Part shown: positions 1 through 64,000 of the stretch, in pieces | How the letters are laid out: each line of letters starts with the position of its first letter | Numbering within the stretch: position 1 is the first letter of the stretch | Assembly: GCF_000971255.1 (NCBI RefSeq) | Contig: NZ_BBMC01000005.1 | Span: forward strand, 186,001-250,000 | Direction: 5' to 3' | From: Demequina rhizosphaerae | GTDB lineage: Bacteria > Actinomycetota > Actinomycetes > Actinomycetales > Demequinaceae | Length of the DNA stretch: 64,000 nucleotides | The notes under the pieces: generated by a model | The model's input: only the letters and a program-made list of their open reading frames with translations | Databases searched by the model: none | What the model was told of the DNA's origin: nothing | Position numbers and translations under genes: made by a program

Positions 1-174
1 GTCGCCGAGGACGAGGAGGTGACGCTCGAGGAGTGGCGCAACGGCGACGAGTGGGAGATCGTCGACGACGTCGACCGCGACGCGTTCTCCGAGAAGGCCG
101 AGGCCTTCTTCATGGAGACCTTCACGGGCGAGTCCCTCGAGGTCTACGAGGCGATGCGGGCGACCGCGGGCTGA
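1..174 (+). CDS. C-terminal fragment of a probable TRAP-type solute-binding protein (DctP-like)
   Basis: Frame 1 is open from the window edge to a TGA at 172-174, giving the last 57 residues of a protein whose start lies outside the window. The end, with a vDRDAF segment followed by an acidic and aromatic helix (FFMETFTGESLEVYEAM), resembles the C-terminus of DctP-family periplasmic-type binding proteins of tripartite C4-dicarboxylate transporters. Only this tail is visible, so the family call is a resemblance rather than a domain identification. It lies 14 bp upstream of the hydrolase gene on the same strand and could share its transcript. Confidence 0.5.
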   Translation, partial: VAEDEEVTLEEWRNGDEWEIVDDVDRDAFSEKAEAFFMETFTGESLEVYEAMRATAG

Positions 175-188
175 TCGCGAGACCCACC

Positions 189-1160
189 ATGGCGCACGAC
201 GTGCCCACCGTGACGGGCGTGGTGCCGGGCGACGAGCTCGGCACCACGCTCATGCACGAGCACGTCTTCGTCCTCGACCCGCAGCTCGACCGCGACCTGC
301 CGCACCCCGAGTGGGACGAGCAGGCCGCGGTCGAAGCGGCGCGCGACACGTTCGCGCGTCTCGCGGCGCTCGGCATCGACACCGTCGTCGACCTCACGGT
401 TCCCGGTCTCGGCCGCGACGTGTCACGCGTGCGCCGCGCGGCGGAGGGCGGGCCCGTCCGGGTCGTCGCGGCGACGGGCTGGTACGCGACGCACGTCCTG
501 CCGCCGTTCTTCGGCACCCACGGGCCCGGCCGGCTCCTCGCGGGGGCCGATCCGCTCGAGGAGCTCTTCGTCCGCGACCTCGAGGACGGCATCGCGGGCA
601 CCGGCGTCCGCGCGGCGGTCGTCAAGGTGGTCTCGGACGTCGCGGGCATGACCCCCGATGTGTCCCGGGTGTTCTCCGCGGCCGCGGCGGCGCATCGGCG
701 GACGGGCGCACCGATCATGACCCACTCGCACGCGGCCTCCCACGGCGGGCTGCCTCAGCAGGACGCGCTCGCCGCGCAGGGCGTGCCCCTCGACCGCGTC
801 GTCATCGGCCACTGCGGCGACACGGACGACCTCGACTACCTCCTGCGGCTCGCGGACCGCGGCTCCTACCTGGGCTTCGACCGCTTCGGCATGGAGCACG
901 TGCAGTCCGACGAGGTCCGGCTCTCCACCCTGCTCGCGCTCCTCGAGCGCGGCTACGCCCCGCGCATCGTCCTGTCGCACGATGCGGCGGTGTTCTCGCG
1001 CGTCACTCCCCCGTCGTGGCGGGCGCGGGCGACGCCGCGGTGGCGCATGGACCACCTGTCGACGACGGTGCTGCCGCGCCTGCGCGCGGCCGGCGTCGAC
1101 GAGCCGACCCTCGACACCCTCATGGTCGCAAACCCCCGACGCATCCTGGCGGGCGCATGA
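189..1160 (+). CDS. Phosphotriesterase-family metal-dependent hydrolase (lactonase-like)
   Basis: A 323-residue TIM-barrel amidohydrolase of the phosphotriesterase family. All expected binuclear-metal ligands are visible: H23 and H25 in MHEH, K146 in VVKVVSD (the lysine carboxylated in this family), H179 in THSH, H208 in GHCGD and D265 in LSHDA. Family members hydrolyse lactones or organophosphate esters; the substrate cannot be told from sequence. I chose the ATG at 189 because the protein then begins just before the conserved G-x-HEH strand, whereas the open frame upstream is arginine-rich and overlaps the preceding gene. Just downstream is a TetR regulator, a plausible local repressor. Confidence 0.85.
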   Translation: MAHDVPTVTGVVPGDELGTTLMHEHVFVLDPQLDRDLPHPEWDEQAAVEAARDTFARLAALGIDTVVDLTVPGLGRDVSRVRRAAEGGPVRVVAATGWYATHVLPPFFGTHGPGRLLAGADPLEELFVRDLEDGIAGTGVRAAVVKVVSDVAGMTPDVSRVFSAAAAAHRRTGAPIMTHSHAASHGGLPQQDALAAQGVPLDRVVIGHCGDTDDLDYLLRLADRGSYLGFDRFGMEHVQSDEVRLSTLLALLERGYAPRIVLSHDAAVFSRVTPPSWRARATPRWRMDHLSTTVLPRLRAAGVDEPTLDTLMVANPRRILAGA

Positions 1161-1177
1161 GCGCGCCGGGTGCACGG

Positions 1178-1188
1178 GGGACGATGCG
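1178..1188 (+). repeat. Intergenic copy of the GGGACGATGCG motif
   Basis: Exact copy of the 11-base interspersed motif described in the findings. It lies in the 49-bp gap between the hydrolase stop and the TetR start. Confidence 0.7.
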
Positions 1189-1209
1189 GCGGATCGGTAG
1201 GCTGACGCC

Positions 1210-1857
1210 GTGACCGAGACGACGCCGCGACGGCGCGACGCCGAGCGCACCCGGGCCGAGCTCCTCACCGTGGCAACCGAGGTGTTCGCGACATCGGGCT
1301 ACGCCGGCACGCGCGTCGACGACATCGCGGCGCGCACCCGCACGACGAAGCGGATGATCTACTACTACTTCGGCTCCAAGGAGCAGCTCTACCTCGCGGT
1401 CCTCGAGAACGCGTACCGGGGCATCCGGGCCGCCGAGCGCGACCTGCACCCCGGCGACCTCCCCCCGCTCGAGGCGGTGCGGCGGCTCGCCGAGCTCACG
1501 TACGACCACCACCTCGGGCACTCGGACTTCATCCGGCTGGTGTCGATCGAGAACATCCACCATGGCGAGTACATCTCGCGGCTCGGGTCGCTGCGGGAGG
1601 TCAACCGCGACGCGCTCGGCATCCTCGACGGCGTGCTCGCGAGGGGCCGGGCGGAGGGCACCATCCGCGACGACGTCGACGCGCTCGACGTGCACCTCGT
1701 CATCAGTTCGTACTGCTTCTTCCAGGTGGCCAACCGCCACACGTTCGGCCACCTCTTCGATCGCGACCTGCTGGACCCGGCGCTGCGCGACCACCATCGC
1801 CGGATCATCGGCGACGTGGTCGCCGCGTGGCTCAGCGCCCCCGCGGCGGACGGCTAG
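1210..1857 (+). CDS. TetR/AcrR-family transcriptional regulator
   Basis: A 215-residue one-domain-plus-HTH regulator. The N-terminus (ERTRAELLTVATEVFATSGY, then TTKRMIYYYFGSKEQL) is a typical TetR helix-turn-helix at about residues 11-57, with the YYYF-S-KEQL recognition-helix region intact. The remainder is the all-helical ligand-binding and dimerisation domain. The start is GTG at 1210. It sits 49 bp after the hydrolase gene and 14 bp before the IclR-like gene, so these may be co-transcribed, and autoregulation or control of the hydrolase is likely by analogy. The ligand is unknown. Confidence 0.9.
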   Translation: MTETTPRRRDAERTRAELLTVATEVFATSGYAGTRVDDIAARTRTTKRMIYYYFGSKEQLYLAVLENAYRGIRAAERDLHPGDLPPLEAVRRLAELTYDHHLGHSDFIRLVSIENIHHGEYISRLGSLREVNRDALGILDGVLARGRAEGTIRDDVDALDVHLVISSYCFFQVANRHTFGHLFDRDLLDPALRDHHRRIIGDVVAAWLSAPAADG

Positions 1858-1871
1858 GTCGACGGCCCGCC

Positions 1872-2405
1872 ATGACCCCGGACCGACGAGCGCACGACGG
1901 CGAGGAGCCGCCGGTGCGCGGCCCGGCGCCAGCGGCGAGCGGCGAGGCGCTCGGGCTCGCGGCGGTCGCGCGACCCCACCTGGACAGGCTTGCCCGCGAG
2001 CTCGGCGCGCCCGTCGCGGCCGCGGTGCTCGCCGGCGGCGAGGTCGTCCGCGTCGTGGGATCCGGCGCCCACGGCGGCGACGACGCCGCCGCGACCGCGG
2101 ACGACATCCCACCGCAGGCGGGCGCGCTCGGCCGGGTGCTGCTGAGCCTGCGGCCCGAGGCCGAGTGGGAGCCGGCCGCCGAGGCGGCGCTGCGCGAGAC
2201 GCGGCTCCGCGGGTGGGCCGAGGGCGCGCGGTCGATCGCGGTGCCTGTCCGGGGCGTGTACGGGCTCCCTGCCGCTCTCGAGGTCGCCGCGCCGGCGCAT
2301 GCGACGCGTCTCGAGACCGCCGCGGTCGTCGAGCGGCTGACCGCGGTCGCGCGCGCGATCGACGACGAGCTGAGAGCGTCGGCGCTGGAGCGCGGCGGCC
2401 GCTGA
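1872..2405 (+). CDS. Stand-alone IclR-type effector-binding domain protein without HTH
   Basis: A 177-residue protein. From about residue 25 it resembles the C-terminal effector domain of IclR regulators: ARPHLDRLARELG, then a VLAGGEVVRVV strand, a GALGRVLLS region and a RSIAVPVRGVYGLPAALEV segment. The winged-helix DNA-binding domain that normally precedes this is absent: upstream of the ATG at 1872 there is only a short arginine-rich frame overlapping the TetR gene. It may be a free-standing sensor, a partner of the TetR protein, or a remnant. It converges on the GGDEF-EAL gene with a 10-bp gap. Confidence 0.6.
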   Translation: MTPDRRAHDGEEPPVRGPAPAASGEALGLAAVARPHLDRLARELGAPVAAAVLAGGEVVRVVGSGAHGGDDAAATADDIPPQAGALGRVLLSLRPEAEWEPAAEAALRETRLRGWAEGARSIAVPVRGVYGLPAALEVAAPAHATRLETAAVVERLTAVARAIDDELRASALERGGR

Positions 2406-2415
2406 GCGACGCCGG

Positions 2416-4674
2416 CTACCGGTCGCCGAGAACCGGGTCGGGCTCCGCGGGGCGCGGGTCGATGAGGCTCGTCCCGGTGTGCGGGTGCTGGGACAGCGCC
2501 GTGGCGGCGGGCTGGGCGACGCCGAAGAGCCAGCCCTGGCCGTAGCGCCAGCCGCAGTCCGCGAGGAACTGGGCCTGCGCCTCGGTCTCGATGCCCTCCG
2601 CGATGGTCGCGAGGCCGAGCTCCCGGGCGAGGGCGCCGAGCGCGCGGGACACGCGCGCGCCGGCCGGGTCTTCGGGGATGCCGGCGACGAACGACATGTC
2701 GAGCTTGACGCCCGAGACGGGCAGGTCGCGCAGGTACGACAGCGGCGAGACGCCGGTGCCGAAGTCGTCGAGGAGGATCGGCACGCCCGCGTTGCGCAGC
2801 TCGGTGAGCTCGTGGCGGATGCGGGTGTTGGGGTTGACCAGCGAGGCCTCCGTGAGCTCGACCACGACGCGCTGCGGGCTGAGGTGGTGGCGCCCGATCG
2901 CGGCGAGCACGCCGTCCGCGAAGGCCGAGTCGCCGAGTTGGTCGGCGGAAACGTTGAGCGACACCCACACGGTGTCCGAGGGCGAGCGCTCGAGGAACTG
3001 GGCGGCCTGCTCGACGAGCGCGGCGCCGGCCGTCGAGGCGAGACCGCGGTCGGAGATGAGCGGCAGGAAGGCTCCCGGCAGCAGCAGGCCGCGCGTGGGG
3101 TGCTGCCAGCGCACGAGCGCCTCGTAGCCGACGACGGTGCGCGTCGCGAGCTCGAGGATCGGCTGGTAGTGGAGCACCAGGTCGCCATTCTCGATCGCGC
3201 GCGCGAGCTCCGCGGCGAGGGCGGTCTGGTTGTCGTCGGCGATCCGCATGGAGGGCTCGTAGACCTCGGTGCGGCTCTTGCCGGCGGCCTTGGCGCGGTA
3301 CATCGCGGCGTCGGCGGCGCTCAGCAGGGCCGCGGACCCGCCGGCGATCGTGTCCTCGTCCGCCATTGCGATGCCGAGGGACGCGGCGAGCTGGATCTGG
3401 TGGCGCTTGACGCCGAGCGGCGCGCGCAGCCCGTCGTGGATGGCCGCCGCGATCTCGAAGAGCGCCTTCGAGCAGTCCGTGTCCTGCACGGCGATGACGA
3501 ACTCGTCGCCGCCGAGGCGCGCGACCGTGCCGCGGCCGCCGGTCGCGGTGCGTAGCACGCCGGCGACGTGGACCAGCGCGTTGTCGCCGATCGCGTGGCC
3601 GAAGCGGTCGTTGAGCCCCTTGAAGCCGTCGAGGTCCACCGCGATGACGCCGACGCGGGAGTCCGCGTCGGGCTGGGCCAGCAGGTCGCCGAGCACCTCG
3701 TTGAAGAGGTTGCGGTTGGCCAGTCCGGTGAGCGGGTCGTGCATCGCGCGGTGCTGCATGAGCTCCGAGCGCATGCGCACCTCGGTGGTGTCGCGCACCT
3801 GCGCGACGTAGTGGTCGGGGGCGCCGCCCGCGTAGCGGACGAGGCCGACGTCGAGCACGGCCCACACGACGTTGCCGTCGGCCTTGACGTAGCGCTTCTC
3901 GACCGAGAAGTGGTTCTGGTGGCCGTCGTAGAGGCGCTGGAGCTGGTCGCGCTCGGCGTGGAGGTCCTGCGGGTGGGACAGCGCGCTGAACGGCGTGCCG
4001 CGCAGCGCGGCGACCGTCGAGCCCATCATCTCCGCGAAGGCCCGGTTGACCTCCATGAGGCGCCATTCGAGGTCGATGAGCGCCATGCCGGTGGGCGCGT
4101 TCTCCATCGCGCGGCGGAACTGCGCGTCGGAGCGGCTGAGCGCCTCGGCGGCCTCCCGCAGGCCGGTGGTGTCCATCACGGTGACGATCGTGAGCGGGCG
4201 GCCGTCCGCCGCATCGTCCACCGGGCGCGCGCGCACGTGGAGCCAGCGGATGTCGTCGGCGCCGCGGCGGCCGGGGACGCCGATGACGCGGGGCCGGCCG
4301 TCCTCGGTGCGGGCGAAGGCCGCGCCGGGGACCAGGGGGCGCATGTGCGCGTCCACCGCGCGGATGGGCAGCCGCGCGAGGGGCGTGCCCACCGACTCGC
4401 CCTGGCGCAGGCCGAGGATCGCGCACGCGGTGTCGGACACCAGCGCCACCTCGCCCGTCTGCGTGACGATGATGACGCCGTCGCGCGACGAGGTCATCAC
4501 GGCCTCGAACTGGCGGCGCAGCGCACGCTCCTGCGCGAGGGCCCGGTCGCGGGCCTCGCGCTCGCGTCCGGACCGCCAGAAGAAGTAGAACGCGTTGAGC
4601 GCGAGCAGGATGAGGAGAGCGCCGACGCCGGCGACGAAGGCCGGCTGCGCGAAGAGCTCTAGGACTCCACCCAT
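2416..4674 (-). CDS. Membrane-anchored PAS-PAS-GGDEF-EAL cyclic-di-GMP turnover protein
   Basis: A 752-residue protein with one N-terminal transmembrane helix (about residues 10-32), a PAS domain near 55-170, a second near 185-300, a GGDEF domain with intact RLGGDEF near residue 388, and an EAL domain beginning at YEALVRW near 516. EAL catalytic landmarks remain: ELTEAS, DDFGTG, KLD and AEGIETE. Both cyclase and phosphodiesterase activity are therefore possible; which dominates cannot be read from sequence. Its start codon lies inside the end of ftsK (16-bp overlap), indicating translational coupling to the DNA translocase gene. It converges with the IclR-like gene. Confidence 0.93.
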   Translation of the reverse strand: MGGVLELFAQPAFVAGVGALLILLALNAFYFFWRSGREREARDRALAQERALRRQFEAVMTSSRDGVIIVTQTGEVALVSDTACAILGLRQGESVGTPLARLPIRAVDAHMRPLVPGAAFARTEDGRPRVIGVPGRRGADDIRWLHVRARPVDDAADGRPLTIVTVMDTTGLREAAEALSRSDAQFRRAMENAPTGMALIDLEWRLMEVNRAFAEMMGSTVAALRGTPFSALSHPQDLHAERDQLQRLYDGHQNHFSVEKRYVKADGNVVWAVLDVGLVRYAGGAPDHYVAQVRDTTEVRMRSELMQHRAMHDPLTGLANRNLFNEVLGDLLAQPDADSRVGVIAVDLDGFKGLNDRFGHAIGDNALVHVAGVLRTATGGRGTVARLGGDEFVIAVQDTDCSKALFEIAAAIHDGLRAPLGVKRHQIQLAASLGIAMADEDTIAGGSAALLSAADAAMYRAKAAGKSRTEVYEPSMRIADDNQTALAAELARAIENGDLVLHYQPILELATRTVVGYEALVRWQHPTRGLLLPGAFLPLISDRGLASTAGAALVEQAAQFLERSPSDTVWVSLNVSADQLGDSAFADGVLAAIGRHHLSPQRVVVELTEASLVNPNTRIRHELTELRNAGVPILLDDFGTGVSPLSYLRDLPVSGVKLDMSFVAGIPEDPAGARVSRALGALARELGLATIAEGIETEAQAQFLADCGWRYGQGWLFGVAQPAATALSQHPHTGTSLIDPRPAEPDPVLGDR

Positions 4675-7340
4675 TCCCCGTCCTCTGGCTCGCGGTGTGC
4701 CGTGGTCGTGCCCACCGTAGCGCCAGAGTCGCCCCTCAGGACAGCAAGCGTGGAGGCGAGTTCGTCAGGTGTGACCAATACGTCACGCGCCTTCGAACCC
4801 TGCGACGGTCCGACGATCTCCCTGGTCTCGAGCAGGTCCATGAGCCGGCCGGCCTTGGCGAAGCCCATCTTGAGCTTGCGCTGGAGCATCGACGTGGACC
4901 CGAGCTGGGTGGTGATGACGAGCTCCGCGGCGGCGAGCAGATCCTCGAGGTCGTCGCCGATGTCGGCGTCCACGACGGCGCTCTGCTGCACCACCACGAC
5001 GTCGTCGCGGTACTCGGGGTCGGCCTGACGCTTGGCGTGCTCGACGGCCGCGTGGATCTCGGACTCCGACACCCACGAGCCCTGGGCACGCATCGGCTTC
5101 GACTCCCCCATCGGCAGGAAGAGCGCGTCGCCCTGGCCGATGAGCTTCTCCGCGCCGGGCATGTCGAGCACGACGCGCGAGTCCGCGAGCGACGAGGTCG
5201 CGAAGGCCAGGCGCGACGGCACGTTGGCCTTGATCGTGCCGGTGATGATGTCGACGGACGGGCGCTGCGTCGCGAGCACGAGGTGGATGCCGGCGGCGCG
5301 CGCGAGCTGCGTGATGCGCTGGATCGACTCGTCGACGTCGCGCGGCGCGACCATCATGAGGTCCGCGAGCTCGTCGACGATCACGAGCAGGTACGGGTAC
5401 GTCTTGATCTTTCGCTCGGAGCCGGGCAGCGGCTTGACCTTGCCGGCCCGGACCGCCTTGTTGAAGTCGTCGATGTGCTTGAAGCCGAACAGCGCCAGGT
5501 CGTCGTAGCGCATGTCCATCTCCTTCACCACCCACTCGAGGGCCTGCGCGGCCTTCTTCGGGTCGGTGATGATGGGCGTGATGAGGTGCGGGATGCCCTC
5601 GTAGATGGTGAGCTCGACGCGCTTGGGGTCGACGAGCACCATGCGCACCTCGTTGGGGGTGGCGCGCATGAGGATCGACGTGATCATCGAGTTGACGAAC
5701 GACGACTTTCCGGCGCCCGTCGCACCCGCGACGAGGAGATGCGGCATCTTGGCGAGGTTCGCCATGACGTAGCCGCCCTCGACGTCCTTGCCGATGCCGA
5801 TCGCCATGGGGTGGTCGTTGCGGGCCGCGACGGGCGAGCGCAGCACGTCGCCCAGCGCGACGGTCTCGCGGTCGACGTTGGGGATCTCGATGCCGATCGC
5901 GGACTTGCCGGGGATCGGCGACAGGATGCGCACATCGGCGCTGGCCACCGCGTACGCGATGTTCTTGCTCAGCTGCGTGATCTTCTCGACCTTGACGCCC
6001 GCGCCGAGCTCGACCTCGTAGCGCGTCACGGTCGGGCCGCGGGTGAAGCCGGTGACCTCGGCGTCGACGCCGAACTGCTCGAGCACGTCGCGCAGCGACG
6101 CGACCACCCGGTCGTTCGCGGCCGAGCGCTCCTTGTGCGGCGCGCCCTTCGCGAGGATCTCGAGCGCGGGCAGCACGTACGGGGTCGAGTCCTCGAGCTC
6201 GCCCTGCTCCCCCTGGGGCACGAGGTGCGTGACGGGCGGCAGGTGCGCGTCGTCGGCCTCCTCGCCCGCGACGTCGATGACCTGGGTGGCGGCGTCGTCG
6301 GGCGCGGGCGCGGGAGCGGGGTCCCACGGCGGCACGTCCTCGGCCATCTCGTACGGCGAGATCTGCTCGGTGACGGCGCGGCGCGACGCCTCGGGGTCGA
6401 TGATCGCGTCGAAGTCCGTGTGGTCCACGGTCGCGGCGTGGGCGAAGGCCTCGTCCGCCTCGTACGAGTCGAGAGCGTCCTCGGGCGGCGGGTCGCCGTG
6501 CAGCGCACGCTCGATGAGGCGCTTGGCGCGGCCCCGGCGCTTGTGCTTGGGCTCCTTGGGCTCCTTGGCCTTCGGGTCGCCCGGGCGCTCGAGCGTGCGG
6601 TGCTCGGGCAGGTCGAGCGCGTCGTCGTCGCCCGACGCGCCGTCGTGGCGCACCTTGCGGCTCACCTCCGCGACCCATGCGGCCGCCTCGCGCATCGAGA
6701 TGCCGGCGATGATGAGCACCGACAGCAGCGCGAGCAGCACGAGCACGACGACCGCGAGCGGCGCGGTGACGAGCGCCGCGAGCGGGGTGCCGATGCCGAA
6801 GCCGAGGATGCCGCCGGCGTCCTGGATGCCCTCGAGCCCGTCGGACGGGCTGGGGCGGTCGTGCGCGATGTGGATGATGCCGTCGACGGTGACGGCGAGC
6901 ATGAGCGCGCCGAGCGTGATCCGGTGGTTGGTGTTCTCCTCCTGCGGCGCGCGCATGAGCCGCACCGCGATGACGAGGAGCACCACCGGGAGGCCGTACG
7001 CGAGGATGCCGAAGAGCCCGGCCCCGACGAAGTGGATCGCGGTGCCGGCCCAGCTGGGCAGCTGGAACCACTCGCGCGCGGCGATGAGGATCGCGAGGAT
7101 GAGCAGCGTGATCGCCATGCCGTCGCGGCGGACGGCGGGCGGCACGTCGCGCGCGCCGTGGCCGATGCCGCGCACGCCGGAGCCGACCGCGTTCGCGGTG
7201 CCGCGGCCGACGGCGGCGAGGCCGCGCAGGAGGGCGGGGGGACGGCGCTTGGCCTGGGAGGCGCGCGAGCTCGACGAGGAGCCGCGCCGCGAGGACGGCG
7301 GCGCCTTCGTCGAGGGTCGGGACTGTCGCGTCTGTGCCAT
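4659..7340 (-). CDS. ftsK: DNA translocase FtsK/SpoIIIE
   Basis: An 893-residue FtsK. The basic, serine-rich N-terminus is followed by about four transmembrane helices between residues 75 and 230 that anchor it at the division septum, an acidic and proline-rich linker to about 400, then the motor. Walker A (GATGAGKSS) is near residue 540 and Walker B (LLVIVDELADLMM) near 655. The C-terminus carries the winged-helix gamma domain (LLETREIVG) that reads orientation motifs in chromosome dimer resolution. I preferred the ATG at 7340 over a frame continuing upstream, because the latter would run into the terminator hairpin of rnj. The 3' end overlaps the c-di-GMP gene. Confidence 0.95.
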   Translation of the reverse strand: MAQTRQSRPSTKAPPSSRRGSSSSSRASQAKRRPPALLRGLAAVGRGTANAVGSGVRGIGHGARDVPPAVRRDGMAITLLILAILIAAREWFQLPSWAGTAIHFVGAGLFGILAYGLPVVLLVIAVRLMRAPQEENTNHRITLGALMLAVTVDGIIHIAHDRPSPSDGLEGIQDAGGILGFGIGTPLAALVTAPLAVVVLVLLALLSVLIIAGISMREAAAWVAEVSRKVRHDGASGDDDALDLPEHRTLERPGDPKAKEPKEPKHKRRGRAKRLIERALHGDPPPEDALDSYEADEAFAHAATVDHTDFDAIIDPEASRRAVTEQISPYEMAEDVPPWDPAPAPAPDDAATQVIDVAGEEADDAHLPPVTHLVPQGEQGELEDSTPYVLPALEILAKGAPHKERSAANDRVVASLRDVLEQFGVDAEVTGFTRGPTVTRYEVELGAGVKVEKITQLSKNIAYAVASADVRILSPIPGKSAIGIEIPNVDRETVALGDVLRSPVAARNDHPMAIGIGKDVEGGYVMANLAKMPHLLVAGATGAGKSSFVNSMITSILMRATPNEVRMVLVDPKRVELTIYEGIPHLITPIITDPKKAAQALEWVVKEMDMRYDDLALFGFKHIDDFNKAVRAGKVKPLPGSERKIKTYPYLLVIVDELADLMMVAPRDVDESIQRITQLARAAGIHLVLATQRPSVDIITGTIKANVPSRLAFATSSLADSRVVLDMPGAEKLIGQGDALFLPMGESKPMRAQGSWVSESEIHAAVEHAKRQADPEYRDDVVVVQQSAVVDADIGDDLEDLLAAAELVITTQLGSTSMLQRKLKMGFAKAGRLMDLLETREIVGPSQGSKARDVLVTPDELASTLAVLRGDSGATVGTTTAHREPEDGEWVES

Positions 7341-7396
7341 GGCACAGCACGGTAGCGCCCCGCACCGACACGGCGGGGTTGCCACCCCGCCGAACC

Positions 7397-7428
7397 CCCG
7401 CATCGTCCCCCGAAAGGGACGATGCGGG
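7397..7428 (-). terminator. Hairpin terminator after rnj built from an inverted GGGACGATGCG pair
   Basis: A perfect 13-bp inverted repeat (7397-7409 with 7416-7428) with a 6-nt loop begins 7 bp after the rnj stop and ends 57 bp before the ftsK start. Both arms contain the interspersed 11-base motif. No T-run follows, as is usual in high-G+C actinobacteria, so termination is inferred from position and stem strength. Confidence 0.7.
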
Positions 7429-7434
7429 CGGGGG

Positions 7435-9117
7435 CTACGCCTCGATGACGATCGGGACGATCATCGGCCGGCGGCGCAGCTTGGTGCCGACGTACCGGCC
7501 CAGGACGCGGCGCGCGACCTGCTGGAGCTGGTGGGTGTCGGTCGAGCCGCCGCGCGCGGCCTCCTCGATGGCCTTCTTGATGTCGGGCAGGATCGCGTCG
7601 AACACCGCGTCGCCCTCGGCGAGGCCGCGGGCGTGGACCTCGGGCCCGTTGACCACGCGGCCGTTGCTCGAATCGACCACGGCGAAGACGGAGACGAAGC
7701 CCTCCTCCGCCAGGATGCGGCGGTCCTTGAGCTCGGTCTCGGTGATCTCGCCCACGGACGAGCCGTCGACGTAGACGTGGTGCACCTCGACCGCGCCGAC
7801 GACGCGCGCGACGCCGTCCTTGAGGTCGACGACCGTGCCGTTCTCCGCGAACATCACGTTGTCGTGCGGGATGCCGGTGCGGATGGCCAGGTGCCCGTTG
7901 GCGAGCAGGTGGCGCACCTCGCCGTGGATCGGCATGACGTTCCTGGGACGCAGGATGTTGTAGCAGTACAGGAGCTCGCCGGCGCTCGCGTGGCCCGAGA
8001 CGTGGACGCGGGCGCTGCCCTGGTGCACGACGGTCGCGCCGAGGCGCATGAGGCCGTTGATGACGCGGAAGACGGCGTTCTCGTTGCCCGGGATGAGGGA
8101 CGAGGCGAGGATGACGAGGTCGCCCTCCCCCACCGTGACCTTGTGGTCGCCGCTGGCCATGCGGCTGAGCGCGGCCATCGGCTCGCCCTGCGAGCCCGTC
8201 GACATGTAGACGACCTTCTCGCCGGGCATGTCGTCGGCCTTCTTGGGGTCGACGAGGATGCCCTCGGGGACGCGCAGGAAGCCCATGTCCGCGGCGATGC
8301 CCATGTTGCGCACCATCGACCGGCCCACGAAGGCGACCCTGCGGCCGTGCGACTCGGCGGCGTCGATGACCTGCTGGACGCGGTGCACGTGGCTCGCGAA
8401 GGACGCAACGACGATGCGGCCGGTGGCCTGGGCGAAGAGGCGGTCGAGGACGGGGCCGATCTCGACCTCGGCGGTTGTGAAGCCGGGCACCTCGGCGTTG
8501 GTGGAGTCGACCTGGAAGAGGTCGACGCCCTCGGCGCCCAGGCGGGCGAAGGCGCGCAGGTCCGTGATGCGGCCGTCGAGCGGCAGCTGGTCCATCTTGA
8601 AGTCGCCGGTGTTGAGCACCGTGCCGGCGTAGGTGCGCACGAAGACGGCGAGCGCGTCGGGGATCGAGTGGTTGACCGCGACGAACTCGAGGTCGAACAG
8701 GCCGACCTTCTCGCGCTGGCCCTCCTTCACCGCGTGGGTGAGGGGCGAGATCCGGTGCTCGCGCAGCTTCGCCTCGACGAAGGCGAGCGTGAGCTGCGAG
8801 CCGAGGATCGGGATGTCGGGGCGCATCCGCAGGAGGTACGGGACGGCGCCGATGTGGTCCTCGTGGCCGTGGGTGAGGACGATCGCCTCGATGTCGTCGA
8901 GGCGGTCCTCGATGTAGCCGAAGTCCGGGAGGATGAGGTCCACGCCGGGCTGGTGGTCCTCGGGGAACAGCACGCCGCAGTCGATGACGAGCAGGCGGCC
9001 GTCGAGCTCGAGGACGTGCATGTTGCGGCCCACCTCGCCGAGGCCGCCGAGCGGGACGACGCGGAGCGTGCCCGGTTCGAGGGCGGGCGGCGGCAGAAGG
9101 TCGGGGTTGAAGCTCAT
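7435..9117 (-). CDS. rnj: Ribonuclease J
   Basis: A 560-residue metallo-beta-lactamase/beta-CASP ribonuclease of the usual RNase J length. The zinc-binding THGHEDH motif is at residues 82-88 and the VVPLGGLGEVGRNM start is diagnostic of the family. It degrades and processes RNA both endonucleolytically and 5'-3'. Start is ATG at 9117, preceded by a purine-rich AGAGAAG ribosome-binding sequence. It follows dapA by 10 bp, so the two are almost certainly one transcript, ended by the hairpin downstream. The dapA-rnj-ftsK order is common in actinobacteria. Confidence 0.96.
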   Translation of the reverse strand: MSFNPDLLPPPALEPGTLRVVPLGGLGEVGRNMHVLELDGRLLVIDCGVLFPEDHQPGVDLILPDFGYIEDRLDDIEAIVLTHGHEDHIGAVPYLLRMRPDIPILGSQLTLAFVEAKLREHRISPLTHAVKEGQREKVGLFDLEFVAVNHSIPDALAVFVRTYAGTVLNTGDFKMDQLPLDGRITDLRAFARLGAEGVDLFQVDSTNAEVPGFTTAEVEIGPVLDRLFAQATGRIVVASFASHVHRVQQVIDAAESHGRRVAFVGRSMVRNMGIAADMGFLRVPEGILVDPKKADDMPGEKVVYMSTGSQGEPMAALSRMASGDHKVTVGEGDLVILASSLIPGNENAVFRVINGLMRLGATVVHQGSARVHVSGHASAGELLYCYNILRPRNVMPIHGEVRHLLANGHLAIRTGIPHDNVMFAENGTVVDLKDGVARVVGAVEVHHVYVDGSSVGEITETELKDRRILAEEGFVSVFAVVDSSNGRVVNGPEVHARGLAEGDAVFDAILPDIKKAIEEAARGGSTDTHQLQQVARRVLGRYVGTKLRRRPMIVPIVIEA

Positions 9118-9127
9118 TCTTCTCTTT

Positions 9128-10021
9128 TCAGGGATGGAGGCCGGCGGTCTCGAGGCGCGCGATCAGCGCGTCGTGCTCGGCCGGCGTGTTGGGAAGCAGC
9201 GGGAGCCGCATCGCGCGGCTCGGGATGACGCCGAGCCAGTGCATCGCGGACTTCGCGTTGGTGGCGCCCGGGCCGCTGAAGACGGCCTGGTGCACCGGGA
9301 GCAGGGACTCGTGGAGGCGCTCGGCCTCGGCGGTGTCGCCCGCGTCGTCCGCCGCGATCATCGCGGCGATCTCGCGGCCGACCACGTGGGACGACACGGA
9401 CACGACGCCGACGGCGCCGGCCCGGAGGAAGTCGAGGGTGAGCGGGTCGTCGCCCGAGTACCAGGACAGACCGGTGCGCTCGATGCGCTCCTTGGCGGCC
9501 TCGACCCCGCCGGTGGCGTCCTTGACGGCGACGACGCGCGGGTGCGCCGCGAGCTCGTCGTACGACTCGTCGGAGATCGCGAGCGCGGTGCGGCCCGGGA
9601 TGTCGTAGAGCATCGCGGGCAGGCCGGTGGCGCCGAGGATCGCGCGGAAGTGCGCGACCACGCCCGGCTGCGACGGCTTGGAGTAGTAAGGCGTGAGCGC
9701 GAGGATGCCGTCGGCGCCCGCCTCCTCGCCCTGCTCGGCCATGCGGACCGCGTGCGCGGTGTCGTTCGAGCCGGCGCCGGTGAGGATCGTGACGTCCGGG
9801 CCGACGGCCTCGCGGACCGCGGCGAGGAGGTCGACCTTCTCGGGGGCGTGGGTGGTCGGGGCCTCTCCCGTGGTGCCCGACAGCACGAGCCCGTCCGAGC
9901 CGTGCGCGACCAGGTACCTGGCCAGTTCCTGGGCGGACTCGAGGTCGAGGGCGCCTCCCTCGTGCATCGGCGTGACCATCGCGGTCAGGACCGTGCCGAA
10001 CGGTCGCGAGGAGGAAGTCAT
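9128..10021 (-). CDS. dapA: 4-hydroxy-tetrahydrodipicolinate synthase
   Basis: A 297-residue TIM-barrel aldolase that condenses pyruvate with aspartate semialdehyde, the first committed step to diaminopimelate and lysine. The Schiff-base lysine K167 (VAVKDATGG), the proton-relay Y139 (LYDIPGRT) and the SGTTGE loop at residues 48-53 are present. I placed the start at the ATG at 10021 (MTSSSRPFG); the frame extends nine residues upstream without support. dapB of the same pathway lies about 11 kb away on the same strand, separated by the reversed thyA-folA block. It is transcribed with rnj. Confidence 0.95.
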   Translation of the reverse strand: MTSSSRPFGTVLTAMVTPMHEGGALDLESAQELARYLVAHGSDGLVLSGTTGEAPTTHAPEKVDLLAAVREAVGPDVTILTGAGSNDTAHAVRMAEQGEEAGADGILALTPYYSKPSQPGVVAHFRAILGATGLPAMLYDIPGRTALAISDESYDELAAHPRVVAVKDATGGVEAAKERIERTGLSWYSGDDPLTLDFLRAGAVGVVSVSSHVVGREIAAMIAADDAGDTAEAERLHESLLPVHQAVFSGPGATNAKSAMHWLGVIPSRAMRLPLLPNTPAEHDALIARLETAGLHP

Positions 10022-10077
10022 GGGACTCAACCTACCGCGCGGTGGCACCGGGGAGGGCTCACCCCGGCGTCCCGGTG

Positions 10078-10109
10078 GGGACGATGCGGGGGTTCCGGCG
10101 CATCGTCCC
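10078..10109 (-). terminator. Hairpin after the alkylsulfatase gene built from an inverted GGGACGATGCG pair
   Basis: A perfect 11-bp inverted repeat (10078-10088 with 10099-10109) with a 10-nt loop starts 24 bp after the alkylsulfatase stop, upstream of dapA. Each arm is an exact copy of the interspersed motif, the same arrangement as after rnj. Function as a terminator is inferred. Confidence 0.65.
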
Positions 10110-10133
10110 GGGAGGTGCCGCGCGCCCGTGCGC

Positions 10134-12005
10134 CTACGGCACGACGATCTCGAAGTCGGGGTCGCCGGGGTCGAGGACGCCGAGGAGCCGGTCGAGCGCC
10201 GACGCGTCGCCCGCGATCGCGACCCCGGGCGCGTCGCGGTCGCCGGCGAGCACGGCCAGCAGGCGCGGCTTCGCGAGGCTGACGGTCGCCTGCGCGTCGC
10301 CCGATGGCGGCTGCTCGACCGCCACCAGCACCCCGTGGCGCAGCGTGACGCGGAAGGACCGGTCGAGGTCGGTGAGGACCACGTCGAGCGCGAGGTCGAG
10401 GTCCCAGGCCCGGGGCCCGTCCACGGTGATGGCGATCGCGTCGAAGATCTGCTCGGGGGTCAGCTGCGCGACGAGGTCGGGGGCCGCGGTCTGCGTCGGG
10501 GTGCCGAAGGTGCCCTCGCGCAGCTCGGTCGCGCCCGAGAGGTAGAAGTTGCGCCACGTGCCGTTCTCCGCGCCGTAGCCGAGCTGCTCGAGCGTGTCGG
10601 CGTAGAGCGCGCGCGCCGCCGCATGGCGCGGGTCCGCGAAGACCGCGTGGTCGAGCAGCGTGGCCGCCCAGCGCAGGTCCCCCTCCTCGTACGCGGCGCG
10701 GGCGAGATCGACCACCCGGTCGACGCCGCCGATGGCCGCGACGTAGCGCTGCGCGAGCGCCTGCGGCGGGTGGGGCCACAGCCGCGCCGGGTTGCCGTCG
10801 AACCAGCCCAGGTAGCGCTGGTAGATCGCCTTGACGTTGTGGCTCACCGAGCCGTAGTAGCCGTGCGTGCCCCAGACGCGCTCGAGCGCGGGCGGCATGG
10901 CGAAGTCCTCGGCGATCTCGGCGCCCGTGAGGCCCTTGTTGAGCTGCCTCAGGGTCTGGTCGTGGAGGTACTTGTAGAGGTCGCGCTGGATCCCGATGTA
11001 CTCGACGAGCCGCTCGCGCCCCCAGGTGGGCCAGTGATGGGAGGCGAACATCACGACCGCGCGGTCGCCGAAGAGGGCGATGGCCTCGGTGAGGTAGTGC
11101 GCCCAGATGTTCGGATCGCGGACCAGCGCGCCGCGCAGCGTGAGCAGGTTGTGGAGGTTGTGCGTGACGTTCTCCGCCATGCACAGCGCGGAGTAGCGCG
11201 GGATGAGGAAGTGGAACTCGGCGGGGGCCTCCGTCCCAGGCGCCATCTGGAACTCGAGCTCGACGCCGTCCACGGTCACCCGCTCCCCCGTCGTCGTCAC
11301 CTCATGCGTCGGCACCACGATGCCGGGGTGGCCGGTCGACGTGGTCTGGCCGAGACCGGCGCCCACCTGGCCCTGCGGGCCGCGGGCGAGAGCGGCGCCG
11401 TACATGTACCCGGCACGGCGCGCCATCGCGGTGCCCGCGTAGACGTTCTCGGCGACGGCGTGGGCGACGAGCCCCTCGGGGGCGAGGACCGGGACCCGGC
11501 CCGCGGCGGCGTCCGCCTTCGAGACGACGCCGAGCGCGCCGCCGAAGTGGTCGAGGTGGGAGTGCGTGTAGATCATCCCGGTGACGGGGCGGTCGCCGCG
11601 GTGCTCGCGGTAGAGCGCGAGCGCGGCCGCGGCGGTCTCCTTGGAGATAAGCGGGTCCACGACGATGACGCCGGTGTCGCCCTCGATGAAGGACATCACC
11701 GAGAGGTCGAGGCCGCGCGCCTGGTAGATGCCCTCGACCACCTCGTAGAGGCCGTGCTTGGCGGCGAGCGTGGACTGGCGCCACAGGCTCGGATGCACCG
11801 AGGTGGGGGCGTCGCCGGCGAGGAAGTCGTAGCTCGACGGGTCCCACACGACGGCGCCCGCGTCGTCCCGGATCACCGGGTCGGCGAGGGTGCCCAGGAA
11901 GCCACGGTCGGCGTCCTCGAAGTCCTGGGTGTCGTCGAAGGGCAGCGTCGCGAGGTGTCGCGCATGCGCCGCCTCGATGGCGGGGATGGGGTCGTTCTGG
12001 CGCAT
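10134..12005 (-). CDS. Alkylsulfatase of the SdsA1/BDS1 metallo-beta-lactamase family
   Basis: A 623-residue protein with the layout of linear alkylsulfatases such as SdsA1: an N-terminal metallo-beta-lactamase domain with the zinc-binding THSHLDH motif at residues 147-153, a central helical dimerisation part, and a C-terminal SCP2-like lipid-binding domain from about residue 500. These enzymes release sulfate from alkyl sulfates such as dodecyl sulfate. No signal peptide is visible, so a cytoplasmic location is likely. The ATG at 12005 has AGGAG 6 nt upstream. It diverges from the GAP-family gene across 133 bp. Confidence 0.88.
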   Translation of the reverse strand: MRQNDPIPAIEAAHARHLATLPFDDTQDFEDADRGFLGTLADPVIRDDAGAVVWDPSSYDFLAGDAPTSVHPSLWRQSTLAAKHGLYEVVEGIYQARGLDLSVMSFIEGDTGVIVVDPLISKETAAAALALYREHRGDRPVTGMIYTHSHLDHFGGALGVVSKADAAAGRVPVLAPEGLVAHAVAENVYAGTAMARRAGYMYGAALARGPQGQVGAGLGQTTSTGHPGIVVPTHEVTTTGERVTVDGVELEFQMAPGTEAPAEFHFLIPRYSALCMAENVTHNLHNLLTLRGALVRDPNIWAHYLTEAIALFGDRAVVMFASHHWPTWGRERLVEYIGIQRDLYKYLHDQTLRQLNKGLTGAEIAEDFAMPPALERVWGTHGYYGSVSHNVKAIYQRYLGWFDGNPARLWPHPPQALAQRYVAAIGGVDRVVDLARAAYEEGDLRWAATLLDHAVFADPRHAAARALYADTLEQLGYGAENGTWRNFYLSGATELREGTFGTPTQTAAPDLVAQLTPEQIFDAIAITVDGPRAWDLDLALDVVLTDLDRSFRVTLRHGVLVAVEQPPSGDAQATVSLAKPRLLAVLAGDRDAPGVAIAGDASALDRLLGVLDPGDPDFEIVVP

Positions 12006-12082
12006 GGCGCGCTCCTGGATCTCGGGGGACTCCCTCCAGGCTCGCCCCGCGGCACCATCGCCGCAAACGCTCCGGCATCCAG

Positions 12083-12093
12083 CGCATCGTCCC
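12083..12093 (-). repeat. Intergenic copy of the GGGACGATGCG motif
   Basis: Exact copy in minus orientation within the divergent intergenic region between the alkylsulfatase gene and the GAP-family gene. Confidence 0.7.
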
Positions 12094-12138
12094 TCCTAGA
12101 TCTGGTGAGGACGACGACCCGAACCGTAGGCTGGAGGC

Positions 12139-12816
12139 ATGGGAGCCGTGATCGGAGAGGTCCTGCCGCTGGCCGTGGGCGTGGCGGTCAGCCCCATCCC
12201 GATCATCGCCGCGATCCTCATGCTCCTGTCGCCGCGCGCGCGGGTCACAGGCGTCGGCTTCCTGATCGGCTGGGTGCTGGGCATCCTCGTGGCGACCACC
12301 GTGTTCGTCTCGCTCTCGGCCTCCTTCACCGAGGGCACCGGAGAGCCGGTCGCGGCCGTGGGCGTCGCCCAGCTCGCGCTGGGAGCCCTGCTGCTCCTGC
12401 TCGCGGTCCGCAGCTGGCGCGGTCGCCCGCGGGAGGGCGAGGAGCCGGCGATGCCGGCCTGGATGGGCGCGATCGACCGCTTCACCCTGCCTCGCGCGCT
12501 CGGCTTCGGCTTCCTCATGTCCGCGATCAACCCCAAGAACCTGGTGCTGTGCGCGAGCGCGGGACTCGCCATCGGCGCGGGGACCCTCGCCTGGATGCCG
12601 TCCGGGACCGCCGGGGCGGCCATCGCGGTGTTCACCGTGCTCGCCGCCTCGACCGTCGCGGTGCCCGTGATCGCCTACCTCGTCGCGGCGGACCGGATGC
12701 GCGGCCCGCTCGACTCGCTGCGCGCGTGGCTGGCGTGGAACAACGCGGTCATCATGGCGGTGCTGCTGCTCGTCATCGGCGTCTCGATGATCGGCAAGGG
12801 GCTCGGCCGGTTCTGA
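12139..12816 (+). CDS. GAP-family (Sap/GPL-addressing type) integral membrane protein
   Basis: A 225-residue protein with about six hydrophobic helices. It opens with VLPLAVGVAVSPIPIIA and carries a second half-repeat with SAINPKNLVL; both proline-containing segments are typical of the GAP/Sap family of small membrane proteins, related to LysE-type exporters, that mycobacteria use in surface glycolipid traffic. The cargo here is unknown. It is the first gene of the plus-strand block and is divergent from the alkylsulfatase gene. There is a 184-bp gap before the next gene in which I see nothing beyond its ribosome-binding site. Confidence 0.8.
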   Translation: MGAVIGEVLPLAVGVAVSPIPIIAAILMLLSPRARVTGVGFLIGWVLGILVATTVFVSLSASFTEGTGEPVAAVGVAQLALGALLLLLAVRSWRGRPREGEEPAMPAWMGAIDRFTLPRALGFGFLMSAINPKNLVLCASAGLAIGAGTLAWMPSGTAGAAIAVFTVLAASTVAVPVIAYLVAADRMRGPLDSLRAWLAWNNAVIMAVLLLVIGVSMIGKGLGRF

Positions 12817-13000
12817 GCCCGGACCCTCGAGACCGCCTACCCCTATCTGCCAGCCCGATCGCGCCAACCGGGACCTTGGTCCCCGGGCACGCGGTGCCGT
12901 GGGCGTGGGATGGGGGTATGCGGCCGGGCAACGGAGCCGGTCGCAGGCGGTGTGGCAGCCGCCGTGCGTGCCTCACCGTCGTCACGGGAGGAGAGGGAAC

Positions 13001-13831
13001 ATGCACAGGAGAACAGTGGCTGCGATCGCGATGACGCTTGCGGCCGTGGCGTTCGCGGCCCCGGCGAGCGCTCAGGGCAAGCCCGACGGTGTCGGCGGAG
13101 GCGGCGGCAAGCCGCCGGGCGTCGGCGATACGGAGTACGGCAACAACCTGTCGACGCCGACGATCTTCGTCACCGGGGACGGGGACTCGCCGATGCCGAC
13201 GCTTCGCGTCGAATGCGCGCTCTCGCCGCAGGCGCCTGGCGACGACGGTGAGGCCGCGGTCGGCGGCTACTGGCTGCAGAAGACCAAGGCGGAATGGAGC
13301 GCCAGCTGCACAGAGACGTCCGAGGCGGACGTCGTGATCGACTGGGGCGACAACCTCACGGGTACGACGGCGCTCAAGGCCAACAAGGTGATCCGCGTCG
13401 AGGCGGGGCTGTTCGCGCCCGCGGACGCCACCACCACCGGCTACCTCGTCTCGAAGCTGACCGACGAGATCGACCGGCTTGCCACCTACGGCACCGACGG
13501 GACCGTGCTCACGGACACGCTCACGCGGGTCTGGGACAACGACGCCCACCTCACGATCGACCGGAAGGAGTCCGACGGGAGCCTCACCACGCTCGTGGAC
13601 GAGGCAGCGGTCGCCGAGATCAACTCGCTGGGGTCGGTGGTGTACGGCTTCAACTGGGGGCAGAAGGGCAACTTCCCGCAGCCCGGCAACTACCGGATCA
13701 CGTTCACGGTCTCGGCCGCGACGGACATCACCGGCGTGGTCGACACGGTGGGCGACACGGACCTGCCGGACCTGCACACGGCGACGCTCGACCTGACGCT
13801 CACCCCGTCGGGAAGCAAGCGCGCGCGCTGA
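13001..13831 (+). CDS. Secreted protein of unknown function
   Basis: A 276-residue protein beginning with a Sec signal peptide (hydrophobic core at about residues 7-22, then APASA and a likely cleavage before QG). The mature part starts with a glycine-rich linker and continues as mostly beta-rich sequence with no family I recognise; one Cys pair (near residues 68 and 104) may form a disulfide. The ATG at 13001 is supported by GGAGAGGG upstream. It stands alone between the GAP-family gene and thyA. An inverted repeat links the last codons with the sequence just after the stop. Confidence 0.7.
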   Translation: MHRRTVAAIAMTLAAVAFAAPASAQGKPDGVGGGGGKPPGVGDTEYGNNLSTPTIFVTGDGDSPMPTLRVECALSPQAPGDDGEAAVGGYWLQKTKAEWSASCTETSEADVVIDWGDNLTGTTALKANKVIRVEAGLFAPADATTTGYLVSKLTDEIDRLATYGTDGTVLTDTLTRVWDNDAHLTIDRKESDGSLTTLVDEAAVAEINSLGSVVYGFNWGQKGNFPQPGNYRITFTVSAATDITGVVDTVGDTDLPDLHTATLDLTLTPSGSKRAR

Positions 13832-13881
13832 CACGGGTGCCGGACCGGCCGGCGGGGGCGCCTTGCTTCCCGTCGGCCGGT
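13809..13881 (+). terminator. Overlapping inverted repeats at the end of the secreted-protein gene
   Basis: Two inverted repeats interlock here: an 11-bp pair (13809-13819 with 13862-13872), whose left arm lies inside the coding region, and an 8-bp pair (13844-13851 with 13874-13881). They could act as a terminator or form alternative structures. Confidence 0.4.
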
Positions 13882-13914
13882 TCTGAGGCGCGCCCGCGAC
13901 CGTCGTGCCGCCGC

Positions 13915-13925
13915 CGCATCGTCCC
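13915..13925 (-). repeat. Intergenic copy of the GGGACGATGCG motif
   Basis: Exact copy in minus orientation, 23 bp before the thyA start. Confidence 0.7.
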
Positions 13926-13948
13926 TCCCCGCGCGTAACCTGGACCCC

Positions 13949-15281
<1,333 letters not shown>

Positions 15282-15341
15282 CCCGCCCCCGCGCGCCGCG
15301 CCTCGGCCCGTTCGCGCACGGATCGTGCCACCATCGGTGGC

Positions 15342-15956
15342 ATGTCCTGGTACGTGCCGGCGCGCATCGAGACCGAGCGGCTGATCCTGCGCCGCTACGA
15401 GCCGGACGATGCCGCGGACGTGTCCCGCGTCGTCGCCGCCAACCGGGACCGCGTGGTCCGCTTCCTGTCCTGGCCGGAGGCGCTGCCCTCGACCGGCGAG
15501 GTCCGCTCCGTCCTGGTCTCCCGCAGCATCGCGCTGCATCAGCACGGCCAGGAGTTCCCCATGGGGATCTTCGAGCGCGGCACCGAGGAGTTCATCGGCG
15601 GGGCCGGGCTGCACACGGACCGCGGCGCGGATGCGCTCGAGATCGGCTACTGGATCGCCGCGGATCGCGAGGGCGAGGGCCTCATCACGGAGGCGGCCCT
15701 CGCGCTCACGCGCGTCGCCCTCGAGGTCGCCGGCGCGGAGCGCGTCGAGATCTGGTGCGATCCCACCAACCGGCGGGCGAAGGCGGTGGCGCGGCGCTCG
15801 GGCTACGCCAACCAGGGGGTGCGGATCGACGAGGAGGGCGAGGAGCTCGAGGTGTGGGCCGCGAACGCCTCGACCCTGGACGGCGAGCCGTTCACGTCCG
15901 TGCCGCTTCCCCGCCTCGCCGATCCGGACGGCGACGAGATCCCCTGGCCCGTCTGA
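15342..15956 (+). CDS. GNAT acetyltransferase (RimJ/RimL type)
   Basis: A 204-residue single-domain N-acetyltransferase. It opens with IETERLILRR, has the acetyl-CoA-binding region around EIGYWIAADREGEGL and ends with WCDPTNRRAKAVARR, the layout of the RimJ/RimL branch that acetylates protein N-termini or small substrates. It is clearly paralogous to both halves of the next gene. Start ATG at 15342. The substrate is unknown. Confidence 0.88.
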   Translation: MSWYVPARIETERLILRRYEPDDAADVSRVVAANRDRVVRFLSWPEALPSTGEVRSVLVSRSIALHQHGQEFPMGIFERGTEEFIGGAGLHTDRGADALEIGYWIAADREGEGLITEAALALTRVALEVAGAERVEIWCDPTNRRAKAVARRSGYANQGVRIDEEGEELEVWAANASTLDGEPFTSVPLPRLADPDGDEIPWPV

Positions 15957-15989
15957 CGCCCGTCCGACCCGCGGCGCCCGCGTGCCAGG

Positions 15990-17219
15990 ATGAACGCCAT
16001 GACCTGGCGCGTCCCCGTGATCATCGAGACCGAGCGGCTGGTGCTGCGGCGCCTCGAGCCGGAGGACGTGCCCGCGATGCACGAGGCGATCCTCGCGAAC
16101 GTCGACCACCTGCTGCCGTTCATCCCCTGGGCGCCGTTCGAGCCTCAGACGCTCGAGCAGCGCGAGGCCAAGGTCGCGGAGTTCGCGGCCGCCTTCGACG
16201 CGGGTGAGGACTTCGCGCTCGGGATGTTCGACCGGGCGACGGGCGCGTACCTGGGCGGCACCGGCTTCCACACGCGGGTGGGTCCCGACGCGCTCGAGAT
16301 CGGCTACTGGATCCGCGCCGACCGCGAGGGCGAGGGCCTCGTCAGCGAGGCGGTGATCGCGCTCACGGCGACCGCGCTGCTGTACGCGGGCGCGACGCGC
16401 GTCGAGCTGTGGTGCGACCCCGCGAACACCCGCTCGAACGCGGTCGCGCGGCGCTGCGGCTTCGACGCGGCCGGCCCGTCCGCGCGGGGCGACGAGGTCT
16501 TCGACGTGTGGGTCGCGGACCTCGCGACGCTCACCCGCGAGCCCGCCGCATCGTCCCCGCTGCCCCGGCTCGCCGACGGGGACGGGACCACGCTCGCGTG
16601 GCCGCTGTGGGACGTCCCCGCCCGGGTCGAGACCGAGCGGCTCGTCATCCGCCGCTTCCGGCACGAGGACGCTCCGGAGGTGTCGCGCGTCATCGCGGCG
16701 AACCGCGACCACCTGGTCCGGCACCTCTCGTGGGCCCGGGACGAGCCGAAGACCCCGGAGGAGCGCGCGGAGAAGATCGCGCTCAACATCGCCAACCACG
16801 AGGCGGGCGTCGAGTTCCTCATGGGGATGTTCGAGCGCTCGAGCGGGGCGTACGTCGGCAGCATCGGCCTGCACCCGTTCCGCGACCGGCACGGGCTCGA
16901 GATCGGCTACTGGATCGACTCCGCGCACGAGGGCCGCGGGCTCATGACCGAGGCGGTGGTCGCGCTCGCGCGCGTCGGGCTCGCGTATGCCGGTGCCGAC
17001 ACCGTCGAGATCCTCCACCACCCCGCGAATCCGCGCTCGGGCGCGGTGGCGCGGCGCGCCGGCTTCGTCGACCACGGGCTCACGCGCGACACCGACGACG
17101 GCGAGGAGGCCGCGCGCTGGGTCGCCGATGCGTCCGCGCTGGAGCGCGAGCCGCTCGCCTCCGCGCCGCTCCCCCGGCTGGCGGACGCCGCGGGCGACGG
17201 GCTCCCGTGGCCGGCGTGA
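15990..17219 (+). CDS. Fused double-GNAT acetyltransferase
   Basis: A 409-residue protein made of two complete RimJ/RimL-type GNAT domains, about residues 8-200 and 205-400, joined without a linker. Each half repeats the landmarks of the preceding gene: IETERL or VETERL, EIGYWI followed by the acetyl-CoA loop, and a closing N-x-RS-x-AVARR. The three domains in a row indicate tandem duplication and fusion. The second half has a histidine-rich ILHHPANPRS where the others have a WCDP motif. The start could be the ATG at 15990 or 15999. The azlC start overlaps the stop (GTGA). Confidence 0.85.
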   Translation: MNAMTWRVPVIIETERLVLRRLEPEDVPAMHEAILANVDHLLPFIPWAPFEPQTLEQREAKVAEFAAAFDAGEDFALGMFDRATGAYLGGTGFHTRVGPDALEIGYWIRADREGEGLVSEAVIALTATALLYAGATRVELWCDPANTRSNAVARRCGFDAAGPSARGDEVFDVWVADLATLTREPAASSPLPRLADGDGTTLAWPLWDVPARVETERLVIRRFRHEDAPEVSRVIAANRDHLVRHLSWARDEPKTPEERAEKIALNIANHEAGVEFLMGMFERSSGAYVGSIGLHPFRDRHGLEIGYWIDSAHEGRGLMTEAVVALARVGLAYAGADTVEILHHPANPRSGAVARRAGFVDHGLTRDTDDGEEAARWVADASALEREPLASAPLPRLADAAGDGLPWPA

Positions 17220-17899
17220 GGCTCGACGCGACCCGTCAGCAGGCGCTGTCGGTGTCGCTCGCGACGGGGGCGTACGGGTTGAGCTTCGGCGCGCTGTCGG
17301 TCGCAGCCGGGCTGGACGTGTGGCAGACCGCGGCGCTGTCCTTGCTCGTGTTCTCGGGCGGCTCGCAGTTCGCGTTCGTCGGCGTGATCGGCGCGGGCGG
17401 CGGCGCGGCGGCGTCGGTGGCGACCTCGACCTTCCTGGGACTGCGCAACGGCTTCTACGGGGTGGGGCTCGCGCCCGTGCTGCGCCCGATGCGGGGGTGG
17501 CGCAAGGCGTGGGGCGCGCAGGTGACGATCGACGAGTCCACCGCGGTGGCGCTGGCGCAGCCCGCCGAGGATGTCGAGGCGAGGCGGGCGGGCTTCTGGT
17601 GGACGGGCGTGGGCGTGTTCGTCGCGTGGAACGCGATCACGGTGCTGGGCGCGCTGCTCGGCACGCGCATCGGCGACCCCGCCGACTGGGGGCTCGACGC
17701 GGCCGCGGCGGCGGCCTTCCTCGCGCTCGTGTGGCCGCGGCTCGCGCATCGTCGGGCGCAGGCGGTGGCCGCGGCCTCGTGCCTGCTCGCGCTGGCGCTC
17801 ACGCCGATCGCGCCACCGGGCGTGCCTGTGCTCGCCGCGGCCGTCGTGGCGGTGGTGGCCGGCTGGGGGCACCCGCGTCCCGAGAAGGTGCCCGAGTGA
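17216..17899 (+). CDS. azlC: AzlC-family branched-chain amino acid exporter, large subunit
   Basis: A 227-residue membrane protein with about six to seven hydrophobic helices and the AzlC signature region (SFGALSVAAG, then SGGSQFAFVGV and LGLRNGFYG). With AzlD it forms a two-component exporter of branched-chain amino acids or their analogues, or of other amino acids. GTG at 17216 overlaps the preceding stop as GTGA; an alternative in-frame GTG is at 17207. azlD overlaps the 3' end in the same way, so the three genes are translationally coupled. Confidence 0.85.
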   Translation: MRLDATRQQALSVSLATGAYGLSFGALSVAAGLDVWQTAALSLLVFSGGSQFAFVGVIGAGGGAAASVATSTFLGLRNGFYGVGLAPVLRPMRGWRKAWGAQVTIDESTAVALAQPAEDVEARRAGFWWTGVGVFVAWNAITVLGALLGTRIGDPADWGLDAAAAAAFLALVWPRLAHRRAQAVAAASCLLALALTPIAPPGVPVLAAAVVAVVAGWGHPRPEKVPE

Positions 17900-18219
17900 G
17901 CGCGTACGCGTGGATGTGGGTCGCGATCGTGGCGGCCGGGCTGCTGTCCTGGGCGACCAAGCTCACGGGGCACTCGGTCCCCGAGGCGTGGCTGGAGAAC
18001 CCGCGCGTGCACCGCATCGCGGCCTTCGTCACGGTGGCGCTGCTGTCCGCGCTGGTCGCGGTGCAGACGTTCGCGAGCGGGGGCGGCCTCACGGTGGACG
18101 CGCGGCTGGCGGCGGTCGCGGTGGCGGCGGTGCTGCTGTGGCGCCGGGCGCCGTTCATCGTGGTGGTCGCGGGCGCGGCGGCGGTGGCCGCGGGGCTGCG
18201 CGCGCTCGGCTGGGGCTGA
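17896..18219 (+). CDS. azlD: AzlD-family small subunit of the amino acid exporter
   Basis: A 107-residue membrane protein with about four hydrophobic helices, the usual size of AzlD. It contains the SWATKLTGHSVPE segment early and RRAPFIVVV late, as in the family. The GTG at 17896 overlaps the azlC stop (GTGA). It acts as the obligatory partner of AzlC at the cytoplasmic membrane. Confidence 0.85.
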   Translation: MSAYAWMWVAIVAAGLLSWATKLTGHSVPEAWLENPRVHRIAAFVTVALLSALVAVQTFASGGGLTVDARLAAVAVAAVLLWRRAPFIVVVAGAAAVAAGLRALGWG

Positions 18220-18331
18220 GGGCCGCTCGCGCGCGGCCGGCGTGCCCGAGGCGCCGTACACCGTGACCGCCAGCGCGGTGACGAGCACTCCCATGCATCT
18301 GCGCTCTCGATGCGCCCCTAGGCTGGTCGGC

Positions 18332-18814
18332 ATGATCCACGCCGATGTCTCCGCCCGCCCCGCCGTGCCCGGCGACGAGGACGCGATCGCCGCGATCCAG
18401 CTCGCCGCATGGCGCGGCTGGATGGGCGACGCGGCCGACGCGCTGCCCGCGGAGCAGGTGCTCGCGCAGTGGGCCGCCGCGATCGTCTCGCCCCCGAGCC
18501 GCGACCACCGGGTGTTCGTGGCGTGCGAGGGTCCGCGCGTCGTGGGCTTCGCGGCGATCACGCCCGGCGAGATCATGGCGCTCGAGGTCGCTCCCGAGCA
18601 CCGTCGCGCGGGCCACGGCTCGCGCCTGCTTTCGGCATGCATCGACACCCTGCGGCTCCAGGGGCGCGACGACGTGCGCGCGTGGTCCCTCGAGGGCGAC
18701 GATGCGCGGCGCGCCTTCCTCGCCTCCGCGGGCCTGGCGGAGGGCGGGCTGCGCCGCACCCTCGAGGGCCCCGACGGGGACCTCGTCGAGCTGATGTACC
18801 GCGCGGCGCTCTAG
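18332..18814 (+). CDS. GNAT acetyltransferase
   Basis: A 160-residue single-domain N-acetyltransferase. The core EIMALEVAPEHRRAGHGSRLL is the acetyl-CoA pyrophosphate-binding motif A; the N-terminus (VSARPAVPGDEDAIAAIQ) is the usual first strand and helix. I chose the ATG at 18332; the frame upstream encodes an unlikely arginine- and threonine-rich extension. It is not closely similar to the triplet of GNAT domains upstream. It converges with the HNH gene across 29 bp. Confidence 0.8.
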   Translation: MIHADVSARPAVPGDEDAIAAIQLAAWRGWMGDAADALPAEQVLAQWAAAIVSPPSRDHRVFVACEGPRVVGFAAITPGEIMALEVAPEHRRAGHGSRLLSACIDTLRLQGRDDVRAWSLEGDDARRAFLASAGLAEGGLRRTLEGPDGDLVELMYRAAL

Positions 18815-18843
18815 GCCCGGCTGGGGGCAGAGTTCTCCCGTGG

Positions 18844-20148
18844 TCATGCGGCGTCTTGTTCGTCGAGGTCGATGTGGAGTCGGGCGATGCCGCCTTGGAT
18901 GGGGGTCCGGGTGGGGTCGATGGTGGCCGGTGGGATGAACCATGGTCTGCCGTCGCGCATCTCGAGCTCCCAGTCGGTGGTGTGGAGTCTGACGTGGCAG
19001 CCGGTGCATAGCGGGACCCCGTCCTTGAGGTCGGTGCGGCCGCCGTCGCGACCCCAATAGCGCCGGTGGTGCACGATGCACCAGGTCGGTGGTGCCAGGC
19101 ACCACGCACAGCCGCCGTCACGCTCCATCAGCGCCTTGCGTTGATCGGCGGTGTACAGGCGGCGTGCACGACCCCAGTCCAGCGGCACCGAGTCGCCACC
19201 CATGACGACGGGCAGGATCCGTGCGTCGACGGCCATCAGCCGCATCGTGCCCACGGTGATCGGGCCCGGCAGCGAGTCGCACGACCCCAGGGCCAGGTCG
19301 TCCTCCAGGTCGGCCGTGTTCACACGGACGATGACCTCGGTGCGCACCCCCGACCCGGGCTCGTTGCAGCCCAGCCCGTGCTGGGCGAGCATCGCCAACG
19401 CGTCCACCCTCACCTGCACCGCGGTGCGCCGGTCCGCCTGCGCCAGCACAGGATCGTCCTGGCGCCGCTGGAACGCGTCCTTGAGCTGGGCGTCGAGCCA
19501 CGCCACGATCGGTGCCGCCGACGCCACATCCAAACGCGCCGACAGCCGGGTCATGCCGTCGGCGTCACGCGAGATCACCAGCGCACGCTGCTCGCGGTGG
19601 CGACGCTCCTTCGCAGCCAACGCCTCCCGGTCCAGGCGCGCCCGCAGCTGCTCGCACGCCCGCCGCAGATCCCGCAGGCTCAACCGCTCCGCCTTCGCCA
19701 CCAGCCTGGCCTCGAGCCCGTCAGGAATCTCGGCGGTCGCGGCGATCGCGTCGAGGGTGTCGGTCAACACCGCCACCGCTGCCGCTCCGATCCGTCCCTC
19801 CTCGTGGGCGGCCGCGATCAGCGGGTACCTTTCCTTCTTCGCCGAGTCGCCCGCATCGATGAGCTTCTGCGCCTCCCCCTCACCGATACCAAGATCCTCG
19901 GCGACCTTGCCCCGTGCGTTGGCGTGCCCGTGGCGGCGTGCCCACCCGTTCGCGCCCCGCTCACGCGCCGAGCGTCGCTGCACGGCAGCCGCCGCGTCCG
20001 CGGCCGCCACGCCCGCATGGCGGTACACCGACGCCACGCACTCCTGGAACAGCCCGAACTCCTCCTCGGCCAACGCATCCAGGTCCACTCCATCGAAGTG
20101 GCGCAGCGCGGCCAACGCCGTCGTGAGGCGGGCCGCGGAGAACGTCAT
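18844..20148 (-). CDS. DUF222 / HNH endonuclease domain protein (13E12-type)
   Basis: A 434-residue protein with an N-terminal helical DUF222 region (about residues 5-300) and a C-terminal HNH nuclease domain: CAWC near 350, IVHHRRYWGRDGGRTDLKDG, then a CTGC-x-VRLH zinc knuckle. This is the 13E12 REP-type family found in many copies in actinobacterial genomes and sometimes associated with mobile DNA. I chose the ATG at 20148 (MTFSAARL), as a further 26 upstream codons look non-coding. It marks the boundary between the plus-strand block and the dapB side of the backbone. Confidence 0.85.
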   Translation of the reverse strand: MTFSAARLTTALAALRHFDGVDLDALAEEEFGLFQECVASVYRHAGVAAADAAAAVQRRSARERGANGWARRHGHANARGKVAEDLGIGEGEAQKLIDAGDSAKKERYPLIAAAHEEGRIGAAAVAVLTDTLDAIAATAEIPDGLEARLVAKAERLSLRDLRRACEQLRARLDREALAAKERRHREQRALVISRDADGMTRLSARLDVASAAPIVAWLDAQLKDAFQRRQDDPVLAQADRRTAVQVRVDALAMLAQHGLGCNEPGSGVRTEVIVRVNTADLEDDLALGSCDSLPGPITVGTMRLMAVDARILPVVMGGDSVPLDWGRARRLYTADQRKALMERDGGCAWCLAPPTWCIVHHRRYWGRDGGRTDLKDGVPLCTGCHVRLHTTDWELEMRDGRPWFIPPATIDPTRTPIQGGIARLHIDLDEQDAA

Positions 20149-20318
20149 GAAACAAGTCCACCACGAGGGTCCGACATCCACACCGACCAGAATCCACAGG
20201 AATACCAGGGAGGATAACTTCCCCACCCCACGGGACCGGGGACATCACCCCACCGCCACGACGCCGCGGCACCACCACCGCACACACCAGGGACGATGCC
20301 AAACACGCCCCGACGGGC

Positions 20319-20777
20319 TCAGCGCTGGGCGCGGTACAGCTGGGCCGCGTGGCGCAGCGCCTTGCGCGCCTCCGCCTTCTCCTCGACCGCCTCGTACGCG
20401 AAGGCGAGGTGGAACCAGGCCGCCCAGCTCTCGGGGTCGAGCTCGACCCCCGTGCGGGCGACCTCGTAGACGTCCTGCTTCGCCTGGTCGGTGAGCCGGC
20501 CGGCGGGCGTACGCTCCCCGTCGTGCAGCGGCAGCCGGCCCTCGGCCTCGAGGCGCGAGGCCATGCGCTGCACCGTGATGCCCGTGCGCCACTCGTTGAC
20601 GAGGAACCACACGGCGATGAGCGGCAGGATGAGCACGAGCACGCCGAGCAGCTTGGCCACCGCCTCGGGCGAGCGCAGCAGCATCAGCGCGATGTTCGCG
20701 ACGAAGCCCATGAGCAGCGCGAGCAGCGCCGTGGACGCGACCGCGGCGAGGAAGGCCGGGCGGCGCATCACGCTCAC
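20319..20777 (-). CDS. Small membrane protein with a TPR-like C-terminus
   Basis: A 152-residue protein with two hydrophobic helices (about residues 10-30 and 42-60) and a soluble C-terminus ending in a TPR-like helix pair (SWAAWFHLAFAYEAVEEKAEARKALRHAA). GTG at 20777 overlaps the dapB stop as GTGA; an ATG three codons in, at 20768, is the alternative. The coupling suggests co-expression with dapB, but no metabolic role is evident. The 170 bp downstream, before the HNH gene, hold only a near-match to the interspersed motif (20291) and a weak hairpin. Confidence 0.7.
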   Translation of the reverse strand: MSVMRRPAFLAAVASTALLALLMGFVANIALMLLRSPEAVAKLLGVLVLILPLIAVWFLVNEWRTGITVQRMASRLEAEGRLPLHDGERTPAGRLTDQAKQDVYEVARTGVELDPESWAAWFHLAFAYEAVEEKAEARKALRHAAQLYRAQR

Positions 20778-21517
20778 AGCGTCATGTACCGGTCGAGGCC
20801 GACCGCGAGGCCCGGGCGGCCGACCACCTCGCGCACGCCCAGCAGCACGCCCGGCATGAAGCTCACGCGGTCGAAGCTGTCGGTGCGGATGGTGAGCTGC
20901 TCGCCCGGGTTGCCGAGGAGCACCTCCTCGTGCGCGACGAGGCCGCGCAGGCGGACGGCGTGGACGTGCACCCCGTCGATGATCGCGCCGCGCGCGCCAT
21001 CCGGGTCGTGCGTGGTGGCGTCGGGCGACGGGCCGATGCCGGCGGCGGCGCGCGCCGCCGCGATCCCCTGCGCGGTGTGGACCGCTGTGCCCGAGGGCGC
21101 GTCGACCTTGTCGGGGTGGTGCAGCTCGACGATCTCGACGGACTCGAAGTAGCGCGCCGCGGCGGCGGAGAAACGCATCGCGAGCACCGCGCCGAGCGCG
21201 AAGTTCGGGGCGATGAGCGCACCCAGCTCGGGACGCTCGCGCAGGTGCTCCTCGACCCGAAGGAGCGCCTCCTCCGTCCAGCCGGTCGTGCCGACCACCG
21301 GGTGGATGCCCAGGTCGATGAGGGCGTGCACGTTCGCCTCGGTCGCGCTCGGGACGGTGAAGTCGACCGCCACCTGCGCGCCCGCGCGGGCCGCCTCGGC
21401 GATGTCGTCGCCGTGGTCGAGCGCCGCGACCAGCTCGAGGTCGGGGGCGCCGTTGACGGCGTCCACGACGTGGGAACCCATGCGCCCGGAGGCGCCCAGC
21501 ACGGCGACGGAGATCAT
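20774..21517 (-). CDS. dapB: 4-hydroxy-tetrahydrodipicolinate reductase
   Basis: A 247-residue enzyme that reduces the DapA product on the way to diaminopimelate and lysine. The N-terminal nucleotide-binding motif is VLGASGRMG at residues 6-14; the catalytic HHPDKVDAPSGTA segment and the tetramerisation domain are intact. ATG at 21517. It overlaps the small membrane protein gene and is preceded by a 41-bp gap after the adaptor gene, with one ACGATGCG copy at 21548. Confidence 0.95.
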   Translation of the reverse strand: MISVAVLGASGRMGSHVVDAVNGAPDLELVAALDHGDDIAEAARAGAQVAVDFTVPSATEANVHALIDLGIHPVVGTTGWTEEALLRVEEHLRERPELGALIAPNFALGAVLAMRFSAAAARYFESVEIVELHHPDKVDAPSGTAVHTAQGIAAARAAAGIGPSPDATTHDPDGARGAIIDGVHVHAVRLRGLVAHEEVLLGNPGEQLTIRTDSFDRVSFMPGVLLGVREVVGRPGLAVGLDRYMTL

Positions 21518-21558
21518 GCGTCGAGCGTACCGGGCGCCTCGCGGGTGACGATGCGGGC

Positions 21559-23553
21559 CTAGCCGGAGAACCCGGGCGGCGCCATGCCGCCGCCCTGCTG
21601 CATCCCACCGCCGGGCATCTGTCCCATCTGCGGCCCCTCGGAGGACTCGTCGTCGCTGCTGAGGCCGGAGAGCAGGCCGCCGGAACCATCGCTTGCCTCC
21701 TCGTCGTCGGACGTGAGGTCCGCGGTGAGGTCGGCGAGGATGACCTCGTCGCCGTCCTCGAGACCGGAGGCGATCTCGGTGTAGACCGCGCCGATCGCGC
21801 CGGTCTCGACCGCGACGTCGGTCGCGAGGCCGTCCTCGCCGATCACCTGCACCGTGGCGTCGCCGGCGGCGTCCGCGACGGCGGACGTCGGCACGACGAG
21901 CACGCCGGACGCGCCCGCGACGGTGATGGTCATGCGGGTGGCCGCGCCGATCCGGATCGAGAAGCCCGGGTCGGGCACCGCGATGGTGACGGCGTACGAC
22001 TGCGAGAAGTCGTTGCCCGAGTTGACGTTGCTCACGCTCGACACCACGCCGTCGACCACGTCGCCGCTGCTGCTCAGCGTGAGCTCGGCCTCCTGGCCGA
22101 CCTCGAGCAGCTGGGCCTCGGTGAGGCTGACGGACAGCTCGACGAGGTACGAGTTGTCCGCGACCAGCGTGATGGCGGCGGTCGTGTCGCCGGCGCTCAC
22201 CGTGCCGTCCTCGTCCATGCCGACCGCCACGATCGTGCCGGCCACGGGAGCGCGCAGCACCGCGTACTCGACCTGCTGCTGCGCCACCTTGAGCGCGGCA
22301 CGCGCCGCCGTGATCTCGGCCTTGTCCGCGAGGATGTCCGCCGCGCTGGGCACGGTCTCCTCTTGGGCCGACCCACCGGACATGGCGTCCTGCGACTGGT
22401 CGTCGGAGCCGTCGTCGGACGAGCCGCCCAGCGAACCGGTCGCGTCGTCCAGCCCGCTCGTGCCGTCGAGGCCGCCCACGGCGCCGCTCGAGCCGTCCTG
22501 AGACTGGGCGGCGTCGTCGCCGGGCATCCCGGCGTCGCCGCCCTGGGAGCCGGTCGCGCGGCTGGAGTCGCCGGTCCCGCCGCTGGAGTCGCCGGAGCCG
22601 TCGCCGCCTGTGCCGCCGGCGTCGCCGGATGCCGCGATGGCGTCCTGAAGCGCCGCCACTGCCTCGTCGACGGCCGTCGCGAGCTCCATGAGCGACGCCT
22701 GCGCCTCGATCGACTCCTGCGACGCCGCGAGCGCCGCCGCCGTCGCCTCCTGGCAGGCCGCGAGCGCCTCGGCGGCATCGGTCGCGCCCGCGTCGTCGGA
22801 CGCGTCGTCCGCCGCATCGTCCACACCGTCGTCGGAGCCGTCGTCCGTGCTCTCGTCGGCGGCCGTGAAGGCGGTGCAGATCTCCTGCGCGTCGGCGGCG
22901 GCCTGCTGCGCCGTCTCGAGGAGCGCCTGCGCGACGTCGTACTGGTCGAGCAGCGCCTGCTGCGCGGCGAGCAGCGCCGCGCGCGCCGCCTCGACCGCGT
23001 CGGCGGACGTGTCCTCGGCCGCCTGGACGATGCGCGTGTCGGCGGGCACGTAGACCGCCGAGACCACCGTCGCGGCGGTCACGCCCGAATCGGAGCCGGA
23101 CCCCGACCCGGACCCGGAATCGGAGGAGTACGACGCCGACTCCGCGGTCGTGGTGCTCGACGTGGCCGAGCTCTGCGCCTCGAGGTCGTCGGCGAGCGCC
23201 TCCTTGGCGTCCGCGAGCGCCTCCTCGGCCTCTGCGACCGCGTCCTCCAGATCGCTCGTGTCGAGGCGGGCGAGCACGTCGCCTGCCTCGACCGTGTCGC
23301 CCTCGGCGACCTTGACCTTCGCGACCGTGCCGTCGACCTGGAACGCGAGGTCCTCCTGGGTTGCCGACGCGATCGCGCCGGTCGCGGTGAGCGTCTGGGT
23401 GACGTCGCCGGACTCGACCGACGCGGTCCGGTAGGTCGCCGAGGCCGACGATCCTCCCGTGAGCACCGCGACGGCCGCGACCGCGCCGACCGCGACGGGC
23501 GCGGCGATCAGCCGCAACCGCCAGCTCCGCACGAGCTCCGCTGCCTGCGCCAT
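21559..23553 (-). CDS. MacA/HlyD-type membrane fusion protein with a long Asp/Ser/Gly-rich insertion
   Basis: A 664-residue exported adaptor. One N-terminal membrane helix (about residues 12-35) is followed by a biotinyl-lipoyl half-motif (VDGTVAKVKVAEGDTVEAGDVLARLD), a very long alanine-rich coiled-coil region interrupted by low-complexity acidic Ser/Gly stretches (about 110-390), the second lipoyl half (YAVLRAPVAGTIVAVG), and beta-barrel domains. The C-terminus is Met/Gly-rich. It is the second adaptor of the operon and is much longer than the first. Its ATG at 23553 shares a base with the lipoprotein stop (TGATG). Confidence 0.85.
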   Translation of the reverse strand: MAQAAELVRSWRLRLIAAPVAVGAVAAVAVLTGGSSASATYRTASVESGDVTQTLTATGAIASATQEDLAFQVDGTVAKVKVAEGDTVEAGDVLARLDTSDLEDAVAEAEEALADAKEALADDLEAQSSATSSTTTAESASYSSDSGSGSGSGSDSGVTAATVVSAVYVPADTRIVQAAEDTSADAVEAARAALLAAQQALLDQYDVAQALLETAQQAAADAQEICTAFTAADESTDDGSDDGVDDAADDASDDAGATDAAEALAACQEATAAALAASQESIEAQASLMELATAVDEAVAALQDAIAASGDAGGTGGDGSGDSSGGTGDSSRATGSQGGDAGMPGDDAAQSQDGSSGAVGGLDGTSGLDDATGSLGGSSDDGSDDQSQDAMSGGSAQEETVPSAADILADKAEITAARAALKVAQQQVEYAVLRAPVAGTIVAVGMDEDGTVSAGDTTAAITLVADNSYLVELSVSLTEAQLLEVGQEAELTLSSSGDVVDGVVSSVSNVNSGNDFSQSYAVTIAVPDPGFSIRIGAATRMTITVAGASGVLVVPTSAVADAAGDATVQVIGEDGLATDVAVETGAIGAVYTEIASGLEDGDEVILADLTADLTSDDEEASDGSGGLLSGLSSDDESSEGPQMGQMPGGGMQQGGGMAPPGFSG

Positions 23554-24461
23554 CACTCCCCGCTCTCGCCCATGGGGCCGCCGTCGCCGCGCTCGCCGGG
23601 CATGCCGCCCTGGCCACCGCCGAAGCCCATCGCGGAGACGCAACCGTCGTCTCCCCCGTCGAAGACGTAGATCTCGGTCGCCGCGTAGCCGCCCGCGTCG
23701 TCCGACTCGCCGTCCGCCGTCAGGCACAGGCCCGCGACGACAGCCTCGGCGTCGGCGCCCTCGGTGCCCGTGATCTCCGCATCGGCGTCGACCGCGACCT
23801 CGGTCTCCTCGCCGTCGGTGCCCTCGACGGTGAGCCCGTCCGAGCTCACCGCGGTGACGGTGCCCGCCACCCGCGACGAGTCGTCGAAGCCGCCGCCGGG
23901 CATCTCTCCGTCGCCCGGGGCGCCCGACGGCAGGTCGGACGGCACCTCGCCGAGCTCCGCGCCGTCCGTGGGCATGTCGCTGGGCATGTCGGTCGGCATC
24001 TCGCCCCCCTCGGGCATCTCGCCGCCCATGCGCCCGCCCGCGCCGCCGAAGCCCAGCGAGCACGAGCCGTCCTCGTCCGCCTCGGTCACGGTGATCGCGG
24101 TCGCCGAGTCGTCGTCGCCGAGCGTCGCGACCACGCACGCGCCGAGCGCGATGTCCGCGAGCGCGAGTTCGACCTGCTGCGTGAAGGCGGTGTCGTCGGT
24201 CCAGCTCACGGCCGTCTGCGTGGACCCGTCCTGGACCTGCGCGAGCCCGTCGGACACGTACGAGATCTCGCCGGTGAGGCCCGACGGCTCGCGCTCCATG
24301 GCCTCGCCTCCCCCGCCGCCCTCGATGGAGCCGAGCACGGCGTCGGACGATGCGGCGGGCGCCGACTCCTCGGTGGACGACGCGGCCTCGCCGGACGAGC
24401 AGCCGGCGAGCAGCCCGGCGCACAGGGTCGCCGCCACGATCGACATGCGGGTCTTGTTCAT
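23553..24461 (-). CDS. DUF5666-like lipoprotein with Met/Pro-rich linkers
   Basis: A 302-residue lipoprotein: signal peptide with lipobox LLAGC (C21). The mature part has two similar small beta domains, one around GEISYVSDGLAQVQDG and one around GTVTAVSSDGLTVEG, resembling the DUF5666 repeat. Between them and at the C-terminus are glycine-, proline- and methionine-rich stretches with repeated GEMP or TDMP units. Its position inside a MacAB-like operon, coupled to the second adaptor, suggests an extracytoplasmic accessory role such as substrate or metal binding; this is inference. Start ATG at 24461. Confidence 0.75.
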   Translation of the reverse strand: MNKTRMSIVAATLCAGLLAGCSSGEAASSTEESAPAASSDAVLGSIEGGGGGEAMEREPSGLTGEISYVSDGLAQVQDGSTQTAVSWTDDTAFTQQVELALADIALGACVVATLGDDDSATAITVTEADEDGSCSLGFGGAGGRMGGEMPEGGEMPTDMPSDMPTDGAELGEVPSDLPSGAPGDGEMPGGGFDDSSRVAGTVTAVSSDGLTVEGTDGEETEVAVDADAEITGTEGADAEAVVAGLCLTADGESDDAGGYAATEIYVFDGGDDGCVSAMGFGGGQGGMPGERGDGGPMGESGE

Positions 24462-24490
24462 CTTCGATTCCTGTTCTCTGTGCTTCACGT

Positions 24491-25723
24491 TCACTGGTCG
24501 CGGAGGGCGTCGATGGGGGCCAGCCGGGCGGCACGGGCCGCGGGGTACACGCCGAAGATCGCGCCGATGCCGACCGCGACGACGACCGACACGACGAGCG
24601 CGAGGCCCGAGACGACGATGGTCGAGCCGAGCACCGACGGCAGGGCGAGCGCGAGGCCGACACCGATGATCACGCCGACCGCGCCGCCGCTGAGGCCGAG
24701 GATCATCGCCTCGATGAGGAACTGGTTGCGGATGTTCGCGGGCGCCGCGCCGAGCGCCTTGCGCAGGCCGATCTCGCGGGTGCGCTCGGTGACCGACACG
24801 AGCATGATGTTCATCACCCCGATGCCGCCGACCAGCAGGGCGAGCGCCGCGATGCCGGTGAGGAGCACGGTGAGCTTCTCGTACACCGACGTGGCCGCGT
24901 CGAGCAGCGAGTCCTGCACCTCGACGGTGAAGTCCGCGTCGTCCGCGCTGGCGATGCCGTGGAGGTTGAGCAGCAGCGCGGTGGTCTCCTGCGAGGCCGC
25001 GCTGAGCGAGTCGGACGAGGCCGCCTTGACGTAGATCGTGTCGACGGACTCGCTGTTGCCCGAGTCGTCGAGCCGCTCGACCATCGTGGTCATGGGGACC
25101 ACGGCGATGTCGTCGAGCGAGGTCTCGCCCGACGAGCCCGCCTCGGCGAGGACGCCGACGACCTCGAGCGCCTCGCCGTCGATCGTGACCTCCTGGCCCA
25201 CCACGCTGGTGGTGCCGAACAGCTCCTCGGCGGTCTCGGCGCCCAGGACGATGACGCTCGCCCCGTCCGCCGCATCGTCCTCCGTGAAGAAGCTGCCGTA
25301 GAGCAGATCGCGCGAGCGCACCTCGGGCCAGCTGGTCGACGTGCCCGTGACGTCCGTGGTCCAGTTGCTCTCGCCGTACTCGAGCGAGAGGCTCGACGCC
25401 TTCTCCGGCGCGACGTCCGCGGCGTCGGGCACCGCGACCTCGGACGCGAGCGCGTCGGCGTCGGTGAGCGTGAGCGTCTCGCCGCTGCCGAAGCCGCCGC
25501 GCATCCCGCTCTCGTCGGTGGACGAGCCCGGGGAGACGATGAGCAGGTCGGATCCGAGGGCCGCGATCTGCTCGCTCACGTCCTTCTGCGTGCCGAGGCC
25601 GAGGCCCACGGTGAGCACCACGGACGCGATGCCGACGACGATGCCCAGCATCGTCAGGGCGGACCGCATCTTGTGCGTGCGGATCGCTCGCCACGAGCTG
25701 GCGAGCAGGTCGGCGGGCCTCAC
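24491..25723 (-). CDS. MacB/FtsX-type ABC transporter permease
   Basis: A 410-residue permease with the MacB layout: one N-terminal transmembrane helix (about residues 20-42), a large extracytoplasmic domain (about 43-280), and three C-terminal helices of the FtsX domain with the characteristic GGIGVMNIMLVSVTERTREIG segment. Such proteins use ATP hydrolysis for mechanotransmission and move substrates through periplasmic-type adaptors. GTG at 25723 overlaps the ATPase stop (GTGA). A 29-bp gap separates it from the lipoprotein gene. Confidence 0.92.
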   Translation of the reverse strand: MRPADLLASSWRAIRTHKMRSALTMLGIVVGIASVVLTVGLGLGTQKDVSEQIAALGSDLLIVSPGSSTDESGMRGGFGSGETLTLTDADALASEVAVPDAADVAPEKASSLSLEYGESNWTTDVTGTSTSWPEVRSRDLLYGSFFTEDDAADGASVIVLGAETAEELFGTTSVVGQEVTIDGEALEVVGVLAEAGSSGETSLDDIAVVPMTTMVERLDDSGNSESVDTIYVKAASSDSLSAASQETTALLLNLHGIASADDADFTVEVQDSLLDAATSVYEKLTVLLTGIAALALLVGGIGVMNIMLVSVTERTREIGLRKALGAAPANIRNQFLIEAMILGLSGGAVGVIIGVGLALALPSVLGSTIVVSGLALVVSVVVAVGIGAIFGVYPAARAARLAPIDALRDQ

Positions 25724-26445
25724 TTGGCGATCTCCGTTCCCGCGCCGACGAACTGGCCGTCGGTGACGTTGTAGACGGTGCCGGCGCGCGCGGCGACGTC
25801 GGACTCGTGGGTGATGAGGACGATGGTGCTGCCCTCCGCGTGGAGGTCGTCGAGCATGCCGAGCACGTCGCGCGTCGAGTGCGAGTCGAGGTTTCCGGTG
25901 GGCTCGTCCGCGAGCACGATCGCGGGCTCGGTCACGAGGGCCCGCGCGATCGCGACGCGCTGCTGCTGGCCGCCGGACAGCTGGCCCGGGTGGTTGCGGC
26001 TCTTGTCCCCCAGGCCGACGCGCTGGAGCGCGACCATGGCGCGCTCGCGACGCTCGGCCGGGGCCACGCCCGCGTAGACGAGCGGCAGCTCGACGTTGCC
26101 CAGCGCGGTGAGGCTCGACAGCAGGTGGAACTGCTGGAAGACGAAGCCGATGCGGCGGTTGCGCGCGGAGGCGAGCGCCACCTCGTCCATCTGGGACACG
26201 TCCTCGCCGGCCAGGACGTACCGGCCGGAGGTGAGCACGTCGAGGCAGCCGAGGATGTTCATGAGCGTGGACTTGCCGGAGCCCGAGGGCCCGACGATGG
26301 CGACGTACTCGCCCGGGAAGATCCGGCAGTCGATGCCGCGCAGGGCCTCGAACTCGATGTCGCCCGTGTGATAGGTCTTGCGGGCGCCGCTCAGCTCGAT
26401 CACCGGGGCGGCGACGTCGAGCGGATCCCTCGTGATGACGGTCAT
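25720..26445 (-). CDS. MacB-type ABC transporter ATPase
   Basis: A 241-residue nucleotide-binding subunit with Walker [10 protein letters not shown], signature [15 protein letters not shown], Walker B IVLADEPTGNLD and the H-loop LITHES, the pattern of the LolD/MacB-ATPase group. It pairs with the downstream permease, to which it is coupled by a GTGA overlap. The ATG at 26445 gives the normal length; a longer frame upstream overlaps the first adaptor. Confidence 0.93.
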   Translation of the reverse strand: MTVITRDPLDVAAPVIELSGARKTYHTGDIEFEALRGIDCRIFPGEYVAIVGPSGSGKSTLMNILGCLDVLTSGRYVLAGEDVSQMDEVALASARNRRIGFVFQQFHLLSSLTALGNVELPLVYAGVAPAERRERAMVALQRVGLGDKSRNHPGQLSGGQQQRVAIARALVTEPAIVLADEPTGNLDSHSTRDVLGMLDDLHAEGSTIVLITHESDVAARAGTVYNVTDGQFVGAGTEIAK

Positions 26446-26483
26446 GTCGGTCCTTGTCGTTGTCGATGCGGGGGCGGGCGGGC

Positions 26484-27734
26484 CTACTGGCCCGGCATCG
26501 CGCCCGTGCCGCCGGGCATCTGGCCGCCGGTGGGCATCTCGCCGCCGCCGGGGAACTCGCCGTTCATGCGCAGGTCGCCGCTGTCGTCGTTGGAGTCCGA
26601 GCCGGAGCCGCCGGACGCCGCCGCCGCGACGGCGAGCAGCTCGCCCTCCTCGAGTCCGTCGAGAACCTCGGTGTAGCTGCCGATCGTGTCGCCCAGGGTG
26701 ACCTCGCGCTGCTCCTCCGCGCCCGCATCGTCCACCACCGTGACGGTCGAGACGCCGTCCGCGGTGGTGACCGCGTTGGTCGGGATCGCGAGGACGTCGA
26801 CCTGGCGGAGGTAGACGATGTCCGCGGTGACGGAGGTGCCCTCGTACAGGCCCTCGACGTCGCCGGTGACCTGGAGGTCGACCGCGTAGGTCGCGCTGCC
26901 GCCCGTCGTCGTGGGGAGGTTGGCGATGTCGGTGACGACGCCGAAGAACTCGCCGTCGACGTCGTCGGCGGTGAAGGTCACCTGGTTGCCCTCGGCGATC
27001 TGGGCGACCTCGTCCTCGGACAGGCTCACGGAGACGGTCCACTCGTCCTGTCCGACGATCGTCACGCCGCTGTCGGTCGAGGTGGTCGCCGCGGTGGTGG
27101 TCATGCCGCCCGCCTGGGTCGAGGAGCCGGAGCTGCCGGACGATCCCGCCGACACCACATCGCCGACCTCGTAGGGCTGCGCGGTCACGAGGCCCGCCAT
27201 GTCCGCGACGAGCTCGGCGTCGCCCATCGCCGCGCGGGCCGTCCTCACGCTCTTCTTGAGCACGGCGACCTGCGCCTCGGCGGCGGAGATCTGCGCCGCG
27301 CTCGCGTCGGAGTCGTCGCCCGCGTCCTCGAGGTTCGCGAGCGTGGCCTTCGCCTGGGCGAGCTCGGCCTGCGCGGAGCGCAGCGCGGCGGTGAGCTGGA
27401 GCGTGTCGATCTTGGCGATCACGTCGCCCTCCGCGACCACGTCGCCGGCCTCGACATACACCGCGGTGACCTCGCCGGAGGCCTCGAAGGCGAGCGAGTC
27501 GGTCGCGACCGCGGCGAGCGTGCCGGACGCCGACACCGACTCCTCAAGGGTCTGGAGGCCCACGGTCACGGTCTGCGTGCCGGCGTCCTCCATGGCGAGT
27601 CCGCCCTGCTCCTGGTCACCTCCCCCGCCCCACAGGGTCATCGCGCCGGCGCCGAGGCCGGCACCGGCCAGCACGGCTCCAGCAGGGATCCCCCACGTCC
27701 GTACGCGGGTCCACCGGGAAGGGTTCTTGGGCAT
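26484..27734 (-). CDS. MacA-like membrane fusion protein (first adaptor)
   Basis: A 416-residue adaptor with an N-terminal membrane helix (about residues 13-35), lipoyl half GEVTAVYVEAGDVVAEGDVI, a short coiled-coil (TAALRSAQAELAQAKATLANLE), a second lipoyl half, and beta-barrel domains. It ends in a Gly/Pro/Met-rich tail (GGGEMPTGGQMPGG). It begins the five-gene operon adaptor-ATPase-permease-lipoprotein-adaptor. The substrate is not evident. Confidence 0.88.
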   Translation of the reverse strand: MPKNPSRWTRVRTWGIPAGAVLAGAGLGAGAMTLWGGGGDQEQGGLAMEDAGTQTVTVGLQTLEESVSASGTLAAVATDSLAFEASGEVTAVYVEAGDVVAEGDVIAKIDTLQLTAALRSAQAELAQAKATLANLEDAGDDSDASAAQISAAEAQVAVLKKSVRTARAAMGDAELVADMAGLVTAQPYEVGDVVSAGSSGSSGSSTQAGGMTTTAATTSTDSGVTIVGQDEWTVSVSLSEDEVAQIAEGNQVTFTADDVDGEFFGVVTDIANLPTTTGGSATYAVDLQVTGDVEGLYEGTSVTADIVYLRQVDVLAIPTNAVTTADGVSTVTVVDDAGAEEQREVTLGDTIGSYTEVLDGLEEGELLAVAAAASGGSGSDSNDDSGDLRMNGEFPGGGEMPTGGQMPGGTGAMPGQ

Positions 27735-27831
27735 CGTCCGTCCGTTCGATCATCGCCGACTGTCGATGCGAAGGTATGGACGGTTCCTGGGAGATGGCTG
27801 GCAATCGGATAAGGGCACCATAAGCACCCGC

Positions 27832-27852
27832 GCAGGAGCGGGAAGCTCCTGC
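27832..27852 (-). terminator. Hairpin terminator after the M16 peptidase gene
   Basis: A perfect 8-bp inverted repeat (27832-27839 with 27845-27852) with a 5-nt loop, 11 bp past the M16 stop and upstream of the MacA-like gene. Confidence 0.65.
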
Positions 27853-27863
27853 TAGAAGCCGGG

Positions 27864-29183
27864 TCAGGCGGGTCCGACGCGGACCGACACGCGCTCGCGT
27901 CCGGCGATGTCCGCGGCCAGCGAGCGCACCTGGTCGGCGGTCACCGCGTGGACGTCGTCGAGCATCTCCGCGATGGACCACAGGTCCCCGAAGACGAGCT
28001 CGGCCTTGCCCAGCCGGGACATGCGCGAGTACGAGTCCTCGAGGCGCAGCACCATCGAGCCGGCGATCTGGCCCTTGGCGCGCTCGAGCTCGCCCGCCGT
28101 CACGCCCTCGGCCATGCGCTCGAGCTCGATGCCCATGAGCCGCTCGACCTCGTCGACCTTCGCGGGCGTGCACGCGCCGTAGACGCCGAACACGCCGGTC
28201 TCGGTGCTGGGCGCGCCGAACGAGTACACGGCGTACGTGAGGCCGCGCTTCTCGCGGATCTCCTGGAACAGGCGCGACGACATGCCGCCGCCGAGGATCG
28301 CGTTGTACACGGCCAGCACGCTGCGGCGCTCGTCGGTGGCGCTGAAGCCGCGCGTGCCGAGCAGGACATGCGCCTGCTCGAGCTCGTGGCGGCGGATCCG
28401 CACCTCCGGGGTGAGGGACGCCTCGACGGGCGCGTGGCGGTCGCGGCGCCCGGCGGGCACGACGCCGTCGGCGAGATCCCAGCCGCCCTGGACCAGCGCA
28501 TCGGCCACCATGGCGCACACGGCGTCGTGGTCCACTCCCCCGGCCGCCGTGACGATGAGCCCCTCCGGCGTGTAGTGCTGCCGGTAGTGCTCCCACACCG
28601 CGTCGCGGGTCACCGCCTCGATGATCTCGGGGGTGCCGCCGATGGGACGGCCCAGCACATGGCCGCCGAGCACGGCCTCGGTGAAGCGCTCGTGGATGAC
28701 GTCGCCCGGGTCGTCCTCGTTCATCGCGAGCTCCTCGAGGATGACCCCGCGCTCCATGTCGAAGTCGGACTGGTCGAGCCGCGCGCTCGTGACCATGTCG
28801 AGGATGACGTCGATGGCCATCGGCAGGTCGGTGTCGATCACCCGCGCGTAGTAGCAGGTGTACTCCTTGCCGGTGAGCGCGTTGGACTCGCCGCCGACCC
28901 GGTCGAACTCCTCGGCGATGTCGAGCGCGCTGCGGCGGGCCGTGCCCTTGAACAGCAGGTGCTCGAGGAAGTGGGTCGAGCCGGCGTGCTCGGGGGCCTC
29001 GTCGCGCGAGCCCACGCCGATCCACGCGCCGAGCGTCGCCGAGCGCATGCCCGGGATCTGCTCGGTGAGCACGCGCACCCCGCCCGGGAGCACCGACCGG
29101 CGGATCACCGCGCCGTGGTCCTGCTCGATGGTGAGGTCGGAGCCGATGGCTCCCGCGTGCACGAGGGGAAGCATGTGGGGCAT
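27864..29183 (-). CDS. M16-family zinc metallopeptidase (PepR / processing-peptidase-like)
   Basis: A 439-residue peptidase with the inverted zinc motif HFLEH at residues 71-75 and the distal glutamate in VILEELAMNEDDPGD (about 150). It has two homologous M16 halves, the second lacking the motif, as usual. It lies directly downstream of pnp, as in Streptomyces and many other actinobacteria. ATG at 29183; an in-frame ATG three codons later is possible. The physiological substrate is unknown. There are 231 bp between this gene and pnp, containing the pnp terminator and two degenerate copies of the interspersed motif. Confidence 0.92.
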   Translation of the reverse strand: MPHMLPLVHAGAIGSDLTIEQDHGAVIRRSVLPGGVRVLTEQIPGMRSATLGAWIGVGSRDEAPEHAGSTHFLEHLLFKGTARRSALDIAEEFDRVGGESNALTGKEYTCYYARVIDTDLPMAIDVILDMVTSARLDQSDFDMERGVILEELAMNEDDPGDVIHERFTEAVLGGHVLGRPIGGTPEIIEAVTRDAVWEHYRQHYTPEGLIVTAAGGVDHDAVCAMVADALVQGGWDLADGVVPAGRRDRHAPVEASLTPEVRIRRHELEQAHVLLGTRGFSATDERRSVLAVYNAILGGGMSSRLFQEIREKRGLTYAVYSFGAPSTETGVFGVYGACTPAKVDEVERLMGIELERMAEGVTAGELERAKGQIAGSMVLRLEDSYSRMSRLGKAELVFGDLWSIAEMLDDVHAVTADQVRSLAADIAGRERVSVRVGPA

Positions 29184-29358
29184 GAGGGCGAGCCTAGTCG
29201 CGGCGGGTTGGCCTCACCCACCGGCCCGTCCGGCACGCCTGGCGGACCGATCCCGGATGGATCCTGCATGCGTGCCGGTTCCGACCTCCATGACGGACGA
29301 TGCCGGGGGACGTCCGCCATCCAGGCTGGCCCGGCCGCCGCATCGTGCCCCGGGAACG

Positions 29359-29396
29359 CCGCAGGGGCGGCCCGGCGAACCGGACCGCCCCTGCGG
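29359..29396 (-). terminator. Hairpin terminator after pnp
   Basis: A perfect 12-bp G+C-rich inverted repeat (29359-29370 with 29385-29396), 14-nt loop, 18 bp past the pnp stop. Confidence 0.75.
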
Positions 29397-29414
29397 ACGT
29401 GGAACGTGAAGCGC

Positions 29415-31637
29415 TTACGCCTCGACGGTCTCCTCGGCCTCGGCGGAACCCTCCGCACCGGCCTCCTCGACCACGCCGAGCGAGAGCTTGCCGCGCGGGT
29501 CGACCTCGGTGATCTCCACCTGGATCTTCTGACCGACGGACAGGACGTCCTCGACGTTCTCGACGCGCTTGCCGCCCACGAGCTTGCGGATCTGCGAGAT
29601 GTGCAGCAGACCGTCCTTGCCCGGGGTGAGCGAGATGAAGGCGCCGAACGCGACGGTCTTCACCACGGTGCCGACGAAGCGCTCGCCGACCTCGGGGACG
29701 TGCGGGTTCGCGATCGCGTTGATCGCGGCGCGCGCGGCCTCCGCCGACGGGCCGTCGGTGGCGCCGATGTACACGGTGCCGTCGTCCTCGATCGAGATGT
29801 CGGCGCCCGTGTCGTCCTGGATCTGGTTGATCATCTTGCCCTTGGGGCCGATGACCTCGCCGATCTTGTCGACGGGGATGCGCACCGCGATGACGCGCGG
29901 GGCGTGCGGGCTCATCTCGTCGGGCTCGGAGATAGCCTGCGCCATCACGCCGAGGATGTGGACGCGGGCGTCGTACGCCTGCTGCAGCGCGCCGGCCAGG
30001 ACCGAGGCGGGGATGCCGTCGAGCTTGGTGTCGAGCTGGATCGCGGTGACGAACTCGCTGGTACCGGCGACCTTGAAGTCCATGTCGCCGAACGCGTCCT
30101 CGGCACCGAGGATGTCGGTGAGCGCCGCGTAGCGGGTCTCGCCGTCGACCGTGTCGGACACGAGGCCCATCGCGATGCCCGCGACGGGGGCCTTGAGCGG
30201 CACACCCGCGTTGAGCATGGCGAGCGTCGAGGCGCAGACCGAGCCCATCGAGGTCGAGCCGTTCGAGCCGAGCGCCTCCGACACCTCACGGATCGCGTAG
30301 GGGAAGTCCTCGCGCGACGGGAGCACGGGCACCAGGGCACGCTCGGCGAGCGCGCCGTGGCCGATCTCGCGGCGCTTCGGGCTGCCCACACGACCGGTCT
30401 CACCCGTCGAGAACGGCGGGAAGTTGTAGTGGTGCATGTAGCGCTTGTGCGTCTCGGGCGAGAACGAGTCGATCTGCTGCTCCATCTTGAGCATGTTCAG
30501 CGTCGTGATGCCCATGATCTGGGTCTCGCCACGCTCGAAGATCGCCGAGCCGTGCACGCGCGGGACCACGGCGACCTCGGCCGACAGCGGACGGATGTCC
30601 TTGAGGCCGCGGCCGTCGATGCGGACGCCGTCCTTGAGGATGCGCTGGCGGATGGTCTGCTTGGTGACCGAGCGGACGACCGCCGAGATCTCCTTCTCGC
30701 GGCCCTCGAACTGGCCGGCGAACTGGTCGAGCGCGCCCGCCTTGATCTCGTCGAGGCGGTTCTCGCGGGTCTGCTTGTCGGCGATCTGGAGCGCCTCGGC
30801 GAGGTCGCCCTCGATCGCGGGCGCCACGGCGGCGAACACGTCGTCCTGGTAGTCGAGGAAGCGCGGGAACTCCGCGGTCTCCTTGGCGGCCTTGGCGGCG
30901 ACGTCGGCCTGCGCCTCGCACAGCGCGCGGATGAACGGCTTCGCGGCCTCGAGGCCCTCGGCCACGACGGTCTCGGTGGGCGCCTGCGCACCCTCGGAGA
31001 CGAGCTCGAAGGCGTTCTCGGTCGCCTCGGCCTCGACCATCATGATCGCGACGTCGTCACCGACGACGCGACCGGCGACGACCATGTTGAAGACCGCGTT
31101 CTCCATCTCCGACCAGCGCGGGAAGCACACCCACTGGCCCTCGACGAGCGCGATGCGCACGCCGCCGATGGGGCCCGAGAAGGGCAGGCCGGCGAGCTGC
31201 GTCGACATCGAGGCCGCGTTGATCGCGACGACGTCGTACTGGTCGTCCGGGTGGATCGCGAGGACGTCGACGACGACCTGGATCTCGTTGCGCAGGCCCG
31301 ACACGAACGACGGGCGCAGCGGACGGTCGATCAGACGGCAGGTGAGGATCGCGTCCGTGGTGGGACGGCCCTCGCGACGGAAGAACGAGCCGGGGATCTT
31401 GCCCGCGGCGTACTGGCGCTCCTCGACGTCGACGGTCAGGGGGAAGAAGTCGAAGCCGTCGCGCGGCGCCTTGGAGGCGGTCGTCGCGGACAGCAGCATG
31501 GTCTCGCCGTCGAGGTAGGCGACGGCGGAGCCGGCGGCCTGCTTGGCGAGACGTCCCGTCTCGAACCGGACGGTGCGGGTGCCGAAGCGACCGTTGTCGA
31601 TCGTGGCCTCGGCGAACTGGATCTCAGGACCCTCCAT
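29415..31637 (-). CDS. pnp: Polyribonucleotide nucleotidyltransferase (PNPase)
   Basis: A 740-residue phosphorolytic 3'-5' exoribonuclease and RNA polymerase with the full layout: two RNase PH domains (about 10-240 and 330-555), a KH domain ([18 protein letters not shown]) and a C-terminal S1 domain ([16 protein letters not shown]), then an acidic tail. ATG at 31637, preceded by AAGGAG. It follows rpsO, the classical arrangement, with a 319-bp spacer containing the rpsO terminator and a structured leader. Confidence 0.97.
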
Positions 31638-31839
31638 CAGGAGTTGCTCCTTGCCTATTCGTGGCAGGCAGGCGGATGCGGCTCGCGCCGCGTCACTGAT
31701 CGTCAGTCGAAACGCGCAGAACGATCCCCGTCGAGGAGGGGGTTCTGATCGTCACCACCGAGGATCAGCATCCGGCTGGCCTGCCAGGTTGAGTTGGTCG
31801 GCTCGGACATCCGAGCCGCGTCAATCCTAACAGCACGGA

Positions 31840-31889
31840 GGGACGATGCGGCGGGCGGGGCGCGCGCGGAAAGGCCCGCGCATCGTGCC
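31840..31889 (-). repeat. Imperfect inverted pair of the GGGACGATGCG motif
   Basis: An exact motif at 31840-31850 faces a copy with one changed base (CGCATCGTGCC, from 31879). Inner GC-rich bases could extend the stem. Confidence 0.6.
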
Positions 31890-31902
31890 CGGATACGCGA
31901 AA

Positions 31903-31939
31903 GCCCGGCCGCTTCGACCCCTGAGGGGAGCGGCCGGGC
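31903..31939 (-). terminator. Hairpin terminator after rpsO
   Basis: A perfect 11-bp inverted repeat (31903-31913 with 31929-31939), with further pairing of CCCCT and AGGGG inside the loop, 17 bp past the rpsO stop. Confidence 0.75.
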
Positions 31940-31956
31940 GAACGCGTGGGCTGCGC

Positions 31957-32226
31957 TTAGCGGCGCAGGCCGAGACGCTCGATGAGCGCGCGGTAACGGT
32001 TGATGTCCGTCTTCGCGAGGTAGTTCAGGAGGTTGCGGCGACGGCCGACCATGAGGAGCAGGCCACGACGCGAGTGGTGGTCGTGCTTGTGCTCCTTGAG
32101 GTGCTCCGTCAGGTCCTTGATGCGCTGGGTGAGGACCGCGACCTGGACCTCCGGAGAGCCGGTGTCGCCCTCGTGGGTCGCGTACTCGGTCATGATGGAC
32201 TGCTTCACTGCTGCGTCGAGCGCCAC
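31957..32226 (-). CDS. rpsO: 30S ribosomal protein S15
   Basis: An 89-residue S15, the normal length, with the conserved [14 protein letters not shown] and [20 protein letters not shown] segments that bind 16S rRNA and S6/S18. I used the GTG at 32226 as start (mature family members begin MAL or VAL); the frame runs 11 codons further upstream without support. It is preceded by GAGAGAG. Confidence 0.96.
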
Positions 32227-32327
32227 TGTGTACTCTCTCTCGTTCGTTGCGCGGCGCACCCGGGCATGTTCTCCGGGGCACTGGGATCCGCGGCCGTTCT
32301 ACGGCGACTGTCCATGGTACAGGACGC

Positions 32328-32338
32328 GGGACGATGCG
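32328..32338 (+). repeat. Intergenic copy of the GGGACGATGCG motif
   Basis: Exact copy between the gluD stop and rpsO. Confidence 0.7.
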
Positions 32339-32349
32339 CGCGACCGGGG

Positions 32350-33417
32350 CTACCTCGCCCCGGGCTCGCCCCCGGTGTTGTGCCGGATCGACTGGGAGGT
32401 GGGATCACCGTAGTACGCCTGACGGCGTCTCTCCTCCTCGGTCTCCCCCGGCCGACGCTGCGGGACGGGCTGGGACTCGGGGCGTCGCCCCGCCGCGAAG
32501 ACCGGGTCGCCCGCGTGGGCGCCCTCCTCGCGCGCCGGACCGCCGACCCCCGACTGAGGGATGGGCCCGGTCGGGCCGATCTCCGGCGGGGTGAGCCCGC
32601 GGCCGCCGCCGCCCTCGCGCAGGCGGCGCTCGATGAACGTCGCGAGGCGGGACACGCCCATGTTGATGAGGATGTAGATCGAGGCGCCCACGAGGAACAG
32701 CGGGATGACGTACTGGTCGCCGAAGTAGTCGCGGTTGTTCTTGATGGTCCGCAGCAGCTCGGGGTACGCGACGATGTAGCCGAGCGAGGTGTCCTTGAGC
32801 AGCACCACGATCTGGCTCACGAGCGCGGGCAGCATGATCCTCACCGCCTGCGGCAGCTCGATGAGCAGCGTGGTGCGCATGGTCGACAGGCCGATGCTGA
32901 GCCCCGCCTCGCGCTGGCCCTTGGGCAGCGCCGCGAGGCCCGCGCGCAGGATCTCCGCGACCACCGCCGCGTTGTAGACGACCAGTCCGAAGACCACCGA
33001 CCACAGCGGCGACCACCCGAACACGAGCTTCGCGAGGAACATCAGCATGAGCACGGGCAGGCCGCGCGCGAGCTCGGTGGTGACGGCCGCGGGCCCGGAC
33101 AGCCAGCGGGTGCGCGCGCCGCGCCGGATGATCGCGATGCCGCCGCCGATGAGGAGCGCGATGGGCGCCGCGATCGCGGCCGCCTTGAGCGTGTTGCCCA
33201 GTCCCCTCGCCAGCGACATCCACACGTCGGCCGCGGTCTGGTTCTTGGGCGGGTCCCACAGGATGGCCCAGCGGTCGTCGAAGATCCCGCGCTGGTACCA
33301 GGCGTACGCGATCCAGGCCGCGATCGCGACGAACGCCAGGGAGAACGTCCAGTTGAGGATCCGGTCGAGCCGCTTCGCGCGGGGGCCGGGGGCGTCGTAG
33401 AGGACCGATCCGCTCAT
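32350..33417 (-). CDS. gluD: Glutamate ABC transporter permease GluD-type
   Basis: A 355-residue inner-membrane permease of the polar amino acid family with about six helices and the EAA-like loop KGQREAGLSIGLSTMRT. After the last helix it carries a proline- and arginine-rich cytoplasmic tail of about 80 residues, which is beyond the usual permease core. ATG at 33417 overlaps the gluC stop (ATGA). It is the last gene of gluABCD, the same order as in Corynebacterium. Confidence 0.88.
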   Translation of the reverse strand: MSGSVLYDAPGPRAKRLDRILNWTFSLAFVAIAAWIAYAWYQRGIFDDRWAILWDPPKNQTAADVWMSLARGLGNTLKAAAIAAPIALLIGGGIAIIRRGARTRWLSGPAAVTTELARGLPVLMLMFLAKLVFGWSPLWSVVFGLVVYNAAVVAEILRAGLAALPKGQREAGLSIGLSTMRTTLLIELPQAVRIMLPALVSQIVVLLKDTSLGYIVAYPELLRTIKNNRDYFGDQYVIPLFLVGASIYILINMGVSRLATFIERRLREGGGGRGLTPPEIGPTGPIPQSGVGGPAREEGAHAGDPVFAAGRRPESQPVPQRRPGETEEERRRQAYYGDPTSQSIRHNTGGEPGAR

Positions 33418-34067
33418 CGTGCGAACGCCACCTTCCGCTCGACCTGCCCGGCGAGGACGCCGAGCGGGATGGTGATGACGAGGTACATGAGCGCGAGCCC
33501 GAAGAAGATGAAGAAGCCGTCGGACGGGTGCGCGTTGGTGAGGCGCTGCTGGATCGCGACGATCTCGGTGTACGCGAAGCCGGCCGCGACCGAGGTGTTC
33601 TTGGTGAGCGCGATGAGCACCGAGATGAGCGGCGGGATCGAGGTGCGCCACGCCTGCGGCAGCACCACCTGCGACAGCGTCTGGCCGAACGTGAGCCCGA
33701 TGCTGCGCGCGGCCTCCGCCTGGCCGATGCCCACCGAGTTGACGCCCGAGCGCAGCGCCTCGCACACGAACGAGCTCGTGTACAGCGTGAGCGCGACGAC
33801 GGCGGGCCAGAAGCCGAGCTCCGGGAACAGCAGCCCGAAGCTGGGGGCGACGAAGACCCAGAAGAAGAACATGAGCGTGAGCGGGGTGTTCCTCACGAGC
33901 TCGACGTACGCCGTGCCGAAGCTGCGCAGCGGTCCCACGGGCGACACGCGCATCGTCGCCAGGGCCGTGCCCCACACGAGCGCGAGCACCCCCGACACCG
34001 CGGTGAGCGTCAGCGTCGCGAGGAACGCGCCCCAGATGAGGCCGAACTCCTCGATGAACGTCGTCAT
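33414..34067 (-). CDS. gluC: Glutamate ABC transporter permease GluC-type
   Basis: A 217-residue permease with about five hydrophobic helices and the permease-ATPase contact loop IGQAEAARSIGLTFGQT. It pairs with GluD to form the membrane channel. ATG at 34067. A strong hairpin separates it from gluB, and it overlaps gluD by 4 bp. Confidence 0.9.
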   Translation of the reverse strand: MTTFIEEFGLIWGAFLATLTLTAVSGVLALVWGTALATMRVSPVGPLRSFGTAYVELVRNTPLTLMFFFWVFVAPSFGLLFPELGFWPAVVALTLYTSSFVCEALRSGVNSVGIGQAEAARSIGLTFGQTLSQVVLPQAWRTSIPPLISVLIALTKNTSVAAGFAYTEIVAIQQRLTNAHPSDGFFIFFGLALMYLVITIPLGVLAGQVERKVAFAR

Positions 34068-34083
34068 GCGATCCTCCGGACGG

Positions 34084-34117
34084 GCCGTGCGGCCCCTCGG
34101 TCGAGGGGCCGCACGGC
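34084..34117 (-). promoter_or_regulatory. Intercistronic hairpin between gluB and gluC
   Basis: A perfect 15-bp G+C-rich inverted repeat (34084-34098 with 34103-34117) with a 4-nt loop lies 7 bp after the gluB stop and 16 bp before gluC. Such structures after binding-protein genes act as partial terminators or stabilise the upstream message, giving more binding protein than permease; that role is inferred. Confidence 0.7.
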
Positions 34118-34124
34118 GATGTCG

Positions 34125-35024
34125 CTAGTTCTCGTAGCGGTCGACGGTCGGGACGTCCGGCTCCGGGAGCACGGTGCCCGCGGTCGCGTTCCACGCCTCC
34201 AGCCAGCGGCCGTCCTCGAAGATCTCCTCGAGCACGTCGTTGATCCAGTCGCGGAACTCGTCGTCGTCGTGCGCGAGGCCGATGCCGTAGGGCTCCTCGG
34301 TGAAGGGCTCGCCCACCACCTTGAAGTCCTCCGGGTACTCCGCCACGTAGCCGGCGAGGATGACGTTGTCGGTGGTGACCACGTCGACCTGGCCGTTGCG
34401 CAGCGGCTCGAGGCAGTCGGTGTACGCCGCGAAGAGCGACAGGTTCGCGTCGGGGTAGTTGTCCGCGATGTTCGCCGCGGGCGTCGACCCCTCGACGGAG
34501 CAGACGTTCTTGCCCGCGAGGTCGTCCGGGCTCATGATGTCCTCGTTGTCGACGGAGACCATGAGCGCCTGACCGGCGTTGTAGTACGGCCCGGCGAAGC
34601 TCACGAGCTCCTTGCGCTCGTCGTTGATCGTGTAGGTCGCCACGACGATGTCGACCGTGCCGTCCTCGATGAACGGCTCGCGGTTCGCGGACACGGTCTC
34701 GACCCACTCGATGCCGTCCTCGTCGATGCCGAGCTCGGACGCGATGATCTTGCCGATCTCGACGTCGAAGCCCTCGGGGTCGCCGCTCGGCGCGAGCAGC
34801 CCGAACAGCGGCTGGTCGAACTTGGTGCCGATGGTGATGGCGCCCGCGTCGGCCAGGGCCGCCATCGTGCTGCCCTCCGCGAACTCGCCCGCCGACATCG
34901 AGTCGTCGGCGCCCATCGAGCCCGACTCGTCGCTCTCGGAACCGTCGTCCGACGAGCAGGCCGCGAGCAGCGCCGCCGCCGCGACTCCCAGGGCGGCCGC
35001 TGCCGCCTTCCTCCGGATCATCAT
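34125..35024 (-). CDS. gluB: Glutamate-binding lipoprotein GluB-type
   Basis: A 299-residue extracytoplasmic solute-binding protein (SBP_bac_3). The signal peptide ends in lipobox LLAAC (C23), followed by an acidic Ser/Asp linker. The mature domain has the family landmarks AITIGTKFDQPLFG, the VEWVETVSANREPFI-like segment and VDVVTTDNVI. It delivers substrate to GluCD. ATG at 35024, with an in-frame ATG one codon later. It is downstream of gluA by 58 bp. Confidence 0.9.
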   Translation of the reverse strand: MMIRRKAAAAALGVAAAALLAACSSDDGSESDESGSMGADDSMSAGEFAEGSTMAALADAGAITIGTKFDQPLFGLLAPSGDPEGFDVEIGKIIASELGIDEDGIEWVETVSANREPFIEDGTVDIVVATYTINDERKELVSFAGPYYNAGQALMVSVDNEDIMSPDDLAGKNVCSVEGSTPAANIADNYPDANLSLFAAYTDCLEPLRNGQVDVVTTDNVILAGYVAEYPEDFKVVGEPFTEEPYGIGLAHDDDEFRDWINDVLEEIFEDGRWLEAWNATAGTVLPEPDVPTVDRYEN

Positions 35025-35082
35025 GGTCCTTCTCCTCTCCCCCGCCCGTGCAGGGCGTTGACTCGTGGAACTGCGGGAACCC

Positions 35083-35832
35083 CTAGTGCGTGAGGATCTT
35101 CGACAGGAAGTCCTTGGCCCGCTCGGACTGCGGGTTCGTGAAGAACTCCTCCGGCTCGGCCTCCTCCTGGATGAGGCCGTCCGCCATGAACACCACGCGG
35201 TTCGCGGCCTTGCGCGCGAAGCCCATCTCGTGGGTGACGACGATCATCGTCATGCCCTCGCGGGCGAGCGACACCATGACGTCGAGCACCTCGTTGATCA
35301 TCTCGGGGTCGAGCGCGCTCGTGGGCTCGTCGAAGAGCATCACCTTGGGCTTCATCGCGAGCGACCGGGCGATGGCGACGCGCTGCTGCTGGCCGCCGGA
35401 GAGCTGCGCCGGGTACTTGTGCGCCTGGTTGGCCACGCCGACGCGCTCGAGCAGCGCCATCGCCTCCTGCTCGGCCTGCTTGCGCGACTCCTTCTTCACC
35501 TTGATGGGTCCGAGGGTGACGTTCTCGAGGATCGTCTTGTGCGCGAAGAGGTTGAAGGCCTGGAAGACCATGCCGACGTCGGCACGCAGGTGCGCGAGGG
35601 ACTTGCCCTCCTGCGGCAGCGGCTGCCCGTCGATGGCGATGGATCCCGTGTCGATGGTCTCGAGGCGGTTGATCGCGCGGCACAGGGTCGACTTGCCGGA
35701 CCCGGACGGGCCGATGACGACGATCACCTCGCCGCGCGAGACGGTGAGGTCGATGTCGTTGAGCACGTGCAGCTCGCCGAAGTGCTTGTTGACCTTGTCG
35801 AGCACCACGAGAGCGTCGGAAGCGTCTGACAT
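35083..35832 (-). CDS. gluA: Glutamate ABC transporter ATPase GluA-type
   Basis: A 249-residue polar amino acid ABC ATPase: Walker [10 protein letters not shown], signature [15 protein letters not shown], Walker [15 protein letters not shown]. It energises uptake through GluCD. The ATG at 35832 makes it the first gene of the operon. The 93 bp upstream, before ribF, contain A/T-richer patches that may hold the promoter, but I could not fix -35 and -10 boxes. Confidence 0.93.
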
Positions 35833-35925
35833 CTTTCGACCATAGACCCGCGGACCGGACGCCGCTCGGCGGAGACCGGATCGTGACCGAGACTTAATCG
35901 CCTGGTAACACCGCCCTGCGGGACA

Positions 35926-36909
35926 TCATGCGCGGACGGCGAGCACCTCGCGGCACCAGTCGACGTCCTCGCCGAGCGCGGTCACGAGCGCGTCCAGCGA
36001 GCCGAAATCGAGCATGGGACGGCGCCACTCGACGAGGTCGAGCGCGACCTCCGCGTCGTAGAGGTCGAGGTCGTCGCGGTCGATGACGTACGCCTCGATG
36101 CGCAGGTCCGTGCCTCCGACCGTGTAGTTCATGCCCAGGCTGATCGCGGCGGGCAGCCGCCGCCCCGCGACGGCCTCCGCGTGCGCGTTGCCGCGGGCGT
36201 CGAGCACCGTGAGCCACCCGGCGTACACGCCGTGGCGCGGGATCATGCCCGCGGTGTGGTCGAGGTTCGCGGTCGGGAAGCCGATCTCGCGGCCGCGCTT
36301 GTCCCCGTGGATCACCGTGCCGCGCACGCGGTGCTCGCGGCCGAGCACCTCGTTCGCGCCCGGCAGGTCGCCCGCGTCGAGCAGCTCGCGCACCCAGGTC
36401 GACGACCAGCGCCGGCCCGACTCGGAGACCGCGCACGCGTCGTCGATGATGTCGACCTCGAAGCCGAGCTCCGCACCCAGGTCGTGCATCGTCTGCACGT
36501 CGCCCGCGTTGCCGCGCCCGAAACGCGTGTCGCGGCCTACGACGACGCACGAGGCGCGCATGCCGCGCACGAGGTAGTCGGCCACGAACTCCTCGGGCGT
36601 CTGGCGCGCGAAGTCGAGCGTGTAGCGCACCACCAGGACGCCGTCGAGGCCGATGGCCGCGAGCCGCTCCAGCCGGTCGTCGAGCCCGGTGATGAGCTCG
36701 GGCTGGTGGGCCGGGTCGTGCACCGCCTTGGGGTGCGGGTCGAACGTCATGGCGAGGGCGACATGGCCGCGCGCGCGGGCGTCCGCGACCATGCGGCCGA
36801 GCACGGCCTGGTGGCCGCGGTGGACGCCGTCGAAGTTGCCGAGCGTGACCACGGCGGGGCCGAGGTCGGGGATCTCGGCCAGCGAGCGCCACACGTGCAT
36901 GCCGGTCAT
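35926..36909 (-). CDS. ribF: Bifunctional riboflavin kinase / FAD synthetase
   Basis: A 327-residue enzyme making FMN and FAD. The N-terminal nucleotidyltransferase has GNFDGVHRGHQ at about residues 22-32 and TFDPHPKAVH; the C-terminal flavokinase domain has the KRGREIGFPTANL motif near 205. It follows truB by 6 bp in the usual truB-ribF arrangement. Start is ATG at 36909, with an in-frame ATG at 36900 as alternative. Confidence 0.95.
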   Translation of the reverse strand: MTGMHVWRSLAEIPDLGPAVVTLGNFDGVHRGHQAVLGRMVADARARGHVALAMTFDPHPKAVHDPAHQPELITGLDDRLERLAAIGLDGVLVVRYTLDFARQTPEEFVADYLVRGMRASCVVVGRDTRFGRGNAGDVQTMHDLGAELGFEVDIIDDACAVSESGRRWSSTWVRELLDAGDLPGANEVLGREHRVRGTVIHGDKRGREIGFPTANLDHTAGMIPRHGVYAGWLTVLDARGNAHAEAVAGRRLPAAISLGMNYTVGGTDLRIEAYVIDRDDLDLYDAEVALDLVEWRRPMLDFGSLDALVTALGEDVDWCREVLAVRA

Positions 36910-36915
36910 TGTGCC

Positions 36916-37860
36916 CTACGCGTCCGCGCCGCCCGCGCCGGGGGACGATGCGGCGGCGGGCTCGAACACGACGACGGGCTTGGCGCGGCCCGCCTTGGGC
37001 TCGACGATGGCGACCGCGCGCGGTCCGGGCGCGATCGCGACGGTCGGGCCGTCGGGCCGCGCGTCGATCCACTGGCCGAAGCCGAGAGCGGTGGCGTCCC
37101 GCTCGGACACGTCGAGCACCGGGAGCGTGGCCGCGGCGGCCTCGGCGAGCCCCACGCGGGGCAGCGGCTCGCCGGACTCCACGACCGCGCCGAGATCCTC
37201 GAGCGTGCGCGCGAGGTCGAGCCCGATGCCGCCCACGCGCGTGCGGCGCAGCGCGGTGAGGTGCCCGCCGACGCCGAGCGCGGCGCCGAGGTCGCGCGCG
37301 AGCGCCCGGACGTACGTGCCCGAGGACACGTCGACGCGGACGTCGAGGTCCACCACCGCATCGTGCCGACGCACGTCGACCACGTCGAAGCGCGACACGG
37401 TGACGGGCCGCTCGGGGAGCTCGACTTCCTCTCCCCCGCGGACGCGCGCGTACGCGCGCTTGCCGTCGACCTTGATCGCGCTCACGGCGCTGGGCCGCTG
37501 GAGGATGTCGCCCGTGAGGCGGACGACCGCGGAACGGATGGCCTCGTCCGTGACCGTGGACGCGTCCACGGTCGCGGTGACCTCTCCCTCCGCGTCGTCC
37601 GTCACGGTCGACTGCCCGAGCCGGATGGTGGCGTCGTACGCCTTGTCGTGCCCGACGATGTACGTGAGCAGCTTGGTCGCACGACCGATGCCGACGACGA
37701 GCACGCCCGTCGCCATGGGGTCGAGCGTGCCGGCGTGGCCGACCTTGGAGGTCTGGGCCAGGCGCCGGACACGCGCGACCACGTCGTGGGACGTCCAGCC
37801 CTGAGGCTTGTCGATCACGACGATGCCGGGCGCCGGCTCGGGGCCGCCGCGGCGTCCCAT
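36916..37860 (-). CDS. truB: tRNA pseudouridine(55) synthase
   Basis: A 314-residue enzyme forming pseudouridine 55 in the T-loop of tRNAs. The catalytic aspartate lies in VGHAGTLDPMATG near residue 47, preceded by DKPQGWTSHDVV; the C-terminal part includes a PUA-like extension. ATG at 37860. It follows rbfA by 3 bp. The 3' end includes an exact GGGACGATGCG motif at 36942-36952, encoding part of its Ala/Ser-rich tail. Confidence 0.95.
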   Translation of the reverse strand: MGRRGGPEPAPGIVVIDKPQGWTSHDVVARVRRLAQTSKVGHAGTLDPMATGVLVVGIGRATKLLTYIVGHDKAYDATIRLGQSTVTDDAEGEVTATVDASTVTDEAIRSAVVRLTGDILQRPSAVSAIKVDGKRAYARVRGGEEVELPERPVTVSRFDVVDVRRHDAVVDLDVRVDVSSGTYVRALARDLGAALGVGGHLTALRRTRVGGIGLDLARTLEDLGAVVESGEPLPRVGLAEAAAATLPVLDVSERDATALGFGQWIDARPDGPTVAIAPGPRAVAIVEPKAGRAKPVVVFEPAAASSPGAGGADA

Positions 37861-37863
37861 CGG

Positions 37864-38307
37864 CTAGCTCTCGTCCTCGTCGGCGTCGTCCTCGGGGCGG
37901 CGGTACGGGTCCGCCTCGCCCGCGTACTGCGCGTTCTCGCGCAGCCGCTTGAGCTCCTCGTCCCGCACGTGCGCCTCGTGGAGGGCACGGTCGAGCGACG
38001 CGGCCGTCTCCGGCACGGCGTCGAGGTGGAACTCGAGCGACGGCGTGAGGCGGATGCCGAGCTGCGAGCCCACGAGGGAGCGCAGGCGGCCCTTGGCCTT
38101 CTGCAGCGCCTTCGCGGCGTCCTCACGCTCGGCATCCCCGCCCAGCACGGTGTAGAACACGGACGCCTGCTGGAGGTCGCCGGTGACGCGCACATCGGTC
38201 ACCGTGACGAACCCCAGCCGCGGGTCCTTGATCTCGGTCTGGAGCGCGCGGGCGACGATCTTCTTGATCGTGCCCGCGAGCTTCAGAGCCCTCGCCTTGT
38301 CAGCCAT
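37864..38307 (-). CDS. rbfA: 30S ribosome-binding factor A
   Basis: A 147-residue RbfA with the KH-like fold landmarks DPRLGFVTVTDVRVTGDLQQA and a longer acidic C-terminus typical of actinobacteria. It assists 16S rRNA maturation. ATG at 38307 shares its first base with the infB stop (TGATG). Confidence 0.93.
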   Translation of the reverse strand: MADKARALKLAGTIKKIVARALQTEIKDPRLGFVTVTDVRVTGDLQQASVFYTVLGGDAEREDAAKALQKAKGRLRSLVGSQLGIRLTPSLEFHLDAVPETAASLDRALHEAHVRDEELKRLRENAQYAGEADPYRRPEDDADEDES

Positions 38308-41042
38308 CAGGACCTCGGGATCTCGACCATCTCGAAGGTCTCGATGATGTCGCCGACCTGGATGTCGTTGAACTTGCCGAGGCCGATACCGCACTCGTAG
38401 CCGTCGCGCACCTCGGTGGCGTCGTCCTTGAAGCGGCGCAGCGTCTCGATCGTCGGCTCGCCGATGACCACGCCGTTGCGCACGACCTTCGCCTTGGCGT
38501 TGCGGCGGATGACACCGGTGCGCACGAGCGAACCGGCGATGTTGCCGAACTTGGACGAACGGAAGATCTCCATGATCTCCGCGCCACCGACCTGCTTCTC
38601 CTCGAACTCCGGCTTGAGCATGCCCTTGAGCGAGGCCTCGACGTCCTCGAGCGCGCGGTAGATGACCGAGTAGAAGCGCATGTCCACGCCCTCGCGGTCC
38701 GCGAGCTCCTGGACGCGCTCGGCCGGACGCACGTTGAAGCCGAGGATGATCGCGTTGTCGACCGTCGCGAGGTTGACGTCGTTCTGCGTCACCGCACCGA
38801 CACCGCGGTGGATGATGCGCAGGTCGACCTCGTCGCCCACGTCGATCTGGAGCAGCGCGTCCTCGAGGGCCTCGACGGCACCGGACACGTCACCCTTGAT
38901 GATGAGGTTGAGGGTGTCCACCTTGCCCTCCTCGAGGGCCTTGTTGAAGTCCTCGAGGGAGATGCGCTTGCGACGCTTGGCCAGCTGGGCGGCACGCTCG
39001 GCGGCCTCACGCTTCTCGGCGATCTGACGCGCGGTGCGGTCGTCGTCGGCCACCAGGAAGGTGTCGCCGGCGCGGGGCACCGAGGTCAGGCCGATGACCA
39101 TGACCGGACGCGCCGGCGTGGCCTCGGAGACCTGGTTGTCGTGCTCGTCGAACATCGCTCGGACGCGGCCGTAGGCCGTTCCCGCGACGATGGCGTCGCC
39201 GACCTTCAGCGTGCCCGAGTTGACCAGGACGGTCGCCACGGCGCCGCGGCCCTTGTCGAGGTGCGCCTCGACGGCCACGCCGCGCGCGTCCTTGTTCGGG
39301 TTCGCGCGGAGGTCGAGACCCGCATCGGCGGTGAGCAGGACGGCCTCGAGGAGGCTGTCGATGCCCTTGCCCTGGAGCGCGGAGACGTCGACGAACATCG
39401 TGTCGCCGCCGTACTCCTCGGCCACCAGGTTGTACTCGGTGAGCTGCTGGCGGATCTTGGCCGGGTTCGCACCCTCCTTGTCCACCTTGTTGACCGCGAC
39501 CACGATCGGCACGTTGGCCGCCTGGGCGTGGTTGAGCGCCTCGATGGTCTGCGGCATCACGCCGTCGTCCGCCGCGACCACGAGGATCGCGATGTCGGTG
39601 ACCTTGGCACCACGGGCACGCATGGCGGTGAACGCCTCGTGACCCGGGGTGTCGATGAACGTGATGGCGCGGTCGTTGCCCTCGTGGGTCGTGTGGACCT
39701 GGTAGGCGCCGATGTGCTGGGTGATGCCGCCGGCCTCGCCGGAGATGACGTCCGCCTTGCGGATCGAGTCCAGCAGGCGGGTCTTTCCGTGGTCGACGTG
39801 ACCCATGACGGTGACGATCGGGGCGCGGGCCTCGAGCTCCTCATCGGTCTCGGCCGCAAGCTCGGCCTCGATGTCGATGTTGAAGTCCTCGAGGAGCTCG
39901 CGGTCCTCCTCCTCGGGGGACACGATCTGGATCACGTAGCCGAGCTCGCTGCCGAGGGCCTCGAAGGTGCCCTCGTCGAGCGACTGCGTCGCGGTCGCCA
40001 TCTCGCCCAGGTGGAACAGGACGGTGACGAGCGACGCGGGGTTGACGTCGATCTTCTCGGCGAAGTCCGTGAGCGTCGCGCCGCGGCGCAGGCGGATCAG
40101 GGTCGAGCCGTCGCCGCGCGGGATCTGCACGCCGCCGATCGCCGGGGCCTGCTGCTGCTCGTACTCTGCCCGCTTCGCGCGCTTCGACTTGCGACCGCGG
40201 ACGGGCTTGCCGCCTGCACGGCCGAACGCACCAGCGGTGCCGCCGCCGCGACCGCGGCCACCGGGGGCCGGACGACCGCCGGGGCCGCCGAAGCCGCCGG
40301 GACGACCCGGACCACCGGGTCCACCGGGGCCGCCCTGGCCGCCGACCGGACGCGGGCCGAAGCCGCGACCCGGGGTGCCCTGCGGGCCGCCGGGACGGGC
40401 GCCGCCGGGCGCGCCGGGACGGCCACCGCCGCCGCCGGCACCGCCGCCGCCACCGGGACGGGCACCGGGCCGGTTGGCCTGGAACGGGTTGTTGCCGCCC
40501 GGACGCGGACGCGGGCGCGGGCCCGCCGAACGGTCGCTGAACGGGTTGTTGCCGGCCGGGCGCGGGCGCGGGCGCGGCATGTCGCTGGGCAGCGGCACGT
40601 TGGGCTTCGGGGCGCCGGGCTTCGGCGCGGCCTTGGCCGCGGGCTTCTCGGCCGCGGGGGCGGCCTTCTGCTCGGACTTCTCCTCGGCCTTCGCCGGCTT
40701 CGGACCGGGGCGGGGGCCGGGCTTCGACGCCGCGGGCGCGGGGGCCGGCGCGGCGGGCTTCTCGGCGGCCGACGCGGCGGGCGCCGGCGCAGGCTTGGGG
40801 CCGGGCTTGGGGGCGCCGGGCTTGGACGCGGGCTTGGCGGCGGCGGGCTTCGCCGGCGCGGACGCCGCGGCAGGCGCGGACTTGGCCGCGGGGAAGGCCT
40901 CACGGGCCTTCCGCACCACGGGGGCCTCCAGGGTGGAGGACGGACCCTTGACGTACTCGCCAAGCTCGTTGAGCTTGCCGATCAGGTCCTTGCTCGAGAC
41001 TCCGAGCTCCTTCGCGATCTCATGGACGCGGGGCTTTGCCAC
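38307..41042 (-). CDS. infB: Translation initiation factor IF-2
   Basis: A 911-residue IF-2. An N-terminal helical domain (residues 1-50) is followed by a roughly 240-residue Pro/Ala/Gly-rich low-complexity region typical of high-G+C actinobacteria, then the GTPase core with G1 GHVDHGKT, G3 DTPGHE and G4 NKVDKE, and the C-terminal domains that bind fMet-tRNA. The start is GTG at 41042, preceded by GGAGAG. A 128-bp spacer before it contains overlapping short inverted repeats. Confidence 0.97.
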
Positions 41043-41170
41043 TTCTCTCCTGTCTCGGCTCGCCCAAGACAGGGTCGAGCCATCGTTACGGCTGGGTGCT
41101 CATCGTGAGCTGCTCATCGCTGGGCCATGGGCTTTCATCCCGTCTGATTCGATGGTGGGCACGGTCCGCG

Positions 41171-41455
41171 CTAGCCGACCTCGAGGCCGGTGACGTCCAG
41201 CTCCGCCACGCGCAGCGCGCGTGGCAGGGCCCTTCGTCTCAGCGCCTGTGCGAGGCACTGCGGGTCGGGGTGCAGCCAGGCTCCCCGTCCCGGCAGGTTG
41301 CGACGCTCGTCGACGACCGCACGGCCGTCCACGCACGCCACCCGCACAAGGACCGACCGAGATCCCCGACCCCTGCATCCGACGCACGTCCGCACGGGTT
41401 CCTGAGGAACGGTGGCGGGGGCGCCGACGTCACGAGACGGGTCTCTCGGCTTCAC
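41171..41455 (-). CDS. ylxR: YlxR-family RNA-binding protein (DUF448)
   Basis: A 94-residue YlxR with the diagnostic RTCVGCRGRG near residues 22-31 and GRGAWLHPDPQCLAQAL. The family sits between nusA and infB and binds RNA; in some bacteria it influences RNase P or transcription. Here it follows nusA by 18 bp. Confidence 0.92.
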   Translation of the reverse strand: MKPRDPSRDVGAPATVPQEPVRTCVGCRGRGSRSVLVRVACVDGRAVVDERRNLPGRGAWLHPDPQCLAQALRRRALPRALRVAELDVTGLEVG

Positions 41456-41473
41456 CAGTCTAGCGGATCCCCG

Positions 41474-42481
41474 TCAGCGCCCGGAGCCGGCTCGCCCGGG
41501 GACGTCCGGCTGCTCGTCCGAGCGGATGTCGATGCGCCACCCCGTGAGGCGGGCGGCGAGGCGGGCGTTCTGCCCCTCCTTGCCGATGGCGAGCGACAGG
41601 TGAAAGTCCGGGACGACGACGCGGGCGGCGCGCGCCTCCTCGTCGACGACCTCGACCGACACGACGCGCGACGGCGACAGCGCGTTGCCCACGAAGGTCG
41701 CCGGGTCGTCGTCCCAGTCGATGATGTCGATCTTCTCGCCGCGCAGCTCGCTCATGACGGCGCGCACGCGCGAGCCCATGGGGCCGATGCACGCGCCCTT
41801 GGCGTTGACGCCGGGCACGGTCGCGCGGACCGCGAGCTTGGTGCGGTGGCCGGCCTCGCGGGCGAGGCTCATGATCTCGACGGTGCCGTCGGCGATCTCC
41901 GGAACCTCGAGCTCGAAGAGCTTGCGCACGAGCCCGGGGTGGGTGCGCGACAGCGTGATCGACGGGCCCTTGGCGCCGCGCGAGATGTCGAGGACGAAGC
42001 CCTTGAGGCGCTCGCCGTGCACGTACACCTCGGTCGGCACCTGCTCGTGCGGGGGCAGCACGGCCTCGACGTCGCCCAGGTCGACGTGGACGTTCTTGGG
42101 GTCCGAGGACTGCTGGATCACGCCGGACACGAGGCTGCCCTCGCGGCCCGCGTACTCGCCCAGCACCGCATCGTCCCCTGCCTGGCGCAGGCGCTGGAAG
42201 ATGACCTGCCGCGCGGTGGAGGTCGCGATGCGGCCGAAGTCGGCCGGGGTGTGGTCGAACTCGGGCAGGTCGGCGGGGTCCTGGCCCTCCTCGGGCTCCT
42301 CGCGGGCCATGATCGTCACCTTGCCGGTGACGCGGTCGAGGTGCGCGCGGGCGTGCCGGTAGGCGCCCGGCGTCTTGTGGTACGCGGAGACGAGCGCCTG
42401 CTCGATCGCGTCGACAAGCACGTCCAGACGGATGTCCTTCTCGCGCTCGAGGCCCCGCAGGGCCTGCATGTCGATGTCCAT
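41474..42481 (-). CDS. nusA: Transcription termination/antitermination protein NusA
   Basis: A 335-residue NusA of the short actinobacterial type: N-terminal RNA-polymerase-binding domain, S1 domain (about residues 110-180) and two KH domains ([18 protein letters not shown] and [20 protein letters not shown]). No C-terminal acidic repeats. ATG at 42481, 3 bp from the rimP stop. Confidence 0.96.
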
Positions 42482-42484
42482 GTC

Positions 42485-42952
42485 CTAGTTCTCTCCCAGC
42501 CTCTTGAGCTCCACGACGATGCGACCGTCCGTGACCTCGCCGAGCGGCACACGCCGCTCCTCGCCGTCGACGTCGAGCACCAGCTCGTCCCCGTCGACGT
42601 CGGTGAGGCGTCCCTGGAGCGTGCCGTCCGCGAGGCGCAGCGCCAGCATGCGCGTCCGTGCGCGCAGGAAGTGGCGGCGCTCGGTGAGGACGCGGTCGGT
42701 TCCGGGGGTCGAGACCTCGAGGACGTACGGCGTGGAGGGCACGTTCGCCTCGTCGAGCGCGGCGCCGATGCGGCGGGAGGCCTCGGCGACGGCGTCCAGG
42801 TCGGCGCTGCCGACCTCGGTCTCCGGCAGGTCGACGGTGACGAGCACGCGCGAGCGCTTGCCCGCGGCCGTGACGTCCACCCCCTCGACGACGAGTCCTG
42901 CGGCCTCGGCCTCCGGCGCGGCGAGCTCGATGATGCGGCTCGTGATGTCCAT
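42485..42952 (-). CDS. rimP: Ribosome maturation factor RimP
   Basis: A 155-residue RimP, needed for 30S assembly. It has the PYVLEVSTPGTDRVL and HFLRARTRM landmarks. I chose the ATG at 42952 because a GGGAGG ribosome-binding site lies 7 nt upstream; an ATG 60 bp further upstream has none. It begins the rimP-nusA-ylxR-infB-rbfA-truB-ribF cluster and is divergent from the lipoprotein gene, so a promoter must lie in the roughly 85 bp between. Confidence 0.93.
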   Translation of the reverse strand: MDITSRIIELAAPEAEAAGLVVEGVDVTAAGKRSRVLVTVDLPETEVGSADLDAVAEASRRIGAALDEANVPSTPYVLEVSTPGTDRVLTERRHFLRARTRMLALRLADGTLQGRLTDVDGDELVLDVDGEERRVPLGEVTDGRIVVELKRLGEN

Positions 42953-43037
42953 GGCATCGCCTCCCACGCGCGGCGCGCGCTCCGTTGCTGAAATTCGGTC
43001 GAGGGACATTCTAGGACCCTCGCGGGGGCGTGTCATG

Positions 43038-43991
43038 ATGGCGCCCATGGCGCCGCTCCCCTCCCGCGTGATCCGCGCGGTCGCGGCCGCCGGGGCGGCC
43101 ACGGTGCTGCTCACCGCGTGCTCGTGGCGCGTCGAGACGCCGCCGATCCCGTCACGCACCCCCACGCCCACCGTGGTCCTGCGCGACGAGGCGGCGCTGC
43201 GCGAGCAGGCCGTCGTCGACGCCGCGGACTCCACCGACCTCGGCGTGATCGAGTCCGGGCTCGCTCCCGAGCGGCTCGCGGCCCTGGGCGGCGTCTACGT
43301 CGAGTACCCGTCCGCCTCCCCCGAGCCCGACACGACCGTCTCCGCGGCGCCGTCGCTCGACGCGGCGGTCCAGGACGCGATCGACGAGGCGCTCGCCGCC
43401 GCCGACGCCGCCACCGAGGACGATCCGGGGCTCGCCGCGATGCTGCGCTCGATCGCGCTGTCCCACTCGCTCGCGGTCGCCGCACCCGGCGTCGCCGGGG
43501 CCGCGCCCGCCGAGCGCGCCATGCCCGGCGTCGGGGACGAGGCGACGGGCCCGTGGACGCCGACGGAGGACACCGCGGTCGACGGGAACACCCTCGCCGC
43601 GCTCGCCGTGGCGCACGACCGCGCCTCGTTCGCGTACGAGGTGGCGGCCGCGCGCGCGAGCGGCAAGGAGCGCACGCGGGCGCTCACGCGCTCGCGCCTG
43701 CACGATGCGCGCGCCGAGGCGCTGCTGGCCCTCCCGGGCGTCGACGACCTGCGGGAGCCGCTGTACGAAGTGCCGCCCGCGGGCACCGAGACGCGCAAGG
43801 CCCGTGCCGCCACCGAGCGGGCGGTCGAGGTCGAGCTCGCGGAGTCCTACGCCGCGCTGATCGACGGCGCGGCGCCCGACGACGTGCCGTGGGTGCTCAA
43901 CGCCTCGTACGACGCGTGGATGCGCGCCGCCGCGCTCGCCGGCTTCGACCTGGGCTCGCTCCCGGCGCTGCCGGGGCTCAGCGTCTCCTGA
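43038..43991 (+). CDS. DUF4439-type ferritin-like lipoprotein
   Basis: A 317-residue protein with a signal peptide ending in a lipobox-like LLTAC (C28). A proline/threonine-rich stretch is followed by alanine-rich helices; the C-terminal half (AHDRASFAYEVAAARASG to WMRAAALAGF) has the four-helix pattern of DUF4439, a ferritin-like domain often encoded between rimP and proS in actinobacteria. Several ATGs (43035, 43038, 43047) are possible starts; none has a clear ribosome-binding site. It converges with proS. Confidence 0.75.
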   Translation: MAPMAPLPSRVIRAVAAAGAATVLLTACSWRVETPPIPSRTPTPTVVLRDEAALREQAVVDAADSTDLGVIESGLAPERLAALGGVYVEYPSASPEPDTTVSAAPSLDAAVQDAIDEALAAADAATEDDPGLAAMLRSIALSHSLAVAAPGVAGAAPAERAMPGVGDEATGPWTPTEDTAVDGNTLAALAVAHDRASFAYEVAAARASGKERTRALTRSRLHDARAEALLALPGVDDLREPLYEVPPAGTETRKARAATERAVEVELAESYAALIDGAAPDDVPWVLNASYDAWMRAAALAGFDLGSLPALPGLSVS

Positions 43992-44020
43992 CCCGAGCAC
44001 CCGAGCACCTCTCCACACAC

Positions 44021-44058
44021 GCGCGACCGTCCCCCGCCCGGGGCCCGGCGTGTCGCGC
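44021..44058. terminator. Possible bidirectional terminator between the DUF4439 gene and proS
   Basis: A 7-bp inverted repeat (44021-44027 with 44052-44058) with additional GC-rich pairing inside its loop, in the 149-bp convergent gap. Confidence 0.4.
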
Positions 44059-44099
44059 GCAACACGCCGGGGATCCCCCCTCCCTGCGCCGGGTGGCGT

Positions 44100-44136
44100 G
44101 TGGAGGGGTGTCCGGATCGCGTGGAGGGGTCTCCGG
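44100..44136. repeat. Two-copy direct repeat next to the proS stop
   Basis: A 16-bp unit at 44100-44115 recurs at 44121-44136 with one difference (21-bp period), between the convergent ends of the DUF4439 gene and proS. Confidence 0.6.
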
Positions 44137-44140
44137 CGGG

Positions 44141-45943
44141 TCAGCCGTCCAGCGCCTCCCGGACGCGGGCGACCACGGCGGCCGCCGCATCGTCCACCGG
44201 CAGCGCCTCGCTCGTGCCCGCCGCGCGGACCTTGAGCTCGACGGTGCCCTCCGCGAGGCCGCGGCCGACCACGAGGATGAACGGGGCGCCGATGAGCTCG
44301 GCGTCCTTGAACTTCACGCCGGGCGAGACCTTGAAGCGGTCGTCGTAGCAGACCTCGACGCCCGCGGCCTCGAGCTCCGCGGCCAGGCCGCCGGCGGCCT
44401 CGAAGACCGCCGCGTCCTTGCCTGTCGCGACCACGTGCACCTGGTACGGCGCGACCTGGATGGGCCAGGACAGGCCCAGCTCGTCGTGGTTGTTCTCCGC
44501 GAGCAGCGCGACGGCGCGGGTGACGCCGATGCCGTACGAGCCCATGGTGACGACCTGCTGCTTGCCGTTCTCGTCGAGCACCCGCAGGTCGAGCGCCTCG
44601 GCGTACTTGCGGCCCAGCTGGAAGATGTGGCCGATCTCGACGCCGCGCGCGAGCTCGAGCGGACCCGAGCCGTCGGGGGCCTCGTCGCCGTCGCGCACGT
44701 CGGCGGCCTCGATGGTGCCGTCGCCCACGAAGTCGCGGCCCATGACGAGGTCGAAGACGTGCTTGCCGTGCTCGTTGGCGCCGGTGATCCAGCGGGTGCC
44801 GGGGACGATGCGCGGGTCGAGCATGTACGGGATGGTCGCGTCGTCCTCGGAGAGGAACGCCACCTCCGCCGGGCGGGCCTGCGGGCCGAGCACGCCGGGG
44901 CCGATGTAGCCCTTGACCAGCTCGGGGTGGGTCTTGAGGTCGTCCTCGTTCGCGGCTTCGACCGTCGCCGGGGCGAGCGCCGCCTCGAGGCGGGTCATGT
45001 CGACGTCGCGGTCGCCGGGCACGCCGATGACGAGCAGCCCGCGCTCGCCCTCGGGGTTGGTCGCGGCGATCACCACGTTCTTGAGGGTGTCCGCGGCGGT
45101 CCAGGCGCGGTCCTCGCGCGGGTGGTGGGCGTTGGCGGAGGCGACCAGCGTGTCGATCGTCGGGGTGTCGGGAGTGTCCTCGACGTGCGCGGCGGGCGCA
45201 TCGGCCCAGTCGATCGCGGCGGGCGCCGGGGTGGTGACGGCCTCGACGTTGGCGGCGTAGCCGCCGGGCGAGCGCACGAAGGTGTCCTCGCCGACCTCGG
45301 TGGGCGACAGGAACTCCTCCGACCTCGAGCCGCCCATCGCGCCCGACTGCGCCTGCACGATCACGTACTCGAGGCCCAGGCGGTCGAAGATGCGGATGTA
45401 GGCCGCGCGCTGCGCCGCGTACGACGCGTCGAGGCCCTCGTCCGAGATGTCGAAGCTGTACGAGTCCTTCATGATGAACTCGCGGCCGCGCAGCAGGCCC
45501 GCACGGGGACGCGCCTCGTCGCGGTACTTCGTCTGGATCTGGTAGATCGTCAGCGGCAGGTCCTTGTAGCTGCTGTAGAGGTCCTTGACCAGCAGCGTGA
45601 ACATCTCCTCGTGCGTGGGCGCGAGCAGGTAGTCGCCGCCCTTGCGGTCGTGGAGGCGGAAGAGGTTGGGGCCGTACTCGGTCCAGCGGCCGGTCGCCTC
45701 GTAGGGCTCGCGCGGCAGCAGCGCCGGGAAGTGCACCTCCTGGCCGCCGGCGGCGTCCATCTCCTCGCGGACGATCGCCTCGACCTTCGCGAGCACCTTG
45801 AGGCCCAGCGGCAGCCAGGTGTAGATGCCGGGGGCGGCGCGGCGGATGTAGCCGGCGCGGACGAGCAGCTGGTGCGACGCGACCTCGGCGTCGGCGGGGT
45901 TCTCGCGCAGGGTGCGCAGGAAGAGCGTGGACATGCGAAGCAT
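44141..45943 (-). CDS. proS: Prolyl-tRNA synthetase
   Basis: A 600-residue class II synthetase of the bacterial type with an editing insertion. Motif 1 to 3 regions are visible ([39 protein letters not shown], then [16 protein letters not shown]), with the INS editing domain between about 225 and 385 and the C-terminal anticodon-binding domain. ATG at 45943, alternative ATG at 45934. It lies 52 bp downstream of the first SLH gene; in related genomes the neighbour is the GNAT gene now found beyond the SLH cluster. Confidence 0.97.
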
Positions 45944-45995
45944 GGGGTCAAGGGTATCGGGACCGGGGCACGATGCGGTGCGGGTATCCGTCCTG

Positions 45996-47393
45996 TCACC
46001 AGGGCGTGCGCACCACGAAGCCCCCGACCCAGTGCTCGTAGCGGTAGAGCACGGTCGCAAGCTGGCGGCGCAGCGTCGGCTCGTTCGGCCGGAAGGTCCC
46101 GTCGGAGAAGCCCGAGACGATGTCGAGCTGCCCGAGCCACGCGATCGCGCGCGAGCCGCCGTCACCGCATTCGACGTCGGTGAACGAGTAGGCAGGGCAT
46201 CCGCCATCAGGCAAGGGACCAGGAACGGTGAGGACCGCCGGTCGACCCGCATACCTGTACAGCAGCTTGGCGACCATGCGCCTCGTGACGGTGCGGTTCG
46301 GCTTGAAGCTCCCGTCGTCGTAGCCCGAGGCGATCCCCGTCTGGTGGAGCCAGACCATCGCACGGTACCCGCCGTCGCCGGGCTCGATGTCGGTGAACGG
46401 AGACTCCTCGGGAAGGTCGACCTCGGGGCGACCGGCGTGCCGGTACAGCAGCTTCGCGAGGTTGCGGCGGGTCACCGTTCCTCGCGGTTCGAAGGTGCCG
46501 TCGTCGAAGCCGGACACGATCCCGACCCCGCCGGCCCAGTTGATCGCGTGGAAGCCCTTGGATGCCCCGCGCACGTCCGTGAAGCAGGTGAACGGGATCC
46601 ACTCGTCAGGGTGGTCGTTGCGCAGGCCCGCGACCGACACCGCGCGGGTGTGCGTGCCCGTCGGTGCCGCGGCGCCGCCGTACCAGCAGTCCTCACCCTC
46701 GTAGGCGGTCCAGTCCTCGCCTGTCACGAGCTCCTCGCGGGCGGCGCGCAGCAGGTACGGCTCATCCGTCTCGAGCTCGTCGAAGACCAGCGTGGTTCCC
46801 GGCGAGGCGCAGTCGACGGCGGCGGGCACGGACTCCGTCGCTCCCTCGAATCCCGCCCACGGGTACGCCGCGACGCACACGATCTCGGCGACCCCCGGCA
46901 CGGGACGCAGCGCAGGCAGCGCGACATCGACACGCAGCACGGTGAACGGCCGGGTGGTCGAGGTCGGCGCCGTCGCCTCGTCGTCGTCGACGCCGACGAC
47001 GAGGCGCGCGGGGACGGCGACGACGCCGCCGTCGGTCACCCACGATCCTGCAAGGCCTGGAATGCCCGTCACCCTCACGCGGTACTCGCCGACCGGGACG
47101 CCGTCGAACCGGTAGGCGCCGTCCTCGACGGCGGTCGACGCCACGTACTCCCCGCTCCATCTGTAGAGGTCGGCGCGGCCGTCCTCGACCACGCCGATGA
47201 TGAGGCGAGCGGCACCCGTGATGCTGGCGGCGCCGGAGAGGGCGATCCCCCCGCTCGGCGCGTCGACCGCGACCTCGACAGCCGTGTCGGTCGCAGGAGC
47301 GTCCTCGGCCGCCGCTGCCGGCGCGCCGATCGCGATCGCCACTGCGCTCAGGACGACGGCGAGCACGGCCGTGTGGCGTGAGGCTCGTGTCAT
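45996..47393 (-). CDS. Secreted S-layer-homology protein (SLH1)
   Basis: A 465-residue exported protein: signal peptide (to about residue 29), a small beta domain ([19 protein letters not shown]), an unnamed module with paired cysteines (CVAAY, later DC, then [10 protein letters not shown] and DWTAY), and three SLH repeats from about residue 275 to the end. The SLH repeats carry SGFDDGTF and [11 protein letters not shown]-type motifs and presumably bind a cell-wall polymer. The central module is shared with SLH2 and SLH3. It starts 24 bp after the SLH2 stop, so the two are probably co-transcribed. Confidence 0.88.
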
Positions 47394-47417
47394 GGGTGTC
47401 TCTCCTCGAGGCTCGGA

Positions 47418-50400
47418 TCAGCCGAGCGTGTAGCGGTAGAGGAACGTCGCGATCTGGCGACGGATGACGTCCTGCTCCGGACGGAACGTGCCGTCCGAGA
47501 AGCCCGAGGCGATCCCCGTCTCGGCCATCCATGCCATCGCGCGGTAGCCGCCCGATCGCGGGGTGAGGTCCTTGTAGGGCGATCTCGCCGGCACCTCGAA
47601 GTCCGGCCGGCCCGCGAAGCGGTAGAGGAACTTCGCGAGGTTACGGCGCGAGACCTCGTCGTTCGGCCGGAAGGAGCCGTCGTCGAAGCCCGACGCGATG
47701 CCCGCCTGGTAGAGCCACACCATCGCGCGGTAGCCGCCGTCGCTCGGCGACACGTCGGCGAAGGGCGACTCCTCGGGCAGGTCGACGTCCGGGCGCCCCG
47801 CGTAGCGGTAGAGCAGCTTCGCGAGGTTGCGCCGCGTCACGGACTCGCGCGGACGGAAGGTGCCGTCCGAGTAGCCGGAGGCGATGTGCGTGCCGCCCAG
47901 CCACGAGATCTCGGAGAACGCCTTCGACCCGCCGTTCACGTCGGTGTAGTAGGCCATGCCGAGCCAGTACCCGCTCATGTCCTCACCGACCGAGATGACG
48001 CGGGCCTTGCCGCTCCACGGCCCATCGGCGTTGCCGAGCCAGTAGTCGGGTCCCGTGTACGAGGTCCAGTCGGTGTCGACCGTGAGCTCCTCCGGCACGA
48101 CCCGAAGCAGATACGCGCGACCGTCCTGGAGGTTGGGCAGGATGCGCACCAGCTCCGGATCCCCGCAATCGACGACGACCGGCGTGCTCGTGGACTCGGA
48201 TTCGAAGCGATCAGCACGATAGGCGGCGATGCACAGCCAGCGGTCGTCCCACTCCGCCTTGCCCGCGGCGCTGACGTAGAGCGGGGCCATGTACTCGAGC
48301 GGCACACGGCCGGCGGTGAGGGTGACCGGGGTGGACTCCGACACCACGAACCTGCCGGGCGCGTGGTTCCCGATCACTTCTCCGTACGTCGCCCACCGAG
48401 GGCCGATGTCGGTTCCGCCGCTGACGAGCACCTTGTACTCGCCCTCCGGCACACCCTCGAACGAGTACGCGCCGCTCTCGACCGCCGTGGTGCCGAGCGG
48501 CTCGCCGGCCCACGAGTAGAGGGTTGCCGTGGTGCCGCCGCCCCACACGGTCCCGGTGATCGTCGCGCCGAGGTCGAGCACGAAGTCCGCTTCCGCGGTT
48601 CCTCCTTCGAACACGACCGGGGAGCCTGCCCCGTCGTCGCCGAAGTAGCCCTCCACCGCCCCGTCGAAGCCGGCGAAGCGGAGCCAGTACGCGCCGGGCT
48701 CGACGATCTCCAGGTGGAACCGCTCATCTGCTCCCACGCACGACTCGGCGGCGAGGGCTCCGGAATCGGCATAGGCCGTGACGCAGCCTCCCGTCACGAC
48801 GCCGCCGCGCGCGAGGACGTGACCGCGCAGTCCCGTGCCATCGCTCAGGGTGTACGCGATCGCGACGGTCTCGCCGGCCGCCACCCAGGTCGTCTCCGCG
48901 TCGCCTCGCACCAGACCGCCCCAGTACTGGTCAGGTGCCCCGTCGAAGCCGAGGAACGCCAGCGCGAATCGGCCGTCGTACATCGGCACCCGGTACGTAC
49001 CGCCGTCTCCCGCACAGTCCCGACCGGCCTCGACCCACTCGTCGGTGTACGCGACGAGGCAGCCGCCCGCGGCCGGCAGCCCTCCAGGACCCGCCAGCGC
49101 GACGGACACGGCTCCCGCCGCCCTCAGGTCGAGGTCGATCGTCCTCACCTCGCCGGTCGCCGCCGAGATGGGGTAGGCGTCGCTTCCCGTCCACAGCCAC
49201 GCATCGGCTCCGACGGCACGGAAGAGCAGCCTCGCGCCGGTGTCCGGCACCGGCACGGAGTAGCCGGGCTCGCCGGGAGCCGTGCAGCCGGTCGCGAAGA
49301 CCTCGTCGCCGACGTGGACGTCGACGCAGGCGGAGGTGGCTCCCGGCACGGCCGTGTAGTCGATCGCACCTGCGACCGTGCCGTACGCGCCGATCTCGTA
49401 TGCCCGCGCCACGTCGCGGCCCTGATCGATCGTGACGAAGCTCATCTGCGTCGTGTCGTTCGCGGTCGAGAAGCCCGTGAAACGAAGGTGCGAGTTGCTC
49501 TTGAGGTCGCGACGGACGTCGAGAACGTAGCCGTCCGCTCCGTCGCAGTCGCGGGCGACCTCCTCGGACCCGGACTTGAGAGCCACACACCCGTCCGCGA
49601 CCGGCTCGCCCTCGCTCGTCACGTCGACCGTGAAGCGGCCACCGAATCGGATGTCGACCTCGGTCGTAGTTCCCGTGGTCGTCGCGACCTGGACCGAGTC
49701 CGTGAGCCCCGTGTGCGTCGACAGGCCCCACCACCCCTCCCAGTAGCCGCAGACCGGGTCGGCCGATTCGGCCGTCACGCAGAGCGCATACGTGGCCTCG
49801 GGGAGGCCGTCGATCGTGAACTCGTCCCCGATGTCGCCGCACGCCTCACCCTCGACGATGTAGGTGCCGGCGCCCGGACCCACCGACATGAACGCCCGCA
49901 CGCAGGCCCGCTCCCCCACGACGGTGTCGGGGGCGACGATGGTGCCGTGGATCGCTGAGTCGGGTGCGAACTGCGCGTCGACACCGGTACGGAGCTCGGT
50001 GGGCACGCTCGCGATCTGCGTCGATGTGACGGATGCCTGGCCGGCCTCCGCCGGGACGAACCTCAGCAGCGCCGATCCGGACTCGGCGATGCTCCAGTCG
50101 CGGATCACGTACCTCCCGTCCGTGCCGACCGTCACCTCCTCGCGCAGCGGCTTCGGGCTGGAGTGCCAGTAGTAGCGCTGCACGGTCGCACCTGCCGCGG
50201 GTGTCCCATCCGACCCGAGGACCGTCCCGGTGGTCGCCCCGTACGGCAGCAGCTCGACCGCGACCGCGGTCGTCGCGTCCGCGACGACGTCGAACGAGTC
50301 GGCGTCGGCGTGCGCGTCCTCCCACGTCGACCACTGGTCGGGGGCGTCTGTGAAGCCGGTGTACTCCAGCCGGTAGGCGCCGGGCGCGAGCCCGTCGATC

Positions 50401-50639
50401 ACGTAGGCGCCGTCGCCGGACTCGCAGACGGTCGCGACCGCGGTCTCCGCGTCTTCGTCCGTGTACGCCGCGACGCAACCGCCGACCGCATCGTCCCCGG
50501 TCTCCCACAACGTGGCCGTGGCCTCGATGGATCCGGTCGGCTCGACCGCGCCGGCGGCCGACGGCAGCCCCACCCCCGCCACGATCGCGGTGAGCAGCGC
50601 GGCGATCGCCCGCGCGCGTCGTCGGGTCGTCTGCGGCAT
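47418..50639 (-). CDS. Large secreted S-layer-homology protein with Cys-paired beta repeats (SLH2)
   Basis: A 1073-residue exported protein. After the signal peptide (cleavage near residue 30) come about seven beta-sandwich-like repeats of roughly 100 residues, each with a C-[VIL]-x-A[YF]-like strand, a second Cys 10-25 residues later and often a YxLxFxGF segment, resembling carboxypeptidase-regulatory-like domains. The last repeat is the module shared with SLH1 and SLH3 (WLCIAAY, VDC, YLLRVVPEEL). Three SLH repeats fill about residues 900-1073. The ATG at 50639 gives a convincing signal peptide. It is the longest of the four and probably forms a rod-like surface stalk. Confidence 0.87.
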   Translation of the reverse strand: MPQTTRRRARAIAALLTAIVAGVGLPSAAGAVEPTGSIEATATLWETGDDAVGGCVAAYTDEDAETAVATVCESGDGAYVIDGLAPGAYRLEYTGFTDAPDQWSTWEDAHADADSFDVVADATTAVAVELLPYGATTGTVLGSDGTPAAGATVQRYYWHSSPKPLREEVTVGTDGRYVIRDWSIAESGSALLRFVPAEAGQASVTSTQIASVPTELRTGVDAQFAPDSAIHGTIVAPDTVVGERACVRAFMSVGPGAGTYIVEGEACGDIGDEFTIDGLPEATYALCVTAESADPVCGYWEGWWGLSTHTGLTDSVQVATTTGTTTEVDIRFGGRFTVDVTSEGEPVADGCVALKSGSEEVARDCDGADGYVLDVRRDLKSNSHLRFTGFSTANDTTQMSFVTIDQGRDVARAYEIGAYGTVAGAIDYTAVPGATSACVDVHVGDEVFATGCTAPGEPGYSVPVPDTGARLLFRAVGADAWLWTGSDAYPISAATGEVRTIDLDLRAAGAVSVALAGPGGLPAAGGCLVAYTDEWVEAGRDCAGDGGTYRVPMYDGRFALAFLGFDGAPDQYWGGLVRGDAETTWVAAGETVAIAYTLSDGTGLRGHVLARGGVVTGGCVTAYADSGALAAESCVGADERFHLEIVEPGAYWLRFAGFDGAVEGYFGDDGAGSPVVFEGGTAEADFVLDLGATITGTVWGGGTTATLYSWAGEPLGTTAVESGAYSFEGVPEGEYKVLVSGGTDIGPRWATYGEVIGNHAPGRFVVSESTPVTLTAGRVPLEYMAPLYVSAAGKAEWDDRWLCIAAYRADRFESESTSTPVVVDCGDPELVRILPNLQDGRAYLLRVVPEELTVDTDWTSYTGPDYWLGNADGPWSGKARVISVGEDMSGYWLGMAYYTDVNGGSKAFSEISWLGGTHIASGYSDGTFRPRESVTRRNLAKLLYRYAGRPDVDLPEESPFADVSPSDGGYRAMVWLYQAGIASGFDDGSFRPNDEVSRRNLAKFLYRFAGRPDFEVPARSPYKDLTPRSGGYRAMAWMAETGIASGFSDGTFRPEQDVIRRQIATFLYRYTLG

Positions 50640-50686
50640 CCGTTCCCCCCCTGCCGCGACCGCCCTGTGCGGCCGCCGGTGCGCGG

Positions 50687-50697
50687 CGCATCGTCCC
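50687..50697 (-). repeat. Intergenic copy of the GGGACGATGCG motif
   Basis: Exact copy in the leader of the SLH2 gene, 47 bp before its start codon. Confidence 0.7.
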
Positions 50698-50712
50698 GCC
50701 GCACGTGCCCGC

Positions 50713-50740
50713 ACGCTACCAGGAGACGTCACTCTGTGAC
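50713..50740 (-). promoter_or_regulatory. Candidate SLH2 promoter with an inverted repeat
   Basis: Reading the minus strand, TAGCGT (50718 down to 50713) is a plausible actinobacterial -10 box. Just upstream, in the -35 region and spacer, is GTCAC-AGA-GTGAC (50740 down to 50728), a 5-bp inverted repeat with a 3-bp spacer that could be an operator. No clear TTGACA box is present. Confidence 0.4.
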
Positions 50741-50809
50741 ATTGCCTGCTCGGACCCCTACCAGGAAGGACACGCCGACATTCGGGACGGAAGGGACGGC
50801 GGACGCACG

Positions 50810-50843
50810 ACGGCCGCCGGTCCCCGCGGGGACCGGCGGCCGT
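50810..50843 (-). terminator. Hairpin terminator after SLH3
   Basis: A perfect 16-bp inverted repeat (50810-50825 with 50828-50843), 14 bp past the SLH3 stop and ahead of the SLH2 promoter region. Confidence 0.8.
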
Positions 50844-50857
50844 GGTGTGCGCCGCGC

Positions 50858-52243
50858 CTACAGGTACGGGAAGCGGTAGAGGAACGTCGCCATCTGGCGG
50901 CGGATGACGTCCTGGTTCGGACGGATGGTGCCGTCCGAGAAGCCGGATGCGATCTCCTCGTCGACCATGAACTTCAGCGCGCGGTAGCCGCCCGCGGTCT
51001 TCTTCACGTCCTTGAAGGGCGACTTCTCGTCCATGTCGACGTCGGGGCGCCCCGCGTAGCGGTAGAGGAACTTCGCCATGTTCTGACGGCTCACGGTCTT
51101 GTTCGGCTTGAACGAGCCGTCGGCGTAGCCCGACGCGATCTCCGCCTCGTAGAGCCACACCATCGCGCGATAGCCGCCGTCGCCGGGCTCGAGGTCCGTG
51201 AAGGGCGACTCCTCCGGCATCTCGAAGTCCGGGCGGCCGGCGTAGCGGTAGAGCAGCTTGGCCATGTTGCGGCGGGTCACCGACTCGCGCGGACGGAACG
51301 TGTCGTCGTCGTAGCCCGAGGCGATCTGGAACGCGGCGAGCCAGGAGATCTCGTCGAAGGCCTTCGCGCCGCCCTTGACGTCGCCGAAGTAGGCGACGAA
51401 GTGCCAGTCGGGGCCGGTGGTGGTGTCCGTGATGAAGACGAGCGCTCCGGGCGTCCACGGGTCGGCGACGTTCCCGAACCAGAACTCGTCACCCTCGTAG
51501 TCCATCCACTCGTCGGCCGTGGCGAGCTCGGCCGGCACGATGCGGAGGAGGTACTCGCTCGACTTGTCGAGCTCGTCGATGAAGGTGGGGTTGCCCTCGA
51601 CGGCGCAGTCCGTCGACACGGGCGCCGAGATCGAGGCGTCCCAGAAGTCCTCGGCGTCGTACGCGGCGAGGCAGAGCCGATCGGTGCTCCACGAGCCCTT
51701 GCCCGCGACGGTGAAGTACACCCAGGGCTCGTCGCCGAGCGTCGCCTCGTCCGCGACGATCTCCGCCGGGGACTCGGGCGACACGACGAACTTCGCCGGG
51801 CCCAGGCCGTCGGAGCCGTCGAGCTCAGCCCACTGCGAGCCGTGGTCGTCGTACGTGCCGACGAGCACCTTGTACTCGCCCTCCGCCACGTCGGCGAAGG
51901 TGTACGCGCCCTCGACGATGTCGACGTCGCCCAGGTACTCGCCGTCCCAGCTGAACAGCTCGGCCCAGCCCTCGGCCGGCTCGCCGTCGACCACGACGGT
52001 GCCCGTGATCGACACGGTCTCGGTGACGGACAGCGTGCGCGGCGCGGTGGCCGAGGCGCCGGTCTCGGCGCCGTAGCACCAGACGTCGGCGAGGTGCTCG
52101 TGGCCCTCGGTGACGGCGCTGCACGATGCGCCGGTCACGGTGCCGGCCGCGGCGCCCGCGGCCGCGGGGAGCCCCGCGGCAGCCAGGAGCGCCAGGACCG
52201 TGGCGGCGGCGCCGCGCGCGAGCAGGGACGAAGACGACTGCAT
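50858..52243 (-). CDS. Secreted S-layer-homology protein (SLH3)
   Basis: A 461-residue exported protein: signal peptide ending near AGAAAG, a beta domain (AELFSWDGEYLGDVDIVEGAYTF) like that in SLH1 and SLH2, the shared Cys-paired module (RLCLAAY, TDC, YLLRIVPAEL, EWMDYEG), and three SLH repeats from about residue 285 to the C-terminus. It has its own terminator, and the 254-bp region upstream suggests its own promoter (TAGCGT at 52325 down to 52320 is a candidate -10). Confidence 0.88.
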   Translation of the reverse strand: MQSSSSLLARGAAATVLALLAAAGLPAAAGAAAGTVTGASCSAVTEGHEHLADVWCYGAETGASATAPRTLSVTETVSITGTVVVDGEPAEGWAELFSWDGEYLGDVDIVEGAYTFADVAEGEYKVLVGTYDDHGSQWAELDGSDGLGPAKFVVSPESPAEIVADEATLGDEPWVYFTVAGKGSWSTDRLCLAAYDAEDFWDASISAPVSTDCAVEGNPTFIDELDKSSEYLLRIVPAELATADEWMDYEGDEFWFGNVADPWTPGALVFITDTTTGPDWHFVAYFGDVKGGAKAFDEISWLAAFQIASGYDDDTFRPRESVTRRNMAKLLYRYAGRPDFEMPEESPFTDLEPGDGGYRAMVWLYEAEIASGYADGSFKPNKTVSRQNMAKFLYRYAGRPDVDMDEKSPFKDVKKTAGGYRALKFMVDEEIASGFSDGTIRPNQDVIRRQMATFLYRFPYL

Positions 52244-52441
52244 GGATGACCCCCATGACGGGGCCGATCCACACGTCCCCGCCGCGCGCCGAGCCTCCGA
52301 TGGCGGGCGCCTCGCGGGCACGCTAGCAGGCGCGATGGGTGCGGCCCGGGTCACGACACGCGATGGTTTCGTCACACCGTGCGCTTGTGCACGGGGAGGT
52401 CGGGCGGCGCTGCGGAGAGGCCCACCCTCCCCCGGAGACGG

Positions 52442-52481
52442 CTCGACCGCCGCCGGCCCGGTGGGGCCGACGGCGGTCGAG
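52442..52481 (-). terminator. Hairpin terminator after SLH4
   Basis: A perfect 11-bp inverted repeat (52442-52452 with 52471-52481) with extra GGCCC/GGGCC pairing in the loop, 16 bp past the SLH4 stop. Confidence 0.78.
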
Positions 52482-52497
52482 GGTCAGCGGTGCTCCG

Positions 52498-54534
52498 CTA
52501 CAGGCTCGAGAACCGGTAGATGAAGGTCGCCATCTGGCGGCGGATCGTGTCCTGACCCGGACGGAAGGTGCCGTCCGAGAAGCCGGTGGCGATCCCCGTC
52601 TCGTCCAGCCACGCCATCGCGCGGTAGCCGCCGGTCGAGGTCGTGACGTCCGAGAACGGCGAGGTGGCGGGCACCTCGAAGGCCGGACGGTCGGCGAAGC
52701 GGTAGAGGAACTTCGCCATGTTGCGACGCGTCACGGTCTTGTTCGGCTGGAACGTGCCGTCCGAGTAGCCCGAGGCGATCTCCGCCTCGTGCAGCCACAC
52801 CATGGCGCGGTAGCCGCCGTCACCCTGCTCGATGTCCGAGAAGGGCGAGGTCTCCGGGAGCTCGAAGTCCGGGCGACCGGCGAGGCGGTACAGGAACTTC
52901 GCCATGTTGCGACGCGTCACGGACTCGTAGGGACGGAAGGTGCGGTCCTCGAAGCCCGAGGCGATGCCCTGCTCGTGGAGCCAGGTGATCTCGGCGAACG
53001 CCTTCGCGCCCAGCGGCACGTCGGTGAAGTACACGGTCGGGACGCAGCCCTCGGTCGGGCGCTCGGCGTTGATGAGCACGTTGTCGACCGGCAGGGCGTC
53101 GAAGCCGTTCGTCACGATCCAGCCGTAGCGGTTGCCGCCCACGGTGCCGTTGATCGTGTCCTTGCCGTTCGAGCGGGTCCAGGTCTTGAGCACGTCGCCC
53201 GAGGCGTCCGCGACCGAGATGTCGACCGAGAGCACGCCGTCCACGCTCGAGAAGTCGTGGCGCACGGTGTACCAGCCGGACTCGGTGATCGTCAGCGTGT
53301 CACCGGTCAGCGGCGCGACGTCGACGGCCTTGAAGCCCGCGTTGTTCGACGCGCCAAGCGTCCACGAGCCCTCGCCCGCCGACTGCGCGTGAAGGATGAA
53401 GTCGCGACGGTGGTTGCCGTCGGTGCCGTTGGTGGCCACCGACCAGTCGAACTGGTTCAGCGTGCCACCGGTCGACACCGCAGCGTCGAGGTAGAAGTCG
53501 GCGCTGGTGAACCAGCCGCCCGCCGGGAACGCGTCGGAGTAGCCGCCGAACTTCGTCACCTGGTACTCGTAGTCGTCGTCGTCCAGGTTCTGGCCAGCGA
53601 CCGCGTAGTAGCAGCCCGCAGCGGCGGTGATGCCGGTGGTGCCGTTCTTGACCGGCGTCACGCCGGAGACAGCCTCGAAGCTGGCCTCGGTCTCGAAGCC
53701 GTACACGGCCGCGTCGATCGCCGGCACCGCGGACGCCTTGACGGTGAGCATCGGCGAGTAGGGGGACCACTCGCTCGTCGAGCGAAGGACGTCGATCGGG
53801 TCGCCGTCGTACATCGCGGCGTACGACGAGTCCACGACGATCGAGTCGCCGTCGACGTCCGCGCCGATGGCGGGCGCGTCCTGCGCGAGGCTGACGTTCA
53901 GGCTGTCGTACGGGCCGCGGTCCGCGATCTCGCCGAAGCGGCTCGTCGGGTACTTCACGGTGACGATGACCTCGTCCGGGAGCGCGACGGTCGAGTCGAA
54001 GGGCACGGTGGCCGTGAAGGCGACGCCGTTGTGGCAGGTGCCCGTCTCGGAGTCGTACCACTTCGTCGGAGTCGTCGTGCAGTTCACGGCGTCGGCCGAC
54101 GGTCGGAACGGCACGGCCACGGTCTCGGTCGCGGTCGCGAGCAGGTCGCCCGGCTCGCCCGCGGCGTCGACGCCGTAGACGTTGACCGTCACGGGGTGGT
54201 CGAAGGTGGCGCCGGGCGTCGTGACGCAGTCCGCGCCCGAGCCGGTCTCGCACGACCAGTTGGTCATGCCGACCTCGACGGAGTCGAGCAGCCGCTCGTC
54301 GCCGCCGAGGACGATGCGATCGCCGAGCTCACGCGTCGAGGTGGCGGTGAAGCCGATGCTCGGGTGCGACGGAGCCGTCGCGGCGTTGTCGAAGACGACG
54401 GCGCTGGTGGCCGGCGCCTCGGTGTCGTCGGACGTCGCGCCGGCCGCCGTGGCGGTCAGGACGCTCGCGCCCAGCGCCGCGAGCATCGTGCCCGCGACGG
54501 CGCGCGAGGCGCGCCAGGAATGGGTGTTCCCCAT
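52498..54534 (-). CDS. Secreted S-layer-homology protein with a different N-terminal region (SLH4)
   Basis: A 678-residue exported protein: signal peptide to about residue 33, a beta-rich domain with paired cysteines (about 40-190, SIGFTAT, NWSCETG and GTCHNGVAF), a middle region resembling bacterial surface beta-sandwich domains (about 270-490, AAGCYYAVAG, WTLGASNNAG, GWYTVRHDF), and three SLH repeats from about 505. It does not contain the YLLR module of SLH1-3. It is monocistronic: a terminator follows and 158 bp with an inverted repeat precede it. Confidence 0.87.
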   Translation of the reverse strand: MGNTHSWRASRAVAGTMLAALGASVLTATAAGATSDDTEAPATSAVVFDNAATAPSHPSIGFTATSTRELGDRIVLGGDERLLDSVEVGMTNWSCETGSGADCVTTPGATFDHPVTVNVYGVDAAGEPGDLLATATETVAVPFRPSADAVNCTTTPTKWYDSETGTCHNGVAFTATVPFDSTVALPDEVIVTVKYPTSRFGEIADRGPYDSLNVSLAQDAPAIGADVDGDSIVVDSSYAAMYDGDPIDVLRSTSEWSPYSPMLTVKASAVPAIDAAVYGFETEASFEAVSGVTPVKNGTTGITAAAGCYYAVAGQNLDDDDYEYQVTKFGGYSDAFPAGGWFTSADFYLDAAVSTGGTLNQFDWSVATNGTDGNHRRDFILHAQSAGEGSWTLGASNNAGFKAVDVAPLTGDTLTITESGWYTVRHDFSSVDGVLSVDISVADASGDVLKTWTRSNGKDTINGTVGGNRYGWIVTNGFDALPVDNVLINAERPTEGCVPTVYFTDVPLGAKAFAEITWLHEQGIASGFEDRTFRPYESVTRRNMAKFLYRLAGRPDFELPETSPFSDIEQGDGGYRAMVWLHEAEIASGYSDGTFQPNKTVTRRNMAKFLYRFADRPAFEVPATSPFSDVTTSTGGYRAMAWLDETGIATGFSDGTFRPGQDTIRRQMATFIYRFSSL

Positions 54535-54652
54535 GAGATCCCCTCAGATCGATGCGCGCGCACGCACGATCGGGGTTCCCGTGTGCGTCGCTGCGCGCGA
54601 GTAGCGAGAGAAAGTCTAGGGAGGCCCACCGACAGTAATCGCTCCAAAGTGC

Positions 54653-54669
54653 CGATAACGTCGTTACCG
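54653..54669. promoter_or_regulatory. Inverted repeat upstream of SLH4
   Basis: TAACG-T-CGTTA (54656-54666) is a 5-bp inverted repeat with one central base, and flanking CG/CG bases extend the symmetry to 54653-54669. It lies about 120 bp before the SLH4 start, upstream of a TAGACT sequence (54618 down to 54613) that could be a -10 box, so it may be an operator. Confidence 0.35.
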
Positions 54670-54692
54670 TGACGAACGCCACACGGCGGGCG

Positions 54693-55609
54693 TCACATCA
54701 TGACGGTCGCGAACGTCCCGACCTCGCGGAAGCCCACCGCGTCGTACGCGCGGATGGCCACCGGGTTGAAGTCGTTGACGTAGAGGCTCACCGTCGGGGC
54801 GAGCTGCGCGCGCACCGCGTCGATCACGGCGCCGAGCCCCGCGCGGGCGAGCCCGCGTCCGCGCAGGTCCGGATGCACCCACACGCCCTGGAGCTGCGCC
54901 ACTCCCCCGCCCAGCGCGCCCACCTCGGCCTTGAACACCACCTGTCGTCGGCCGTCGACGGTGCCCATCTGCACGTACGAGCGTCCGGCGCGCACGAGGT
55001 AGCGCAGGCGCTCCTCGTAGCCGGCACGCCCGTGGCGCATCGGGTCGTAGCCCACCTCGCCGATGAACATGTGGACGCACGCGGGCAGCAGCAGGTCGTA
55101 GTCGTCGAGGTCCGCGCGCCTCACGGCCTCGAGGTCGAGGCCCGAGGCGTCGATGCCGGCGACGCGGCGCGGCTCGTGGTCGATCGCCATCGACACCTGC
55201 CGGGCCCGCACCTCGCGGGCGGGCCCCCACCAGGGCTCGACGCGGCCCCACAGGTCGAGCGTGACGCCGGCCGGGCCCACGAGCGCCGCGGGGCGCGTGA
55301 GGCGCGCGATCGCCGCCGCCGCGACCTCGGCGCGCAGGGAGTCCTCGTCCTCGCCGTCGCCATCGGGCAGCACGGGCGAGAGGTTGGCGCCGTTCCACAC
55401 GAGGCCCACGAGGGTCGAGTGCAGGCCCGAGCGCCGGCGGACGCCCCACAGGGAGCCCGTCATGATGCCCGAGGCCCGGGCCGTCTCGAGGTGCATGAGC
55501 GGCACCACGTGCGCGACGGGGTCCCGGCGCGCGAGCGCGATGGCCGTGTCGAGATCACGCCGCTGCAGGGGCGCCAGCGTGTGCTGGGAGCGCCTGAGCA
55601 GCGAGTCCG

Positions 55610-55613
<4 letters not shown>
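54693..55613 (-). CDS. GNAT acetyltransferase with DUF4081-type N-terminus
   Basis: A 306-residue protein: an N-terminal region of the kind called DUF4081 ([17 protein letters not shown]) and a C-terminal GNAT domain with the acetyl-CoA motif [20 protein letters not shown] and closing [18 protein letters not shown]. This gene is commonly found next to ispG in actinobacteria. ATG at 55613 overlaps the ispG stop (ATGA). The substrate is unknown. Confidence 0.88.
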
Positions 55614-56764
<1,151 letters not shown>

Positions 56765-56801
56765 GTTGTCAGTATCTCCCAAGGTCGGTGCGGTACCGCC
56801 G

Positions 56802-58115
56802 TCACACCACGCTGACGGGCGCGACGATGTCCGCATAGATGAGGATGACGCCCATGGCGAGAAGCAGGGCGAAGACGCCGTAGGCGAGGGGCATCATGCG
56901 GGCCACGTCGACGGGCGCCGGCCGCGGCAGGCCGCGCAGGCGCGCCCAGCCGTTCTTGATGCCCTGCCAGAAGGCGGAGGCGATGTGCCCACCGTCCAGG
57001 GGGACGAGCGGGATCATGTTGAAGGCGAAGAGCGCGAGGTTGAGGCTGCCCAGGAGCATGAGCATGTCGGTCACCTTGTCGGCGATCGAGTAGCCCTGGA
57101 CGTCCGCGCTGGAGATCTCGCCGGCGACGCGGCCGACGCCCACGAGCCCCATGACGGAGTCCGTGGTGCGCTCCTCGAGCCCGACCGACGCGCGCGCCAC
57201 GTGGTAGACGTTCTCCGGCAGGTGCCAGATGACGTCCGCCGTCGCTCCGAGCACGTAGCCCGTGTAGTCGAGGCCCGCGCCGATCCCCTGCCGCTGCGTC
57301 TCGGTGGCCGGGGCGATGCCCATGTAGCCGACCTCCTCGGTGACGACCGCGCCGTCGGCGTCGGTCACCACCGCGCCGGAGTCGTCGTACACGGCGCGCT
57401 CGCGCAGCGCGGGCGTGAGGGGGATCTCGACGGCGTCGCCGTCGCGCTGGACGGTGAGGACGACCTCCTCGCCGGGCCGAGCCGCGACGTAGTCGGTGAA
57501 GGTCTCCCAGTCGGAGACCGGCGTGCCGTCGACCGCGGTGACGGTGTCGCCCGCCTCGATGCCCGCCTGGGAGGCAGGCGAGGCCGGGTCATCCGGAGCG
57601 CAGTCCGACGCGCCCGCGGCGGGCACGCACGCCGTCACCTGCGACACGGTGAGCGTCGGGTGGCCGGGGGTGCCGACGAGGAAGAGGATGCCGGTGAAGA
57701 TCAGCACGGCGATGACGAGGTTGACGAAGGGGCCGCCGAACATCACGATCGCCTTGCGCCACCAGGAGAGGTGGTAGAAGGCGCGGTGGTCCTCGCCCGG
57801 CTGGATCTCCTCGACGGAGGCCTCGCGCGTGTCCGCGATGAGCTGGGCGACGCGGCCGGTGCCGCTCACGGGCTTGACCGCCTCGGCCGGCGGGATCATC
57901 CCGACGAGCTTGACGTAGCCGCCCAGCGGGATGGCCTTGACGCCGTACTCGGTCTCCTTGCCGCGCCGCGACCACAGGGTGGGCCCGAAGCCCACGAAGT
58001 ACTCGCTCACCCGCACGCCGAACTTCTTCGCAGGGATCATGTGCCCGAGCTCGTGGAGCGCGATCGAGACGAGCAGCCCCACGAGCAGGACGATCCACCC
58101 GATGACCTCAGCCAT
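56802..58115 (-). CDS. rip: Site-2 (M50) intramembrane metalloprotease, RseP/Rip1 type
   Basis: A 437-residue membrane protease. The zinc motif HELGH is at residues 21-25 in the first helix, a PDZ domain lies at about 165-270, and the second active-site motif [13 protein letters not shown] is near 385 with the catalytic aspartate. It cleaves membrane anchors, typically anti-sigma factors, within the bilayer. It is flanked by dxr and ispG, the usual actinobacterial order. ATG at 58115, 5 bp from the dxr stop. Confidence 0.93.
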
Positions 58116-58120
58116 GTCTC

Positions 58121-59275
58121 CTACCTTCTCACTCGTGCGATCGCGTCCCGTGCGTGGGCGCGCGCCCACGCCTCCGCGCGGTCGACCTCGTCCAGGGTGA
58201 CCTCCGCGGGGGCGCTGTACTCCTCGACAACGCGCCGGACGGTGTCCACGATCCCGAGGAACGGCAGCGCGCCGTCGACGAAGGCCTGCACGCACTCCTC
58301 GTTGGCGGCGTTGAACACGGCCGGGTGCAGGGGCGATGCGGCCATCGCCGCGCGCATGAGGCGGATCGCGGGGAACGCCTCCTCGTCGAGCGGCTCGAAG
58401 GTCCACGCCTGCGCGTGCGTCCAGTCGAGCCGCGGCGCGACGTCGGGCAGCCGCTCGGGCCAGCTGAGGCCGAGGGCGATGGGGAGCCGCATGTCCGGCG
58501 GCGAGGCCTGCGCGATGGTGGCGCCGTCGACGAACTCGACCATCGAATGGACGATGGACTGCGGGTGCACGACCACGTCGATGCGGTCCATCGGGATGTC
58601 GAACAGCAGGTGCGCCTCGGCCACCTCGAGGGCCTTGTTCACCATCGACGCGGAGTTGATGGTGACGACCGGCCCCATGTCCCAGTTGGGGTGCGCGAGC
58701 GCGTCGGCGGGCGTGACGGCCGCGAGCGACGCGCGGCTGCGGCCCCGGAAGGCGCCGCCCGACGCGGTCACCACGAGGCGGCGGACCTCGCCACGGCTGC
58801 CGGAGCGCAGCGACTGCGCGAGCGCGGAGTGCTCGGAGTCGACGGGCACGATCTGGTCCTCGCGCCGCTTCGCGGCGTGCACGAGCGCGCCTCCGGCGAC
58901 GAGGGACTCCTTGTTGGCGAGCGCGAGCGTCGAGCCGGACTCGAGCGCCGCGAGGGTGGGCCGCAGGCCCACCGAGCCCGTCATGCCGTTGAGCACGACG
59001 TCGGCGCCGATGCGGGCGGCCTCGACCACCGCATCGGCCCCACCCCTCACCTCGATGCCCGGGAGGGCCTCGGCGAGCGCGGGCACGACGTCCTCGCGCG
59101 CGACGGCCACGTAGCGGGGACGATGCGCGCGGGCCTGGGCGACGATCGCGTCGGGGTCGGAGCCGCCGGCGGCGAGCGCGACGACCTCGAGGCGGTCGGG
59201 GTGTCGCGACACGACGTCGAGCGCCTGGGTGCCGATCGATCCGGTCGACCCCAGCAGGGAGACGGTGCGGGTCAT
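58121..59275 (-). CDS. dxr: 1-deoxy-D-xylulose 5-phosphate reductoisomerase
   Basis: A 384-residue NADPH-dependent enzyme of the MEP pathway. The nucleotide-binding motif is LLGSTGSIGTQALDVV at residues 7-22; the active site includes NKESLVAGG, VDSEHSALAQSL and the ATASGGAF-like loop. ATG at 59275 overlaps the upstream stop (ATGA). Confidence 0.95.
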   Translation of the reverse strand: MTRTVSLLGSTGSIGTQALDVVSRHPDRLEVVALAAGGSDPDAIVAQARAHRPRYVAVAREDVVPALAEALPGIEVRGGADAVVEAARIGADVVLNGMTGSVGLRPTLAALESGSTLALANKESLVAGGALVHAAKRREDQIVPVDSEHSALAQSLRSGSRGEVRRLVVTASGGAFRGRSRASLAAVTPADALAHPNWDMGPVVTINSASMVNKALEVAEAHLLFDIPMDRIDVVVHPQSIVHSMVEFVDGATIAQASPPDMRLPIALGLSWPERLPDVAPRLDWTHAQAWTFEPLDEEAFPAIRLMRAAMAASPLHPAVFNAANEECVQAFVDGALPFLGIVDTVRRVVEEYSAPAEVTLDEVDRAEAWARAHARDAIARVRR

Positions 59276-59835
59276 CCCTCGGTGACGCCGAGCAGGATGT
59301 CGACCATGCGCGCGAGGAAGGCGTCGACGGTGGCCTCGTCGTACGCGCGCGAGCCGTGGGCGGTGCGGAAGGTCGCGCCGCGCACCTCGTCGGCGGTCAG
59401 CGGCGCGCCGCGGTCGAAGAACGCGGTCACGCGCGTGAGGAGGTCGTCGACGTCGCTCGCGCGGTAGCCGGAGGAGACGGCGGAGGGGTGGGCGAAGCGC
59501 TCGCCCGCCGGGCGGCGCAGGCGCGGGTAGAGCGTCTGGGCGCGCTGCGCGAGCTCCTGCATCCACGCGTCCTGGCCGTTGGAGCGGACGTAGGCCTCGC
59601 GCTGGCGGCCCACGAAGGCGGCCTCGAGGCGGTCGAGCGCGGAGTCGACCGCGCCGGTGTCGTAGCCGCCGTGCTTGAGGTCGAACGCGGTGCGGCGCAC
59701 ATCGAGCGGCGCGAGCTCGGCGTCGGGCTCCGAGGGGCGCTCGTACGCGGCACGCGCCTTGTCGAAGAACTCCTCGACCTGGGTCGGGTGGTACCCGAGC
59801 TTGAGCGAGCCCACCTTGGGGAACAGGGTCGTCAT
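59272..59835 (-). CDS. DivIVA-repeat protein
   Basis: A 187-residue protein with four copies of the short DivI1A-like motif, in which an F- or T-rich strand is followed by a glycine-tyrosine turn and an amphipathic helix with VD or VE: PKVGSLKLGYHPTQVEEFF, FDLKHGGYDTGAVDSAL, SSGYRASDVDDLL and FRTAHGSRAYDEATVDAFL. It lacks the long coiled coil of polar DivIVA. The ATG at 59835 overlaps the rlmN stop (TGATG) and the stop overlaps dxr. Membrane-curvature or polar targeting is suggested by the family but not shown. Confidence 0.78.
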   Translation of the reverse strand: MTTLFPKVGSLKLGYHPTQVEEFFDKARAAYERPSEPDAELAPLDVRRTAFDLKHGGYDTGAVDSALDRLEAAFVGRQREAYVRSNGQDAWMQELAQRAQTLYPRLRRPAGERFAHPSAVSSGYRASDVDDLLTRVTAFFDRGAPLTADEVRGATFRTAHGSRAYDEATVDAFLARMVDILLGVTEG

Positions 59836-60947
59836 CACCTCTCCTTGATGGCCAGCTGGCCGCACGCGCCGTCGATGTCGCTGCCACGAGTATCCCTGAT
59901 GGTGGTGGGAATCCCGTGCATCCGGAGGATGCGCACGAACTCCTGCTCGACCTTCGGGTCCGACGCGGTCCACTTGGATCCCGGGGTCGGGTTGAGCGGG
60001 ATCGGGTTGATGTGCACCCACCCGTCGCCGCGCGCGTTGAGCTTCTTCGCGAGCAGCTCCGCGCGGTGGGCGTGGTCGTTGATGTCGCGGATGAGCGCGT
60101 ACTCGATGCTCACGCGGCGGCCGGTCGCGTCGAAGTAGCGGCGCGCGGCGTCCAGCGCCTCGTCCACCTTCCAGCGGGCGTTGATCGGCACGAGCTCGTC
60201 GCGCAGCTCGTCGTCCGGGGCGTGGAGGCTGAGCGCGAGGGTCACGGGGATGCCCTCGGACGCGAGCCGGTCGATGCCGGTGACGAGGCCGACCGTCGAG
60301 ACGGTGACGTGGCGCGCTGACAGCCCGAAGCCCTCCGGCGGCGGGCTGGTGAGCGCGCGCACCGCGGTGATGACGGCCGCGTAGTTCGCGAGCGGCTCGC
60401 CCATGCCCATGAACACGACGTTGGACAGGCGGACGGGGTCGCCGCCGAGCTCGCCGTCGCGCGCCTGGCGGGCAGCGAGCCGCACCTGCTCGACGATCTC
60501 GCCCGCGGAGAGGTTGCGGGTGAGGCCCATCTGCCCGGTCGCGCAGAACGGGCACGCCATGCCGCAGCCGGCCTGGCTGGTGACGCACAGCGTGGCGCGG
60601 TCCGGGTACTTCATCAGCACGGACTCGACCTTGGCGTGGTCGATGAGGTTCCACAGGGTCTTCACGGTGGCGCCGTCGTCGGCCGTCAGCTGGGTCACCT
60701 TGGTGAGCAGCGGCGGGAACAGCTCGCCGACGAGCGTGTCGCGCGCGGCGGCCGGGAGGTCCGTCATGTCGCCCGCGTCGACCGTCAGGTGGTCGTAGTA
60801 GTGCGTGGCCAGCTGCTTGGCGCGGAACGCGGGCTGGCCCAGCTGCTTGACCGCGTCGGACCGCTCGGCGGCGTCGAGGTCGGCGAAGTGCCGCGGCGGC
60901 TTGCCCCGGCGCGGCTGGAGCATGGGCAGGGTCGGAAGCGTGGTCAT
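59835..60947 (-). CDS. rlmN: 23S rRNA/tRNA (adenine-C2) methyltransferase RlmN
   Basis: A 370-residue radical-SAM enzyme. The cluster-binding CGMACPFC has cysteines at 128, 132 and 135; the methylated cysteine is the one in [10 protein letters not shown] near the C-terminus. It methylates A2503 of 23S rRNA and A37 of some tRNAs. ATG at 60947 overlaps the cdsA stop (ATGA). Confidence 0.96.
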
Positions 60948-62104
60948 GTGGTCCCCAGGAGCAGAGCGAAGACGATGTACGCGGCCGCGGCCGCCGGGAG
61001 CATCGAGTCGAGGCGGTCGAGCACGCCGCCGTGACCCGGGATGGCGCTGGACATGTCCTTGACGGACAGGTCGCGCTTGAGGACGGACTCGGCGAGGTCG
61101 CCGAGCACGGCCGCGACCACGGCCGCGGCGCCCACCGCGGCCCCGATCCACCAGCGGCCGTCGAGCAGGACGGTCGCGAAGACCGCGGCGCCCGCGATGC
61201 CGAACACCGCGCCGCCGATGGCACCCTCCCACGTCTTCTTGGGGCTCACGCGCGGCGCGAGCTTGCGCCGCCCGATGAGCATGCCCGTGAAGAGCGCGAA
61301 GGTGTCGTTGAGGACCACCGCCGCGATGACGATGAGGATCCGCTTCCAGCCCTCGTCCGCGAGCTCGAGGAGCAGCATGAACGAGCCGAGGAACGGGATC
61401 CAGGTGAGGGTGAGGATGCCGACGAGCGAGTCCGACAGCGTGTTCTCGACGCGGTCGTCGACGATGCGCCACGCGGCCACGCCCGCGGCGGCCACGAGGA
61501 GCGCCACGACGAGGCCCTCTCCCCCGCCGAACCACGTCGCGACGCCCATGCCGACGGTCGCCATGAGCACGGGCGCGAGCGACACGTGCATGCCGTGGCG
61601 CGCGAGCGCGTTGCGCCACTCGACCACGGCGGCGATGCAGAAGCCGTAGATGGCCACGGCGAACGCGAGCGGGTGCCACCACGCGGCGACGAGCGCGCCG
61701 ACCGCGAGCACGACGCCCACGACGGTCGCGAGGCCCAGGTTGCGGCCCGCGCGCGACGTCGGTGCCGGGACCGCGTCCTCGAGGGGCACGGCCACGTCCA
61801 CGGGGTCCACCGCATCGTCCTCGCCCGCGGTGTGCGGGACGGCGACGGACTCGGCTCGCGCGACCGCCTCGGCCACCTGCTCGGCGGCGTGGGGCGCGGG
61901 GGCGACCTCCGGCGACGGCTCGACCGCCGCATCGGCCGGCCCGGGCAGCTCGATCTCGCCCGTGGGCAGGCCCGGGGGCCACGCGGGCCCGGCGTCCGGC
62001 CGGTCCGCGTTCTCCGGGTTCACCGGGGCGAACAGGGGTCGCGCCGGCACCGGGTCGTGCTCGGAGGTGTCGGGGTCCGCCTCGTGGCGGCGCCCCCACC
62101 TCAT
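60944..62104 (-). CDS. cdsA: Phosphatidate cytidylyltransferase
   Basis: A 386-residue membrane enzyme making CDP-diacylglycerol, with about eight helices and the signature [19 protein letters not shown] near the C-terminus. The first roughly 120 residues are a Pro/Ala/Glu-rich cytoplasmic extension without obvious domain, and the conserved membrane part starts after it. The frr-cdsA-rlmN order is common in actinobacteria. ATG at 62104. Confidence 0.92.
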
Positions 62105-62135
62105 GAGACGCCCTGTCGCGCGGTCGCGTCAGGCA

Positions 62136-62693
62136 TCAGACCTCGAGCAGCTCGCTCTCCTTGTGCGCGAGGAGGGCATCGACGGCGTCGACGTGCTTCT
62201 TGGTGAGCGCGTCGAGCTCCTTCTCCGCACGCTGGCCCTCGTCCTCGCCGACCTCGCCGTCCTTGACGGCGGCGTCGATGAGGTCCTTCGCCTTGCGGCG
62301 CATGTTGCGCAGCGTGACGCGCGACTCCTCGGCCTTGCTCTTGGCGAGCTTGACGTAGTCGCGGCGACGCTCCTCGGTCAGCTGCGGGAGCACGATGCGG
62401 AGCACCTGGCCGTCGTCGGACGGGTTCACGCCGAGGTCCGAGTTCCGCAGCGCGGTCTCGATCTCCTTCTTGGCGCCCGCGTCGTAGGGCGAGATGACGA
62501 CCGTGCGGGCCTCGGTCACGTTGATCGCCGCGAGCTGCTGCAGCGGCGTGGGTGCGCCGTAGTAGTCGACGGCGATGTTCGCGAACATCGCGCTGCTCGC
62601 CTGGCCGGTGCGGATCGCGGCGAAGTTGCTCTTCGCGACGTCCACCGCGTTGTCCATGTTCTCCTCGGCCTCGAGGAGGATCATCTCAGTCAC
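62136..62693 (-). CDS. frr: Ribosome recycling factor
   Basis: A 185-residue RRF of exact family length, with VRTG-like AIRTGQAS, the [12 protein letters not shown] loop and the C-terminal three-helix bundle ending VDALLAHKE. It splits post-termination ribosomes together with EF-G. The ATG at 62693 follows pyrH by 23 bp. Confidence 0.97.
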
Positions 62694-62716
62694 GCTTGTC
62701 TCCTAACGGTGCGGCG

Positions 62717-63463
62717 TCAGGCCGTCACCAGGGTTCCGATTCTCTCACCGAGCAGGGCACGAGTCACATTTCCAGGCGTGTCGAGCCCGAAGACCTGCAT
62801 GGGCATGCGGTTGTCCATGGCGAGCGAGAAGGCCGCGGCGTCCATGACCGCGAGGCGGCGCTGGAGCGCCTCCCCGTAGGTGATGCTGTCGAGGCGCTCG
62901 GCCGACGGGTCCTTGCGCGGGTCCGCGGTGTAGACCGCGTCGACGCCGTTCTTGCCCATGAGCACCTCGGAGCAGCGCGTCTCGAGGGCGCGCTGGAGGG
63001 ACACGGTGTCGGTGGAGAAGTACGGCATGCCGGCGCCGGCGCCGAAGATCACGACGCGGCCCTTCTCCATGTGCCGGATGGCACGCAGGGGGATGTACGA
63101 CTCGGCGACCTGGCCCATGGTGATGGCGGTCTGCACGCGGGTCGCGACGCCGGCCTGCTCGAGGAAGTCCTGGAGGGCGAGGGCGTTCATCACGGTGCCG
63201 AGCATGCCCATGTAGTCGGCGCGGGCGCGCTCCATGCCGCGCTCCGACAGCTCGGCGCCGCGGAAGAAGTTGCCGCCGCCGACGACGATCGCCACCTGCA
63301 CGCCCTGGCGGACGGCGTCGGCGATCTCGCGGGCGACGCGGCTGACCACGTCCGGGTCGAGCCCGAGCTTGCCTCCGCCGAACATCTCGCCGGAGAGCTT
63401 GAGAAGAACGCGGCGCGCCGTCTGGGGCTCCGTGCCCGAAATCAGATCGCTGGTCTCGGTCAC
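62717..63463 (-). CDS. pyrH: Uridylate kinase
   Basis: A 248-residue UMP kinase of the amino acid kinase fold: [13 protein letters not shown] at the N-terminus, [10 protein letters not shown] loop and the [14 protein letters not shown] segment. It phosphorylates UMP to UDP. The ATG at 63463 is preceded by a strong AGGAGG ribosome-binding site. It is separated from tsf by 70 bp that may contain its own promoter. Confidence 0.96.
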
Positions 63464-63533
63464 ATGAACCTCCTGACGGCGCGCCGCGCCTCGCTCGTTT
63501 GCTATGCGTTTGTGGGGTGCTGCTGGCTAAGCC

Positions 63534-64000
63534 TTAGGCTCCCACACGGAAGCGGGCGAAGGAAACGACCGCGCCGCCCGCGTTCTCGACGACCTTGCCG
63601 ACCGTGGTCTTGGGGTCCTTGGCGAACGCCTGCTCGACGAGCACGTTCTCCTTGAAGAAGCCGTTCATGCGGCCCTGCACGATCTTCGGCAGAGCGGCCT
63701 CCGGCTTGCCCTCACCCTTGGCGGTCTCCTCGGCCACGCGCTCCTCGTTCGCGACGATGTCCGCGGGGACGTCCTCACGCGCGAGGTACTTGGGCGAGTA
63801 GGCGGCGATGTGCATGGCGACGTCGCGCGCGACCTCGCCCGCCTTCGCGTCCGAGCCGACGAGGACGCCGACCTGGGCCGGGAGGTCCTTGTTGGTGCGG
63901 TGGAGGTACTCGGTCACGACCGGGGCCTCGACGCGCGCCACGCGACGCAGCACGATCTTCTCGCCGAGCACGCCGGCGTTCTCGTCCACGACGTCCTTGA
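63534..64000 (-). CDS. tsf: Elongation factor Ts, C-terminal part
   Basis: The last 155 or so residues of EF-Ts; the gene continues past the window. Diagnostic segments are KDVVDENAGVLGEKIVLRR, VAMHIAAYSPKYLAREDVP and the C-terminal coiled-coil and core (GRMNGFFKENVLVEQAF). It exchanges GDP on EF-Tu. The open frame continues through the window edge with no start codon required. Confidence 0.96.
   Translation of the reverse strand, partial: KDVVDENAGVLGEKIVLRRVARVEAPVVTEYLHRTNKDLPAQVGVLVGSDAKAGEVARDVAMHIAAYSPKYLAREDVPADIVANEERVAEETAKGEGKPEAALPKIVQGRMNGFFKENVLVEQAFAKDPKTTVGKVVENAGGAVVSFARFRVGA

Follow-up and report, generated by a model that had tools for sequence, protein, structure and literature searches.

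We put at roughly 70% the probability that a block of four consecutive SLH genes in a Demequina genome is one version of a cargo site present across the genus, which carries modular heads displayed on the cell wall by anchors that are kept alike within each genome. The conclusion that this is a real variable surface-protein locus is well supported; its parts are ordinary, and what is unusual is the split between heads and anchors. The new point, also well supported by the sequence comparisons, is that heads are common to different genomes and anchors alike within a genome, implying separate histories for the two.

The block lies in the window, the 64,000-nucleotide stretch of DNA that was analysed, which sits inside contig C11 of a 3.03 Mb genome. 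The original prediction had described four minus-strand reading frames between proS and the DUF4081-GNAT and ispG genes, and their coordinates, strand and lengths were exact to the base (Table 1); a profile search identified the flanking genes as named. A Pfam profile search likewise recovered the three C-terminal SLH domains ascribed to each protein (E 6e-28 to 1e-31), the four whole proteins scoring 97-109 bits against PF00395 (curated cut-off 20.8) in three stretches each, and a signal-peptide-like N-terminus can be read from the sequence of every one. Twelve of the 13 SLH matches in the source genome fall inside the block; the remaining one is weak and lies on contig C9.

Table 1. Features of the SLH block and its borders (window coordinates)
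Feature	Position	Strand	Description
proS	44141..45943	-	downstream boundary of the variable interval
TACCCT, -10 box of proS	45951..45956	-	7 nt before the ATG; equivalent box in 42/42 genus loci
SLH1, 465 aa	45996..47393	-	signal-like N-terminus; head akin to SLH2 and SLH3 heads; three C-terminal SLH domains
SLH2, 1073 aa	47418..50639	-	CarboxypepD_reg/SdrD_B-like repeats, followed by a head of SLH3 type (about residues 693-897) and three SLH domains
15-bp-stem hairpin 3' of SLH3	50810..50843	-	-58.1 kcal/mol, z -7.0 against shuffles; terminator-like, without T-run
SLH3, 461 aa	50858..52243	-	head at residues 76-285 (75-173 CnaB/transthyretin-like); SLH trimer at 286-461, Sap-like in the model
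17-bp-stem hairpin 3' of SLH4	52443..52480	-	-58.0 kcal/mol, z -4.0 against shuffles; terminator-like, without T-run
SLH4, 678 aa	52498..54534	-	beta-rich head, unrelated to the other three but with homologues in further Demequina genomes; three SLH domains
DUF4081-GNAT gene	54696..55607	-	upstream boundary; spaced 6-20 bp from ispG in almost every genome
ispG (GcpE)	55610..56836	-	profile search

The N-terminal regions had been predicted to differ throughout, and this stood only in part. It holds for the SLH4 head and for the additional repeats of SLH2, but SLH1, SLH2 and SLH3 have heads, some 200 residues long, that are homologous. SLH2 and SLH3 align at 53% over 387 aa, and SLH1 and SLH3 at 43% over 412 aa, heads included; taken without their anchors, the three heads are 30-39% alike. 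The heads of these three proteins are paralogues of one another, and SLH4 can be aligned with its block neighbours in the SLH part only (69%). A G010 protein (L042:13443-15812) carries the SLH4-type head twice, with likenesses of about 78% and 81% to the head in the window.

In a predicted model of SLH3 (mean pLDDT 79), residues 284-461 match the SLH trimer of Bacillus anthracis Sap (3PYW; Z 22.0, rmsd 2.4, 174 residues aligned) and adopt its three-pronged fold. For residues 75-173 the likeness is to CnaB/transthyretin-like domains, as in pilins and in adhesins of the MSCRAMM type (8BDW; Z 10.4, rmsd 2.4, 89 aligned), a match that, at a Z near 10 and for a small beta sandwich, is evidence of predicted fold and not of function. 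The fold search matched at once, whereas phmmer with 199 aa of SLH3 (encoded by bases 51455-50858) found no match among PDB sequences. Domain content and predicted fold support the earlier claim that different heads are displayed on one kind of wall anchor. For the SLH4 head, a concanavalin-like sandwich was considered from sequence; the model is too weak for naming a fold (mean pLDDT 57).

The surroundings of the block were compared in 44 Demequina genomes, the window's (G000) and 43 others, 42 of which gave readable loci with both GNAT and proS. The two genes are co-oriented in all 42, and also in 19 of 19 loci from outside the genus (one from a sister genus, the other 18 from further families of Micrococcales), so the GNAT-proS order is as familiar as had been supposed. 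Within the genus, the gap between them ranges from 33 bp to 11,913 bp, against 6-20 bp between ispG and GNAT in nearly all of the same loci. SLH genes occupy 19 of the 42 intervals, one to four in each, and the maximum of four is the window's. The gap is 155 bp or less in ten loci, and the SLH-free intervals are either empty or hold other cargo, often envelope-related. A variable insertion between proS and GNAT, as originally predicted, is therefore well supported: the four genes are not at this site in all relatives, and their set is unique among the 42 loci. The nearest relative, Demequina sp. SYSU T00192 (G010; 97% alike in GNAT), has two SLH genes there, and G024, the outgroup of the window's clade in the tree, has 59 bp. 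On the genus tree, SLH presence and absence require at least ten changes, a minimum in which gain and loss are indistinguishable.

In the outside-genus sample the gap runs from 62 bp to 9.3 kb, and none of the 19 loci has SLH genes in the interval. The GNAT-proS order is therefore old, and the SLH cargo is, within this sample, confined to Demequina. Two of these loci (L239 of G116 and L252 of G119, from other Micrococcales families) have gaps of 9.0 and 9.3 kb without SLH genes, and from them variability of the site may extend beyond Demequina.

S-layer cassette switching in Clostridioides difficile offers one likeness, recombination there replacing surface-protein cargo between fixed flanks; that cassette, however, has a CWB2 anchor where ours is SLH, switches within a species, and concerns one major protein. 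Conserved flanks and differing cargo across the 42 loci also liken the site to a replacement flexible genomic island. In aquatic bacteria, the cargo of such islands encodes exposed cell structures, and exchange by homologous recombination has been proposed (PMC4033161); the cargo here differs in being small surface-protein genes. The window contains no tRNA that could be the insertion site. Because the base composition of the block is not distinct from that of its flanks, there is no sign of very recent foreign origin.

Other cargo falls into several groups, some of them named from one scanned member plus clustering. A set of histidine kinase, LuxR-type regulator and 226-aa protein is found in four genomes, a VanY carboxypeptidase in five and a GDPD-type phosphodiesterase in two; glycosyltransferases and a FkbM methyltransferase also occur. 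Two SLH genes of G035 flank a PF04230 pyruvyltransferase and a glycosyltransferase. G025 carries the regulator set where its sister G029 has an empty site, a contrast that fits exchange or loss. Four large, unnamed proteins of the cargo were considered as defence genes, a reading that was dropped when PADLOC gave no match.

How the site can vary without harm to proS is suggested by its transcription signals. In each of the 42 genus loci a TANNNT box precedes the proS ATG by 6-7 nt, whereas 1.4% of the other ATGs in this DNA have one; in Actinobacteria, TANNNT before an ATG is known as a leaderless promoter form (PMC3160421, PMC3898074). Most likely proS starts its own transcript and upstream cargo does not cut it off, so that such cargo would be tolerated. 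Inside the block, the separate terminators predicted after SLH3 and SLH4 were borne out as strong hairpins but not as consensus terminators: neither hairpin has a T-run, and a T-run consensus scan returned no terminator-like site at either, with one chance-level terminator overall. A folding scan found no strong hairpin in the 24-bp SLH2-SLH1 gap or the 52-bp SLH1-proS gap. The proposed SLH2-SLH1 operon is likely, cotranscription being judged by spacing. Because hairpins follow SLH4 and SLH3 and none follows SLH2 or SLH1, three transcription units (SLH4, SLH3 and SLH2-SLH1) are likely, and read-through from SLH1 into proS is possible. Separate control of the surface proteins and their alternate display, as first proposed, would suit these hairpin-bounded units, but no inverted repeats that could serve switching were found and three of the heads are paralogous. 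A sigma-70 consensus scan gave no promoters, and a k-mer search of upstream sequence turned up CTGAGGG, which is probably a ribosome-binding stretch. On the far side of proS, between it and rimP, a plus-strand reading frame (43118-44000) has a lipoprotein-like start ending in LLTAC and is probably a small lipoprotein.

The central evidence comes from splitting each SLH protein of the site at its first SLH domain into a head and an anchor. Among 11 genes with both a paralogue in the same genome and a clearly better head match elsewhere, the anchor was nearer the paralogue in 10, the 11 coming from five genomes and not being independent events. SLH4 shows such a split: its head is 62-81% like heads in G010 and D. 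maris (G015), and its anchor is 61-69% like its neighbours' as against 43% like that of G015. Among the ten, G028_1 has a head 74% like one in G020, with an anchor 61% like that of G020 but 74% like that of G028_2, whose head is unrelated; and G015_1 has a head 68% like one in G010, with an anchor 45% like that of G010 against 59-63% within its own genome. The nearest anchor was in the same genome in 10 of 13 cases, a figure reached by 1 of 2000 shuffles. In the maximum-likelihood anchor tree the three G015 anchors form one clade (99/95), and an AU test rejected a single anchor clade for the G000, G010 and G015 genes of SLH4 type, with a p-AU of 0.00035 that is not from a blind choice, the group having been set by head likeness but after sight of an earlier anchor tree.

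These data bear on the possibility of plain tandem duplication and divergence, in which one SLH gene was copied in place and its heads then changed fast and its anchors slowly, with no exchange. Such a history would explain why SLH1, SLH2 and SLH3 have both head and anchor in common and why anchors within G000 are 60-69% alike, and for those three genes it is possible. For SLH4 it is already refuted by the crossing of head and anchor, the head being unrelated to those of its neighbours; the same crossing in G028 and G015, together with the AU test, also speaks against it, and as an account of the block we consider it quite improbable.

Alternatively, selection alone might have acted on genes acquired separately, their anchors converging on the host's wall ligand with no exchange of DNA. 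The SLH1 anchor speaks for this: its third-base identity to its paralogues, 0.48-0.50 against 0.51 expected, is at the random level, yet the anchor is 61-65% alike. Because of that random level, conversion of the SLH1 anchor would be either old or absent. Among the anchors of SLH4, SLH3 and SLH2, however, third-base identity at conserved residues is 0.63-0.68 against the 0.51 expected at random, pointing to shared DNA ancestry and supporting exchange among these three; moreover, in-genome likeness extends over the whole trimer and is not confined to the pocket residues. Convergence by itself is likewise quite improbable.

Homogenisation of anchors within a genome, as the preferred reading has it, is not universal, because G000 and G010, the closest pair, have one orthologous SLH gene in common and the second G010 anchor follows its head. 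The G000 anchors are not strictly one clade either, a D. iriomotensis (G008) anchor and one G010 anchor lying inside. Between the SLH4 anchor and its G010 counterpart, 31% of residues differ despite a third-base identity of 0.79, close to the 0.77 of GNAT (a protein 97% alike), and on these figures the SLH4 anchor protein changes unusually fast.

A phase-variable S-layer locus, where a single protein is made at any moment and inversion or recombination does the switching, as at sap of Campylobacter fetus, is very unlikely, for although tandem genes with alike anchors in separate hairpin-bounded units would suit it, there are 0 inverted repeat pairs of at least 30 nt in 45900-54700, all four genes run in one direction with a start of their own, two of them cotranscribed by spacing, and the SLH1-3 heads are small and CnaB-like. 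The sap locus of C. fetus, a Gram-negative bacterium, encodes LPS-bound proteins with an N-terminal anchor; it is like ours in its several tandem surface-protein genes and in a type common within the strain, and differs in that our block has no sign of inversion. The sap type goes with adjoining polysaccharide genes (PMC4943207).

From sequence, phylogeny and predicted fold we infer wall display, ligand matching and a mechanism of exchange for the modular cargo site. The ispG-GNAT pair ends a fixed unit and proS has a leaderless-type -10 box of its own; between the two, relatives have either no cargo, or SLH genes, or other genes, many of which serve the envelope. Recombination in the conserved flanks would bring about gain, loss and replacement of cargo. 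Conversion among the tandem copies might keep the anchors alike, or incoming heads might be grafted onto the resident anchor, and selection probably matches all anchors to the strain's own wall polymer. Each protein combines a secreted-type head with an SLH trimer at the C-terminus, in which the pocket residues of known SLH anchors are retained. The putative function is to present adhesin- or stalk-like heads on the wall in a modular and non-covalent way, the genes forming the three transcription units.

SLH anchoring is usually tied to a wall polymer pyruvylated by CsaB and, to our knowledge, has been little studied in Actinobacteria. Over the 81 SLH domains encoded at the site across the genus, the pocket is retained: Arg43 in 80, Gly29 in 75 and Tyr, Phe or Trp at position 13 in 72. 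It is with these residues that Sap and SpaA bind the pyruvylated wall-polymer sugar (PMC6081394, from which the numbering is taken). The likeness to these proteins of B. anthracis and Paenibacillus alvei thus covers the three SLH domains, the fold, Arg43 and Gly29, with the aromatic residue mostly kept; a difference is that the motif here is mostly TRRN, TRRN/SRRN and IRRQ in place of TRAE, and that Trp13 is mostly Tyr or Phe. D. maris (L043) has NRAQ in most domains, unlike the TRRN of the window's genome, and no PF04230 match.

A further difference from Sap and SpaA concerns the pyruvyltransferase. Three diverged PF04230 genes are present in G000, L009 on contig C14 and the pair L010 and L011 within about 2 kb on C7. 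Two were scanned for a CsaB-grade enzyme (TIGR03609, cut-off 213.1 bits) and scored 61.3 and 25.5 bits; the third, outside that scan, scores 38.9 bits to PF04230. A diverged enzyme could do the pyruvylation step. PF04230 was absent from D. gelatinilytica (G006), G015, G022, G023 and G028, each with at least three SLH matches, an absence that is not proof because the search's first look was loose and some of the genomes are drafts. Across genomes, SLH and PF04230 counts correlate (Spearman 0.56), and their presence has no significant association (Fisher p 0.16 when any SLH match counts, 0.09 when at least three are required). Another SLH ligand is known, polyaminated peptidoglycan in Negativicutes (PMC10628300). 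We offer as tentative, and on balance unlikely, the idea that anchors are strain-specific keys to their own wall ligand, which in some species would be made without any known pyruvyltransferase family and so be different or differently made.

The locus is a natural series of many related species with one fixed site, heads common across species and anchors alike within each, in which co-evolution of anchor and wall ligand becomes directly testable; the five genomes in which at least three SLH matches go with no PF04230 gene can serve to test for an unknown ligand. G022 has 26 SLH matches spread over its chromosome (L092-L095) and no PF04230 match. A second SLH locus, lacking in the window's genome, was seen in G003, G005, G017 and G030 (L088, L089, L091 and L105), where SLH genes in opposite orientation adjoin one another and a PF04230 pyruvyltransferase, with a score of about 92-108 bits, lies some 10-18 kb away.

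Follow-up and report, generated by a model that had tools for sequence, protein, structure and literature searches.

The window analysed here, 64,000 nucleotides of contig NZ_BBMC01000005.1 of Demequina rhizosphaerae, contains four S-layer homology (SLH) protein genes in tandem (45996-54534), among them SLH2, which encodes a signal peptide, a long stalk of nine domains (R1-R9) and three C-terminal SLH domains. The features are as follows, with the evidence for each in brackets.

45996..47393, minus strand: SLH1, neighbouring SLH protein with R8/R9-type domains and 6 Cys (Pfam, profile)
47418..50639, minus strand: SLH2 gene, 1073 amino acids, ATG start at 50639, stop at 47418 (translation)
50547..50639, minus strand: SLH2 signal peptide, amino acids 1-31 (sequence, by eye)
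50241..50546, minus strand: R1, amino acids 32-133, Cys 55/72 (sequence, domain cutting, profile)
49959..50240, minus strand: R2, amino acids 134-227, without Cys, CarboxypepD_reg match at 137-182 (Pfam, domain cutting)
49641..49958, minus strand: R3, amino acids 228-333, Cys 246/267 and a second pair, 287/297 (domain cutting, profile)
49383..49640, minus strand: R4, amino acids 334-419, Cys 351/365 (sequence, domain cutting)
49116..49382, minus strand: R5, amino acids 420-508, Cys 438/452 (sequence, domain cutting)
48837..49115, minus strand: R6, amino acids 509-601, Cys 527/542 (domain cutting, model with pLDDT 95)
48567..48836, minus strand: R7, amino acids 602-691, Cys 619/634 (sequence, domain cutting)
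48273..48566, minus strand: R8, amino acids 692-789, without Cys, SdrD_B match at 702-745 (Pfam, domain cutting)
47976..48272, minus strand: R9, amino acids 790-888, Cys 803/825, the weakest domain assignment (domain cutting, profile)
47421..47948, minus strand: three SLH domains, about amino acids 898-1073, without Cys (Pfam PF00395, three stretches)
50858..52375, minus strand: SLH3, neighbouring SLH protein with R8/R9-type domains (Pfam, profile)
52498..54534, minus strand: SLH4, fourth tandem SLH protein (Pfam)

The SLH domains of SLH2 score 96.7 bits with PF00395 against a cut-off of 20.8. All 16 cysteines of the protein lie within the stalk and none in the SLH part. SLH domains are anchored to a wall polymer whose pyruvylation is the work of a CsaB-type enzyme, and three matches to PS_pyruv_trans, of the CsaB or another type, are present in the genome. 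An NCBIfam scan placed no family above its cut-off on the four SLH proteins, and a literature search found no paper joining Demequina and S-layer homology in the collection searched.

Domain limits were set by dividing the stalk at each recurrence of the first strand. A preliminary description of this DNA, made from the sequence, had proposed about seven degenerate repeats, each with its own cysteine pair, between 48300 and 50560. The repeats are borne out; the count is not, being nine by domain cutting, and the first cysteine pair belongs to seven of them (R1, R3, R4, R5, R6, R7 and R9), R2 and R8 having no cysteines and R3 having two pairs. The proposed range is also too short: it excludes R9, with which the stalk continues to about 47976, so that one of the motifs originally given as examples, LCIAAY (C803, codon 48231-48233), and the partner C825 (48165-48167) fall outside it. 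The recommended repeat detection shows R1, R4, R6 and R7 to be mutually related by pairwise score, R8 to be related to R1, and R2 to be weakly related to R6 and R7. The shuffled-sequence z-scores are 10.0-11.7 among R1, R6 and R7, 9.7 for R1/R8, 4.2-6.2 for R4 against R1, R6 and R7, and 3.1-4.3 for R2 against R6 and R7. R3, R5 and R9 give no pairwise z above 2.6, and their assignment is that of the profile, on which SLH2 R9 scores marginally (E 0.045) and its counterparts in the related locus L007 and in SLH3 reach 7e-6 and 2e-8. The LCIAAY-bearing R9 is the weakest of the nine domain assignments.

Stalks of the SLH2 type are also encoded by Demequina phytophila (L036), D. silvatica (L037) and a Demequina metagenome-assembled genome (L038), the domains of which are identical to those of the same-genus loci L014, L010 and L009. 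Relatives in named genomes numbered three with alignment A3 and none with alignment A2.

The sandwich fold, of the carboxypeptidase-regulatory-like kind suggested in the preliminary description, is corroborated by both profile and structure comparison. On the whole protein, CarboxypepD_reg (PF13620) scores 34.7 bits against a cut-off of 32.3, in two stretches with the best at 137-182, and SdrD_B (PF17210) scores 30.9 against 29.7, with the best stretch in R8. An AlphaFold model of R6, made from an alignment of 44 rows drawn from the window and from L036-L038, has a pLDDT of 95, and its top row in VIA-align is 5aq0_B, the TTR-like domain of human carboxypeptidase D (Z 10.2, rmsd 2.0, 80 residues), which stands within 1 Z unit of other carboxypeptidase, pilin and S-layer rows (BcpA 9.8; S-layer protein SlaB complex 9.6). 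Foldseek with the same model returned nothing at E <= 0.001, the best match being BcpA, at 1.3e-3. SLH2 thus has the fold and the Pfam score in common with the CarboxypepD_reg/TTR-like domains (PF13620; 5aq0) but differs from them in being an array of nine, with a hairpin cysteine pair in seven, a count that describes SLH2 alone. It likewise resembles the CNA-B/SdrD B-type stalks (PF17210) found in adhesins and pilins of Gram-positive bacteria, in that a surface protein has a stalk of sandwiches in tandem, and BcpA (3kpt), SpaA (3htl) and SdrD (10ps) align to the R6 model with VIA-align Z of 8.2-9.8, but SLH2 has C-terminal SLH domains and cysteine pairs. The hallmark of the CNA-B/SdrD_B stalks is an intramolecular isopeptide bond or a calcium site; in many CNA-B-type pilins, it is isopeptide bonds that stiffen the domain instead.

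The cysteines behave as pairs in evolution. L007, a full-span relative that is 39% identical to SLH2 over the stalk, keeps 16 of the 16, and the counts in the five long proteins are 16 (SLH2), 16 (L007), 24 (L009), 22 (L010) and 24 (L014); in L014, residues 1-32 of the frame hold one of the 24 and the final 180 residues another. Among 102 scored related domains, both cysteines are present in 73, neither in 29 and a single one in none (Fisher 4e-26, a value that ignores relatedness). These were gathered with a profile as 147 domains, reduced to 108 by removal of three duplicate proteins and to 102 by dropping six with a gap in a cysteine column; the profile itself includes the cysteine columns, the domains are non-independent, the repeats being related, and R9 of SLH2 is absent from the scored rows. 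A set of 140 domains from further loci, in Demequina and other families, was scored with a one-column tolerance: of the 131 scored after nine were dropped for gaps, 13 have both, 118 neither and none a single cysteine (the L140 rows of this set repeat L029 rows of the first). One L009 domain shows such joint change: it has the pair, and its aligned counterparts in L010 and L014 have neither cysteine. On a FastTree tree of 101 domains built with the cysteine columns removed, there are 8 pair changes, all joint, against a shuffled mean of 25.5; when branches with support below 0.9 are collapsed, one certain joint change is left. In the ten domains with a third cysteine, a fourth follows 8-11 residues later (by eye).

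The models place the first pairs in hairpin register. In the R6 model, strand 19-23 begins with C527, and C542 comes directly after strand 29-33; to judge from these strand limits, the two would stand opposite one another at the foot of a single hairpin. The full-length model of SLH2 is weak (pLDDT 67, pTM 0.35, with parts of R3, R8 and R9 below 50), and in it all seven first pairs lie within 2 residues of hairpin register, against a background of 8.7% (656 of the 7541 pairs of residues spaced 14-22 apart); for R9, the pair rests on low-confidence residues, in blocks of pLDDT of about 51-62. The second pair of R3, C287/C297, fails the register test in this model.

Because L007 keeps every cysteine, the two members of a pair are present or absent together and all seven first pairs are in hairpin register in the full-length model, disulfides are very likely in SLH2. 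One disulfide per domain, as first proposed, agrees with the joint presence and absence and the strand register of the cysteine-bearing domains, but not with R2 and R8 or with the two pairs of R3. That the cysteines form metal sites or free redox thiols instead is highly improbable: a two-cysteine site would equally be gained and lost as a unit, but the alignment consensus contains no conserved His or further majority Cys, and SLH2, by eye, has a signal peptide in a genome that encodes a DsbA-like oxidase. We give as little credence to disulfides between neighbouring domains or molecules, which would cross-link a surface layer. The cysteines are numerous and all in the stalk, as such cross-linking would have it, but both cysteines of a domain come and go jointly and lie across a single hairpin in the models, and the cysteine-less R2 and R8 stand between cysteine-bearing domains.

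Intradomain disulfides would call for an extracytoplasmic oxidase, and the genome encodes one. Its only Thioredoxin_4 match is a DsbA-like protein that has a CPIC motif and whose N-terminus is, by eye, hydrophobic for a stretch; the protein scores 47.9 bits with PF13462 (Thioredoxin_4; cut-off 23.2) and 31.2 with PF01323 (DSBA; cut-off 25.6). Its thioredoxin-like family and CxxC place this protein with the DsbA/MdbA oxidases. The nearest solved structures are those of a disulfide oxidoreductase group (4jr6, 4k6x, 4jr4 and 4ihu, which we take to be entries of Mycobacterium tuberculosis Rv2969c) together with three MdbA entries. Searches for VKOR and DsbB gave no matches in this genome, which is 98.4% complete; the control searches matched 3 and 6 of the 14 named genomes. 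Across the family, 46 of 47 genomes encode a DsbA relative, VKOR was detected in one (G034) and not in the other 46, and DsbB in none of the 47. In G034, VKOR adjoins a second DsbA-like gene, and the genome keeps its MauE, a membrane protein family that is discussed below. For the expectation that disulfides on this scale would need a Dsb-like system, and for the suggested genome search for DsbA and VKOR, the outcome is as follows: a DsbA/MdbA-type oxidase is present, VKOR and DsbB were not found, and a MauE-family protein adjoins the oxidase. An NCBIfam scan placed no family above its cut-off on either of these two proteins.

In the MdbA/DsbA-VKOR pathway of actinobacteria, as outlined for Actinomyces oris (PMC9974433), the oxidase is of the same type, the D. 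rhizosphaerae protein matching MdbA structures; the difference is that VKOR and DsbB were not detected in this genome, which has a MauE-family neighbour instead. The re-oxidation of MdbA in Corynebacterium diphtheriae is described as unresolved, and no VKOR is found there (PMC9974433). The host group as a whole seems to be almost entirely without VKOR and to use another membrane protein instead.

The gene adjoining that of the oxidase encodes a MauE-family membrane protein (PF07291, 90.6 bits against a cut-off of 27; DoxX also matches) with the motif IDCGCF, which recurs in all 11 same-genus MauE loci that were read; a sequence search of solved structures gave no match to MauE. MauE is present in 44 of the 47 family genomes and, in 43 of these, its match lies 89-187 bases from the DsbA-like one (the exception, G045, has the two on separate contigs). 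Across 297 genomes of the order, VKOR was found in 227 and not in 70, and strong MauE matches (E <= 1e-22) go with its absence: one is present in 61 of the 70 genomes negative for VKOR and in 22 of the 227 positive for it (outside the family, 39/47 and 21/226), the contrast being much weaker at a loose cut-off of E <= 0.001 (66/70 and 138/227). Fisher values here ignore kinship. The 39 VKOR-negative genomes with strong MauE outside the family belong to seven families (f2, f5, f10, f12, f15, f17 and f20; eight with the family itself), and the association therefore rests on few independent events. Nine of the 70 VKOR-negative genomes have no strong MauE, and three of the nine (G084, G099 and G219) are 62-76% complete.

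Linkage to the oxidase gene holds outside the family as well. In each of these 39 VKOR-negative genomes from outside the family, a MauE with CxC has its nearest DsbA-like match 38-334 bases away on the same strand, and the best DsbA-like protein has CxxC; 11 of the loci hold a second DsbA-like match. The motif at these loci is I[DENKQ]CGC[FY], with IDCGCF in 31. Among VKOR-positive genomes outside the family, MauE adjoins a DsbA-like gene (23-187 bases) in 14 of the 17 with a match at E <= 1e-24, and in 0 of 20 hand-picked from among the weaker matches. The 23 MauE proteins without such a neighbour have C[SAN]CF (17), CHCF (2) or CGCF (4) by eye; one of them, L097, has IDCGCF.

We consider MauE the most likely candidate, to judge from these sequences, for the protein that re-oxidizes the DsbA-like enzyme. 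The converse, that small oxidants or some other partner re-oxidize this enzyme and that MauE reduces or serves another thioredoxin-like protein, is a real but less probable possibility. It accords with the MauE proteins with CxCF that have no DsbA-like neighbour in VKOR-positive genomes (20/20 of the hand-picked and 3/17 of the stronger matches) and with the retention of MauE in the sole VKOR-bearing genome of the family, as it does with the lasso-peptide knock-outs described below; the near-invariable adjacency of MauE and the DsbA gene, in the family and at the VKOR-negative loci outside it, and the association of strong MauE with the absence of VKOR argue against it. A literature search showed no title on MauE replacing VKOR among the matches listed, and the papers that join MauE with DsbA or VKOR concern, by title, other subjects.

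Comparable pairs are on record. MauE and MauD of methylamine dehydrogenase are a similar pairing of a DoxX-family and a thioredoxin-type protein. In the lasso-peptide pairs SviE/SviF and HumE/HumF, a DoxX-family membrane protein is encoded with a CxxC thioredoxin-type protein, as here (PMC9266682, PMC7168211); the difference is that almost all genomes of the present family have MauE, which is associated with the absence of VKOR. Such a DoxX/thioredoxin pair was proposed to form the disulfides of lasso peptides (PMC7168211), but Streptomyces knock-outs of sviF, mslE and mslF still made disulfide-bonded lasso peptides (PMC9266682).

The account that we favour, at a probability of roughly three in four, runs as follows. 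Secreted SLH2 would be held to the wall by its three C-terminal SLH domains, and its nine TTR/carboxypeptidase-regulatory-like sandwiches would project outward, presumably as a rod. In seven of these, a putative disulfide would cross a hairpin of two strands at its base, R3 having a second disulfide, and would stiffen the domain in much the way that isopeptide bonds stiffen CNA-B pilins. The genome's MdbA/DsbA-type oxidase would make the bonds and would itself probably be re-oxidized not by VKOR but by the adjoining MauE, which may act as the electron acceptor through its I-D-C-G-C-F motif. A stalk pinned by disulfides is the best account of SLH2; the protein might, in addition, have an adhesive role. 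For a broader proposition, we see the chances as evenly balanced: that MauE proteins with I-[D/E/N/K/Q]-C-G-C-[F/Y] replaced VKOR as re-oxidant of MdbA/DsbA in Demequina and in those members of seven or more other families of the order that are without VKOR, and that surface proteins of the SLH2 kind, in which eight to twelve disulfides are possible, rely on MauE.

The SLH2 stalk seems to parallel those stalks of Gram-positive bacteria that isopeptide bonds stiffen, with disulfides in their place, and the large number of cysteine pairs makes it a good reporter substrate. The linked MauE is a concrete candidate type of partner for MdbA in actinobacteria without VKOR and, if it did replace VKOR, would offer such a partner type for those actinobacteria whose MdbA has no known re-oxidant.

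The four genes encoding SLH-domain surface proteins (SLH1 to SLH4) and both of their flanks, spanning window positions 44141-59887, lie on the minus strand throughout, an arrangement that looks as if the four genes had been inserted into a housekeeping cluster:

upstream flank, within 44141-59887, minus strand: GNAT (DUF4081) gene, identified by Pfam
upstream flank, together with the GNAT gene, minus strand: ispG-like, rseP-like and dxr-like ORFs, recognized by eye
45996-47393, minus strand: SLH1
downstream flank, within 44141-59887, minus strand: class II prolyl-type tRNA synthetase gene, identified by Pfam

The SLH part of SLH1 contains two cysteines (399 and 409), and that of SLH2 contains none. 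The wall ligand of the SLH domains could be supplied by putative polysaccharide pyruvyl transferases, for which three sequence matches were detected in the same genome, on contigs C14 and C7.

A very long relative, carrying a repeat chain in a frame of 2154 amino acids, was found in genome G025 (locus L129). Four of its seven scored domains lack the cysteine pair, and in those four, Trp occupies or adjoins the position of the second Cys.

Within the family, VKOR was detected in a single genome, G034 (contig 1, 2325733-2327043), where it adjoins an additional DsbA-like gene in what looks like a second system added on; this genome retains a MauE-DsbA pair at a separate site.

Among the 47 family genomes, the number of matches to SLH2, the majority of which involve the SLH domains, varies between zero (12 genomes) and 17 (G022), and the SLH surface set thus looks highly variable across the family.
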